From: Leucocoprinus leucothites
Taxonomy: Eukaryota; Basidiomycota; Agaricomycetes; Agaricales; Agaricaceae
NCBI GenBank assembly: GCA_013368445.1
Contig: JAACJO010000009.1
Span: 186,001-250,000, forward strand
DNA: 64,000 bases
Direction: 5' to 3'
Under the pieces are notes generated by a model, which was given only the letters and a program-made list of their open reading frames with translations, was not told the origin of the DNA and did no database searches. Both the position numbers and the translations under genes were made by a program. Position 1 is the stretch's first letter; each line of letters opens with the position of its first letter. Below are positions 1 to 64,000 of the stretch, piece after piece.

Positions 1-2489
1 GTTCAGAAAAATTAAATTGTTCACTCACGGCATTCATTTCTTCTGCCGTGTACCAACTCTTACGTCCAGAGTCGAGATTGATTTGGTGAGCACGTTGAGG
101 GAGGGCCCGTTTCCAGATGATACCAATCATGTAGAAGATGATCACAACTGGGAAAGCAAGATAAGCCTCTGCAAACCTTTTATCAATTGCTAACTCGAAA
201 ACGAGAGAATTGTGACCCACGGAAGAAGGTCTCTGCGACCTCGCCAGGCGAATCAAGCATACCACCAACTGGCCAGATAGCCTGAGAGAAATGAGTGAGC
301 ATTGAGTGGCTTAACCTTGATAATGATATGTCTCACAATGTAGAATTGAGCGATTAAGACAAGAATGATAAGGACGACACCGAACCAAGATCCCCAGACA
401 CCACCGAAGGCACGGAAAGGTAGCTCGTCAAGCGAATGGCCCTGGACCTTCCAGGCTCGGCGGAAACGAATACTAAGCAGCTGATAAGCGACCCAATAGC
501 AGACTAGATGCTGACAGGGCACTTACTGGCATAGACAGATAGAGAGCCAGGTGAAGAGAACAGAGAGGCCCGAAAGAGCGATTAGCCAGTTGACTTAGAA
601 AGTCAAGATTAGTCTTCCACGAGTACCGAGTGAGGTAATTCCTACATACAGATGACTGTCCCCTGTGGGGCGAGATTGATGTATGCAAGCGGTGCAAAAA
701 GCAAAATGGCCACAACAGACCAGAGGGGTCGAGATGACTTGTCGACATAAGCGAAGATTTTTGGTGCATAACCCGTCTCAGCGAGTGCGGTTAGCGTACG
801 TGATCCTGCATAAATACAGGAAAGCCCGATTGAGAGCACGGAGACACAGACAGTAGCATTGAGGAGATCTGAGCCGCAAATGAGAACATTCACTAAGAAT
901 GTCGTGATGGTCTACGTACGATTCAATCCTTTAATTTGGGCGTAATCAAGAGCGATGACGAAAGGCGAAGCGCCTATCGCCCAAGGTTAGTTCTCCAGCG
1001 GTGGCACAAATGTTGCTTGAAGTACTTACCAGCACCACTACCGGTTGTAAGCCGGTCCTCTGTGTATGGAACCAATAGGCCGATAATTGTTAAGGAGGTT
1101 ACATAGATGATGGTCTTGGTTGGGTCAGATTAGAGTTGACTCATGAAGAACACGAACTCACAATACGCCAGAAGGTGCCTTTGACTGCAGCGGGCATGGA
1201 AGCACGAGGATTAGGAGTTTCGGAAGCAGCAAGACCGACGAGCTCGGTGCCAGCTGAAGGGAATAGTCAGACTCCAAATCAAGACATGTGAATACCTTGG
1301 AACTCACAGAAGGAGAAAGCGGCTAACGAGGGTTATCTCAGTGTATGCTATTCATTGTGAAAGAGAAGATTCCGCACCAGTTACGAACACAGCGCATATA
1401 CCCTTGAATCCGTTGGCGAAAGCACCGGGATTTTGCCAATTAGAGCCACCTATGTAATGACTATATGCTCCTGCATCGGGTCCGCCACCGCAGATACAAA
1501 CACTAGTGGGCGAAAAAAATATTAGGTCTTATCTTAATGAATGGGAAAAATACTCACATGCCAATGAGGATAAACATAACAACGACGATGAGTTTGAGGC
1601 ATGAAGACCAGAACTCTTCTTCTGCGAAGCCGAGGGTACCGAAGATACTAACAATTACTAAACACCAACATACAGCTTAGTCGAGGAAGAAAAGCTAGTT
1701 AATCACACTTACAGATAGCCATCCAAAATACCGTAATCCAGACTGCGAAGGACACATTGTTTGGCCAATAGTTCACCGTCGTTGCTGCTACAGTAATTTC
1801 CAGAGGAAGGGCGACAGCCCATTGGAACACATAATTCCAGCCCATAGCAAATGCGAACGAAGGATCAAGGAAACGAACAGCCCAAGTATAGAATCCACCA
1901 GAAATTGGGTAGAGAATAGATATTTCACCAATCGCCTAGGGCTAGTTAAAAATAGGAACCGGAAGGAACTGCTTATGAAGTGCCGCTTACCTGAGTAACA
2001 TTAATCAGCATAACACCAATTAACAGCCACGCGATAAGGATACCAGCAGGGCCACCGACAGCCAGAGCAGATCCAGAGCCGACAAACAAACCAGTACCAA
2101 TGGATCCACCTGGGCGGCAGGGGATGAGGATACCAATGGGAAATCAAGCATGACACGCGACTACGCACCGACGGCGATCATGGTAAGATGCCTGGGCTTC
2201 ATCTTCTGCTGCAACATCGGGGCATCGGCCATAATTTTCTCGAGGTCGTCAACATTATTGGCACCAACAACTACCTGTCCACTTTTCAAAATGATCCAAG
2301 TTAGACGACGCTCACGAACGAAATCACCGCTGAAAAGGCGTACCCTGTCGTCCCCGGTGCCCTCTTAAAACTCTCCCATGTGAGACCGACACGAGTCCAG
2401 ACGCTCTCCTTCGAGGGGTCGTAGAACTCGACATGGGGTTGGGAGCCAGAGGCGATACTGGAAGTCTCGTGATCCTTCTCTTTTGACAT
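1..2489 (-). CDS. Amino acid permease, copy A (C-terminus beyond window start)
   Basis: Plasma-membrane amino acid/H+ symporter of the fungal AAT (APC superfamily) type. The start is the ATG at 2489 ([11 protein letters not shown]), followed by a hydrophilic cytoplasmic tail. After two short introns comes the family motif [13 protein letters not shown] in TM1 (about 2130-1990). Further exons encode membrane helices, e.g. [20 protein letters not shown] (about 870-800) and [16 protein letters not shown] (about 395-330). The last visible exon ends [11 protein letters not shown] at a GTGAGT donor about base 30; the terminal exon lies outside the window. The exon edges I checked keep frame, so the copy looks functional. 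It is the paralogue of the gene at 17106-19677, with the same intron positions. Substrate range cannot be read from sequence. Confidence 0.88.
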
Positions 2490-3846
2490 CGTTACGACAC
2501 CGGGAGGTGCTAGAAGGGAGACAGGAAGAGGATGGGAAAGGAAGCTTTCGTTAAACGAACACACCACCTATAAGTACGATAAATGGGGACCTTCAGTCGC
2601 TTGTCTTGTTTAGATGAGGACTTGCTCTGTAGACGCAAACGAGCGTTTACGTATTCGGGAAATGATGATGTGGAAATCACTCCATTATCCTCTCTCAGAT
2701 TCACTCCATGCTCGTCATGCCATGCGGTACTATAAAGTTGATTACATGCAGTTGACGCTGGCGTCGGATATGAGAATGCACCATAATTTCGTCTCATAGG
2801 GTCAGATAACGGCTGGCGAATGGTGCGGGGCCTGAGCTGGATCTAATTCAGTTTCGGCAAAAAGTGACATCCGGTAAGAAAAAATAACCTATCATCGCAT
2901 GTAATCATGCCGTTGTTGAACCGCATGCTGCACATGTATAAGAAGCGACAACCCCGCAAGGTACCATTAGCTCGTGTATCCTAGTACGTGAGGGGCTGCG
3001 GCTTAGTGACCAGCCAAAATTACAATAGAAAAAATTTCAGGAGCATCTGACATACTGATATAAAGAGATGGTGTATTGATGCTTGGGAAGCCGTATTTTG
3101 GCTTTGCTGTACATTGTCATATAAACCTGGCTTCGTCAATCACACTATATTACATTGGCCTTCTGAGTCCGAGCCTTGGCGCTTGGCAGACGCCATTGGC
3201 GAATCCATTCGTTCCCATCTCGCCGCTCCTCCCTAGCTGTTTCATACTTAAACTTCAGTAAGATATGCCGCTCCACATACGATTCCGCCATCCCATCGGG
3301 AAATGATACTTTAGATCCGTCAGCGATGTGATGGGCTCTCACCGAGGGGGTCCCTTCATGATTGCCGATGATGATCTCTAATTCAGCCCGAAATGAGTCA
3401 GGTACAAAAGGCACAAGACAGGTCCTAGCCGGGGCAAGAGTTCGCTACCGCTAATCTCGCCAGTGAACACACGGTTTCAGCAGTGTCTTTTTCCGCAACG
3501 CACTTGTCCGCCCCCATGAGGTCTTCAGATTCCTGACGCTGCCTTTTTGTTGCGAGAAAGCCGGACAATGGCCTTCCTGCCCGCCTTTCTTTAATAACAC
3601 TAGCACTTTGCTCAAATCCATTGAAAATACTCGTGGACGATACAAATTGGAGGCGAAGACTACCAAAAAAATTCGACAAGAGGCCCTCGCTACTCCGGAG
3701 ACAGGACGAATACATGACATAAGCGCAGCCTATGACTGATGAAGAACATAGAGGGTCGCAGACCTGTGTTTATTAATTAAATAGATTCAAATGCAGCAAA
3801 GCCCTTGAAGATAGCTGTCATGCCTAGATCTTGAAGCGATGCAAAA
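2490..3846. other. Intergenic; promoter side of permease A, duplicated upstream of permease B
   Basis: No convincing gene. Bases about 2490-3000 resemble 19678-20400 upstream of permease B, with shared stretches around the 5' leader, the CTACGTATTCGG-like block and ACAACCCCGCAAGGTA. A weaker match recurs at about 3680-3760 versus 21115-21220. A minus-strand open stretch at 3145-3414 (..FVPDSFRAELEIIIG..) has gene-like composition but no ATG and no family I recognise; it could be an exon of a decayed gene. Confidence 0.5.
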
Positions 3847-4920
3847 TCACACATTATACTTAATGTCCACACTCATATCCCCGAGGATGCGATTGCACCA
3901 ACCAGGATACTACCAATTTATATTAGTCATTTTACGCATTTAAAGCTGTGGTCGCACCTTTGCTCGAGCAATGACAGCAATCCGATCCCCTGGTTGCAGG
4001 CTATTGATGAATTCAAGCCCATTTCCACACCCATACCTGTCAGGGATCTTGGGATTGGTGACGCCCTCGCTTTCCACCCTTTCAGAGGAGCTCCTTAAAA
4101 GGGACGTAGATAACGATGAAGGTATGTTGGAAGGATCGATATCATCGAGGCTCGTGTGCTCCTGGCAGTCATAGCCGATGCCATCCTCATCCGACCAAAT
4201 GACTGTGTGCCTTTGAATGGTGCTTGAAGCGCGTAAATTCCGCTGAATGAGCCAGGCATTCTCAGAAAGAACGTCTGCTGTAGGTGGAGGTTTCACCCGC
4301 GTATAACCTGCAGCCGAGAGCATCTCATCCGTCGGAGATTCCATCATTGGTTTTATTTGAGTAGTCGAGGAAATCGAAGATCCGACTTCCAATGAGCTGT
4401 GCTCGACGTTTTGTCTAGGTCGCCAAATTTCAGCGTCGAACCATGTCCATGAGCCAGCATAAGGCTCTTCGCTGCGATCAGAAAACCTGGAAATTACAGC
4501 CAAGCCAGACATACCCCTTAACCCAGAATCCCCTCCCCAGCCTTGGTCCCGGCTCGTAAACCTGAATGTAACACGTTTAATCTTTCGCCTCATGTCGACC
4601 CCCACATCATCGAAACGTGGATGGTCCGTGGTCTGGAGTCTTGTTCTAACAAGACCTCGAGCAGTAGGGATAGGAGGTGTGATCAGACAGCAGTAGGAAC
4701 TGTCAAAATTGCGGCTCGCAGATGAAACCTGGAAGTGAGAGTCGCAAGATCCGTGGATGACTGGCCAGTACTCTGCGTGATGAAGGATCTCGTCAACTAA
4801 TTCAGGAGGAAGCCGTTGCATGAAAGCATTACGAAGAGCAACAACATCCCATTCCGAAGGAGTCTGAAGTCCCGCAGACTGTTTTACATGGTCGGAAGAT
4901 GTCGATATGAGAGAGCCCAT
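3847..4920 (-). CDS. F-box-like basidiomycete protein of unknown function
   Basis: Two-exon gene. Exon 1 runs 4920-3958 from the ATG of MGSLISTSSD. An intron at 3957-3910 (donor GTGCGA, acceptor TAG) leads to exon 2 at 3909-3847, ending VDIKYNV and TGA; total about 341 aa. Near the N-terminus RLPPELVDEILHHAEYWPV resembles the F-box first helix. The middle carries SRDQGWGGDSG and SWTWFDAEI, and the C-terminus reads GDRIAVIARAK then YPGWCNRI. These blocks recur in a family of mushroom proteins I know only as uncharacterised. Reading through the intron would truncate the conserved end, which is why I place it. In-frame codons continue upstream of 4920, so an earlier ATG (near 4996) is possible. 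It lies head to head with the F-box gene at 5085. Confidence 0.75.
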
Positions 4921-5084
4921 GACAAAGGGCGTTAATATAGTGGCTCTAGTCAACTTGCCAATCTGAATTTTGATGGAATTCCTTTCACGTGACATTTGTC
5001 GGAGTGTGGGGTGTGCCGATTTCAATCTGTCGAGCCTTGCCTTCACTCAGCCCTCCGTTTGAACGCGAATGCTACGCTCACCTC
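4921..5084. promoter_or_regulatory. Shared divergent promoter region
   Basis: Only 164 bp separate the ATGs of the two divergently transcribed F-box-type genes, so this interval must hold both core promoters unless transcripts overlap. I see a CACGTG E-box-like hexamer near 4986 and no clear TATA box. Confidence 0.45.
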
Positions 5085-6716
5085 ATGTCCACGAAAATCT
5101 CATTACTACCACCCGAATGCTTAGCAGAGATCCTTTCTTATGTCAAAGTTGATGGTATTGACATCACAGATCCTATGACGTACCCAGTCAACCTCTATCT
5201 TGTGTGCAAAGCTTGGAGAGCCATTGCACTCTCAACAGCTGAGCTATGGTCACGCATACGCGTTGACATAGACAGATATGAAGCCGTGCATACTCCTCCT
5301 TCCCCCGAAGAGCCACCAACTCCTACCGAGGATCGCTTGATGCACAGTACGATCCTCAACACACTTAAAAGTTGCCTGGATCGCTCTAAGCTCCAGCCAC
5401 TGACAATATGCATTCGCGCTCGCTCACTTCTACCATCACACCAGACCGACTCTTCCTCTGTGAACACTGAGATCTCGAACAAGCGAAAGGATCTTCTAGG
5501 AAGTATCCTCGTCGTTCTACTCCATAACTCCAACAGGTGGTTTGACGTCGACTTCGACTTTCCTTTGGACCTTTTCGTATTCATCCTCCCATCTGGAAGG
5601 AATTACCCTCTCCTAAGGAGGTTGGTTATCGGACGGGGGTCAGGAAATCTCCAGGCCGATTGGCTTGGAACTAATATCGACTCGCTGCTGAGCACAGTGA
5701 CTCCAATCCGTGGAACATTTTCCAACGCACCACAATTGATCCAACTAGAGCTATGTGGACTACCCATCTGCATCTCCCAGCTATCACTTCCTTGGCATCA
5801 AATTACTCACCTTGAGTTATCTCTCCATGACATTTTCACCCATGGGCGCCATTTCATTAGGAACATGGGGCAACTTATATCCCTCAAGTTGTGCCAATTG
5901 AGCACTGGCCCACTCCCAGTGGATCTCTCACACCTTCCTCTCGCACCCTCTACAGAACAGCTTGTGTCTATCGAGTGTGCCAACCTTGAGGAACTCTCCT
6001 TGGTTTGCCGTAGGGAGATTCCTCAATCAGCTACCATGTTCTTTTCCACTCTGCGTATACCACGGCTTACGATGCTGCAGATCCAGTCATCGCTCTCCTT
6101 ACAGCATAACAATCTCGGGGAATGGATCCCAGCTTTCAGAACTTGCATTTCCCGCTCCGACTGTCCTGTTCGACGTCTCACGCTGAAGAAGATGGATGGA
6201 GCTACCGCACTCGCTGTGCTAGGTGCATTACCTGACATCAAAGATTTGGTGTTAGAAGAAATTCATTTTACGAACAAATTGATGAGTGGACTGACATACC
6301 CAAGACACTCCAAAAGGCGGAGCGTGTCATTATCTCCCTCAAAGGCTCCGCTGGTTGGGACAAAAATATCAAGGCTTGTGGTTCACAAGCCTCGCTTCAT
6401 TAACGACATAGAAGGACCCAACCAGTTCATGAACATGATCAGGTCACGACTTCCTGTCCATACGTCTCCTTCCGTCCAGACATCCGAGCAAACGGGAGCG
6501 CCTTATGGGTCTCGCACCAAGGCACCAGTTCCGGGAGCCTCTTTAGCGGCTTTGCGCGTTACAGGCGTTTCGCCTCGGCGTCTAGAACCGACTCTAGACA
6601 CCCCGGGGGGGTCTAGCGTGACCTTGTATCAGCTGCTTGTTCAGCAGGTTCTCAAGTATAACGGGGATATAATTCGAGTCGAGCCCGATGAAGAGGGCGA
6701 GCTCACAGAGTGCTAG
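5085..6716 (+). CDS. F-box protein
   Basis: Uninterrupted ORF. I start at ATG 5085 (MSTKISLLPPECLAEILSYV) because the F-box begins right there, although the frame is open from 4989; this gives 543 aa. The F-box spans residues 4-55 with typical LPPECLAEI.., LYLVCKAWRAIAL and AELWSRIRVDI. The rest has spaced leucine-rich segments (e.g. LRRLVIGRGSG, LIQLELCGLPI, LISLKLCQLST), as in the many mushroom F-box/LRR-like proteins thought to be SCF ubiquitin ligase substrate receptors. The tail ends acidic (EPDEEGELTEC). Target unknown. Confidence 0.85.
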   Translation: MSTKISLLPPECLAEILSYVKVDGIDITDPMTYPVNLYLVCKAWRAIALSTAELWSRIRVDIDRYEAVHTPPSPEEPPTPTEDRLMHSTILNTLKSCLDRSKLQPLTICIRARSLLPSHQTDSSSVNTEISNKRKDLLGSILVVLLHNSNRWFDVDFDFPLDLFVFILPSGRNYPLLRRLVIGRGSGNLQADWLGTNIDSLLSTVTPIRGTFSNAPQLIQLELCGLPICISQLSLPWHQITHLELSLHDIFTHGRHFIRNMGQLISLKLCQLSTGPLPVDLSHLPLAPSTEQLVSIECANLEELSLVCRREIPQSATMFFSTLRIPRLTMLQIQSSLSLQHNNLGEWIPAFRTCISRSDCPVRRLTLKKMDGATALAVLGALPDIKDLVLEEIHFTNKLMSGLTYPRHSKRRSVSLSPSKAPLVGTKISRLVVHKPRFINDIEGPNQFMNMIRSRLPVHTSPSVQTSEQTGAPYGSRTKAPVPGASLAALRVTGVSPRRLEPTLDTPGGSSVTLYQLLVQQVLKYNGDIIRVEPDEEGELTEC

Positions 6717-7103
6717 TCATCCGAAGACGAGCGAACTGTATGATATCGAGAAGTACATGGGGAGGTGTTGAATGTGAATAATAGACTTAGCACACCATAA
6801 GTATACTGTGACTCAAGTCAATAAGTCGTCACAGTAATGTATGTACATACACAAGTAGACGTACCTTCGTGATTCTAGGGTCCGTGGTGGTGCCGATGAG
6901 TGCATGGAAAGCAGCGAGTCGTCAGGAGAGCTCATAGTCTTTGTGGTTATTAGTACTTCAAGAACCAGGACTACTCGGCTATAGTACGTAAAACATTTTT
7001 ATCCTGTCAGGATTGACGTCGACGTGATGACAAGTGATGCGCCCACTTGAAACTTCTCTTCCCGTCCCCATTCGCTCCTTTACTTGCTCCTCTCTCAGCT
7101 ACT
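6717..7103. other. Intergenic, upstream of P450
   Basis: 387 bp between the F-box gene and the P450. It holds a CT-rich leader just before ATG 7104 (about 7050-7100), common for fungal transcription starts. No other element seen. Confidence 0.4.
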
Positions 7104-9450
7104 ATGCCTATCCCACTTTTACAACTCGTCCAAGTTGCCATTGTGACAGGAATTGCACGTTAACATACCCCTCCATGTTTCCAATGCGCTGAATCTAACC
7201 CCAGAGTTCTCACCTAATATTTAAACGCGCCGAACCACGTGTGCTGCCAGCCCTTGGCATGGTCTGTGCCCTTCAAACTGTGGCGTTTGGCTACATCTAC
7301 AATGATACCCATGAATTTCTGCATGCCTCCATTGCGTCCTTCGCAGTGATAAGTGCACTTCTTTTCGGACTATTTACATCCATCGCCATATACCGTCTCT
7401 CGCCCTGGCACCCCCTTGCCCGTTATCGAGGCCCCACGCTTGCAAAGCTCTCAAAGTGGTACATGGGATATTGGATTGCAAAAGGAAATCGACACCTTAA
7501 GCTTCAGGAGTGGGTTCTCATACCTGTATAAATTGCGCCCTGTTCCGACCGTTTCATAGATTGCATCGTACCTATGGCCGTTGGATCCGGATAGGTGGAT
7601 AATTTGTGTTTTAATTGTTCCCCGAAATAACCTCTCGTAGGCCCAAATGAACTATCTGTCGACGATCCTGCGGCCATTCGGCCTATCTATAGTCAAATGT
7701 TCCGATCTCTCTCCTATCAAGGTATTTATTATCTCAACCTTCTGTGATTTGTGCTCATACTTTCTAGGTGCACCTCAAGCTGCTGACGCTCTCATTACAA
7801 CTGTCAACAAGGATGAACATGCTCTCCGTCTGGTGGTCAGTGAAGAGAAAATGCTTCCAGATTCGCTCTCACCCAATGTCCTAGGCTTGGACGAAGGCCT
7901 TTTCTATCGAAAGACTCAAACATTATCGAACTTCTGCGCAGGTATGACTAAGTATACTTATAACGCTCCCATTATTGATCTACTTCTAAGGCTCGAACAG
8001 CACAACTTCTTGAGTTACTCGCTAAGAAAAAAGAGACAGTCTCACTTTCCCACTGGATTTCTCTCTGGGCCATGTACGTAAGGTTCGTATGACTGAACAG
8101 AAACTCACGACTCCTAGTGATGTTATGGGTGATATGTCTTTCTCTGGCGGCTTTGAAACGCTCGCTGCAGGAAAGGATGCAGAAGGTTGGATGGAAGTGG
8201 TGAAGTGTGCTCTCCATCGTACGCTTTTTTTGACTGAGATTTGCTGTAGTTGCACATGGGTGTTCTTTTTGTTGGCGGTACGACAATAGGGTTGGCTGCA
8301 GTTTCGTGCTAATGACTTATTTTTTAGTCCTTGGACAAGTTCCGTGGATGAGAGACCTTATCGCGCTCGCCCCTTCGCCTGGCCCAATCTTGACTTTTCA
8401 GCAGGTATTGGCCCGTTCTCTTCATCTCATACAACTCAAATCTCATTTGTCATAGTTTGCTGGAAAGAAGGTTGAAGAAACGAGCCGAAAGACTGGTGGC
8501 AATCGGAACGATATTTTGAGCATTATCGTTAGTTGGTCTTAACGCTCTTTTTGAAAAGAACTTACGAATATTACAGCAAAACGATACAGAAGGCAAAGTT
8601 GAGCTCACGCGTCTCCAGGCTCATGCAGATGCTTCGTTCATTGTTCTTGCAGGCTCAGATACTGTCAGCGAGGCAATGACCGCACTCATGAGGTACATTA
8701 TAGATGATGCTAAAGTTCAACAACGCCTCAGGTCTGAGCTAAACTCTGCGTTCGACGGGCCGCTCGAAGATATGGATGCTTCGACTCTCCTGAAATTACC
8801 TTACCTTGATGCCTGTGTCCAAGAAGCCCTCCGACTTGTGCCCCCTGTCGCCGCCGGTAAACTATCTATTTCGGAGACACCATTTGTGTCGCTAATGTTT
8901 TATCCCAGGCCCTCCCCGTTGGAATAAGGATATACCAACACAGGTTCTCGATCATGTCATTCCAGCTAGCACCACGATTGCTCCTCCTAACTATGCCATC
9001 TTTCGTGACCGTACGTGATAGATACACTGAGCCATGACAGGAAAAATGCTGATTTGTCATTTAGCTCGGAATTTCTTCGATCCAGAGAAGTTTTTACCAG
9101 AGAGGTGGTTAGGTGGCATCACGCCTCACAACGTAGATGCATTTGTACCATTCTGTTTCGGTCCAGGGGTATGCATTGGAAAGCCCGTGGCCCTCTATAA
9201 CATGAAGTTGCTCATTTCATACGTTCCTCTTCATCGTTACTCAATAGCTTTTTTGTGCTAGGTTATTGACTGCCAATTTGATCAGGGCTTTTAGCGTCTC
9301 ATTCCCCAATGATTTCAATGTCAAAATATTCGATGAGTCATATAAGGTACATCTAGCCTTTCTCATCGAGCCCTCTCTGACTCTAGTCACTTTAAGGAAC
9401 ACAATCTATGGGTACATGATGAACTCCTGGTGAACTTGGAAGCTTTGTGA
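7104..9450 (+). CDS. Cytochrome P450 monooxygenase (many introns)
   Basis: Haem-thiolate monooxygenase, probably ER-anchored. ATG 7104 (MPIPLLQLV) spliced to ..HLIFKRAEPR.. gives an N-terminal anchor typical of basidiomycete P450s; ATG 7259 is the fallback start. Later exons show the I-helix oxygen motif AGSDT (about 8652), the K-helix EALR (about 8823), a PERW meander (about 9100) and the haem loop FCFGPGVCIG (about 9150). The final exon after an AAG acceptor at 9390 ends NLEAL, TGA 9448-9450. The stretch 7790-7940, where the C-helix Trp/Arg should lie, reads HALRLVVSEEKMLPDSL and lacks the Trp, so either an intron is misjudged or this part is damaged. Substrate unknown. Confidence 0.85.
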
Positions 9451-9817
9451 AATTTTGTTGTCTACCCCGGTTTCCCGGTTCCCCCTCCAGCTGAGACGGC
9501 CGTTGAGCTTAGTGGTTAACTGATGTAATGAATGTGCATTCCTACTTTGGTCTGATTACGAGCGTGGTTGAGATGAAACGTAATGTTTCATTCATCGGTC
9601 AACAAAAGTTCACAGACCGAACTAGATGCAGAAGGAAGTGTGTCAGTGGTCAAACTATCAAAAGGACCGGTAGTGAACTGTTCGAGTCCATAGGAATCGG
9701 AGGCAGAACAAATGGGATCGCATTGATCCTCCAGCTCCGTCTCAATTTGTCGAGGGCATACGCAATGTCTATTTATCACTCAAGGACTCGAGCTTATATT
9801 CATCACAGATTTGTAAA
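9451..9817. other. Intergenic between convergent genes
   Basis: 367 bp holding the 3' ends of the P450 (plus) and the N-acetyltransferase (minus). Small ORFs here look like noise. Confidence 0.4.
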
Positions 9818-11082
9818 TCAGGGGCTCAAAGCAGCCGCCCTACCCTTGATATAAACTTCATCCTCGTCCCTCAGTTTGATCCCAAAAATCTCCCGCAGTG
9901 CTTGTATCCTGTCCAACTCGGTCCCAAAAATCCTCAGTAGTTCCGACTCTACTCCATACGACTTCTTTACCTCCTTTCCATGTAATATTATTCTATACAT
10001 AGGGCGTTTACTCTTCTCGAGGCGTTCGTTTTCTGGGCCTTCGTCTACGGTGAACACTTTCACGCAGGTGACGTGGTTCCAGAACATATAAGGACCAGGC
10101 CGCTTAGAAACTACGAATGAGGAAAAGGCTATGTCTGGGTGCCAGCATTCGGATTCGGTGAAGGCGAATTGCCGCCCCCAGATTTCAGGTGCATCGAGGG
10201 ATTTGCGATGGCCTACCTCAATGTTCCATTGCCCTCCAGCATTGACAGACATGTCTGGAGATGACGCTAAAGCATCAATGTTGCAGATAAATGGATCGAC
10301 AATAGTCAGCGTGTGATGAGGATAAAAATGGACATAATACGGACACAGGCTGGAATTTGGGTTGGGCTCAAAAGCTAGGCGATGGCGCTCAGTTTCAGTG
10401 AGCCCATAAACGATGTTGTTCGGGTCCGTAGATAGCAAGAGCGGTCGCATTAGGCAGGCTGATCCGATGCCTACATCGATAACATATGTCTGATTGTCGT
10501 CCGACGATGGTTGGACTAAAAGAATCAGATGCGTATATGCTCCAAAGGCATACGGACTGCCTGTGGGTGCTTGATTCACTCGGGCGCCGACAGCGTATGC
10601 TCTATAAACATGTTAAGGATCGTCCCAGTTGGTAATGGCGTATGAAGCCTGATTTACCTGAATCCAAGGCCGCGTAGTACTTCTAGCATGACACCATTGT
10701 GTCCGAAGCAATACGATCCATTCTTATCTTGGACGAATCGAGGGAGGAGCAATTCTGGCGTTACTTCCATGTCATGTTCAGCCGTACTTGAGTAATTGAG
10801 TTCAAGAGTAGAAATATTGAACAGGATTATAATGGTGGCTTACTAGTGCATCGATGTATTCTCGAAGGGAAATGTGAGTAGGTGGAGCCGCACAAGGCGC
10901 TCCAATGTTTCCGGGTTAATCGGAAAAGCACCCGATGAAATGGACTCTGTATCGTATAGAGGATCGTACCCAATTGCTGAAAGATAGTCCGCGAGCTGAT
11001 TGGGAGTAAATCTTGAGGGAACCCTCTTGATCCATACGCCATCACGTAAAGTACCATTGGCGGGGTAAGGTTGCGAGATCAT
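9818..11082 (-). CDS. Arylamine N-acetyltransferase (NAT)
   Basis: Transfers acetyl (or another acyl group) from CoA to arylamines or hydrazines; cytosolic. Three exons: 11082-10844 (MISQPYPANG..LTFPFENTSMHY), 10786-10658, and 10601-9818 to TGA; 383 aa. Introns have GTAAGC and GTAAAT donors and both junctions keep frame. The NAT triad is visible: Cys in NGSYCFGHNG (about 10705), His in YTHLILLVQ (about 10542), Asp in TYVIDVGIG (about 10467). The segment FPFENTSMHY is the usual NAT block before the active-site Cys. The C-terminal part is longer than in bacterial NATs, as usual for fungi. A decayed relative lies just upstream at 11330-11900. Fungal NATs often detoxify plant or fungal arylamines; the natural substrate here is unknown. 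Confidence 0.9.
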
Positions 11083-11329
11083 TCCTGTGTTTGTAGTGTT
11101 AATCAATGTCCTAGAATCGAGAGTTCAAGAATAACCTTCAATTCTGCCGGAAATAGTGCTCTAATCAAATTGATCATGTTTTTTCTTCCCATGGAATTAG
11201 ACATCACCGAAACGAGTGGCTCAGAGCCTTATAACAAACACATTGAGATATTCTCTATTCAGACTAGCAAGATACTAGAAGATCAAGCGTGAGTACTCCG
11301 ATTTTCCTGAACCTTACAACCATCAAGCT

Positions 11330-11900
11330 TCAAGATTCAGATACATGAAACATAGCGATACGCTCGACAAGGTTAATTCTGGACCGCTTCGGACCTGGCA
11401 CCGTATGTCCTTCTGACTTCAGTGCTAGATAGTACCGTCCTGTACATAGGCGTCCTACCTTTTCCAGTACGGAGTCTCCAGATCAAAGTCGATAGCGAGT
11501 ACTTTGAAACAATCGACGCCATCCCAGAAATTTGGATAGTCTGAACGAGATACGGCGAAGGAAGCGTGCTCGATGTTCTCTTTCCGGAATCTGAATTCCG
11601 TGAGTGAACGTTCGGCTCGAAGAATATTCGAATGAAAATGGCATCCAGAAATCACTACAAGGCGGAAATTTTACGATATCGTAACCGTTCATTGCGGTGG
11701 TAAGAAACCCAGTGAACGAAGTCAGTTTTCTGGCTCTAGTACAAGGAGTGGAGCAATTACCTGATTTTAAACCATGCACAGTCACGGTGAATGCATTCAA
11801 CACCATCAGATGGAAGAGGTGCTGCTTACCGGCTGGTAAAAAAGGGCAATGCGCTTATGCCAGAGTACGCAATTAAAATTTGAGCCTGAGTTGAATATTA
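11330..11900 (-). pseudogene. Decayed second copy of the N-acetyltransferase
   Basis: The minus strand at 11640-11460 reads HASFAVSRSDYPNFWDG.DCFKVLAIDFD, which aligns with FSSFVVSKRPGPYMFWN..CVKVFTVDE of the intact gene. It continues RTPMYRTVLSSTEVRRTYG (about 11455-11395) against RPMYRIILHGKEVKKSYG. After EAVQN a stop is met, and the matching NLVERIAM segment follows in another frame, so a frameshift is present. No exon with the active-site Cys or the N-terminal half is recognisable upstream. It looks like the 3' half of a tandem NAT duplicate. Confidence 0.6.
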
Positions 11901-12093
11901 TCGTTATGACCAAAGGATCCACGGTTTTTTATCGACAAGACAGCTTTCAGGTTGCTACCTGATATTCAGCTCACTTCTTTATCAACAGGTAGATGGACAT
12001 ATTGGGAGAGGAACCCAGAACAACTTTGTTGATAACTTAACGAAGTACATCGGAATTTGGGCGGGACTCCTACTGAATGCAACTAGGAATATC

Positions 12094-12375
12094 ATGATTA
12101 TCGTAAGCCATTCTGGAACAATCATGAACGAGTTAAAGGAAGTGAATGTCCGAAAACAATCTCCATTAGTCCTTAAACTCGTTCATGGGAGAAAGGTCGT
12201 TGGCCAGTTTGGTACCCGTGATGCTTCGAGCACTGGCAACAGTGTCGTGCCCAACCAAAAGCCCAGTTATATGCTGGTTCTTGGATTTATGTCTATCCCG
12301 GAGGTCTTGAGTAAGTTCTGGGAGCTAGGCTTCAAGGTTCTTTCCAAGCCGAGCGACGTAAAGTGCGTGGAATAG
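12094..12375 (+). CDS. Small single-exon protein, possibly GFRP-like
   Basis: 93-aa ORF with ATG 12094 and stop TAG 12373. The C-terminal half (VVPNQKPSYMLVLGF..IPEVLSKFWELGFKVLS) follows the spacing of GTP cyclohydrolase I feedback regulatory protein: a V-x-x-N strand, a Pro, V-L-x-K, then G-F-[RK]-V-L-S. From memory, GFRP is an 84-aa protein that controls tetrahydrobiopterin synthesis and occurs in some fungi. The N-terminal third does not obviously match. This is a pattern judgement, not an alignment score. It precedes PEX19 by 326 bp on the same strand. Confidence 0.4.
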   Translation: MIIVSHSGTIMNELKEVNVRKQSPLVLKLVHGRKVVGQFGTRDASSTGNSVVPNQKPSYMLVLGFMSIPEVLSKFWELGFKVLSKPSDVKCVE

Positions 12376-12701
12376 ATCGTGACAGACGTAAGGAAGGCGC
12401 TGGCTGAGCTCGAACAGAGATCCTCCGTTCATTCCAGAGTAAAAATGGGAAATAATCCGAGGGTTCCGATGGCTAGGAGTTCCTTTTTCGTTTCCTATCT
12501 CCTAGAGCCTCCATGAGGGGCAGTACCGTAATAGGGAGGTCGTCGCTTTTACCAAAAAAGTGTCCTATAATTAGTATCACATGTAAATCATCACGTGGAT
12601 ACTGACCCGGTAGTCCAGGGTCCGGCTAATATAAGTAGTCGTCCAACGACACTTCGCCACAAACTCCATTGCATCCTTCTGTCTTTTCTCCACCGTCAAC
12701 G

Positions 12702-14129
12702 ATGTCCCCAGATCAACCAAAACCTGAGCTGAAGAGACTTCAGACAGAAGGAGATGACGAATTCGACGAATTCGACGGTGTGCATCCTATCTGTGCCTCA
12801 TCAGTTTATACCACTAACTTTGTCTGCTCCGGTCTTTCTTTTTCGATGCCGAAATATTACCACTACGTTATGCTAGATGTTCTTGAGGACTTTGGCACGT
12901 CGTCAAAAGCCGTACCATCTGCACCACCTCCCAGTGCAACAGCAACATCTGCATCAACGACATTTGGTAACCGACCACGGCACAATACCCGTGTCGATGC
13001 GGCCCCGATCTCCATTCCAGGCAGGGGACCTAAACTTCCGGTAACAGAAGAAGAAGAAAATCTAGACGAAGGTGAACTCCGGGACGATTTCTCTCGTGAG
13101 CTGGCAAAAGGGATGGAAGAACTCATGAAGGAGATCACAAATGGCATCGCGACTGGAGACAGTGCTGGTACATTACCTGGAGACGTTGCGGGCAGTGGAA
13201 GTGGTGATGGGAAGGATATGACAGACGAGGAACGTGCTCAGGCATTCAAAGCGGCTTGGGAAGCCATGTTAGTCGAGGGGTTGAATAGCGACGGTCAGAC
13301 GGGCGCACAGGACCTTGGAGAACCCTTAGGTAAAGACGGCGTAAAGCCGAAAAGCGCCTCAAACGACACCACGGCTCCTGTTAGCGACTTCCAATCACGG
13401 ATCCAACAAGCCATGAACAAGCTCAAGGAGAGCGAGTCCAATCTTAAGGTAAATGTTTACCATCAAGATCTTAGCGCTTGCCAGAATAACTTATACCGTC
13501 ATACTATATCTCCGCACTTCCTGCACGTTCCTTGCCTATCCACACCAACCCCTATCGCGTTTTTAGCCGGATTCGAGTGGCACAGGTGCCGAAGACGACC
13601 CGGCCACACTGGAGGCTCTCCTTAAATCCCTAGAAGATATTGGAATCGGTGAAAACGGCGAAGGCGAAGCAGAACTGGCTAATTTCCTCGAAAACATGAT
13701 GGGCCAGCTGATGAGCAAAGACGTGCTATATGAACCGCTGAAAGAACTTGGTAACAACGTCAGTCCTCGATTGTTCCCACAAGTTTCTACCTAAGACTAC
13801 TTTTCTAGTTCCCGGGATATCTTGCCAATCCTCCAAAGCCCCTCGATCCTGCGGACAGAGAACGCTATGAACAACAACATTCTTATGTTAAACAGATTAT
13901 TGGAGTATTCGAGAAAGCTGATTATAGCGACACCAGTCCTGAGGATAACCAAACCATTGTGAGGCTGATGACTGAGGTGAGTGGGCATTACTCTTCTTCC
14001 GAGATAGTTGATTCATCCATTTCCTAGATGCAAACGCATGGACAACCTCCTACAGAATTGCTAGGAGAACTGCCACCAGGCTTCGAGGGTGGTCTTCCAC
14101 GCCCTGGGGAGGACTGCGTCATCGCTTAG
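12702..14129 (+). CDS. PEX19: Peroxin 19, peroxisomal membrane protein chaperone and import receptor
   Basis: Cytosolic receptor that binds targeting signals of peroxisomal membrane proteins and docks on Pex3. ATG 12702 (MSPDQPKPELKRL). The first intron starts at 12778 and ends at 12876, joining FDEFD to DVLEDFG, the acidic N-terminal Pex3-binding region. Later introns follow ..ESNLK (about 13450), ..KELGNN (about 13758) and ..VRLMTE (about 13978), all in phase 0. The C-terminal alpha-helical domain shows LENMMGQLMSKDVLYEPLKE and FPGYLANPPKPLDPADR, then MQTHGQPPTELLGELPPG, all hallmarks of the family. The protein ends CVIA, a CaaX box for farnesylation, as expected for Pex19. Stop TAG 14127-14129. 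Confidence 0.95.
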
Positions 14130-14986
14130 GAACGTTCGTGGAATTCGATGCCTCTTACTTTTTGCTCTTTTCTATTTTGGATTTCTGCTGCTTCATGTGC
14201 ATGAGAGTTGGAGAAGATAAAGGAGTCTACTTGTATCTTACTTCCTATCTCTCCTAATCTATTCATCATTTCGCATCACCGAAACATTTAACAATGCAAG
14301 AACTGGACGAGCACCAGGCGGCGGAACAAGCCTAAGAACGAACCTTCCGTTTGGCAGCAATTTCATGCAGTAATGACAGTAAAAGATTTATTTTTGTGTT
14401 TCCCTAAGCCTCAAACTCATGGAAACTGCCTATCGCAACATGCACTCTGATAGATAAATCATGACTTACAGAGATATACCACTTCGGAGTACATAGGGAA
14501 AGATATGAACATGGGAGGAGTAAAAGTAGATAGATAATGAAGCCGCGTCGGAACGTCTGGACAAGAGCGATCGACCATAGAGCCAGTGCGATGAGGGGTT
14601 ATAGGAAACGATGAATTACAGGATTCAAGAACAGACAACAGAGAGGGGGAAATATGATGACAGGAAACCCAGCACTAACGGATACAACCACACCAAACGT
14701 GAATGATACAGGGATACACCTTCCGGCTCCAATAGGATCGAGGATGAAGTCAGAAGCTGATAAACAAGGTCCGCGACGAGGAAGTGGGATCGCAGGGGAA
14801 CGAGAAGGCGAGGGAGAAAGCAAAATGGACATAGCGATTGCAAGACAATGTTGCACCGCGTGCACATACAGCACGAGCCCAACGAGGTTTCCAGTTGACA
14901 CACGGTTCCAAGCCAAAAAGAGAGATCAGAGAGATAATTATGAGATGCCGAATGCGCCGATGCGTCGTTTCACCTAGTCCGACCAG
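14130..14986. other. Intergenic between convergent genes
   Basis: Open frames on both strands at 14599-14977 are overlapping and mutually antisense, with no family resemblance. They are probably 3' UTR and spacer. No RNA gene seen. Confidence 0.4.
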
Positions 14987-15872
14987 TCATTTTAAGGAAG
15001 TGAGCAGCGAACGCCGATATACAGAGGGTCGTGGTGTCAAGGTCGGACATGAAACTTCGGATCGCTCAATCCTATTTAAACGTGGCTCAGGTGAGCAAGG
15101 AAGATATGAATCAAATCGCCTACGAACCGTCATTTCCTCTGGCTTGGATCCTTCAGCACTAGCTTTAGCCTCGGCTTCAGGCTCTTCAGCAATTGGTTCA
15201 GCGACAGCTGTATTTGCAGCGGGTTCCTGACCCTCGACCTGGTTGAGTTGTTCATGAGTTCGATTTTCTCACACACGACGGTTGGCCCAACGGCGCTAAA
15301 ACACAGCGGAGGCGGGCGTAAATTGAATGCGAACCTTGGACGCAGGTTTCTTGGAGCTAGCTCTGGAGGGTGGCTTACCCTCAGCCTTGGAAGCGGGCTT
15401 GCCGCTCGCCTTAGAGGCAGGTTTGGCACTTGCTTTCGAGGAAGGCTTTCCGCTTGCTTCCGCAGCTTTGGATGGAGGCTTGTTAGATGCCTTTGAAGCA
15501 GGTTTGTCAGCTGCTTTGGAGGCAGGCTTGGACTGAGTAAAGAAGCGCATGTGAGTTCGGATGTATCAAACATGCAGAAAGGGCACGGACCTTCTTTGCT
15601 GAAGGTTCCTCCTCAACAGCCTCGGATGCTGCGCCATTAGCTTCAGCAGGCTCTGGCTCCTTGCGCTTCTTTCCACGAGCAGACTTTGGTTTCTCTGTCT
15701 GGTCGGCCTCGCCTTCCTGTTTCTCCTTATCGGCCTTCTTGGCTCTGGGCTTAGCAGGGGCCTTCTTTACAACGGGCTCTGGCTTGGGCTGATCTTTGAT
15801 ACGAGACGAGCGACGAGGCTCCGAGGCAGAAACGCCAGACTCTCCGGAAGAAGCAGCAGCTTTGCGAGGCAT
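14987..15872 (-). CDS. Lys/Ala/Pro-rich nuclear protein with HMGN-like motif and histone H1-like repeats
   Basis: ATG 15872 (MPRKAAASSGESG). Near residue 19 is EPRRSSRIKDQPKPE, like the nucleosome-binding RRSxRL core of HMGN proteins; AKPRAKKADKEK and ARGKKRKEPE follow as probable nuclear signals. After KK an intron (GTCCGT donor, 15591; acceptor CAG at about 15536) leads to tandem KPASKA-type repeats (SKPASKAADKPASKASNKP..), resembling an H1 tail. A second intron (GTTCGC donor, about 15331; acceptor near 15239) joins to an acidic Ala/Glu tail (VEGQEPAANTAVAEP). That last frame is open to a TGA at 14987, but a further intron near 15130 would end it earlier. Likely a chromatin-associated architectural protein. 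Donors with a pyrimidine at +3 are unusual here. Confidence 0.7.
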
Positions 15873-17105
15873 TTTGGAAAACGGAGGGGGAGATGATGGA
15901 AGTGGGAAGGAAAGGGCGGAGACGCGTTGTGTGCACGGATCGATTCAACATCGGTTTGTTGACACAATCAGGTTCTCATCACGTGCCACGCGCCCAGTCA
16001 CATGATTGGATTTCTCGATTTCGCGTCGGACTCAATTGAGCGCCAAATGATGGGAATTGGGAATCCGGCAGAGGTACTAGAAATGCGTGCCGACAGACAT
16101 TGATGGATTAGCCTACGATCACCCATTCTGTCGCTCCTAGCCATCCGGGGACCCCGAATCTAGTGTCGATTTAGTCCAGTCCACTGCGATTGCCGCAAAT
16201 AAGGGTGGTCCATGCACCTCCCAAGTTATTATTCAATCACAGGAGCGGAAAGAAAATGGATTGATACTATGCAGCAAAAAGGGCACCTAGGGTCCAGGCA
16301 GAAGAATAGCAAGGAGCAGAAGAGACAATAAATCCATGGGAGGCTTGGAGATTATCCATATAGCCTCGTTCGCAGACGGCTGTACTGGTTTTGAACAAAG
16401 GTGCCTGGTGCTTCCTAAGTGCTCGTATGGCATATGCTTGACTAGCAGGGACTCCTCCTGCAATGCAAACAAGCGTAGTTCCTAAGCGAGATAGGCAGCC
16501 CGTCCCGGTACAACTGATATTCATGCTGAAAATTCCAGCTACATGGTGGATGCTATCAGCCCTATTGCACCTGGTCTTTGCCCTGCGTCCGGTAAGGAAG
16601 TTGTTCCGAGTCTTACGCTGAAACTGATGTCGCATGGGACCTGCTCGGAATCAAGATATAGGAGAAAACCGAGGAGGCGGTCACTTGAGAGCGATCAGCC
16701 TCGAATATATCGCAGCCCAGCAATGTCCCGAGGCCTAGCCAAGCTGATATTCCGAGGGAAAGCACATGGTGGCAGGAGCCAAGGTTGGCCCTGGTGTGAC
16801 ACAAACCATCAAGCCACTGTTACCCTTGCGGCTCTCTCCGGTCTCAATTGGGAACAAGGCCGCTGTTTTCGCCAATGGGCATTCATTTAGCCCAAAGTGA
16901 TTCTAATCTTCCAGAGGAGCCAGAAAAGAAACTAGAAGAACCCATTATTACAATGAAAACATAGGCCAGAAGCCGCACACTATGCATTCGTGGGTGGATA
17001 TTGGGTATTAATGGACATACAAACGTCGTGAATTCGACACATCAAATGAATACAGAATGAAGAGAAGCCCAAGGAGGGAGGAAGGAAGTTTCAGGTATAA
17101 GGCCC
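15873..17105. other. Intergenic, 1.2 kb
   Basis: Holds the promoter of the minus-strand HMGN-like gene and the 3' flank of permease B. ORFs on both strands at 16267-16890 overlap each other and show no known domain. I see no RNA gene or repeat. Confidence 0.4.
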
Positions 17106-19677
17106 CTAATAGGCGAACATCATCCGGTAAATACGGATATAAAGGGGAGCTTCCCGACGTTCCGCTCGCCACTATACGAATCTGCGTCAGCCCAAGTCAT
17201 CGTCATTTATAATAGACACCACTTACGGCATTCATTTCTTCCGCGGTGTACCAACTCTTACGACCAGAGTCAAGGTTGATTTGGTGAGCACGTTGAGGGA
17301 GAGCACGTTTCCAGATGATTCCAATCACGTAGAAAAGTATCACAATCGGAAAGGCGAGATATACCTCTGCAGATCCATTAACAACCAATTCCAAAATGAG
17401 AGATATTCACTCACGGAAGAAAGCCTCGGCAACCTTCTTTGGCGAATCGGGCATACCACCGACTGGCCAGATAGCCTGAGAAAGAAAAAAAAAACATGAA
17501 TCAGTAGCTTGATCCAACAGTTCAAATACATACAATGTAGAACTGGGCGATTAAGACAAGGATGATAAGGACAACACCAAACCAAGACCCCCAGACACCA
17601 CCGAAAGCGCGGAAAGGTAGTTCGTCAAGCGAATGTCCCTGGACCTTCCAAGCACGACGGAAACGAATGCTATATATCCAGTCAATCATCTAATTCACCG
17701 CGAACCTCCAATAGGTACTCACTGGCATAGGCAAATCGAGAGCCATGTGAAGAGGGTGGAGAGACCCGAAAGGGCGACAAGCCAATTGACTAGGAGCCGA
17801 AATCAGTAATCCATGAATTGGAGAACGAGGTGATTCAAATACATACAGATGACTTCGCCTTGCGGGGCGAGGTTGATATAGGCAAGAGGTGCAAAGAGTA
17901 AAATGGCCACAACGGACCAAAGCGGTCGGGACGACTTATCGACATAGGCGAAAATTCTGGGTGCATAACCAGTCTCGGCCAATGCAGTCAGCGTACGTGA
18001 CCCAGCATATACACATGAAAGGCCGATCGAGAGTACGGAGATGCAGACAGTCACATTGAGGAGATCTAAAACAATCAGTCAAGCAGTTGATGGGGGAGTT
18101 GGTTGTACTTCGTACGATTTAACCCATTGATCTTCGCATAATCAAGAGCAATGACGAAAGGTGAAGCACCTTGCAGGAGAGGTCAGTTTCCAGGCATATA
18201 TGCATGGATTTGCGGGTAATACATACCAGCGCCACTGCCTGCTGTGAGTCTGTCTTCTGTGTAGGGGAGTAAGAGGCCGATAATTGTCAGCGAGGTCACG
18301 TAGATGATGGTCTGGTTCGCGGTTAGATAGAAAATGGCTAGCGAAAGAAAGAGCTCACGATACGCCAGAAAGTGCCTTTGACGGCACCAGGCATGGAGGA
18401 ACGAGGATTAGGTGTTTCAGAGGCAGCAAGTCCGACGAGCTCTGTGCCAGCTGAAGGAAATATTCAAGCTCCAAATCACGACGTGCAAAAGGATCGGAAC
18501 TCACAGAAGGAGAACGCGGCTAAGGAGAATTATCTTAGTATATGTCCTCCATTATTAAAAAGAGGAAGACCTACCTGTCACAAACACGGCGCATATGCCT
18601 TTAAATCCGTTGGCGAACGCACCGGGATTTTGCCAATTTGAGCCACCGATATAATGATTGTAGGCTCCATCATCAGGTCCGCCGCCGCAGACACAAACAC
18701 TATGCGAAATAAAAATTAGTTTTCAGCCTGACGAGTAGTGAAAGTACTCACATGCCAATGAGAATAAACATAACGACGACAACAAGTTTGAGACATGAAG
18801 ACCAGAACTCTTCTTCTGCAAAACCGAGGGTACCGAAGACGGTAACCACCACTAGACACCGAAAAATGAACATGGCTAGGGAAGAAGAAATAACAATTAC
18901 ACCTACCGATAGCCATCCAAAATATTGTGATCCAGGCTCCAAAAGGCACATTATTGGGCCAATAGTTCACCGTCGTCGCAGCTACAGTGATCTCCAGAGG
19001 AAGGACAACAGCCCACTGAAACACATAATTCCAGCCCATCGCAAATGCGAACGAAGGATCAAGGAAACGGACGGCCCAAGTATAAAATCCACCTGAGACC
19101 GGGTAAAGAATAGATATTTCACCGATAGCCTGGAGTATATTAAAAATAGATGGCCGAGTGAACTACGAAGTGCGGCTCACCTGAGTGACATTGATTAACA
19201 TAATACCAATTAATAGCCATGCGATAAGGATACCAGCAGGACCACCGACGGCTAAAGCAGAGCCAGAGCCGACAAACAAGCCAGTACCAATGGATCCACC
19301 TGAATGGAGAAGAGGGTGAGAATACTAGTGGAAACGCGAGTATAGTACGCGACCACGCACCAACAGCAATCATGGTGAGATGTCTCGGCTTCATCTTCTG
19401 CTGCAACATCGGAGCATCGGCCATAATCTTCTCGAGGTCGTCAACGTTACTGGCACCAGCAACTACCTGTCCACTTTTCACAGCCTAGATTAGACAGCGC
19501 TCATGAGGGAATCATCGTCGAAATGGCATACCCTGTAGTCCCCGGTGCTCTCTTAAAACTCTCCCATGTGAGACCGACACGAGTCCAGACGCTCTCCTTC
19601 GAGGGGTCGTAAAACTCGACATGGGGTTGGGAGCCAGAGGCGATACTGGAGGTCTCGTGATCTTTCTCTTTCAACAT
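17106..19677 (-). CDS. Amino acid permease, copy B
   Basis: Complete paralogue of copy A. ATG 19677 ([20 protein letters not shown]). The first intron ends at an AAAAG acceptor, joining ..APGTTG to GQVVAGASN. Visible segments include [19 protein letters not shown], the TM1 Gly-rich motif, [57 protein letters not shown] and [19 protein letters not shown]. The last coding intron starts GTAAGT after TAEEMNA and ends TATAG; the final exon 17171-17106 encodes [19 protein letters not shown] then AY and stop. That ending is the standard C-terminus of the fungal AAT family, which supports the splice choice. It is a plasma-membrane proton-coupled amino acid importer; specificity unknown. Confidence 0.9.
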
Positions 19678-22600
19678 CGTCACAACGTCGAGAAGTACTT
19701 GAAGGGGGGACAGGAACGAGAAGTTGAGGATGAGGAAAGGAAATTTCTTGTTGGATAGATACACCACCTTATATCGAGCGGAAAGGGGGAGTCCTATCAC
19801 TCGCTTTGTCTCGATAAGGGATTGGCTCTGTAGTGGAAAACAGACCCCCTACGTATTCGGAGAATGATGGAGTATGCATGAAATGAAATGATGCGGATGT
19901 TGGGGTCGAGTGTGGCCAGGTGTGGCCTCATGCCGTATGGCAAGAGATCACAGGAGATACCTTGGTTGTAAATGCCCCATGTGTATCTTGCCTAGGTAAA
20001 GTCACCATACGAATGGGTTCCTGAATGATCATTCATGGGCGACAATCAAATCCAAGAGCATCGCTCGAACTGGCCAAGTTTCTGTGACCGCAATCAAGGT
20101 TTATCAATGGTCCTCCTTAAATTTCCTCCTTCGCTACGACTGCGGAAGTGATTGCAGATAACTGATGCCGTTTCTGGTACAAGATTAGGCCGGAAATTCG
20201 TCTGGTAAAAGCCAAGTAACGGATCGGAGGCTGGGCTTGATCTATTTCAAGATCGGGAAAGGCGGTAAGCATCGCAGAAAAAAATAACTTATCACCTGAA
20301 TTCAAGCCGGTTTGGAACCACATGCTCCAATAGAACTGGTAACCCCGCAAGGTATGAGCCCCGTCACTAAGGCAATTAAAGGTAATGACGAAGGTATGTT
20401 TGGAAATTTGAACTGGCGGAGAGCACATCCGGTAATCGAATGGTATTGGCATGATGAGTGGTGGGTTGAGGGGAGGTTGAATCGATAGATAAGGCTTTGC
20501 AAGATAGCTATGTCGTTATTTGTTCAAGGCCATCAAATGAATCCAAACAAATCTTGGAGCCTTTCGGAGTACGAACCTTGGCAATATCAATGTCAAAGCA
20601 TATTTGGCGAGTCCAGCGGCAGAGGTCCACAGCCATGTGTTCCCCAGCTCCTACAACCCCTACATGGCTCTTTTAAGGATACTAAGAAACATGCCCCACA
20701 AGGTCCGCCTCGCTGGAAAATGGTACCTCTGTTTAGCCCATCACGATATGATGGCCTTTTCTCCACAAGTCCTGGTTGATCACCGGTGCCGATGCCCAGG
20801 CCACAAGAATCCAGCTTAAGGTGAGTTAGGTACAAAAGGGAAGCATCATTTGGGACGAAACGTTGGGCTATCTCACCAGCCAGCACACTACCGTACTCTG
20901 CGGAACTCTTGGTTGTCTTGCCTTTGCCTGGTGATCCCTCCGATTGCTTGACACACATACTTTGCCGCAGGAGCCCAGCAGAATGGTGGTCACAGAGACT
21001 GTATCATTCACCTTTTAGCAATTCTCCTCAAAGCTCCGGTCTCCCATTCGTCGATCGGCTTCTCGAATCGTACCTTTTACATGACTATATATTTCAATAT
21101 TATTAAGGAAGCGAAGGTAAAGACCGAGAGGTCAGGTATATCTCCGCTATTCGGGAGACGGGATGAATATACGATGTAGGAAGCGCAACCTCGGATTTAC
21201 TGAACAGCACAGAGTATAGGAGGCAACTGGCCCCCCAGCCTACGGTATTCGTCAGAGTGTATTCAAATAGCCAGGGGAAGCAGCCAGTATGAGAGAGCAC
21301 ATGAAGCTATAACGAGAGAGATACATTTGGATTGAGATCAGATACTAATCGTTTATCGATCAGGTCAAAACAAATCTATCATGTCTCATAATCGAATACG
21401 CTGTAGGTAACTCGATCCTCTCCAAGTAATCTCCAGAATGGCATGCTGTCGCGCCGCTCCTTTGAATACCTAGCTATCAGAATGAGCGAAAGGGAGGTGC
21501 ACAGTCAATTAACTGCCAAATCCGTGAGGTCAATTTACAGACGAGTGGCTGACGAATGTGTTATTCACCCCTTATAGTGGCCTTCGGGATTTGGGCATCC
21601 AGCATTTAGGGGGTCAAGAAATAGTCATTGAGCGTGGAATATATACACTGCGGACATGACTTGTGGGATGGGAAAAACGTTGAAGGGAGGCTCAAACCAC
21701 CATCACCCTACTTCAACACCTCATTTTAAAATCTGATCATATTCGTCACCCGCAACACGAAATCGCCTCCACTATTTCAAGTGATGCCATGGACGTTGCA
21801 GCTATATTTTGCCTCCATATCTGGATGCTCCTCGAATTATGCAACATGGCTCATCTAGTATAATATTAACCAGCTTCTCCCTGTACTACCAGATCCACTG
21901 GTGCCGTTATTTGCGGTGTATGGGTGCTACCTAGAGCGATAATCCATGTCCCTTTCTACATAGTGCGCCATGATCCGTCGTCCTTTGGCGGATACGCTAT
22001 ACATCCCCAAGCGCCAGATTATAAAGGAAGAGCGCTCAATACATTGAGAGAAGTCTTGTTCTCTGGGGTATTTCAGTTACCTTTATCCGACACATCTTCA
22101 GCAGACGTCATAGCAGACGTCATCACAGAGCTGTTGGAGGGCTCTATTAAGCACAGCGTTTCTCCTAGTAAGGATTCCCCTTGTGATTCATCTCAAGCAG
22201 ATTATTCCACGTCTTAAACATCATTCCGTTCACCTGTTGGTTGCTGTCCCGTCCCCCCCCCTATCCAAATGTCTAGTTCGAAGGTGCGAACTCCAAGTAC
22301 TCACAATATCATTGCCACATGGTCCACTGAGAGCGAATATTGGCGAGGGAAGAGATGTCATTCTTCATATAGTGCTCGCATTAGGCATAGATCAGGACAG
22401 TCAGATTGTGCGGAAGCATACTAGATTGTCCCAAAGCAGGCGCGAACATCCCATGATACAGTCGTATTGGTGTGGTGTCCGTGGAACAACGGGCTTCGAC
22501 TCTCTGGCCTCATGCAACACGAAGTCAATCAGCCTCTCACACACAGGAGCTACCGGCAGTAGATTTCGTGAGCGAGATATTTGCTTGTTAGAGCATATTG

Positions 22601-23157
22601 AGTCAGTTGACTGTCAGACATGAAAATTTGAAAGGCGTCTCAGTCGCTACTATGTTAACGATGGCTACCCTACGATGGATGGGGAAGGGGGGGGGGTGTT
22701 GGGGAATAACGAGGTAATGGGGTAGGAAGAGGATCTTGATCACACTCGAAGCTTGAAAGAGGCGATACTGGTTTGATGTAGCTTGAGACGCCAGTCTCTG
22801 AGGTCCTTGCTTCCTGCTCATTTAATCAGTCTAGATAGCTTCCAGGAAGCTTGGCCTACATGAATAACTCGAGTAATCATACACTCGGAGCACGTTTCCT
22901 TGACGAACTGTCCTTCATCTTCCATTAGCACCAGAATAATCGCTAGATCATCAGTAGTGCAGTGTGAAGATAGACGTGGTTCGATTAGACAGATGCTGAG
23001 TGAAGAGGTACATTATACAATGAGGTATGTTTGAAATGTCTATGGTAAGTGATATGGCTACATATTGAATTTGAAATATATCCATGCGAATCTTCTCCTA
23101 ATGTCACGACGGTCTTGCGACCCAACTCGTTTTTGCGTGAAGTAAAATGTTTGTTAT
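19678..23157. other. Intergenic, 3.5 kb; first 1.5 kb is the duplicated permease upstream region
   Basis: Bases 19678 to about 20400, and a patch near 21115-21220, mirror the DNA upstream of permease A. Minus-strand 20593-20958 is open (..SVLAGEIAQRFVPNDASLLYLTHLKLDSC..) but unrecognised and partly inside the less conserved part. A plus-strand open frame at 21924-22217 is also unrecognised. Homopolymer runs occur at about 22251 (C) and 22687 (G). Confidence 0.4.
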
Positions 23158-25632
23158 TCAAGCATTATTCGGTGGAGGAGGTGAGCTTTTCTCTGCATCA
23201 GATGGCCGATGCTGTATCACGATGTCTGACGCTACTCGATCCGATGACACCTTTTCAGTTTCATTTGAAGGCCTTTCAGAATTTCCCGGCTGTACAGCAG
23301 CTGGCGCCTCCTTTTTCGGTTGTGCCTGTCCTTGTTGATTTTGTGGCTTGCGAGCATATTTGCTCATGGACCTGATCTTCTTTCCGTAGAACCAGAAGAT
23401 GAAAGGACTAATCCAGGAATCAGTCATCAAGGTTTCAACAGTGGCAGATCCGAAAACAAAACAAGGGACATACGCTGGGCAACCGAGTGCGATAGAAACA
23501 CAAGCCAGAATGGTATCTCCTTGACCATAGCCTAACTTTTCATACATCGCAGGTGCGAAAAGGGGGAAGCCAAAACCGGCGAGGGAGCGTAAGAATGATG
23601 CGGCGGCCAGTGCTGAAGCAGCGTGGAGAGTGAAGGTATCTAATATATAAACTTGTATTGCTTGGAAGTTGAGGATCATGCCACCACCGACGAGAATGAT
23701 TCCCTGTGAACGATAATTAACCTAGGAAAATCAAAAATAATTTCAAGCTCACGAAATCTGTAACAGCCCAGTGAACATGGCTTTGAGCAGCCCATCCTGT
23801 TATAAGCAGACCAATAGGCATGGCGATGGTGCCAGGTACCATAGAGGCTACCCAAAAGTCAGGTTAGCAATCATATCAACAGTAGAGCAATACGTACGCA
23901 GTCGAAATTCAGGCTCGTCAACACCATTACCACGATTCTCCCTTAACCAAATGTAGATTCTGTCCATGTAGCGTGCGTTGATCTGAAACCATTAGGAAAT
24001 GCAGAGCATACATAATCAGAAAGCTTACCTGAGATGCGCCTGTGAGTCCGATACCCAAAGCGATATAGTTGAGCCCGGAGATTCCGACATCTTGATGATA
24101 TATTCTGGCGAAAATAGCTGGAATCGTAGTAAGGAAAACTGAGGGTTGAAATGGGTTGCAATGTCAAGAGGAGTCTGACGAAGTAGATAGACACCACGCA
24201 CGATAGAATATGCCATAAATCAGGGCCATGTAGAGACCCAATAGTTGCATGATTGGTTCATGCACGAAGAGGGCGAAAGGTCGCGTGAGTGCTCTCCCAA
24301 AAATATCCTTCCAACTGTTGATATGTTCAGTAGCTGATCGAAGAACGAAAAGTGCGTTACTGACTGTCGGCTTCCTTTGCTTTCAAACACAGATCGTACC
24401 TCCTTAACGGGACCATTCTCCAAATCCATGGTGGCTCTAATGCTTTTCGCTTTTTGCTCAAGAAGGTAAGGAGCGAAACCTATGCCAGATCATAAGCATA
24501 TGCACTCAAATTCCCGGGATTACTTTAACTTACTCTCTTTGAGGAAGATAAGGCCAGCTGCCTGAATCATGACGTCAACGATACTTGTTGACCAAAACTA
24601 GATAAGGCAGGGTCAACGAATCAGGTTCAGTCTATCACAATGAAATACATACCACCCATCTCCAGGTTGATCGCTCCGCTATCCTGCAGTGGAGTTAGCT
24701 GTCATTCATTAAAGTAAAAATTAGAACACCATACCATCCACCACAGACTGGACCAATCACGGGACCTAACAGCGGGGCTAACGAGTAGATTGCGCTAGCT
24801 TTTCCTCGTTCTTCGACAGACCATATATCACCGAGGACTCCCCCACCAATCTATGTATCTTCAGTGCCGTTGCTAATAGAGAAAAACAAATTGGCATACT
24901 GCTAGAGGAGCGCTACCACCAAGACCAGACAGGAAACGGAACGCAATCAATTGTTCTTTGTTTTGTGCAAAGCCACAAGCGGTGTTCCACGCTAAGGGGA
25001 GAAAAATAGTTTGGTGAACATCAAAAGGAAGGAAGATGATGGAAACACTAACCCAGATAAAAGAGATTGGAGGTTTGCAAAACCCGCGAACGTCCCCAGA
25101 GTTCGCTCATTGGACCGAGTATCTTAATAGGGTAAGTGAAGGACTGCATATCCTCACAAAACATCCTCACCAGAGGGCCAAGCGCTTAAAGGCGGGATCA
25201 CTAACGAGATTCTATGAGCAAGAGGATAAGGCATACCATAGCCAAGGACAAAAACTGAGGTGACCATTGCTTGGAGAGCGGAACTTGTGACCGCAAACTC
25301 TTCTACTACCTGTGAGGTCGCAGGCGCAACCATGGACGATGAAACGGGTGAGATGAATGTGAAAAGCGACACAATTGTCGTCGCCATCCATTTCTTACGA
25401 AAAGCCCAGCTATAGGGCACCGTTCATCAACAAGAAGAGAGATATCAAAGTGAAGGAAGACGTACTTTTTCGGGTTTTGTAGATCATCGGGCCCTTCCCA
25501 ATCAACCCAAAGCACGCTAGAACCAGGCTCCTCGTAGTCCCCACGGTTATTCTTGTTGTGCATCGTCTCGTTAGCGCTCTCGGGCAAGCGTTCGCCAGGA
25601 AGTGTCTGCGTAGAGTCCGTTGGTGAGGTCAT
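23158..25632 (-). CDS. MFS transporter, DHA1 (drug/polyamine:H+ antiporter) type
   Basis: Twelve-helix plasma-membrane antiporter that exports drugs or polyamines. ATG 25632 opens a hydrophilic tail ending in [14 protein letters not shown], the signature that precedes TM1 in Tpo/Flr1-like DHA1 proteins; the intron at GTACGT (about 25466) joins NPK to NWAFRKKW. TM1-TM2 read [19 protein letters not shown] and [15 protein letters not shown]. Several short introns follow; the exon at about 23679-23158 gives TM11-12 ([37 protein letters not shown]) and a charged tail rich in Gln/Lys/Pro ending SSPPPPNNA. Middle exon borders were not all resolved. Confidence 0.85.
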
Positions 25633-26331
25633 GGTGTCGTGAGGAGTAAAGTGGGAGATGGGAAGACAGAGCTATAAGTAAACATAGTTGCGGATAGACT
25701 TCCGACTCATGACACTCGAAGAATCATCAAACAGTCCGCCGTCTGTCGCAACGGCTACCCAGCCGAGACGCCGGCCAATCAACACATACCCTTTTTGGCC
25801 ATGTCACCGGTCCGGTTTTTGGTCCCGACTAGCCCGATCGTTATGTTCCCACTGAGTCACCTTGTGCAGCTGGGCAAGAGACCTTTGAAAGCTGAAACGC
25901 GGAAGTAGAGCATACTTCATGAAAGTATCTGCCTTACAGCACAGGGTCCTATAATTCTTTCATGCCCTTGATCTTCCTGCGCACGCACTAAGTTTCGTTC
26001 GCATTCTCTTCGCCACTTGTCAAACGCTGACGTCATTTTGTCCACGACCGGCAAGGAATTTACACGACACATAACGTCGGGCCCTCTCCAGTTCGTAATA
26101 ATGTACTATCAGTTATGTAGTACATCGTTGTAAGCAAAATGGACAAGATGCGGCATCATCTCAAGAAATGGAACGCACAACCTTGGCCGGGGATATACTG
26201 CTTGGTCAGCCAGAGGGCCGTTCAGGCGAGATTAGTGTTCAAGAGACATCTTCTATCGGCTGTGAGGCTTCATATGCGCGAGAAGCAGAATCCCATTCTC
26301 TCGAGTGCGAGGCTTGCATATGGCCAGTGAT
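25633..26331. other. Intergenic, promoter of MFS gene
   Basis: 700 bp upstream of the MFS start and downstream of the next minus-strand gene. A plus-strand open frame at 26139-26330 looks accidental. No element recognised. Confidence 0.35.
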
Positions 26332-27750
26332 CTATGGGACCTGATCCTCTATAGCTGTATTCTTCTCCCCGCCAGTGCAGTGGTGCGCCTCGTGCATGTT
26401 GACAATCAATCTGCATGTCTTTGAAACTCAGTAGGTAAGCATCCTGAGTTCATTTCGTCGTTTAAGGACGAAGGAAAGAGCTCACCATCAATGAAAGCAG
26501 GGTTGTCGGCCACCTGCACAAAGTCCATGGGTAAATAATTCGGTGAGTCGGAAAATCCCTATTCCACTCAGCGAAAGTCCTCACGCGAAGACAAACTCGC
26601 TCCTAGCAACTTGGGTCGCCATCGAATAAGGTATTGTGAACAGAAAGATCACTATTGAAAGCCAAGCCCTCAGTAACCAAGAGCTATCAATCACAAAACA
26701 AACTCACGTGCAAACAGCATAATGGCCCAAGCAGCATCTCGAACGACCGAACTCAAGATGGGGGGAGCCACTCCAAGCGTGGTCTTCCTAGAAACAGTGA
26801 GCAACCAAATCACTACCTGGCTTAACATAAACACCATGCTAAAACCCAAATGAGAAAAGGCATTAGCATCAGCTTTCTCTATGTTAAACACTGCGTGCAG
26901 GGGCTCAAACAGCATCCAAACCCTCGAGATATGGGGAATTTATGCAACTGTAACACTTACCCATAAGTCGTCGTTTCGTACGAAACGCCTTGCAGCTCAC
27001 ACGCCGCGTTGAATGTGGCTCGTTCTGTCGCTTGATGTGCACCCGCGACTCCAAGGGCCAATTCGATTAATAGGAACACTACGAGTCCCACACGGATAAT
27101 TCGGTGGCAATTGTACATGGCTGCGACTGAGAAACAGTTGGTTAAATAGATCAGCCTGGGAATTCGTTACATGAGGATATGGAGATGGTTACCTCGTAGC
27201 ATCAGCAGTACATCTGCCGCCGTGAATAGGAGCCAGAAGAGTATAAACTGATATGTATACCAGTATCGACAGACATCGGGGTTCACTGGGACCCGGGTCG
27301 GGGAGAGTGTGGTTAGGAGAAGATAGCAATTAAGCCTGATCCAAAGGTGAGCACTGTAACATCTTTCCAAGAAAATGCACTTGGCGGTGATCATAACATA
27401 CCCCTGTCCGAGAAGGCCAATATAACGCGAGTACCAGAATGTCAGTTTCGTGAAGGTAAACGGTTTCCTAGAGCAGAACCACCACCCTCATGATTAGATC
27501 GACACAAGTAGAGTATTACCAGAGAAAATATGACACACCTCCATATATACGAGAATTCTACTACGAAAGTAGCCAGATAATCCGCAAACAATACCCCAAA
27601 TGCAGCGACTACCAGTGTCGAACACTACATCAACCTAGGGCACCTCCCCATCACTGAGATCGAACACTCACAAGTCCAGTAGTTCCTCGTATACAATTTC
27701 TCCAACACGGATGACATCGTGAAATCATTCGTTGGATCTGTCAAGAACAT
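26332..27750 (-). CDS. Multi-pass membrane protein, DUF6533-like
   Basis: About seven membrane helices across at least six exons. ATG 27750 (MFLTDPTNDFTMSS) or 27717. Exon 2 gives VVAAFGVLFADYLATFVVEF then SYIW, the pattern of the N-terminal DUF6533 domain of basidiomycete membrane proteins. Later exons encode YTYQFILFWLLFTAADVLLM (about 27265-27205), CHRIIRVGLVVFLLIELALG (about 27115-27055), FSMVFMLSQVVIWLLTVS (about 26835) and VIFLFTIPYSMATQVARSEF (about 26660-26600). The last exon reads RLIVNMHEAHH and stops at 26332. Function unknown for the family. Exon borders in the 3' part are approximate. Confidence 0.65.
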
Positions 27751-28503
27751 TGCTGCTTCAGTATCCAAGGAAGAATAGAACAAGATGTCGGACAAGTGAA
27801 AGCCTGGACAAGCAGGGAGATGTAACACGCATGATATATGTCGGGGGTCCTTATAAGAATCGCTTGCAGCTTCTAGTCGTCAGGGCTCAATTGACAGCCA
27901 CGATGAGCCTGGTGATAAATGGCGCGCATAACGTCAACAATATTATGCAGGGCAGATTCTGCACACTCCAAGTCAACCACCGCCTCGGAACCTTTTAACA
28001 CCAGATGAGCTGATATGTCAGTGTAGATGCCCATGCACCTCTACAGCTTGAGCACCCCTCCGTGCCAAGAAGGCCATTGGAATAGTTGATCGTTTATAGC
28101 CAGAAGGCAACGCGTCCCCGCGTTTGAAACATGCAGGGATAACACAACAGGGTGTAAGGGTGACTATCCCACGCGATCCCTCAATTTTCGCCAAGCGTGC
28201 TGAATGAGGAATCGCCAAACTCTGTTAACTTCCAAGTGATCTTCAACGCCTGGCCACTATGCTTTCATATTTCTCACATTCATCGAATAGCACATTGCCG
28301 CTGAGTTGAGTGTTTTGTATTTAAGGTTTGGTGATAGGACCTGGATTTCATTGTAGGTGAGCTAAGAGGTAAGGAGATGGTAGGTTGAGGCTCGTTGACT
28401 ACAGAATGTATATGTCGTACCAATTACACCGGCGCCAGGCAATTGAACTCCGAATGTTTCGAGATGGCTCGGTTGTCAGCGTCCCAGATGAGTTGCACAG
28501 TCG
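27751..28503. other. Intergenic, 750 bp
   Basis: Lies between two minus-strand genes. Small ORFs only; nothing recognised. Confidence 0.35.
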
Positions 28504-31019
28504 TCAGCTCTTATTATCGCTGCGGGACTGTAACGCAGAGAACTTCCCCACAAGATTCCACCACCTGTCCAGGCTACTCGTACATATGTCAGGTGAGCCG
28601 ACATGGTACGCTGGACCCGAAGCTTCCTGCAAGGGATGGAGCTTATCCATCCTCACGGCCTGACCCCGCATCACCCCTGGAACTGCTCCCACATTCTTCC
28701 CTTCTTCCGCCAGTACTCTGACCAGGTCTCCTGCACTAGCAATGAACCCAACGTCTATGAACGTATTATCCAGTGCCCGCAGCTCGTCTTCCGTAAGGTA
28801 ATCCGGAAATATGAGCATCAGTCCCTCCATGCATACTTCTAGCCTGTCTTGTAGATCGATTTCTCGTGTGTTTTTTGATACCCACGTTTTGAGGTTCTGA
28901 AACAGGTTCGATGCCAGGGCGGTATGTTGAGTATTTATTGTGGTAAGGGATTTCCTGTGTTCCGACGAAAATCCGTGTGCGCGAGTCTTTTTCGCTGTTG
29001 TGGAGGTGATAGCGACAGTGTTCCACAGAAGGGTATCCAAGAGGATCCAGGTATTGACGATATCAATGGGCCTTCGACTATTGTTTGCAGCCAAAGACGC
29101 CACGCATCCAATGATCTGCACCAGTATCTTCGCGTCTACAATTTCGACCCGCGCTTTCCCTAAAGTCCGTTCCCCAACATCGATGCTCTTGTCTTCCGAT
29201 ACTAGCCGACCTCTCTGAACAAGATCGGCAATCTCTTGAAGGATTGTTGACAGCCAATCCAGGAACGGGACCGGTACTTCCTGTGAGTTCAATATCCTGA
29301 CCACGCTCTCGATATAAAAAGGCTTCACCACACCTCCATGCAGCGATTCATGTAGGTGCAAATAAAAGGTCGAGATAATTTCCCGTTTTTGTGTTTCCGT
29401 AGGAGAGAAACGATCGTCCATCATGACCCGGAACGTTGTCGCCTCAAAGGGAGTGCCTTGATACAGTGACAAAATTAGCCGCGACGACGCAGGTATCGAG
29501 AGGCCAGCAAGGGAGTGGTATAGAGGCAATATTGCCTCAATGCTGGACGTTCCAAATGTGTTATTTACCCATTCCAGGGCATCGACGATATCCGAAGCAT
29601 CTGTCATGGCTTTCGGTGTCCCCCAAGAAACACTCGTCGCGTCTCTATGCATCCTCCACCTCATGTCCAGCTCGCTCCAGTTCATATCCGTTATGGATTT
29701 AAGAACGCGGTGTATTGGTGCCCAGTCAATCGACCCAGACGTCCATGAAACACGTAATTTTTGATATAGACGAAAAAGGAACTGGGCTATCCGCAGGAAT
29801 AGCCACGATTGAGGACTTTTGTAGGGGCACTGATCGCCTCTCAACATCTCATCTTTTGAGAAAACAAACTGCAAAGCTGGAAGAGCAGTCGTAGCGCCTA
29901 GGAAACCGACCACCAGCCCCACTGCAGCGCTAATGACGCTAGCAACAATCGGATTCCTATCCCACAGCAAGTCCAATAGCCCAGCGAAAAACAGTAGCAG
30001 GCTTGTTTGTAAAAGCAGGGGTAAAACGGATAATATTTGCGGCACTCGCCATGCCATGAGACCTGAGTACCGCATTTGGCGTAGGGCAAGGGAGGACTTG
30101 GGTGGGAGTGGGGATGAAGAGCGTTGAAACTCGCGGAGCCATTGAAGGCAGAGGATACCGATGAGGACGGTTGTGAGGCTGAGAGTTAAGCTCAGGAACC
30201 AAAACACGTTTATTCGTATCGCGGTGTGAGAGACATCTGTGTTCGACCACGGCTCGGATAAAAATGAGGGAAGGGAGGTGTTGTGGGATTGTGCGTATTG
30301 GGTTGCGAGGAAGTAGAGATAGGCAGAGGATAGGTCATCGGACTCGACTTGCAACCATTTGTAGGATTCAATAGTGAACGCTGTTATTGTAGCGGAGAAT
30401 AAACCGGCCTGAAATGTTACAAATAAGCACACAGAACATGAGAAGGGAGCGATGCCGATTCTGATCATGAGCGTAAAAACGTACGAAAATCAACAGTTTA
30501 TCCACCTCTTCCCGCCAAGCATCACACATATCGTCATCGTATCTCTTGACAAGGCGATGGCACTTTTGCCAAGAACCGGAAGCAGCTTCCGGCGAACCAC
30601 CATATTGATATTTTTCACCACACCGCCATGGATCCTGACACCAAATAGTTCTCGTGAGCGAGAACTTCACGAAAAGAGTGAATGCAATTTTGAGCGACAC
30701 ACACAATATAGTCCTTCGGATTGTTATATGCCTTGCTCAAGCGGGGCTGAGCCTGCGCTTCTGCTCCCGTAAACGTGGGGTTTGCCCGTTTAATGTACTC
30801 ATATGAGCGTCGACCCGCGCCTTCCTAGAAAACGAAAGCAGCTTTAGTAGACTTGTAATGATAATTCTGGAACAAGATCACCTGTTCGTCAAGTTGATCC
30901 TGAACGCCAGAAGGCTCTGATCGGGTATAGGTTGACGAAACGCGTCGTCGAGCTTCAGAAGACAGTGAAAGTCTTGCGGCGCTTGATCGTTGAGAAGCGC
31001 CCAGGAGGCCGTCATCCAT
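28504..31019 (-). CDS. DUF6535 membrane protein
   Basis: Four exons, all phase-0 introns: 31019-30882 (MDDGLLGASQRSS..), 30824-30705 (EGAGRRSYEYIKRANP..), 30634-30485 (DPWRCGEKYQYGG..DDMCDAWREEVDKLLIF) and 30408-28504 (AGLFSATITAFTIESYKWLQ to TGA), about 770 aa. The junction DKLLIF-AGLFSATITAFTIES is the classic DUF6535 core of Agaricomycete membrane proteins. Helices: around TITAFTIESYKW, then FWFLSLTLSLTTVLIGILCL, ILSVLPLLLQTSLLLFFAGL and VISAAVGLVVGFLGATTAL. The remaining about 430 residues are soluble and helical. Molecular function unknown. The ATG at 31019 is chosen because it gives an in-frame hydrophilic leader and clean GTGATC/CTAG junctions. Confidence 0.85.
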
Positions 31020-31020
31020 G

Positions 31021-31600
31021 ACGCAAGTAAAGGCGTATCAGATAGCGCAAGAGTTCAGGCAAGGAGTTGAAGTCAAAGTTAATGTGCATAGCCATCGTGA
31101 GCGGCTGGCGCTCGTGTGATTTGGGAGATGATCGTTGCTGTCCAGGGCCATCATCAGTGAGGGTTAAGTACATAGATCCTTTTGGATAATTGTGATCTAG
31201 AAGGGCAGACAAGCTCGCCCAAAACTTAACAGTGCGGAGGTGAGGGGAACCATAAATAAACCTGATCAAAAAAGAAACAATTTGAGTGCTCGTGATGTAT
31301 TCGTGTACTTATAATAGTCGGATCTGGTGTCATTGTTCGATTGAACTCCGCTTCAAAGTGCGAGTTACCAACATTATTGATCCGGACATGGGGAACTTCG
31401 CCGGTTCGAACAAATGCATACATATGATAACTCCGATTAAACTCACAGCTTGACTAAAGCTGAAGTTTCTGGCATGAACAAGTATTTGTTTACCAAGACG
31501 AAGTAGGGCCTTCAAGGCCTTATTGATCAGATGTATGTGGGCGCCTTGAATACTATTCTATCAAAGGCCCGCCTCTGGAAAACCTCGAACTAAACAACGA
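31021..31600 (-). CDS. Possible exons of an unrecognised gene
   Basis: Minus-strand pieces with coding look: INKALKALLRLGKQILVHAR (about 31540-31480) ending at a GTGAGT donor, FVRTGEVPHVRINNVGNSHF (about 31410-31355), and FIYGSPHLRTVKFWASLSAL (about 31262) running to a stop at 31012, which overlaps the DUF6535 start by a few bases. I recognise no family, and frame between pieces is not proven. It may be the decayed 3' end of an F-box-like gene or an alternative 5' part of the DUF6535 locus. Confidence 0.25.
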
Positions 31601-34600
31601 CGCCAAGGAATAAAACGAGTGTCGAGTTCAGTGCCTATATTAATTAGGTGCATAGCACGTTTCATATCCTAGCACTGGCTCCTACACCAGCCTGAGGAGA
31701 AACCATACGGTTGAGAATCAAGGCTGGCGCTATATTTTGTTCAAGTATGGGAGAGATGACCTTCCTCTTAATCAAGTGCGAAAAAAATATCAGCCTAAGT
31801 AGTGGTCACAAGCAGGAGACGGTCCAATAAGTGCTCAGAAAACCTATGGAGAGCGGGCCAGTGGTGTTTGGGCACTAGTTATCTGCCTTTCAGGAAGCTG
31901 ATGCGTAGTACATATGTTATCCAGATTATGGAAATGAACATTCTGCTCTTAGTAGGAATGAAGAAGGGGGGAATTGATTAGGGATAAGAATCGATCGGAA
32001 GAAGTTAGAGGACTTTATTAATGCCGAGGAAGTGGAGGCCGCGAGGATGCAGCCCGGAGGTCAAGGTTCTCCTGTGAAATTGTAACCCTCAAAGCTCTGT
32101 GTGGGAGACAACATTAACATGTTGTCGCGGAGATAGCCAGGATGTAGAAGAAGTGGCAAGAAGAAGAAAATTTCACATTTCGAACGGTGTGGCCGGAGGG
32201 ACTTAAGAGTCGGAGGTACAGCGACTTGTGATTGACGTGCACTGATGATGTTGGCACTGAATGATACAGATGCGTACTTGCCAAATGAAATGAATAACGC
32301 AACGTGGGACCTCGCATTTACCAGAGGAATCCAAGTCCGATAGGAATTCACATCTCTCTTATCCAGGATTCGGATGTCCATGCTCATACCAAGAGGGCGA
32401 ACGATAAGATAAAGTAAACCCAGAAAGGAACAACCAGAAAAAAGGGGGAGCGAAAAATGTCAACGAACTTCTTGCTTCGTGCACGCTAGCCGATTCTACC
32501 CATTGGCATATGTCCTTACCTCCGTACTCCTCGCTCCTTATTGCCATTTCCTCCCTGGATATGATCTCAGGCTTCGAAAAAAAACCTCGGAAAACAAACT
32601 TCTCTCAGGGCGATCAGAAGACTTCGCTGAGATAAATATAGTTGACGTTCTCTGCCTCTCCCTGAAGGTAAATGTCATTGGTGGCTGGATGGACCCGACG
32701 GTGGAGGTTAATCGCAAAAGCGGCTAACAAAATACTACTTGTGTACTAAGCCAGAAGCTTGAAGTCTGAGATGAGAGGTAGACGTCAGTGGCACCCGTAG
32801 GCGCTTCGAGTTGTTGGTGCTATTCTGCTCGGTGGGCGTGTAAATTTTATTTACTTGCTTTGAGGTAGGTTGGTCAGCTAAGGGGTCATTGAAGTTAGAG
32901 GAGTCAAAGTCAGTCTCTGAGATCCTGTGAACAAGCGGCCCGGGGCGGTCCCAAGGCTTGAGTGGACTTGAGCTTATGTTTATCTTTAAGTGACTGGGAC
33001 GCCGGGTCGGGTCTGTCGGACGAGTCATGGGGGATGGGATCATGTAGTACTAGGGTTTAAATGTACTACAAGGAGAGTCGATTTGCGATGATATGAAGTG
33101 TCAGGACTTGGATGTCTATCATGCGTTGTATTTAGTAGTAGCACCCTGGAGGAAGAACCTTAAGAGGAAGGAACGAGTGTTATCTGACGGTCAATGTGGA
33201 TCATACTAGGTACTACTATTAGAGAACCGGAGAAGAGGAGTGATACGGGGATAATGATGGACCGGTCACCTAGGATTTACATGGGGTTGGTGCGGGTGGC
33301 TCAAGGTATAGGAGAGGCGAAGGTGGATACCTCGTAGGGAAGAAGAGTAAGTCACAGATTTTGAGACTGACTCGGGGATTCATTGCGGTTGCGACTCTGG
33401 AGGAACTCGTGGAATTAGGAGTATGCTTTTGAGATTTCCGCGTTCAGGCTTTTATGGGTTCTGAAGTGGAGAGCGTGGAATTGAGGAACGAGAGAGGAGA
33501 GAGAAGGAGTTTTGACTTGACCTCGGGTTGAGTCTTGTAATAAATTGGATGATCAGCGATATATCGGCAGTGGACTCTGATGTTTCGAGTTCCCATCTGA
33601 ATACTGCAAAGTTGATGAGTGCAACTTGAATACGCCAAAAGGGTCTGATCCGCTTAACAAGGTAGCATCATCAGCCTTCTCGAGTAAATATAAACGGTTG
33701 GTGTTTGTAATAGATACTATCATTGTTGTGTATGATGATGATGATGATGATGATCGTCTCTGACTACTCGTAACCGAGGTAGTACTCGAAAGGAATCCAG
33801 TCGTAATCACGATGACGGTTGCTGCCCAGTGATCGAATCGAATCGAGTGATCCCGCAAGTAAGTACCTTTGTTTGCTACTTTCGGTACGCGTCGTGAATG
33901 TGACGCCCGAGGGCTTTATACGGTGCTTCTTCTACTTCTTGGATGTGACACTCGTGGCAGATGGTTATACTTATCAGCTTCGTACAATTCCAAGTCAGGG
34001 TACGGTACGCAGGGGATGACAAGTCCAGGGTCGCGTTAAGTGTTCAATGTACGAGGATACTTACACTCCACAAAGTTAATAATAAGATAAATGGTTTGCC
34101 GTGTTGTCATAAGCGCCGTAATGGGTGACGAATGAAGAGCGGAGCGTGAGTGGAAGTGCTCCGAAACCGCATGCTGATTGTTGTTATTATATTCCTGACA
34201 ACGGCAGCGCACTCAAGCCGAACAAGAAGTCATTTCCATCACAACAACGAGCAGCTAGAACCACCCGAGCGCAAATGAGGGAAGCATATTGACATTGGAG
34301 ATATGTACGTTCGGCTGGACAAGGGCGCATATGGAGCGACGGATTCCGGGAGGGCGGGAGTTAAGCGGGAAGGAGCTATTTAAAGCCGATCGGCTGATTT
34401 GTGTTTTTTTATTTTATTTTGTTGCCAAGCGTGCGCTCAGGTACGGGTCGAGAAGGACTACCATATCGGGATGGTGGTAGTTTTGCTCCCATACCCATGG
34501 TTTCCTCGAGGCCGTAGACCATTTTGCCGGGTCAAGCGTTAGATCTTCTCCTTTCCCCCTCTCTCTACCATATACGACTACTTTACTCCGTTTGCTTGCT

Positions 34601-34603
34601 GCG
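31601..34603. other. Intergenic, 3.0 kb
   Basis: No gene recognised. It contains a short GAT/ATG microsatellite at about 33732-33754 and a purine-rich stretch at 33150-33500. CT-rich sequence just before 34604 is probably the 5' leader of the next gene. Confidence 0.4.
33732..33754. repeat. (ATG)n trinucleotide microsatellite
   Basis: About eight uninterrupted ATG/GAT units in intergenic DNA. Confidence 0.9.
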
Positions 34604-37600
34604 ATGGCTGGTTTCCTTCGCAAAAAGTCACGGAACGATGCAGCGAAGAACCAGGCAATCTCCAGTCCCACTCCTCCACAACCACAGACTCCGAATACAC
34701 CGCTCTTTTCTCGGTTTGCAACATCAACGTCCAGCTCACATACGAATGCTGGAAATGGACAACAGCGGGTAGTTGTGTCTGGCCCAATGACACTGTCGGC
34801 AGGAGCGCGACGAGATAATGTGTCTGTTCATTCTGGACGTCATGGGCCGAAGAATAATGCGGGTGGAGGTGCTGATCCGTACACGGCATTCAGACGGACG
34901 TCGATGTCGCCGTCTACCAGTCAAATGCCTACGCGAGCTCCACAGGCAGCCGTAGAGGCGTCAGGACCGCAGGCGCCATCTCTGCCATCTCTGCCATCTG
35001 CCCCGCCAAATCTCGAGTTCGATCCCCAAGGCCGCCACTCTCCGTTGATCGACCTTCCTCCAGAGATAGCCTTGTTCCAGGTCAGTCTCCCCTCTTCTTA
35101 GCTTCGGATCGGCCTCTCTCTCGCCCCCTCTCCTTTCTCCCACAACGCCGCGAGGTTAATCTTCCACCGCGAGATTCGCATCCACCCGTGAAAATCTTCC
35201 CCACTTGTCACGTTCCCACTGATTAACTCACCGGCGCGAATGCTTGCGGGAGAAGAGGAGAGGACGGTCATGCTACGATCCAGCCGTCATAAACTTTGAT
35301 CTGACTTTTGCGTATCTCTTGTGATGTGGTGATTAGGAATTCGGCGACAGCTTGTTTAGCACACCCCCAGAGTCGCTCAACTCTAAGCAAGAGGATGTGG
35401 TGAGTTTGAGTATATGACATCAGTCGCTTCATATACTTATATTTATTCATTGCTCTCCTAGTCCGTTGCCTTCTCTCCACCGCCTCCCCCGAAACACGAC
35501 ATGGGTGTCAACTTCAGCTCTGTTGCCCATGGCGACCTTCTCAAAGACTTGAGAGTTTCCGTGCGCACTTCCCCGAATGGATCTAGTGAGAAGCGTAACT
35601 CGGTCTTTTCTCAATACACGACCCCGACTGTACCCTCGTCCCCTCCTCCTCCGCCGCCACAACGCGCTCCTGTGTCCCCGCCTATCCCCCCGACAGCAAT
35701 GTCATTGTCTCAGCCACCCAAGACCCCGTCCAAGAAACAAAAAGCCTTGCCTCAGGTCCCCCCTCAACCCTCTACCTCTCCTTCAAGACGCACTTCTGTT
35801 TCAATGGCGCTTTCAGCTCAACCTTCTCGGCCAACTTTCAACTACCCTTCTGCACCTGTTCCGATACCGGGCCCGCACTCTGCGGTCATGATGGGTCCAT
35901 CAGCCAAGGGAGGCAATAATAACCTTACAATGACCGCAGGGTCAAATAAGCCCAGGATTTTTGCTGCTATGGAGGGCGCGGGCGCGAGTGGGAATCCCAT
36001 CTATCACAATGCGACCGGTGTTGATCAGGCATTCTCTCCCTCGACGTCGTTCCGACAAAACGGACTCGCACCGGAGAAGGCATATCCGTCGCCACCTGCT
36101 GAGCGTATAAGAGCCTCGCCGCCTCCACGCCCTTCTTCGCGCCAGAATTCCGTGTATTCTGCGCAAGCAATTCCACAGCAGCCACAACCTGGCACGCCGC
36201 ACCGAGCCCCATCATCACCCCATCATCACCAACAATACCAACAGCAACCACAATATCAGCAACACCAATATCAACAACCGCAGCAGCAGCAAGGACGGGA
36301 ATTAAACACAGCCGGTGAGTGAAATGGCGCGACTCTAAGCACACGAGGACATCCGTGCTAACCAGAACTCTATACGCAAACGCATTTTACCTTCGTTTCT
36401 CGATTCTCTGGGCACTACGGCTTCTATTCAATCTTCCTGGCGCTAATCAAATATCACGCCTCTTCTTCGGGACACGCGCACCCATCCCCCACTAACCAAC
36501 CTCGACGCCCCCAAAATTATGTATTACTCGCCTCGTGGGTACGTGATGGACCCAATATCTGAACAATTGATTCCACTAACACTTGGGTTGGTGCGAACAG
36601 ATATGATGGCTCCAGGGCCGTCGAGGTCGCCGTCATCTGTGTTGAATAAACCTCGACCCATGAGTGGTGTAAGCGGGTCCTCGTCTTCAAGGTTAAGCCG
36701 AACAACTGGAACTACGTCGGGATCTGGCAATTCATTTAATACGAGCGCTATTGCTGCGAGTACCCCGCCCAGCTCTTTCTCACTTCACGCTCCCGTTTCG
36801 CCGCCGCCTCTTCGACCTCCCAGTCTTGTGGCGAATTTGCCTGTGACTCCCGCGACTGCTACTGCGATACCCAACGACGTGAACGTGACGCCACCGCCGC
36901 CTCCGAGGACGCGAAACTCTATTGCTGGTTCTTCTGCTTCAATATTAACGACGCCGACACTGGTTAATAAGACTGAGCTTCCACCGACGCCACGTAGTGA
37001 ATACGAAAACGAAACTGTTGCTTCTTGGTCAAGATTACCCGTACGAACTAACAACGACAACCAGCACGCGAGTATGCCAGTTATGAATATGAACGGAATG
37101 GGAATGACGGGCGGGATGAATGGTGCTGCTAGCGGTGAGTTATTTATTCTATACCCTTCATTTTGCGTGTAGCAGGAAAGGCTAAATGAATTCTGCGCTT
37201 TTTTTTCTTTCTTTATTCCCCTTGTCGTTTGTCCTTTCCGTTTGTGTACATTTATTCCTCTGGTGCCGCGGGTTTGGACGCCACAGGAGTAACTGTTCCG
37301 AAGGTGGATTCCGCGAATGCTATGGTGAATCATCGTGGTGACGCGCCGCAGCAGGCTGCAGCGGTGGTGAACAGGATGAATGGAACGTACGTGTTTTTCC
37401 GGAATGCATATTCGCTTGTGGCACGCTAATTCTTACTATTATTCCTTTCATTCTTAAAATGTCTAGTCCATCCGCGAGACCCATGTCGTCTGAATTGGAG
37501 TTGAAGTTTGGCGGCAGGTTCGATGTTGAGTTTGATCACAACCATCGTGATGATCGTGAAGGAGGTGGTGTGAATGTTGGCGGAGGTGCAAGTGGCGAAG

Positions 37601-40092
37601 ATGGCGGTGCTTCCGTATCTGCTTCTGCTTCTGCTTCCACGACTACCGTAACTCCTGGTACGCCCACCCCTGCGATGTCGCCTGGTCTTGGCGAAGCCAT
37701 GACGAGTGCGCTTGATTCGAAGGACAAAGAGTACGAAAGGGAGAAGGAAAGGAAGGAGAAGCGGGACGCCAAGGAGAAAGAGAAGGTCAAAGAGAGTAAG
37801 GATACCAAGGATAAGGAGAAAGAGCGAGAAGAGAGGAGAGAGAGACGGAGAGAGAAGGAAAGAAGGAGGGAGGAGAGGAGGGAGAAGAGAGAACGATCCA
37901 AATCACGATCCAAGTCTGATGAAGCAAAGAAATCGACCACAGGTGCTTCACTACCACAACCACCAGTGACTGGCTCCGGTGCTCGTTCGTCGGTTGCTGG
38001 TGCAGAGTTGCTCGCTGCTGCTGGTATTGCTGTGCAGGAAATTGTTGATATCCCGGATGATGGTGTGCATGCCGACGCTGAGAAATCAGCTGACTTCCAC
38101 TCTGTCCAGGAAGACCCCGAGCTCTTACAAGAAGGACAAGAAGAGCCCCCACAGCCAGAACTCAATCCCGAACATGCCTTTGAACACCTCATGCTCTCAC
38201 CTCATCCCCTAATCACCGACCTTCTCTCCCGCGAAAAACGCCGCATCAATAAAAACGGTGCCTTTACGTTGGCGGACTTTGTCTCTGATGCGGAGCTTTT
38301 GCAAACTTTGCTTCAGTATATGACGTTTTATGATTGGTGTTTGCTTGCGAGTGTGTCGCGGGTGATTAGGATTGTGATGGTGCAGAAGAAGAATGTGAAG
38401 GAGGAGATTTTGGAGAGGTTTTTGAGTGGGACGGTTGGATATCGGCGGTGGTCGTGGGAGGATCCTGAACCGTTGAGTTTGTCGATTCAGGTGAGCTACG
38501 AGCAACTTTTTTTTTGGCTTGGTTGATGTGATTGACTGATGTGATGGCTGTTTATTTTCAGGATTTGAGTGATTATATGCGAGGTGTTTCGACGCCAACG
38601 CATGAGTATGCTCGAATTGCGAATCTCTATGTTCAATCACTGTCTATTCACCCTCAAGCTCGTGACCCGATGATTGTGGATACTGTACGAGCGTTGACGG
38701 CTTCGACGAGGGCGTATACAAGAGTTGTGCTGCGTCTTCGGGCTCAGGCGGAGAAGGAACAGGCGGTGTATAGTGCTATGATAAAGAAGCAGCAGGCGAT
38801 GAACCCAGCTTACGGGAGTCCACACTCGCCCTATAGATCAGGACCTTCAAGTCGTGCACCGTCACCTACATATTCGTCGTTCTCGCATTCGCAGCATCAT
38901 CTCCCACAGTCTAGAACGCACTCTCCCTCACTACCTCCTCTTCCGAATCAACATCCTCAACAGCAAGGAATAACGTTTAGATCACCGTTGTTCCGGTTAC
39001 GTCGTGCACCACTATTGAGAGTTTTCGTGCCTTCGCCGGAGGGTGATTGGTTGAGTGATAAGAGTGTGTTGGAGTGTGAGGCGGAGTGTAAGAGAGCGGG
39101 TGTGACCAAGCTGTTGAGGATGGGAGATGTGATTTGGGATATTGCGGTTGGGGATGAGGGGAATGTTGGGAGGTTGATTTGGGATGGGAGTTATCTCATT
39201 GTGAGTCATTTCTTGCCTGAGGGGAATGGTGATGATCTAATGGATTTTTCCAATGCAGGATTTGGACTATACCTATTCGCCGACGGGAGAACTGCCAAAG
39301 TATATGCCAGCACTTGCGTTCCCTCCGTCGTATTTCCATCGTGTGATACGGCCCGGATCGACGAGTACTAATCCTATCGTGCAAATTGATTTGAGCCCGT
39401 GGGGTGAGGAGATTGCGGCGAACTTGCAATTGTTGCAGGATCGTGTACGGACGGAGACGTAAGTATTCGCTCTTGTCTTTTTGACTTTTCCACCCTGTTT
39501 CCTGTACCGCATGAACGGGAGTCGCGTTTCTCTTGACGTGGTGCCATTAAACTATACTTTTCTTCACCCTTTACTTACGTCTTATTTGAATTTTTTACTA
39601 CAGGCCTCAAGGAGCATATCACAACGTGGTCCGATGGGTACACCGATCATCGTTCGTAATTCGACCGCCGAGTAGACAACCATCTGTTCGCGCTCCAACA
39701 CCATCCTCCAACGGACATGGATATGCGAATGGAATTCCGAAGATGCCAGTGATAGGCCGAATCCCGATTTCGGGTACGGATAATTTGTATGTTGATCCGG
39801 GATGGTATGGTACGATCGTGGTGGAGGCGGAGGGAACGAATGAATCCTTGGCGGATTTGCAGGATCGGTGCGGGCCGGGTGTGTTTCCTCCACGTGTGCG
39901 TGGTGCACATGTGTCTGTTACGCAGGCGCAGGCGGAGAATCGCAAGGTGTTTAGGATATTGAGGGAGAGGAGGTGCGCGTTTCTTTGATTAAGTTGATTG
40001 ATCAGATGTACTGATGTGGTTTGTTTATTTGTTTTAGCCGGCCTGGAGAGATATGGATCAAGTGCGTTAGTGTGAAAGAGCGATTGCTATAG
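34604..40092 (+). CDS. Very long Pro/Ser-rich protein with conserved C-terminal half
   Basis: ATG 34604 (MAGFLRKKSRNDAAK). At least ten exons with checked junctions, e.g. TASG-VTVPKVDS (37136/37288), NRMNGT-PSARPMSS (37388/37467), DRVRTET-PQGAYHN and ILRES-RPGEIWIK; stop TAG 40090. The N-terminal two thirds are disordered: proline runs (SSPPPPPPQRAP), a His/Gln tract (about 36210-36300), and a Lys/Glu/Arg stretch (about 37725-37930) likely to form a charged single helix. The conserved part starts EHAFEHLMLSPHPLITDLLS (38170) and continues FTLADFVSDAELLQTLLQYM, DLSDYMRGVSTPTHEYARIA, RALTASTRAYTRVVLRLRAQ and a globular C-terminus. I recall such proteins as conserved but uncharacterised in mushrooms. 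A scaffold or signalling role is a guess. Confidence 0.8.
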
Positions 40093-40378
40093 AGACTATA
40101 CCCCCCTCTCTGGATATTCTTTTCCATTTCTTATTTTTTTTTCCTGCCTACTTATGCTGTTTCATGGCGTGATTTTTGCTACGTATTATTAGGCTAGAGG
40201 GCGTGGATCATAATGAATGATGATGTATTGAGAGATTGTTATAATTGGAGCCTGATGTGATTAGCCAGGGAAGGAAGTGCGCAATCAATTCCTATTGGAC
40301 GGTGCTCAAATAGGTACAGCTGGTCAGGTCGGGAAGCAAGAATTGCTTTGAACAGCTCCCACCGGGTTCTCATTGGAC

Positions 40379-41025
40379 ATGCATATGGGTGACCTACCAG
40401 ACCGTTCGCCAAACCAGCCAACAGAACTCGACATTGACGAGCTCGAGAACGACACACTCTATGCCGTACTCACCTACAGCGGCGACTTTGCTTCCTGGAA
40501 TTGGGGATTCTTTGTCCCAGACCCTGCAACGCCGCCTATCGGATCATCTGGGACCATCTTCCACGTCGTCAACAACCCAGTCACTGACGAATGGAAATTC
40601 GAAGTTGAAACGAGGGATGTCATTTCGTGGCCCCTCGTAGTGGCAGTTGTCAAGCTGGCGGACGTCAAGTTCCTGGGGTGTAACTACGACGAACTCGTGG
40701 GCAAGGATAGCTTGTTGCAGATTTTTGGAACGGTTGTGATTCCAGGCAAGGATGCAACCCACTCGCAGTTGGCGGAGTTTAGCTCGAGGACGTGGTTTTT
40801 GGATGCAATTTTTGCATTGCATGATTGTGGTTTTTTGCAGTGTGATGATGTGTGGTTATTGGAGAGGGAGTTGAGGAGATGTGCGTTCAAGGCGATGGAG
40901 AAGTATTCGGATAATCGGGGTGCGTATATGATTTTTTTTGTTGTTTTTCTAGTTGGGTTTTGTTAATTCAGGGTTTTCTTTTGGTCTTAGGTTGGACAGC
41001 GTACAAGGCGGAACGGTGTTCATGA
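40379..41025 (+). CDS. Conserved-looking small protein, function unknown
   Basis: Two exons. ATG 40379 (MHMGDLPDRSPNQ) runs to CGG-G before a GTGCGT donor near 40920; the intron ends CTTAG at 40990 and the last exon encodes WTAYKAERCS, TGA 41023-41025. About 195 aa, soluble. It has a central beta-rich block (YAVLTYSGDFASWNWGFFVP, IFHVVNNPVTDEWKFEV) and a helical C-terminus with many acidic and aromatic residues. It looks real by composition and splice fit; no family recognised. It follows the long Pro/Ser-rich gene by 286 bp on the same strand. Confidence 0.6.
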
Positions 41026-44000
41026 TAGTCGGCGCACCTGTTGTCGTTATACCCTGTCCGTTATCCTCATCTCTTACTCGGGTGTCGACTAACGGATATG
41101 TCTTAGGCAGAAAAAATACCATTTTTTTTCTCGTTTATTCGTCATCCACATTCCACTCGACTCACATCGAACGACTCTCGCCCTGATCCATTTACCGACC
41201 TCACTCCTATCAGCGTTTAACGCCTCATCCCCGCGTCCTCCTCGCGCTTTCTCACAATTGACATCCTCATTATCGCCATCAAGATTAATCTGCCAGGATA
41301 CCTTGAATAGACACACCTCCACCATAAAGAGACCCATCGCCTTATTGCACCTTTGATCCGTATACCCTGTCCTGTGTTGTTCATCTAGGCTATTCAAGGG
41401 TGCACTCACCCACTTACCCTCGCCTCTCTCGAGCTGTACAAGTATCGTAAAAGCCCTCGTGGTTTATACTACTTGTTTCTTATACTCTGCCTCTACCTTT
41501 GCCATTGCCATTCAAGCTAACTCCATCATGATCTATTGGCTCGTAGTTCGCGTGCGTGGTCGGTCTATGAGGTCTAGGTTCAGGACGCCCGGCTGTGATT
41601 GGTCAGTCTGATCTCATGGATAGGAGTACCAGGGACGGGGACCTTTTTGTCCCTCTCGTACGTCTATGCTACGCCTGATGCACCGCTCTGACGGGGGTAT
41701 CCAGGAGGCCTGCTGTCCTGATCTTCTTTCATTATGATTCAGGCTTTGCTTGAACCTGAACAGTGGCTCTGTTCTTATGGCCAGATAAGTATACACATAT
41801 CTCTACTCTTGGTTTTTCTCCCCTTCTTTCTTCTGTCGTCCCTGTCAAACATCTCCACCTCCCCCCGCTTCCACTCTCTATTTGATATTGTTGTCTTTTG
41901 GGTTCCTTGTATGACTCTATTTAGGGTCCTTCCGTGATCTCTTGTGATCTCTTGTGTTATGAACGCCTCTCCCTTTTGATTTTCCTTCTGCGAATAACAC
42001 CATGAAAAACGTATGAAATATGACTAACTGTAACGCCCTTAGATTAAGTCGCCCACACAGTTTGTACTTTGTATACATTATCATACCTAAATGCATACAA
42101 ACACGAAATGCATGATACCCCATGATACCCCTTTATGCGATATCTGTGGAGCATCTCTTGACACTTAGTTATTACCGATGCTGCGGCTCAGCGCTCATCG
42201 CTGAAAGAGTACCGGCATCGATCGGATTTCTATTTCATACACTTCATGCTTGGGAGATTGGAATGAATCATTAGCGCCTCGTGATCTATCCCTCCCGTTC
42301 TTGATGCTAGCCGGGCATGTCGGCAATTCTAACAAAATCGCCTCAAGGATTCTCCAGCAGTCTATGAAAGAACATTCTGAGCCCAGCATTCTCTTCCTGG
42401 CTCGGGTCCAGCGTTTATCAACACGTCCTCCTGACCATCCCGATGCCACACATCCACCGTCATTTTCAGTGGCGTGGAGCATCGCAGGGCACTGCGCCGT
42501 GGTCTTGGTACCGGCACCAATGATGCCAGAAGTTACCCCGCATCAGTCCGCTTCAAAGGCGAATTACCGGAACTAAATGATCTGCGCAGGGGGGACATTT
42601 TACTGTATTTGGGGAAAAGAAATACAAGCGATGATCAAGGACAATAAACCATTTTTGGGTAAATTTATTTGCCGAATACTGCGTCATGCTCTCACTTCAG
42701 TTTTAGATGGGAGATGATAATATTTAAGACGCACGGACCAATACAATGGTGTTCTCCGGAGATTATAGAGCGCGCCGTTATTCCCCGCTCTTAGCGATTG
42801 AATGATAGGCCAAGGGAGTAAGTAATGGGCGCAAAGTCCGGAATATGTAGCTATGACTTCATCGCCGAGATGACATAGCCGAATGACGATGAACAAAGTG
42901 ATAATTGATGGCATGATTAGTGGCTTGTTGATTGTTTGCATGTTGATTGCCCTCACTGCCTCCCGCTGAAGACCTATCTAGGGGATGATCTAATGATGGA
43001 TATTGGCATTGCTTCTCACTAACGAGTGGGTCCTTGAGTTGGCTAAGCTTGAATGGTAGCGTCCCGTCTTCTACTCTTCTCTGACTTCTGACCTAGATTT
43101 CTAGAAGTTCAACCTAAGTATATGACTCGTGGGGAAGCGAATCTAGTGGAGAGTTTCATAATGGAATGGCCGTTAGTATGGATATCATTCTGATTTGTTG
43201 CGGGCTCGTGGCTTGTCCTACGAAGTGAAAGAAATAGGCTTCAAAGGTGTATATTCAGTGAGGTCCGTGCAAGCTGAACTGCCATACTCAGCTAGTGATA
43301 CTTCTAACACCTTGGCTTTGGGGCGGCTAGAATCTCCTCTGGCCAATCTATTTTAATGCTTCTTTTGTGAGCGTCTAAACGACTAGCTCGCATGATGGTG
43401 TATCATCTCATGATGCTGCTGACTTGCTACTCATCCTTAGCTTGTCTCTTGAGAGAAGCAGTGTGTCCGGTGGCTGTCCGCTGCCAATGAGTTCCTGACC
43501 AAAATTCGATCTTTATGCGATACTACTGCACTTGTGATTGATCGTGATCTCTGTTCCCCCTGGAGTTTATTGATCAACATATCAGGATCAGCTGCCAACA
43601 CTGACTATTAGTTAGCTAACGGCTCCGAGTACCACTGATGCATCAAGTGGACGGAAACATACAGACCCACGCTTCTAGGTACGAAAAACTCGGATGTCTG
43701 GTTATGGAACCTAATGAACACCGCTACCGTGAAACACATTCAATCAAACGCGGCGTTTAGACTGGAATGCTAATAAGGCACCTGCTCTCGTTCATAAGCT
43801 GGACGTTTTCAATTGAGTATGGACAATATACTTCATGACATGAAGGGACGATAATTTAGTTCAGCTGGTTGCCCCCACTTTAGAAATATCTGATATATAC
43901 CACAATTCGGTGATCATACTGCATCGAAGTACACGTCGCTGCAAGACCAATGACATTTGGCTGACGGTGAGCGTCCCGGTTTTCTCATAGATATGGCGGC

Positions 44001-44914
44001 TTGAAAAATCAGGACCCGAATAGATGTCATAGATGCTTCCGCTCCTCATTTTCAACTTGAGTGCGAATACAGGTGACTTTGTCCTAATTCATAGCCGCTC
44101 TCAGTCACGCCCTCAGGCTACTAGTTAACAACGTTTGTACACAACCTCAGCAAAATCGTTTCGGAAACAATACAATTTTACAATACCGTTAATGTCCGAA
44201 ATGCCTCGCTTTCAAAGAGGCTGTTCGGAGACCCCTTTTCTGGTGTTTGGGCCGACCGCCTGACAGGCACTACCAGATTTTTGCTCCCGAAGTCAACTGT
44301 GTTACATTCAAATTGTTTCAGGGTATTTCGAGCTTGGGCTCGGCCGCCCTAAACTATAGATGATGCACAGTAAATGAGATTTGCTCAGAACTCTAAGTAT
44401 GCGGAGCAAGGCTCTTGTACTACGGCTATTCTTTGATGACCGAGAATTCTACCAAACCCGACACGGAAACACTACCTAGAACGCCACGCAAGGTATTCTA
44501 CACAGTGATCGGAGCGTGTATAATCAGAGCCCGAAGTGGGATTAGACTGATATAGCTTTGCCCAACGAGGAGTTCAAGTCGGACGTATTCCTGATCATCC
44601 CCAAGCGAGATAAGATAGATTTATTGCAATATGTTCAAGTTTCTTGGTCTAGATGTATCATCTACAATGTACAGTAGTCAATCATGCAACTGTCTCGACA
44701 CAATCTTGAACCGATATCCGAGGCTGTGGAATAATGATCGGATCACACGATGCGTCCAGTGGTGATTAGGAGGTTCCAAGAACAGCACTACCGATCTAGA
44801 GTTGTAGTACGAGTGTTTGAAGCATATAATGAGCCTTTCGCCTGGGTCTGGGGTTGCGACCCTGAGTCCTAACCTCTGTCTTTTTCTTTCCCTACAATCA
44901 AAATCTCGGCTGAT
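41026..44914. other. Gene-poor stretch, 3.9 kb
   Basis: ORFs are short and uncharacterised on both strands (e.g. 41089-41409 minus, 42250-42576 plus). A pyrimidine-rich stretch lies at about 41810-41880 and a tandem CATGATACCC duplication at about 42110-42128. No RNA gene or transposon coding sequence recognised. Confidence 0.4.
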
Positions 44915-46127
44915 ATGAGCGAGGCCTCAACGTTTTCGATCGACGACCGAGACCCAAGGGTCACGTCTAATGGTGATTGGTCAAAAGGTGGTGGGGATGG
45001 AGATTATAAAAACACTCTGTCAAGCTCAACAAGGGTGGGGGACTCATTTGTGGTTAATTTCTGGGGTGAGCAGTATGATTACCCGTCAGTCTTGAGATTA
45101 ACAAGACACAGGTCAATCCATTGTCGTTTATGGCCTCATCGATGCGACCTCAGGAGGGGTAACAACCAACTATTCAATCGACGGTTCTCCGCCACAGCAG
45201 GTCATTTCACAACGTGGGCTCGGGGACACTCATAGGCAGCAGTTCTGGGGCTCACAATTTCTGAATGGCACACAACAGTGAGTATTTCCAGTCTTGTCCA
45301 ATTCGGAGCATTCCTGGATTCCCAACTACGGTGGAGCTGACTACTTTTCAGTCAATTGACAGTGACAATGGCACATATAAACCCAGATCCTGAACAGGGC
45401 GAAGGTACAATCTGGTTTGATTATTTTGCCGTATACGATCCTAGTGGGCATGAAGGACAACCTCCAAGTCCAAGTGCGAAGCTATCGAAGGGGGCAATAG
45501 CGGGGACTGTTGTGGCAGCTGCTGTGTTTGTTGGTCTTGGTGTTTTGATTATTTGGTGGATCATGTATTGGAGAAAGCGGAGAGTAATTCAACCACCCCA
45601 TCCTACAAAGTTTTTGTACTGGCCATGGACACCTGCACAGGGCCATGAATCCCGCGACACACAGGAAAATCACTTCCAAAAGGGGGAAAAGACTGAAAGA
45701 CAACCCAAATGCGCCGTCAAAAGCTTACCATGTAAGCCTGCGAGCTCGTTCCCAGACTCGGATAATCGTTGACATATGGACTCTAGGGAGGCCCGAGACG
45801 AGGAGCCGAGGAACGCCAGTAAGGAAGGAGATTCAGCCGTTCGTACTGGGCTATGATGTAACTCCGCTAGCTCCCGCTGCGATATATTCTGCTGCGCAAA
45901 GGAGTCGCACCAGAATCAAGAGGACATTGGCATCCGATGCAGGAGTTATTCCTTGGGATTTAGCAAGAAGACTCGAAGAGGAGCAACAATTCTCTTCTCG
46001 ACTGTCGAGCGCAAACTCAAGCACAGATAGGTTGAGCTCCACTGCCACCACCGTTGTTGAGTGCCAGGAGCGTATGGACTCTGAAAATTTATCGCATGGA
46101 AATGGCGGAGCAGGTGCTCAACCTTAG
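44915..46127 (+). CDS. Single-pass membrane protein with extracellular DPR-type beta domain
   Basis: Four exons from ATG 44915. Exon 1 reads FSIDDRDPRVTSNGDWSKGG; an intron (GTGAGC..CACAG, 45065-45111) joins FVVNFWG to GQSIVVYGLIDATSGG. Then NYSIDGSPPQQVISQ, QQFWGSQFLNGTQH and LTVTMAHINPD follow across the second intron (45273-45351). This beta-sandwich pattern (D-P-x-[IV], W..GG, YGL/YGT, Y.IDG, LTVT) is common in mushroom surface proteins. A helix at IAGTVVAAAVFVGLGVLIIW (about 45496-45560) is followed by basic residues RKRR, so the C-terminus is cytoplasmic. A third intron (GTAAGC, 45732; CTAG, 45787) leads to the tail, stop 46125. No clear signal peptide is seen, so an upstream exon may be missing. 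Role unknown, possibly cell-wall sensing. Confidence 0.75.
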
Positions 46128-47556
46128 CTTCCAGGTCGACTCTGTCGTGATGAATATGTAGTAAAGTAGAGCTATTAATATTGTGTATACCCCTTCTGAT
46201 GTATTTTTATTTTCATCTCGCATTCGTTTAATAACCCTCTACTGCCGCGTAAACATTCGCATCGCGGCGCACCCCCGCTTGGTTCTACGATTCTGGGGTT
46301 AACATATTTTACACTATTAACTACTGAAAACTTGGAAGTAACGCAACTACCCATTGCCCAGTTTATGAGAGGTAACGGAGTATCTTGGGTTCTCTGATTG
46401 AAATGCTTTGTGGCGGCATTTGATATATCAGAGATATTCACGAGTTGATTGTGACAATTCATGACTACAGGATGACTGGCTGGGCAGTTGATCAATCTCT
46501 GCATTCATCTATAGATTGACCAAAACCTCGGGCTGCAATCCAAACGGGTGATAACAGGCATTGTGTGTGCAGCGATAGTGTATATCTGGAGAGTTAAAGG
46601 ATACAGAGTAAGATGGCAGCTGGGATTGAATCATGGACAGATCCTAACGCAATCCAATAAGAATGAGAAATATAATTATGTCGGGCCATCGAAAGATTGC
46701 AGTACTAGTAGAGGAGCTCGTTCCTCTGTGGAGAAGCTTAGATTTCATCTTCGAGACCATTTACGTCCAAGAGGATGCGAAATCAAGTGCTAAAACTGTC
46801 AGACTAACGGCCTTGTAATCAAGCTCTCATCCCTCCGTACCTTCTCATCTAGTATCTCGCAACATGGCGGGAAAAAGTTCAAGATATGGTACGCCATGGA
46901 TATAAGGAAGTAATCTTTGCCACTCGTCGACGAAAAGGCCGCTGCACCGGGGACATCAAAAATGTTAGCATGTTCTACACACGTCTTTTACCGGCTCCTG
47001 CTGCTGGACCACGCATCCGGAATACGAGCAGCTGTTCAATATGGAGCAACATGTTCTGTGTCAAGGGAGCAGTATTTTTGCATACATGTCCCAAGGAAGC
47101 AGTGGAATGTTCCGTGGACTTCGTGCAGAAGTATCGCGCGCAGCCACTGAGACTTGAAGTGATCCTTGCGTGTCGCGTTTTGAGAACTGGACACGATTAC
47201 AATTAAGGTATGCCGTGTTCTGAAGTTGCCGGATTAGAATTGAAGTTTTATGTTCAAAATACCGTCTTTGGATGGGGGATAGTTTCACTGAGCGATTCGG
47301 GTAGTTACTACTTATGGTGCTAGAGCGTTTCAGTAATTGACGTGAGAGAGGAAGCTTCGTTCGCGAAAGAAAGCGTGCGACGACATGGAAGTCACAAGCC
47401 AATAGGAATAGCCCGGAGAGGTACATTTTCGGAATGGAGCATGAGAAAATGCATTTTCGTCATCACTGCAGTCATAACACAGGAACTGCAATAATAGGTG
47501 ATATGCAAGCGAGACATACGGTTGTTGAGTTGCTTTAGCTCTGAGGTGCAAAAAAG
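46128..47556. other. Intergenic, no gene recognised
   Basis: Short ORFs on both strands without domain resemblance. Possibly decayed sequence. Confidence 0.35.
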
Positions 47557-47638
47557 TGTCCCAGGGAGGATTCGAACTTCCGGCTTCTCGGAGCAGCTTA
47601 ACCACAACGAGATGATTTAACCCCTAATCGACAAGGAC
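47557..47638 (-). tRNA. tRNA-like element, probable pseudo-tRNA or SINE head
   Basis: The minus strand carries a perfect Pol III B-box/T-loop (GTTCGAATCC) followed by CTGGGAC and, two bases later, a TTTTTT terminator. An upstream GTCCTTG can pair imperfectly with CTGGGAC as acceptor stem, and TCTCG/CGAGA could form an anticodon stem with an oversized loop. The T-stem has one A-C mismatch and the D-arm is poor, so I do not assign an amino acid. Confidence 0.35.
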
Positions 47639-50435
47639 TCTTGAGGAGTGTTCCTCTAGTATTGTGCATTGCGACTCTCATCTCCAGCACCCGCACCACC
47701 GTCACCACGACCTGCACCCACCTCCGGGGGATGGGGACATCGTTATCCCCATCTTCGTCATCTCCGATACCTGTATTGGACCATTGAGCCCAGATATCGC
47801 TCTACTCAGGCTGTTTGTTTCGCAGGCGTTCACATCCACGTCATTCATTCCAGGTTTCTCGAGGAATACGACGGTGAAGCAGCAGTACCAGAACAATAAA
47901 CTCTCCTCTTTGACGCTAAAGGGCACTTATTTACGGATGGGCATGGGACGGTTACAGTGAGAGGAGAGACATGAAGAGATGGCAATAATGTTGACGATTT
48001 TGAGCATTGACCTGCTCACCCCCTTACCATGAGTTGATTAATTTCTCTTCGCTTGATTTGGTCTCGCTCTTCAAATTCCCCTTCCTTGGGGTTTGGTTGT
48101 CGGGCTGTGAGATTATGCATCGCATTTCCTACGATTTGGTATGTGGTGGATCGGAGGCTAGAGCTTGAGTGATTCGGCCGGTTTCAGACCCTCGCTTGCG
48201 CCATTCTCGATTACTGTATGATTCAGATGCTTGTTCTATTCGATGTTTATCTAGTAGTTCTTTTAATTCCATATCCTCCTTCTCTCGTGTTCTGATATTA
48301 ACTTTTGGCCTAACACAGCCATACTGCCACCAAAGCTCGTCCTTTGAGCTCAATGCCTCATTCCGACACCAGCTTCCCAAGATCCACGGCATCATTGCAT
48401 TCCTCCATCACCCACTCCTCAAATTCCTCGCAGCCCAGCCGTCTTCTTTTTACGTCCAGTCTCTAGAGATAGGCCAGGAATTACGAGGTCGCCACGCACA
48501 GCAGCACCTCGTTGTGCATCAGCCTACGTCATCGTTGAACGTTGAGGGCTCGAGCGTGTCCTCCTGTTCTATAGTACCTCATATACTCACATATCCCAGG
48601 ACTCGAGCTGGCCTCTGGAATAGCCAGTTCTTCTACTCTGCTCTCTAGGCCTCAACGAAGTGAATTTGTAGACTCGTTTCTTACATTACATATGCCTTGT
48701 ATTCACAGGTAACTTCCGCTCTAACTGGTCCGTGGCTTTATCCCCGGACCTCTTGGCTTCGGCGAGAGAATTTGACCGCCGTAAGTTGCTGATTGCCAAA
48801 GGGATGGTTTATGGAATTGTCTGGCATGACTATCATCGGGAAGGTACCCAGACACCGATGGGAGGTGTTATTTTTAGGTGTATTCCGCCAGAGGAGTATG
48901 ACCGATTCGACTCGGAGACTTCCAGGCGATGCGTCACTTCCTGACGGGAATGACATTATCTCACCTCGTTCGGTAATAGGGGATTAAGGAGAGTGAAACG
49001 GCGGGGATTATCCAAGCATTTTATCCTCGTGTTCCTTCAGTCCTTGCGACAATGAGGAATTTCTACTCTCAGCGTAACCCAGGAAATGTCATGAGCTCTG
49101 CGAAGCTGGTCGTGGCGAGAAGTCAGTGAATCAATATTGTGAATTCGATGCAACGGAGCAATATTTCTATGAGTCTGAGGCAATGGATTACAAGAGAGCA
49201 ATGCAGATCTACAAGACTGACTCGAAGTCCAAGATGTGGGATGAGTTGTGGGTCCCACCGTCTTCAGTTCTCAACGCCTAACTACCACAGCACTATTAAA
49301 TAGTTACTTCAGATATTCTTATGTGGAGTTGTGAAGTCGTATTACTATTATACACGCCCAGCCACTCTCCGGCACGTCCTTGTCGGACTATGGTGGTCGC
49401 AGGACTGGTCCGCCCTGCGGGCGCGATCACGTCTCACGTTCGGACTATTCAATGACTGTTGGTTATGGGGGACTGTTTGGGTGACGAGATAAGCCACCTT
49501 TGTATGTGGTGCCCCCGGACTAGCGGTAGATGAGCTGACTCGCCCTAGCTCTGTGTCCGAGAGTATAACCGACCGATCCACTCGTCTCACTGTTCCGAGC
49601 AGTGGAGTCGGAGTTAGACGTTGGTTGAGGTCGATGTTAAATTCTAGACTCATCCTACTTGCAAATGAGCTCTTGGGAGCTTGGAATCCAAATCCAGGTC
49701 ATTCTTCATGTAAGGTCGGTAACTTGTACGATGTTCACATGGACAACACATAACCGGCCATGATTTCACACCAGACATTGAAAAATGAAACAGTGCAAAG
49801 AGTTGAGGAGGGCTGACGGTAGAAATCGGTGCGAAAGAGGAGAGTTCGAGGCTGTCTACTACCATGCGTTGTTCCCGTTATAGCAATTTTGATTTATCTG
49901 GTTGAAGACACCGCTCGGGCTCAATAACGGGAACGGTGTGCTCATCAAATGTTCTCTTCAACAAGAATATATTAGCAAGTGGCAATCTTAATCGACGAAA
50001 TTAAGGACCCGGCGCGTTGGGACACCTATTAACTACAAGAGGAGCACGCTGGGGTAAAAAAAATCATTGGCAGCCCGTGCTTAACGTTTCTCGCTGTGTA
50101 TGTAGCACAAATGATACTGACCACCTGGCACGTTTGTGGCCTGGTGATACTATCAGCACCGGAGTCGCGGAAGTGACAACTATGCGTGTGCTCGACGCAT
50201 GGTGAAGCGCGTCCTCGTAGAGTGATAGTTTTCATGCACGATGCTGGGTATCGGTTTGGTGGTGTGCATTGGTGTTGGTCGGGAAATGGATGTCACGCAC
50301 CTCCGCATGAACGAGAGGAGGGTAATGTAGTAGCCTCGAGCCCTGAATAAAGCAAGAAAAAAGGGAGGTAGCGGGTGAGCATTGTTAGCCGCGCTCGGCT
50401 ATGGTAGTTAACCCGCATTCGCCTGGCATGAGAGC
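47639..50435. other. Gene-poor stretch with possible decayed coding pieces
   Basis: Open pieces with coding-like composition but no recognised family: minus 48395-48129 (VNIRTREKEDMELKELLDKH), plus 48732-48944 (KLLIAKGMVYGIVWHDYHRE), plus about 49120-49279 (SEAMDYKRAMQIYKTDSKSK). They are not joined by obvious introns. Confidence 0.3.
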
Positions 50436-50575
50436 CTCTTATTGCGTCAGTGATACCGAATACACGGTTAATCAGCGACGATTTCCCAACATCAGACTGG
50501 TGGGTGATTAGCACGATGGTGCGAGAAGACAAGACTGCAGGGAACTGACTCGACCGACTGACAGGATGCGGAATC
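50436..50575 (-). pseudogene. Fragment of a P-loop GTPase
   Basis: The minus strand encodes IVLITHQSDVGKSSLINRVF then GITDA, a Walker A-like segment. The first Gly/Ala of the loop is His, and the preceding RFRFRILSVGRVSS lies in another frame. It resembles the N-terminus of the GTPase family found intact at 51078 in the opposite direction. No G3 or G4 motif follows. A degenerate paralogue is the simplest reading. Confidence 0.45.
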
Positions 50576-51077
50576 TAAATCGTCTAGGTGAGTAGAAACG
50601 ATTCGGGTTCTGAAAGCTGTACCTACATCTCCACACTCTTGGTGATCTCATCGATCGTAGACTCGGATTCCATGATAATTGAGGTTAGGGAGTATCGACT
50701 AATGCGCTCAAGTCACCATCACCCTTGCAGCCTTCTTGTTTGTTGACACGACGCGGGATTGATAGCGGATTATGATTGATCGATAGCGACTGCTGTACTT
50801 AGATAGTGAGAAATAGAATCGACATTGACAGAGGAAATGAATGGCGTGTCCGAACCGCAGGACGACGATTGGTCCATTGCCGAGATCACATGCCCGATAT
50901 GTGAACAGTTGTCAGACCCATGACTCTGGGTGTGACAACTCTCATCGATCATCGATCATCCCTCGCCATTGGCGGATAACTGAAGGGCGTGAACTTCACT
51001 TCATTACCAAGAAAGTCATTCAGAGGCTCTTCTTGCGCGACTCACTCCCGTCTTCCTTCCCAAACCCCGTTGCTGCA

Positions 51078-54000
51078 ATGTCTACGCAACAGGCCCCTCG
51101 TCAGCTCCCAAAAATCAAGTTCCGAGTCCTGATTATTGGGAGGGCAAATGCTGGCAAAACCTCTATCTTACAGAGAGTCTGCGACACTACGGATAGTCCA
51201 GTTATTTACAGGCGAAATGGCTGGGAGGAAGAACCGGTACGGTGTCTAAGGTTAACTCTGCCAGTTTGGTCTCACCATCTTACTAGATTCAACTCGACCC
51301 ATCCATGGATGTGGGTAATATAGTACCATTTGTCGGTTACTACTGATCCTTGAGCCAGCATGGTGAACACAAGATTGATGACGAGATCGTTTTCTCCAAT
51401 CATAAAGGTTATGTTTTTCATGATTCCCGCGGATTTGAGTCGGGGGGTGTAAATGAATTGGAGATTGTGCAGAACTTTGTGCGACAGAAGTCTGGAGAAC
51501 CACGACTGGCATCTAGATTACACGCAATATGGTTCGGAGTTTTGAGCATTTATGATTGCGACTACTGACAGTCATATTTAAAGGTACTGTGTTCCCATGG
51601 ACAACCAGCGACCGGGGCTTGATTTGAAGCATTTCAAAGATATCTGCCCTGATCAAAACGGTGCGTGAGTATGAAGCGTTGCCATAGAGGTTAACTCATG
51701 ATTTTGAAGTCCCTGTTATTGCAGTGTTCACAAAATATGACCAATTCAAGCTGGATGTGGAAATGGATTTGGAGGATGGGGATGTCAATGGGGCGGAGAC
51801 CACGCCTGAGATACAGTTTGAGGAGAACTACCTCTGCCACCTTGGTGCCGGAGCTAAGTATGTGCGATTAGAGAGTGAGTTCAGGATATAGATTTTTAGC
51901 TATGTGCTAATGCTTGTCTGTCAGAAATGCACAAGCCAGATGGGTGCTGCAAGGAACTTATTGAAGAGACAGCTAGAGTGTTGAATGACAATGTGGTGAC
52001 CTTGATGCTTGTGGCAGTGCAGAGGAGTAATGTGGAATTGAGTGTCAAGTTAGCTGTTGAGCGGTGAGTATGCTTGCATAAGAGATGTGGAGGGTTATAT
52101 AACATTCCACAAACACAGTACATTACCACATTTGGAGAGTGATGCTGAAGATATTATGAAGAAATGTTTGAGGTCATTCCCATATATCTGGGTGAGTGCC
52201 TCTGCTCACTCCACTTGCTCTGTTTTCCCCCTGCTGATGTTGGCTGTCCTCTGTTCTCCAGTTTGTGAGTGCCTATGCTGGCTTGCTCTGTTTTCCCCCT
52301 GCTGATGTTGGCTGTCCTCTGTTCTCCAGGATGTAAGTGCCTGTGCTGGCTTGCTCTGTTTTCCCCCTGCTGATGTTGGCTGTCCTCTGTTCTCCAGTTT
52401 GTGAGTGCCTGTGCTGGCTTGGTCTGTTTCCCCCCTGCTAATGTTGGCTGTCCTCTGTTCTCCAGAATGTGAGTGCCTGTGCTGGCTTGCTCTGTTTTCC
52501 CCCTGCTGATGTTGGCTGTCTCCTGTTCTCCAGGATGTGAGTGTCTGTGCTGGCTTTCTCTGTTTTCTGCCTGCTGATGTTGGCTGTCCTCTGTTCTCCA
52601 GGATGTGAGTGTCTGTGCTGGCTTGGTCTGTTTCCCCCCTGCTGATGTTGGCTGTTCTCTGTTCTCCAGGGAGTGAGTGCCTGTGCTGGCTTGCTCTGTT
52701 TTCCCCTTGCTAATGTTGGCTGTCCTCTGTTCTTCAGGTTGTGAGTGCCTGTGCTGGCTTGGTCTGTTTTCCCCCTGCTGATGTTGGCTGTCTTCTGTTC
52801 TCCAGAATGTGAGTGCTTATGCTGGCTTGGTTTGTTTTTTTCCTGCTGATATTGGCTGTCCTCTGTTCTCCAGAATGTGAGTGTCTGTGCTGGCTTGCTC
52901 TGTTTTCCCCCTACTGATGTTGGCTGTCCTCTGTTCTCCAGGATGTGAGTGCCTGTGCTGGCTTGCTCTGTTTTTCCCCTACTGATGTTGGCTGTCCTCT
53001 GTTCTCCAGTTGGTGAGTGCCTGTGCTGGCTTGCTCTGTTTTCCCCCTGCTAATGTTAGCTGTCCTCTGTTCTCTAGTTTGTGAGTGCCTGTGCTGGCTT
53101 GCTCTGTTTTCCCCTTGCTGATGTTGGCTGTTCTCTATTCTCCAGGTTGTGAGTGCCTGTGCTGGCTTGCTCTGTTTTCCCCCTACTGATGTTGGCTGTC
53201 CTCTGTTCTCCAGGGAGTGAGTGCTTGTGCTGGCTTGGTCTGTTTTCCCCCTGCTGATATTGGCTGTCCTCTGTTCTCCAGGATGTGAGTGTCTATGCTG
53301 GCTTGGTCTGTTTCCCCCCTGCTGATGTTGGCTGTCCTCTGTTCTCCAGTTTGTGAGTGCCTGTGCTGGCTTGGTCTGTTTCCCCCCTGCTGATGTTGGC
53401 TATCCTCTGTTCTCCAGTTTGTGAGTGCCTGTGCTGGCTTGCTCTGTTTTCCCCCTGCTGATGTTGGCTGTCCTCTGTTCTCCAGTTGGTGAGTGCCTGT
53501 GCTGGCTTGCTCTGTTTTCCCCCTGCTGATGTTGGCTGTCCCCTGTTCTCCAGGATGTGAGTGTCTGTGCTGGCTTGGTCTGTTTCCCCCCTGCTGATGT
53601 TGGCTGTCCTCTGTTCTCCAGTTGGTGAGTGCCTGTGCTGGCTTGCTCTGTTTTCCCCCTGCTAATGTTGGCTGTCCTCTGTTCTTCAGGTTGTGAGTGC
53701 CTGTGCTGGCTTGCTCTGTTTTCCCCCTACTGATGTTGGCTGTCCTCTGTTCTCCAGGATGTGAGTGCCTGTGCTGGCTTGCTCTATTTTCCCCCTGCTG
53801 ATGTTGGCTGTCCTCTGTTCTCTAGTTTGTGAGTGCCTGTGCTGGCTTGCTCTGTTTTCCCCCTGCTGATGTTGGCTGTCCTCTGTTCTCCAGAATGTGA
53901 GTGCCTGTGCTGGCTTGCTCTGTTTTCCCCCTGCTGATGTTGGCTGTTCTCTGTTCTCCAGAAAGTGAGTGTCTGTGCTGGCTTGGTCTGTTTTCCCCCT

Positions 54001-54746
54001 GCTGATGTTGGCTGTCCTCTGTTCTCCAGGGAGTGAGTGCCTGTGCTGGCTTGCTCTGTTTTCCCCCTGCTGATATTGGCTGTCCTCTGTTCTCCAGGAT
54101 GTGAGTGTCTGTGCTGGCTTGGTCTGTTTCCCCCCTGCTGATGTTGGCTGTCCTCTGTTCTCCAGTTTGTGAGTGCCTGTGCTGGCTTGCTCTGTTTTCC
54201 CTCTGCTGATATTGGCTGTCCTCTGTTCTCCAGGGAGTGAGTGCCTGTGCTGGCTTGCTCTGTTTTCCCCCTGCTGATGTTGGCTGTTCTCTGTTCTCCA
54301 GGTTGTGAGTGCCTGTGCTGGCTTGCTCTGTTTTCCCCCTTCTGATGTTGGCTGTCCTCTGTTCTCCAGAAAGTGAGTGTCTGTACTGGCTTGCTCTGTT
54401 TTCCCCCTGCTGATGTTGGCTGTTCTCTGTTCTCCAGAAAGTGAGTGTCTGTGCTGGCTTGCTCTGTTTTCCCCCTGCTGATGTTGGCTGTCCTCTGTTC
54501 TCCAGGTTGTAAGTGCCTGTGCTGGCTTACTTTGTTTTCCCCCTGCTGATGTTGGCTGTCCTCTATTCTCCAGAGAGTGAGTGCCTGTGCTGGCTCACTC
54601 TGTTTTCCCTCTGCTGACATAGCTTGTCCTCTCCTCTCCAGTCTATAAGTGCTTGTGCTTACCTTCTCTGCTTTGCCCTTACTCACTTCAGTATTCAGCA
54701 CAATATATTATGTCAACGACAATCACCAAACAGGTATTGCTTTTAA
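51078..54746 (+). CDS. P-loop GTPase whose 3' part runs into a 36-unit intron-like array
   Basis: Predicted guanine-nucleotide-binding protein of a family expanded in mushrooms. ATG 51078 (MSTQQAPRQLPKIKFRVLII). G1 is GRANAGKTS, G3 is DSRG (HDSRGFESGG, about 51422) and G4 is TKYD (about 51733). Introns with checked frame: after EEP (GTACGG), after DPSMD (GTGGGT), in LHAIW-YCVPMDN, in CPDQN-VPVIAVF, in YVRLE-KMHKPDG and in LAVER-TLPHLES. The last ordinary exon ends LRSFPYIW at 52191 in phase 0. It is followed directly by the module array (52192-54641) and an in-frame tail 54642-54746 (SISACAYLLCFALTHFSIQ.., TAA). The G domain is secure. Whether the real 3' end uses the tail, the micro-exons, or stops early by intron retention is unknown. 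The genomic neighbour at 50436 is a decayed relative. Confidence 0.75.
52192..54641 (+). repeat. Array of 36 intron-like modules separated by single 3-nt blocks
   Basis: Module 1 (52192-52261) is 70 nt. From 52265 on, 34 steps of exactly 68 bp reach 54577, and module 36 ends at 54641. Each later module is a 65-nt block: donor GTGAGTG (GTAAGTG in the modules at 52333 and 54509), mid-block TGCTGATG or TGCTAATG branch-like site, pyrimidine-rich end and CAG (TAG in the modules ending 53077 and 53825). The triplets between modules are in order TTT GAT TTT AAT GAT GAT GGA; GTT AAT AAT GAT TTG TTT GTT; GGA GAT TTT TTT TTG GAT TTG; GTT GAT TTT AAT AAA GGA GAT; TTT GGA GTT AAA AAA GTT AGA; last TCT. 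Nine different codons, no stop. A decayed 37th unit with donor changed to ATAAGT follows at 54645-54691. Confidence 0.97.
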
Positions 54747-55190
54747 GAAAAGTCATTGTTTGAATCTCCTCATCTATCTTTCTAGTTCTCCTCTGGCACT
54801 CCTGGATGTCATCTTATGACTGGTATTTATTTTTATAATCCTCAATGTATCTTTTAACTTTGGTGTAGTCATCATCATCCTTTTGAAGCATGCTACAACT
54901 TTGCATCCCTCTGGCCTTTCCTCCCAGTCAGCTCTATTCCAAGCACATTTAGACTGCCAGAGGTTGAATATTGGACCCAAAATCATACAACACTTTACTG
55001 AACCTCCTCAAGACTATTCTGTCCAGGATTTTGTGGACTTTATTATGGGTGTTATGGTTGGTCTACTCTTACACTATCAAGACAACATCTAAAATTGTTT
55101 CTAGTTTTAATCTCTATGCCAATCTTGTCATTTTCATAAAAGGAGTAAAGGGTGAAGAATAGAAGCTAGGGTTTAAGTAGTGTAAAGATA
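54747..55190. other. AT-rich spacer between array and transposon
   Basis: A minus-strand open frame at 54774-54986 (..NLWQSKCAWNRADWEERPEG..) has no recognised family and may be a remnant of mobile DNA. Confidence 0.35.
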
Positions 55191-55400
55191 CAGTGGCTCA
55201 AAAAACTGTCCCAATGTTTTCGCATTTTGGACATATTTGCTAATACCAGGGCAGATATATGGCCTAGCATCCTGAAAATATTCACACAGGTACCTTGACA
55301 TATTGGGCGCATATATTCCCATGATCACATGACCTTGTCCATCAATGAATTAATAATGAATTATCGAAAATATCTACTCATTGGGACAGTTTTTTGACCC
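55191..55400 (+). repeat. Left terminal inverted repeat of Tc1-type element
   Basis: Outer motif TCAAAAAACTGTCCCAATG (55198-55216) recurs inverted at the inner end (55379-55397), so each TIR carries two facing copies of a 19-bp probable transposase site. Confidence 0.9.
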
Positions 55401-55416
55401 TCTGTTATCTACCTAC

Positions 55417-56436
55417 TCAATACTTTGTATGACCTCCTCTTGCCCTGATAACTGCCTCAATCCTTCTGGGCATGCTTTCTATCAGCCTTTGGCACCTTTC
55501 TGCTGGAATCTTATTCCACTCCTCTACTAGCCTCTCCCACAATTCAAATACTCCCTTGGGTGGTCTTTCATATGCCTTCAGCTGGTCCTTCAGGTAGGTC
55601 CAGAGGTGTTCAATGGGATTTAGGTCAGGGGATTGTGCAGGCCATGGTAGAACTTGAATGTTGTTGTCCACAAACCATTGTTGTCCCAGTTTTGAGGTGT
55701 GTTTTGGGTCATTATCCTGCTGGAATATCCTCTCCTCCTCCTCCATCTCCAACTTTTCAAAGCTTTCCACCACCCCATTGTCCAAAATCTCGCAGTATTG
55801 CACTGCATCCATATTCCCTTGAACCTCTATCAGCTTTCCTACCCCATTCCACCCCATACACCCCCACACCATCATGTTACCACCTCCTCCATGTTTGACA
55901 GTAGGGAGAGTGGTCCTATCTGACAGTGGTTCCCCCCTCTCCTTCCAGGTATACACCTTTCCATCTGACCCAATCTTGTTGATCTTTGTTTCATCTGTCC
56001 ACAACACCCTCTTCCAGTCCTCCACTGTCCAATTCCTATGTTCATGTGCAAAGTCAAGGCGTTCCTCACGATGTCGCTTTTTGAGTAGAGGTCGTTTGAT
56101 CTTGGTTACAGAGCGAAATCCATTATCCTGAAGGGTATTTCTGACAGTTTGGGGTGTGACAGGGTCAGACAGAGTAGAGTTAATGAAAGTTGTAGCCTGG
56201 ACAGCATTGTCTAGCTTTCCAGAGGTTATTTGGTGAATTATTGCTTTTTTATCACAAGGAGAAAGCTTGGAAGGACGTCCTCCCTTGTTGTTTTCCTTGT
56301 CCCCATCAACTTCTTTCTTGATCCTCCCAACAGTAGACTTTCCTAGACCAGTTTTATGTTCAATCTGGCACAAGGAATAGCCATCTTTGAGAAGAGAAGT
56401 GACTTGGGAGTATTGGGTAGAGGAGATAGCTTTCAT
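55417..56436 (-). CDS. Tc1-type transposase, DD34E, apparently intact
   Basis: 339 aa, ATG 56436 (MKAISSTQYSQVTSLLKDGY). The N-terminal helix-turn-helix DNA-binding region (residues 1-50, SLCQIEHKTGLGKSTVGRIK) and a second one (about 55-110) bind the inverted repeats. The catalytic triad of the RNase H-like fold is visible: Asp in WTDETKIN, Asp in FQQDNDPKHTS, Glu in SPDLNPIEHLW, with 34 residues between the last two, which defines the DD34E Tc1 group. Length is normal for the family. It ends ARGGHTKY, close to the ARGGHTQY end of the decayed element at 62206-63528. No introns, no stops. Confidence 0.95.
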   Translation of the reverse strand: MKAISSTQYSQVTSLLKDGYSLCQIEHKTGLGKSTVGRIKKEVDGDKENNKGGRPSKLSPCDKKAIIHQITSGKLDNAVQATTFINSTLSDPVTPQTVRNTLQDNGFRSVTKIKRPLLKKRHREERLDFAHEHRNWTVEDWKRVLWTDETKINKIGSDGKVYTWKERGEPLSDRTTLPTVKHGGGGNMMVWGCMGWNGVGKLIEVQGNMDAVQYCEILDNGVVESFEKLEMEEEERIFQQDNDPKHTSKLGQQWFVDNNIQVLPWPAQSPDLNPIEHLWTYLKDQLKAYERPPKGVFELWERLVEEWNKIPAERCQRLIESMPRRIEAVIRARGGHTKY

Positions 56437-56573
56437 GATGTAGTGGCAGGAAGAAAGACAGTTGTAGCCATCTCAACATGTCAACCAAGGTCACATGATC
56501 TTGTTTATTACTCCCACGCCTGCCCTGATGCTCCCCTGGCATGTTACAAGGTAGATACTGGGAGGCTGACAGG

Positions 56574-56783
56574 GGGTCAAAAAACTGTCCCAATGAGTAG
56601 ATATTTTCGATAATTCATTATTAACTCATTGATGGACAAGGTCATGTGATCATGGGAATATATGCGCCCAATATGTCAAGGTACCTGTGTGAATATTTTC
56701 AGGATGCTAGGCCATATATCTGCCCTGGTATTAGCAAATATGTCCAAAATGCGAAAACATTGGGACAGTTTTTTGAGCCACTG
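56574..56783 (-). repeat. Right terminal inverted repeat of Tc1-type element
   Basis: Mirror image of 55191-55400 with a single mismatch. The 19-bp motif occurs at 56577-56595 and inverted at 56758-56776. Confidence 0.9.
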
Positions 56784-56785
56784 TA

Positions 56786-58392
56786 TATGACTTCCCAGGA
56801 TAGATCATAACTTCTACTTTTGTACAAGTGCATCAACACATCAGAATCAAATATAGACCTACAGTTTGTTGGCAGCCTGCCAGTTGATAACATTGACCAG
56901 TTCTTATATTGGATGTATATACTCAGCTTCACACCAAGCTTGTGTGAATGGCTAATACTCATACCTATTGGATATATATGCTACAATATATCATTAGAAA
57001 CTACAAAGCCTTTTGTGGGATTAAACTGGGAGCTCACCTCAGCTTCACACCAAGCTTGTGTGAACAGCTGAGGATCACCACTTGATCAAAAACCCTTTTA
57101 TCAGTGGGAATTGAGAGGAATAAACTATATAGTTATGATGGAATAAAAATGGCCACCAGTGGAGGGCAAGAAAAGGGAAGGCTGTTGCATGCAGCTTTCA
57201 TAACACTTTACCACTACAGTATGTAGTTTATTCTGTGTCAATACTGCAAAGATTTGTGCCAACTAATATGTTTTGTCAAGAGAAATAAGCATACTAAAGC
57301 CTTCCAGGAACTCCCAGGATGGGGCCAGAAATGTTGAGAAATGATGGTCATATATGGTCACATGGATGGGCATCACCTGGCATCACTCATCAAAATCTGT
57401 ATACTATATTAAGGTTTATGAGCAGCTGGTTTCTCATTACTGAACAGGGCATAAAGTTTTCAGCTTTAATTCATTTCCTGGAAATCACTGAATTCCTTAT
57501 GTCTTCAACTCCTAGAATTGTTCATTATCTATCTTTGACAAAAGTCTTCAAAACAGCAGTGAAAAGCTTCCACCATTGATTATAGGTGGATTCAGCAAGC
57601 CATGCCCCTTATAAAACAAGACTGGAGAGTAACTTGGATATAATTATTAGTTCAATGCCAAAGTGTGGATGACCTCAGTCATTTACTAGGAGTGGCTTTT
57701 ACACTGGAATAATGTGTTTCAAGCTCAACAACACCATATTATCCATCTACAGGACAGTTTCTCTAGTCATATTATTCCCCATAGCCTCACCAATATCTGG
57801 ATCATTAATGTTGCACAGAATCTCACATTGCACATTTAGCCACTTAATCAAGGCATTATTCAATGTTTCAAAGCTCATTACCAAACAGATTTCATTGTAC
57901 TGTATGAGCCATTGCCCATTATAATACTAATCACACTCTATCTGATATCTATTCTATCAATATACTTAAAGCTATGTAGCTTGGCTGCTCCACCTGGGAA
58001 GATGTTGATATAACTATTATCTGGAACTATTGGAAGAAAGCAAGTATTCTCCCAGCTTGCAACCCTGGGCCCTCCACCAACTTGACAATCCTCATTTCCA
58101 CACTTCTTAACCCCTAGGAAACCTATGGTCACACCACTACTGATGATCCTATTGCATGTGTTGAGAGAGAATTGGAGTTGGCTCTTGATAAACTTCAGGT
58201 TTGGGGAGTCTTGCAGGCAAGTAATCAAATGAGCCTTGACATGTTGCTCAATCTGTTATAGTGGTGCTAGTCTAGTCCTAAGCTGGTGTGATAGGTATGA
58301 GATTGATCCTACCAAAGGGGACTCCTTTTTGGTAAGCAACAAAGTCATTTAGAGTCTGTTCAGTATCAATAATATGTACACAATATTACATT
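56786..58392. other. AT-rich repeat-derived DNA without recognisable genes
   Basis: Only short ORFs (e.g. 57938-58228 minus). A 21-bp palindromic block occurs twice at 56928-56948 and 57044-57064. Likely old mobile-element debris. Confidence 0.4.
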
Positions 58393-58977
58393 ATTAACCA
58401 TGAAATTATTAATTTCAGTGATATAGTCAATATATTGGATGACTGTATACACATTAAAGAACCCTACTATAAGACCCTAGTATAACAAATACTTTCTTGA
58501 AAGCACAGCACATTCACAAAATGACCAATTATGAATTATGATTAGAGTAACAAGAGGCTATAGGATGATGTTGAGACTTAGTGAACATGGTTGGGATATA
58601 TACCCTATGACCCTTTGTGATCTCAGCCTGTAACCTGGGTATTGATCTGGTTGAAAGTCAAAGAACAATTACAGACTAATTGGAGATCAAAGGCTTAGCT
58701 ATCTGATCTGGGCAGCTATTTGTCCACATTCACCAAAGTCTTATCATTTTAATATTGCTACAGCAGAAGTATACTCTTTTGCAAAAGACAGAGAAATTCT
58801 CCATGGCCACTGAATGACCCACTTGATTATAGAGCCAGATTAGCAGAAACTAACAGGATATGTCAGTACTTAACTACTGGCTGGTAGACATTGCTATAGT
58901 CAAGAATGAGCTTTTGTGAAACAAGACAACAATCAGCAGTGAGAATAGTCTCATGATATCAGATGAGCAGATGTTAC
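58393..58977 (+). repeat. Direct repeat, copy 1 (LTR-like?)
   Basis: About 585 bp starting ATTAACCATGAAATTATTAA and ending near ATATCAGATGAGCAG. It matches 59767-60352 over its length with scattered substitutions and small indels. No clear TG..CA ends, so an LTR is possible but not shown. Confidence 0.7.
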
Positions 58978-59766
58978 AATGTTGATGGAAATTTTGCCAT
59001 GGAATAAGCCTGTGACTGATAGCAGTAGACTGTGGTCTTTGTAGGCATAGTCACTATTACATCAGTCACAGCCCCCTTTCCTTTTTGCCTCCATGACAGT
59101 GCTGGAGTGCTTATCATGCACAAATCTGTTTTTGTATCTCTTTCAATATAAATCCCTTTTCTACTCCTTTATACTTGGTTCTGATACAACATAATGTTAG
59201 ACAACACTAAGTATATACTTGGATGGCAGACAATATACTGCCACCTCCACTACCTCCTCTGGATCTTGCTGCACCAGAGTTTGAAGCTCACTGATGGCTG
59301 GCCCAACAACTTTTCCACATACCTAAAGACCATGTAGTAGAACAGCTCACCCAAGCATTACAAGGTCAACATCTTGGAGGGAGATGAAGATCAATGAAGG
59401 GATGATAAGCCAGGTCCTCCAGCTCAACAGCAAGACCAACAGCTGCAGCAGGACCTAACTGCAAAGAGGACAGTCAAGATCACCCAAGGCCTGATGGTTT
59501 TATCTATGTAAATACCAGACCCCTCTGACCATACTCTCCACAAGCTCCAGAACCATGAATACATCAAACTCTGGTACTTTATACCAAAAGGCTGTAATGC
59601 ATCCACTCAACAAAGCCAGTCTCTTGATGCAGAGGGTTTCACACTTATACAAGGAGAATTTGGCCCAAGCCTACTTCCTGTTTATGTCACCCCTGTCCCA
59701 AAGAATCAGGTGATCCAAGACAAGGATCTCTCATGGTCAGAGATGATGATGTTATGGCCCAAACAG
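58978..59766 (+). other. Decayed sequence between the two direct repeats
   Basis: The plus strand has Gag-like remnants near 59240-59370 (e.g. LPPLDLAAPEFEAH, VEQLTQALQGQHLGG) broken by stops, consistent with an old retroelement body. No intact frame. Confidence 0.4.
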
Positions 59767-60352
59767 TATTAACCATGAAATTGTTAATTTTGATGATATA
59801 GTCAATATATTAGGTAACAGTATACATATCAGAGAACCCTACTACAAGGCCCCAGTGTAATAAACACTTTCATGAAAGCACAGCACATTTGCAAAACAAC
59901 CATTAATGATTAGAGTAACAAGGGACTATGGGATGATGTCAAGACTTAGTGAACATGGTCAGAATGTGTACCCTATGACCCTTTGTGATCTCAGCCTATA
60001 ACCTGGGTATTAATCCAGTCAAAGTCATTCTCAAAAGAATAATTATAGACTAACTAATTGGAGATCAAAGGCTTAGCCTTCTGATCCAGACAGGTACTTG
60101 TGCACATTCATGAAAGTCCTTCCATTCCAACATTGCTACAGCAGAAGTATACTCTTTCAAGAAAGACAGAGAAACTCTGTATGCCCACTGAATGATACAC
60201 TTGACTATAGCACCAGATTAGTAGAAACTAACAGGACATGTCAGTACTTGACAACTGGCTAGTAAACATTGCTACAGTCAGGAACAAGCTTTAGCAAAAC
60301 AAGACAACAATCAGCAGTGATAATAATCTCATAATATCAGATGAGCAGGTGT
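59767..60352 (+). repeat. Direct repeat, copy 2 (LTR-like?)
   Basis: Second copy of 58393-58977, sharing TGACCCTTTGTGATCTCAGC and GACTTAGTGAACATGG blocks. Same orientation, about 1.37 kb apart. Confidence 0.7.
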
Positions 60353-61125
60353 AAGCACACCTTCATGAAAGGATGTGTCAGCACTTAACCCCAAAGAAAA
60401 CCCAGAGATACCCCTATTGGACAATCCTTTAATAATCTCCTTTTGCTATCAACAATGTGTATGTGTTATCCATGTAATTACTCCTTTAGCACTTTTGTGA
60501 AAACCAATATAAACCTTTCTTAAGCATATAGTCTAGCAAGAAATCCCACCTGCTAAGGCTACACTTAGAGACTGTCCCACACAACATATCTGAGTGAGTA
60601 GTAAAAAGTGTATTGAGTGTCCTTCCCTCATAGACCATTAAAGAATTGGAAAACACCTTTTGAGAAAGAACATTACTGTGAGATTCATATAAGTTCAGAG
60701 TATGAAGAAGTCTGGAAAAGACTTATAAGCTGTATATTGCATCTAGTATCCAGGAGTGGTACTAGTCAGTGTCAGGTGTATTGTGATAGTGCTGAGTGTT
60801 AGTAAAAGTGACAATTCACAAATACTGGTCTATTACACTTCTGCATTTTAAGAGACTTGTAGTTGTGCAGCATTGCATAACAAGGATTGTTGAGTACCTT
60901 TTGTGAACTGGTCATTCCAATACAAAACCAGTCTACAGACAACTTCTATTATCTATCATTATTAACCTTTGCACTTTCATGAAATATCCTTCTTTATTGA
61001 TTATCCTCCCATGAACTTGTATTGAGTTTAGGAGTGTTGGTTGTTATTGTTACTATTGTTACCTATCATTCACTATCTGACTACATTGCATTCACTACCT
61101 TAACAATCACATTTCTGCCTCTTCA
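60353..61125. other. AT-rich spacer or leader of the retroelement
   Basis: No ORF of note; short open frame 60617-60802 unrecognised. It contains an ACTTTCATGAAA-like block near 60970 that resembles TTTCATGAAAGC in the direct repeat. Confidence 0.35.
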
Positions 61126-62112
61126 ATGGCAGTCAGAAACAGCATAATTGCACACATGAGAAACTATGGATGGGCTGATGAGCTCATCCTCATGTTCATG
61201 CAGTTCTTCCTGAAGCTGGACACACACCCTTTTCATAGCAAGCCAGATGGGGAGAAGGCCCTCATTGCCTCCCAAGCAGAAGTTTGATGAGAATGGCACT
61301 ATTTTCTTCTTGCCAATGAGGACAGTGGCTTCTTTGACCTTTCAGTCATCAATGACACCTGGCTGTATGCTATTGGAGATGAGCTGAGGTGAAGATGACA
61401 TGATGAGGCCATTGCAGAGTAAGTAACAAATCTTGACTCTAGCTCACTGGAACTGCTGCTAACAAAATTCTTCCCTCCTTTTGGTTTTCTGCACACTACA
61501 CAATAATGCAAATTTCGATTTTACAATGGCCCTGCTACCTGCCCTGTCTCTGCCCTGCCCTGCCCCACCACTAGTGGTACAACTATAGCCACCCTACTTA
61601 GGCTGACATTGACAAGAGACACACTATAAAAAGGCACATGGTCCTACTGGAACTATTCACGATGCTATCAGCAAAACCAGCATCACCAGTCACACTCTCC
61701 TTCACTATCTTGAGTGTCCTGAAAAGCTTCAAAATGCAAACAGAGTCACTCACCATCCCTGTCAGATGATGAAGCCCAGCATGATGGGCTATCAAGGAGA
61801 CCTTAGAGGAAAAAGCCCTTTCAGTCACCCTCATCTTCAGCAGTCCTTTCTGCCTGCCCAAATTGCCTCAGATGACATCACCATGACATTGCAAACTGAA
61901 ACACAACTGTACACTGGGACAAGCAGACCAACAGGTGCTCCTGCATGCAAAAGGGTCATCTCTGCTTTTCTAGTAGAACAGTCCTATGTACTGACTGGCA
62001 AAAACCTATAGGATGCTGCAAGACAGCACATAGCCCCTCCAGACACCAGTGTTTAGAATGTGGAGTGATAGATCATAGAGCTCAGAAGTGTCCTAGCACA
62101 CAGACAGCTTAA
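61126..62112 (+). pseudogene. Degenerate Gag-like region with CCHC zinc knuckle
   Basis: From ATG 61126 the frame reads MAVRNSIIAHMRNYGWADEL then FFLKLDTHPFHSKPDGEKAL, which resembles the Gag-like proteins of mushroom retroelements, before two stops near 61286. A later piece gives SVINDTWLYAIGDELR. At 62050-62091 the frame reads CLECGVIDHRAQKC, a C-x2-C-x4-H-x4-C retroviral-type knuckle. The region is broken by stops and shifts and cannot make a full protein. Confidence 0.6.
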
Positions 62113-62205
62113 GGCCCTCACCCTGTACATACTAGATAAATGGTGTAAACTACTTGACTCCTCTGGTCTCTCTGTCAAGTATCCCCATGTTGCCAGCATG
62201 TTGTA

Positions 62206-63528
62206 CTTGTGATCAGAAAAAGTATTGAACATTATGTAAGCAACATGCTCCCATGATGTCAAGGAACATGTCACAAAAGTGGCCATTCCTCATGAACAAT
62301 ACATTATTACTTCTTCAAATGCCACCTCATCAGACCTCTCATAGGGAGTATGATACTCCCAAAAAAAATAGGCTTGTTGGAGCCTACAAAGCAACAGAAA
62401 ATATTGCCAAAGCAGCACGCATAGAGCACATCAACTATCCAACTGCCAGAAGGATCATCCATAAATACCTGGAGACTGGATCAACATCAAATAAACCCTG
62501 CTCAGGCTGACCCAAGATCTTAACAGAGCATATGGAATGACAAATTGTGAGGGAGGCCACAAAAAACCACTGGAAACCATTCTCTGAGATTGTAAACAGT
62601 CTCAATCTACCTATCAGTGGGGATTCAGTGTAGAAGGCTCTTGCATGGAGAGGATACCATTGCCGGGTTACTAAGAAGGTCCCATTCCTGACCCAGAAGC
62701 ACTGCCAACTTTGTCTCATGTGGGCTCAGCTGTTTAGGAAGTAGAAACAGCATCACTTCTTAAGCATCATTTTTTCAGACAAGTGCTATATTTGTATGGG
62801 GGACAAAGCTGGCCATGTCTTTATCACACGGCAGCCAGATGAAGTCCTTCATGATGACTGTGTAGTACCCCAGTTCAAGCAGTCTTCCATATGTGTAATG
62901 GTTTGGGGTTGCATTGTTGATGGAAAGAAGAGACCTTTGGTTGTGTTAGATTATCCTGGGGGAAAAGGGGGTGGAATGACTTCAGCCCACTATTGTGAGC
63001 AGGATCTGGAGCCAATCCTGAAGGACTTCTATAATGAAGTAGCCCAGAAGCATGGTCAAGCCCTGTTTCAACAAGACAATGCATTGTCACACATGAGCAA
63101 AGCAACCCTATCTTGGTTTTGAAGAATCAGATTCCACACTTTCCCCACCCTGCATCTTCCCCTGACCTCAATCCTATTGAGGGTATTTGGCATAAGCTCA
63201 AGGAAATTATCTGACATTCACCACATCCCCCAACATCACTTAACACCCTCAAGGCAGCAGTACACCAAGCCTGGGATGAGCTATCAGTCAAGACAATTAA
63301 TAAATATATTCACACAATGGAAAACTGTGTTCAGGCTGTTCTGAAAGCAAGAGGAGGGCATACACAGTACTAATTGATGCATAAAATGCAATTAGATGTT
63401 GTTAATAGTCTCCCTTTTTTTTCTTGTACATGTGGATGGTTGAGTGTACACAGTGAAATCTATTTTTTTGTGCAGATCGAAAAAATGCGAAAAATTATGT
63501 AATGATCAATACTTTTTCTGATCACAAG
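62206..63528 (+). mobile_element. Degenerate Tc1-type transposon, 1323 bp
   Basis: Flanked by TA (62204-62205 and 63529-63530). Ends are inverted: left CTTGTGATCAGAAAAAGTAT at 62206, right its reverse complement ending 63528; pairing extends about 29 bp. It is inserted into the retroelement described around it. It carries one decayed transposase gene. Confidence 0.9.
62328..63372 (+). pseudogene. Broken DD34E transposase of the second Tc1-type element
   Basis: Readable pieces: YKATENIAKAARIEHINYPT (HTH), VTKKVPFLTQKH, CVMVWGCIVDGKKRPLV, FQQDNALSHMSKATLSWF, SPDLNPIEGIWHKLKEI and ARGGHTQY. At least six in-frame stops interrupt it (after TSNKPCSG, after TEHME, before KALAWRG, after QLFRK, after LSWF, after LKEI). 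The first catalytic site is altered (FSDKC). The second Asp and the Glu keep the 34-residue spacing. Non-functional. Confidence 0.9.
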
Positions 63529-64000
63529 TATAATGGCTTTATGGCAGGTATCCCCCACATCATGACTACTTACACTCCAAATAATTGACCCTCTATAATT
63601 GAATATAATACTGCACTTCATAATGTTGTTAACACTGAGTTCAAGAAACAGAGATATGCTGGCCCACTTGCCAAAGAAGAAGTCATACAGCTCATTGGTC
63701 TATTCTAAACCTCACCACTAAGCATCATACCCAAACCCAATAAGCCAGGAAAATTCAGACTCATTCAAAACTTCTCACACCCTCACTCACACAGTTCACT
63801 AGTCTCTTCAATCAATAGTGCTATCATCTCAGAGCTACACCACTGCACTTGGGGCACTTTTGGTACTACAAGGTTATTTACCCATGCCTTCAGCATGGGG
63901 CATTGACACAGTAGTTAGGCTCACACATCTGAAGTCTGAGTTGAATAGGAGTCTTATAATTCCAGTACAAATTTGATAAAGACAAAAAACAGTATCTACA
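63529..64000 (+). pseudogene. Reverse transcriptase N-terminal part, degenerate and cut by window end
   Basis: The plus frame reads NGFMAGIPHIMTTYTP, then YAGPLAKEEVIQLIGLF, a stop, TSPLSIIPKPNKPGKFRLIQ and CTWGTFGTTRLFTHAF. The IIPKPNKPGKFRLI block is the fingers region of an RT family common in mushroom genomes. Several stops are present. It continues the retroelement begun at 61126 across the Tc1 insertion and runs out of the window. Confidence 0.7.

Follow-up and report, generated by a model that had tools for sequence, protein, structure and literature searches.

A predicted array of one-codon exons between near-identical introns in a GTPase gene family of Leucocoprinus leucothites

Introduction

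The micro-exon genes (MEGs) of Schistosoma, as presented in PMC10526429, have exons of 3–81 bp and introns of 100 to almost 5000 bp, and alternative splicing is proposed there as a source of protein variation. The genes described here resemble MEGs, judged by sequence layout alone, in their many consecutive frame-neutral micro-exons. However, long introns and varied exon lengths as given in that account are replaced by predicted one-codon exons and near-identical tandem introns of 59–70 nt (mostly 65–66) in a fungal GTPase. In the het-d/het-e (hnwd) genes of Podospora, according to PMC1805685 and PMC2873952, tandem arrays of WD40 units are homogenised within and between genes. As far as these two sources describe hnwd, both systems share a multi-copy family, few hypervariable codons per unit and a rapid change of unit number and order, but in hnwd the entire unit is coding, while in the array genes it is the intron that is homogenised, which leaves a single coding codon per unit.

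Spliceosomes, including a fungal one, can include exons of 1–3 nt, as reported for a 1-nt exon in Fusarium CYP621A (PMC12940212), a 3-bp exon in Drosophila hth (PMC7392893) and a 1-nt exon in Arabidopsis (PMC4674806); in these reports they are single exons and not arrays of 14–76. Families of sequence-similar introns are known from fungi and elsewhere as stwintrons and Introners (PMC8469720; PMC9860276), which by these accounts are dispersed over genes or nested, whereas the array introns follow one another head-to-tail within a single gene family, each separated from the next by a codon. A literature search for arrays of introns or of one-codon (3-nt) exons, for microexons of Agaricomycetes and for Lactarius GTPases, covering few subscription papers or preprints, found no precedent, in keeping with the first-pass view that a gene of such form is not known.

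Results

The window, i.e. the whole analysed stretch of 64,000 nucleotides, had been described in the first-pass annotation as containing 36 modules with an exact 68-bp period and in-frame, non-stop 3-nt blocks. This was borne out by TRF (period 68, 36 copies, 91% matches, 0% indels), by parsing and by sequence reading. The stretch from 52192 to 54641 contains 35 blocks that fit AG-NNN-GTRAGTG, with every spacing 68 bp; the first block lies at 52262, the last one at 54574. None is a stop codon, and in order they specify F D F N D D G V N N D L F V G D F F L D L V D F N K G D F G V K K V R. Of the 36 intron-like units up to 54641, the first has 70 nt and the next 35 have 65 nt each (Table 1). 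All 45 introns of the gene model are GT-AG and of fungal size, and a CTRAY-like branch site is conserved in the array introns, as in U2-type spliceosomal introns.

Table 1. Observed and predicted features of the array gene in the window
Feature	Position	Strand	Basis
GTPase part, 7 ordinary exons, 270 aa ending FPYIW	51078..52191	+	open spliced frame, GT-AG introns of 48–55 nt, homologues
Ordinary exons	51078-51236, 51287-51310, 51359-51531, 51584-51660, 51710-51874, 51925-52063, 52119-52191	+	
First array intron, 70 nt	52192..52261	+	GTGAGT...CTCCAG
Array: 35 three-nt blocks (one codon each) at 52262+68i, 34 introns of 65 nt between them	52262..54576	+	conserved splice ends and CTRAY-like branch
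Last array intron, 65 nt	54577..54641	+	parsing
Predicted 7-nt exon TCTATAA	54642..54648	+	frame kept into C-terminal domain in 10/11 paralogs
Predicted phase-1 intron after 7-nt exon	54649-54698	+	
Predicted exon ..QYIMSTTITKQ	54699..54733	+	resembles P0110 VHYIMSMSILKM
Predicted exon FSSGTPGCHLM..	54786..54822	+	
Last predicted exon, conserved C-terminal domain ..IIILLKHATTL..VQDFVDFIMG..HYQDNI, TAA	54869..55092	+	P0110 and paralogs

A homologue search with the GTPase part gave 1619 matches, of which 120 were listed. The product is a candidate TRAFAC-type GTPase: the gene contains a P-loop-type motif (GRANAGKTS, cf. GxxxxGKT/S), and its GTPase part matched MMR_HSR1 of Pfam below the cut-off. 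An AlphaFold2 model of the public protein model P0002 was of low confidence (mean pLDDT 65), and its best PDB matches (dynamin-like, EHD, IRG and Era) name just a broad GTPase class. Pfam results for these proteins comprised sub-threshold GTPase matches alone and no WD40; the array genes do not show the STAND/NACHT-WD40 architecture of hnwd.

The frame behind the array is indeed open to the TAA at 54744–54746, as first noted, but this is not likely to be the end of the gene. Three further exons after a phase-1 intron are open to the TAA at 55092. A C-terminus at TAA 54744 was rejected, since the paralogs and P0110, a predicted protein of another fungus (JGI), have a further conserved domain. 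The last predicted exon shares 56% identity with P0110 over 62 aa (E 4e-17), and the conserved domain is reached by an open frame in 10 of the 11 paralogs. By these comparisons the window gene most likely runs on to 55092 with this C-terminal domain. That all introns are in phase 0 holds for the array introns and not for the intron after the 7-nt exon, which is in phase 1.

Arrays with 14–76 blocks each are present in 11 GTPase paralogs of this one Leucocoprinus leucothites genome, the window gene included, placed between the same exons in all 11 and with the same ends in the paralogs with 14 and with 76 blocks. Genome-wide, the motif GTGAGT-N50..68-YAG-NNN-GTGAGT occurs 340 times vs 10 times for the reversed control, by which a chance tandem repeat was rejected. 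Loci of the GTPase family hold 333 occurrences, i.e. about 333/340, both counts coming from two programs whose treatment of overlaps may differ slightly. Across the 11 arrays no stop codon was found in 352 blocks vs 32.0 expected from pooled base frequencies, a comparison which overstates independence because the blocks are related by duplication; when each codon was counted once per array (73), stop avoidance gave P = 0.001. One substitution separates 157 of the 352 blocks from a stop. In the nine main arrays all blocks are 3 nt, though the array introns range from 62 to 67 nt (59 or 70 nt for the first), and blocks are still 3 nt in the C52 and C30 arrays, which are built from a different 66-nt intron with a period of 69 bp. 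Even between recent gene copies, whose ordinary introns diverge by 0.4–0.8%, the length of the array and the order of its codons are not the same, and decayed paralogs contain broken units (2/17 in L021 and 1/16 in L022).

Within each of the nine main arrays the introns are 91–98% alike. The information content was 1.45–1.65 bits in the codon columns and 0.18 on average in the intron columns, and among 183 pairs of blocks that share both flanking introns exactly, 70% have unlike codons. Of 301 introns of 65 nt, 298 have a CTGAT or CTAAT branch site and 300 a GTRAGT donor; the other positions show a mean variation of 4.5%. GT and AG were demanded by the parser; nevertheless, the chains of units are gapless from the first to the last unit. 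The 319 blocks of the nine main arrays include no NAG and no NNC. GAA and GAG are found 46:0 in these blocks vs 11:13 in ordinary exons (P 5e-8), and AAA and AAG 18:0 vs 9:11 (P 2e-4), while AAT and AAC (9:0 in array blocks vs 9:5) do not differ significantly. An extra AG, as in GAG or AAG, would create a second acceptor. Outside the nine main arrays, the lack of NAG and NNC is broken by an AAG block in C30 and by two TTC blocks in C52 and C30. Residues of the array blocks are 39% D/E and 39% F/W/Y/L. Codon identity was somewhat linked to intron columns 22 and 31, which we read as differences between arrays.

Two sequences beyond the window gene lend indirect support to one-codon splicing. P0110 has, between FPYIW and the C-terminal domain, a segment of 34 D/L/F/H/G residues (41% D/E, 47% F/W/Y/L). 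It is without counterparts of introns 2–6 and apparently retains intron 1, a pattern as would be expected of RNA; P0110 was examined as a single protein sequence, and its source species could have the tail in one exon. Used as search queries, its tail and C-terminal region matched P0110 alone and gave no second case. P0120, a JGI relative on a short contig, has an ordinary-looking tail. For the C18 paralog, the public model P0001, which stems from transcripts or from prediction, corresponds exactly to FPYIW, the first array intron left unspliced, nine consecutively joined blocks (TTT TTT CCT TTG GAA TTG GAA TTG CCT, of which the ninth could be any of several CCT blocks) and a downstream exon. 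In this model the blocks are translated out of frame, and the rest of the array is omitted. Block codons are absent from the other five Leucocoprinus leucothites models seen (P0002, P0003, P0008–P0010). A read-through array intron is included in P0050, P0093 and several Lactarius models, and P0050 and P0093 suggest that splicing of such genes is often incomplete.

Discussion

We read the array as 35 one-codon exons between the GTPase and the C-terminal domain, whose near-identical 65-nt introns are predicted to be removed in succession, and assign this reading a probability of about 0.87. One-codon exons within a GTPase gene, as already proposed in the first-pass annotation, are supported by the absence of stops from 352 blocks, the fixed 3-nt length, the splice-constrained codons, ten further arrays, P0110 and P0001. 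The 2^35 protein variants that the annotation derived in principle from free donor–acceptor combination find no support here and would be hypothetical.

The more conservative explanation offered there, one amplified intron of 2.45 kb excised in one piece (52192 to 54641 or beyond), would make the 3-nt blocks intronic spacers. In its favour, the units do not differ in their donors and acceptors, which would allow a long splice that keeps the frame, and public models P0002 and P0003 omit their arrays. Nevertheless, we regard it as unlikely, given a stop count of zero, the lack of NAG and NNC and the invariant block length in nine arrays, and hypervariable codons amid conserved introns with residues skewed to D/E/F/L/W/Y. 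The paralogs, the corresponding segment in P0110 and the nine joined blocks of P0001 also disfavour it. Read-through array introns in P0050, P0093 and several Lactarius models, together with the first array intron kept in P0001, would fit a splicing-dependent switch or sink, in which the large number of introns would render most transcripts unproductive, the codons being incidental. This is quite improbable, since incidental codons would neither avoid stops nor vary so much more than the introns, and paralogs with 14 and 76 blocks have ends of identical type.

An ORF of 305 aa on the minus strand (53784–54701) covers part of the array, as might be expected if the array were a minus-strand repeat protein, or else a non-coding satellite, with intron-like motifs arising by chance. 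The minus-strand protein was rejected on frame and spacing, as the period of 68 is no multiple of 3 and other spacings of 65–70 would shift the frame. With a period of 69 in two paralogs, branch and donor among the conserved positions and an array between the same exons in 11 paralogs, this whole class of explanations is hardly credible.

If the blocks are spliced as one-codon exons, the mature mRNA would encode an acidic and aromatic segment of 35 residues between the GTPase domain and the conserved C-terminal domain. Since a 3-nt exon is hardly definable alone, splicing could proceed in the 5' to 3' direction by intron definition, so that every codon is attached to the exon upstream of it before removal of the following intron. 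The near-identical introns would probably act as spacers that provide homology for unequal crossing-over or gene conversion, both inside an array and from one array to another; residues could in this way be gained, lost or moved without loss of the frame, while selection would preserve codon diversity and functional splice sites. Due to such residue-wise rewriting and selected diversity, the segment is probably a fast-evolving binding or recognition surface; any part it plays in nonself recognition or immunity is conjecture from analogy.

We propose tentatively, at somewhat below even odds, that mushroom-forming fungi keep a peptide store of one codon per exon with introns as recombination joints, which would allow residue-wise rewriting and whose products skipping may multiply. 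Such a dedicated diversity generator on a dynamin/IRG-like GTPase, possibly for nonself recognition, would be of sufficient age to be common to Agaricales and Russulales. If the one-codon reading is true, these would be, to our knowledge, the first genes with a whole protein segment at one residue per exon, up to 76, and they would invert the usual pattern, with conserved introns and hypervariable exons. Since the six public Leucocoprinus leucothites models seen omit the arrays, cut them off or, in P0001, read them out of frame, genes of this kind may at present be annotated incorrectly.

In L018 and L019 the last array donor is GTGGGT, and the one block in each that depends on this donor is included in the 352. 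A divergent GTPase-like relative is located near several of the paralogs.

Structure of the array gene

Splice-signal parsing resolved the tandem array of the window gene (Table) into 35 blocks of the form AG-NNN-GTRAGTG, all at spacings of exactly 68, which keep the frame of the upstream exon and contain no stop codon. The first-pass annotation had described a 68-bp period with in-frame 3-nt blocks free of stops, and both TRF and the parsing agree with it. Its 3' end, a TAA at 54744-54746, needs correcting, since the gene most likely continues past it to a conserved C-terminal domain. Seven ordinary exons with GT-AG introns of 48-55 nt encode a 270-aa P-loop GTPase ending in FPYIW. The array introns are followed by a 7-nt exon with the sequence TCTATAA (CACATTG or CATAATG in other paralogs), a phase-1 intron of ~50 nt and three further exons, across which the frame is maintained into the C-terminal domain; the predicted protein has 405 aa from 46 exons. 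Of 11 paralogs, 10 (locus L015 among them) keep the frame open across this domain up to a stop, the exception being L016 with a frameshifted last exon; in L018 and L019 this reading is a single codon short, as it omits the last block of the array.

Searching 5.8 billion proteins yielded 1619 relatives of the GTPase. Among the matches listed (the best 120 of 1619), the named ones belong to Leucocoprinus, Lactifluus, Lactarius, Flammula, Galerina and Psilocybe, all Agaricomycetes; Lactarius species have many paralogs in this set (within P0013-P0119). Pfam gave GTPase models only, all sub-threshold. The AlphaFold2 model of the paralog P0002 is weak (mean pLDDT 65; structure matches to dynamin-like, EHD, IRG and Era GTPases), so the GTPase is classified no finer than as probably of TRAFAC type.

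Features in the window and decayed arrays elsewhere in the genome
Feature	Position	Strand or contig	Remarks
Tandem array	52214-54659		TRF: period 68 bp, 36 copies, 91% matches, no indels
Tc1/mariner-like transposase ORF	55417-56436	-	open, 339 aa; Pfam DDE_3, HTH_Tnp_Tc3_2
ORF like start of divergent GTPase relative	50293-50532	-	sequence resemblance (..SDVGKSSLINRVFGITDAIRGS..)
Open frame across part of array	53784-54701	-	305 aa; reverse complement
Decayed array	L021:5750-6930	C19	introns diverged, some splice sites broken
Decayed array (L022)	C22:425k	C22	introns diverged, some splice sites broken

Distribution of arrays in the genome

Arrays of the 68-bp-type unit occur at eight further places in the 47-Mb L. 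leucothites genome, with the same GTPase exons ahead of each. The arrays of two more paralogs, on contigs C52 and C30, are built from another intron, of 66 nt (period 69 bp), and their blocks too are 3 nt long. The decayed arrays belong to two more paralogs, with 2 of 17 (L021) and 1 of 16 units (L022) broken and stops in the GTPase exons of L022, and form a useful natural control for loss of selection. A genome-wide count of GTGAGT-N50..68-YAG-NNN-GTGAGT gives 340, compared to 10 for the reversed control, and a count within the fetched loci of the GTPase family gives 333; judged by this one pattern, the architecture is therefore nearly restricted to one gene family.

Intron-like spacers and codon-like blocks

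In nine main arrays (that of the window and the eight others of this unit), 298 of 301 introns of 65 nt have the branch site CTGAT or CTAAT and 300 the donor GTRAGT; the other positions vary by 4.5% on average. The GT..YAG ends were a parser requirement; since the unit chains are gapless from first to last, no broken unit was lost inside the arrays in this way. Judged by these signals, the spacers behave like introns.

The blocks of these arrays measure 3 nt without exception, with array introns of 59, 62-67 or 70 nt. Over 11 arrays of 14-76 blocks each, none of 352 blocks is a stop versus 32.0 expected from pooled base frequencies, a figure that overstates independence because the blocks are related by duplication; with each codon counted once per array (73), stop avoidance gives P = 0.001. 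One substitution would turn 157 of the 352 into stops. D/E and F/W/Y/L each account for 39% of the residues. GAG, AAG and every NNC codon are absent from the 319 blocks of the nine main arrays, and the ratios differ from those in the ordinary exons of the window gene for GAA:GAG (46:0 versus 11:13; Fisher P = 5e-8), AAA:AAG (18:0 versus 9:11; P = 2e-4), TTT:TTC (54:0 versus 7:8; P = 8e-7) and GAT:GAC (76:0 versus 15:10; P = 2e-7), AAT:AAC (9:0 versus 9:5) not being significant. GAG and AAG would be avoided because the terminal AG of a one-codon exon creates a second acceptor; C ahead of GTGAGT is probably avoided for the sake of the donor or as CpG. Two TTC blocks and one AAG block in the C52 and C30 arrays mean that the avoidance is not absolute. 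In composition and frame, the 3-nt blocks behave like codons.

Variability is 1.45-1.65 bits per codon column, compared to a mean of 0.18 and a maximum of 1.06 for intron columns, so that conserved introns alternate with hypervariable codons. Within arrays, introns differ on average by 2.4-8.9% (positions 7-62) and codons at 46-63% of sites. Even among 183 block pairs with both flanking 65-nt introns identical, the codon is unlike in 70% (mean 1.66 of 3 nt), and codon difference hardly changes with intron divergence. The loci L013 and L014 are only 0.4% apart in their ordinary introns, the window gene and L010 0.8%, yet array lengths and codon orders are unlike in both pairs. Several units have been duplicated together inside arrays, e.g. 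LDWADD (L015) and EELDPFFS (L011-L012). We take these patterns to mean that units are reshuffled through unequal crossing-over or conversion and that selection maintains codon diversity; the variability of the codons might also stem from a mutation rate raised locally.

Evidence from related proteins

In P0110 (397 aa, from a JGI contig of 1394 nt), PFPYIW is followed by DDHHHFLLLDGDLLFDDDDFLFLDDDFLFDDLDL, VHYIMSMSILKM.. and, after these, by the C-terminal domain, which shares 56% identity with the window over 62 aa. As its N-terminus aligns to exon 1 in another frame and continues across the place of intron 1, and introns 2-6 have no counterpart, we interpret it as derived from RNA that had kept intron 1 but undergone splicing of the array. 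Searches with its tail as query found no second case, and P0120, another JGI relative on a short contig, has an ordinary tail; both results count against one-codon splicing. The public L. leucothites model P0001, of the C18 paralog, agrees to the letter with FPYIW, the first array intron left unspliced, nine blocks and a downstream exon, in that order. Its blocks (TTT TTT CCT TTG GAA TTG GAA TTG CCT) are the first nine of the C18 array, out of frame, so that on sequence the model joins nine one-codon exons, from transcripts or by prediction. On the opposing side, no block codons were seen in the other five L. leucothites models examined (P0002, P0003, P0008-P0010). The relatives P0050 (LFEEEGDTFIE, then VSGCNGLI) and P0093 (FFFN, then read-through intron) look like transcripts spliced across several codons and then keeping an array intron.

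The Leucocoprinus intron read through in frame 1 (VSACAGLLCFPPADVGCPLFSS) has matches in sequence tails from Lactarius, Flammula and JGI, and 15 of 60 protein tails compared with the read-through intron in frame 1 or 3 lie above all 300 shuffles; the intron family thus appears to be common to Leucocoprinus and Russulales. Among the best 120 of 1619 relatives, over a dozen Lactarius tails contain the read-through array intron, which suggests that these GTPase models are mis-annotated.

Proposed splicing and known systems

Because every 65-nt intron is complete in itself, with donor, branch and acceptor, intron definition could let splicing of the array proceed from its 5' end, adding one codon after another to the upstream exon. 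The use of exons of 1-3 nt is known from single cases (PMC12940212; PMC7392893; PMC4674806). Skipping could in principle yield up to 2^35 products. As the homogenised part is an intron, a crossover between units would leave the frame intact, and the protein would gain, lose or exchange entire residues.

Podospora het-d/het-e combine family-wide repeat homogenisation and fast array turnover with few codons under diversifying selection (PMC1805685; PMC2873952). The GTPase arrays follow a similar evolutionary logic, with an intron as the homogenised part, and a recognition role for the encoded segment is our guess by this analogy. The nearest known kind is the schistosome micro-exon genes, with exons of 3-81 bp between long introns (PMC10526429). 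Searches of an open-access library turned up no arrays of one-codon exons.

Surroundings of the window gene

The minus-strand frame across the array is taken as a by-product of a repeat unit poor in minus-strand stops. The ORF resembling a divergent GTPase relative has no Pfam match and lies head to head with the array gene; eight other array paralogs, and the L020 fragment, have similar relatives within ~8 kb, and ORF and array gene are possibly a linked pair. The transposase ORF lies ~0.3 kb downstream of the predicted gene end. The GC content is 0.40-0.42 at 56001-64000, versus mostly 0.45-0.53 elsewhere in the window.
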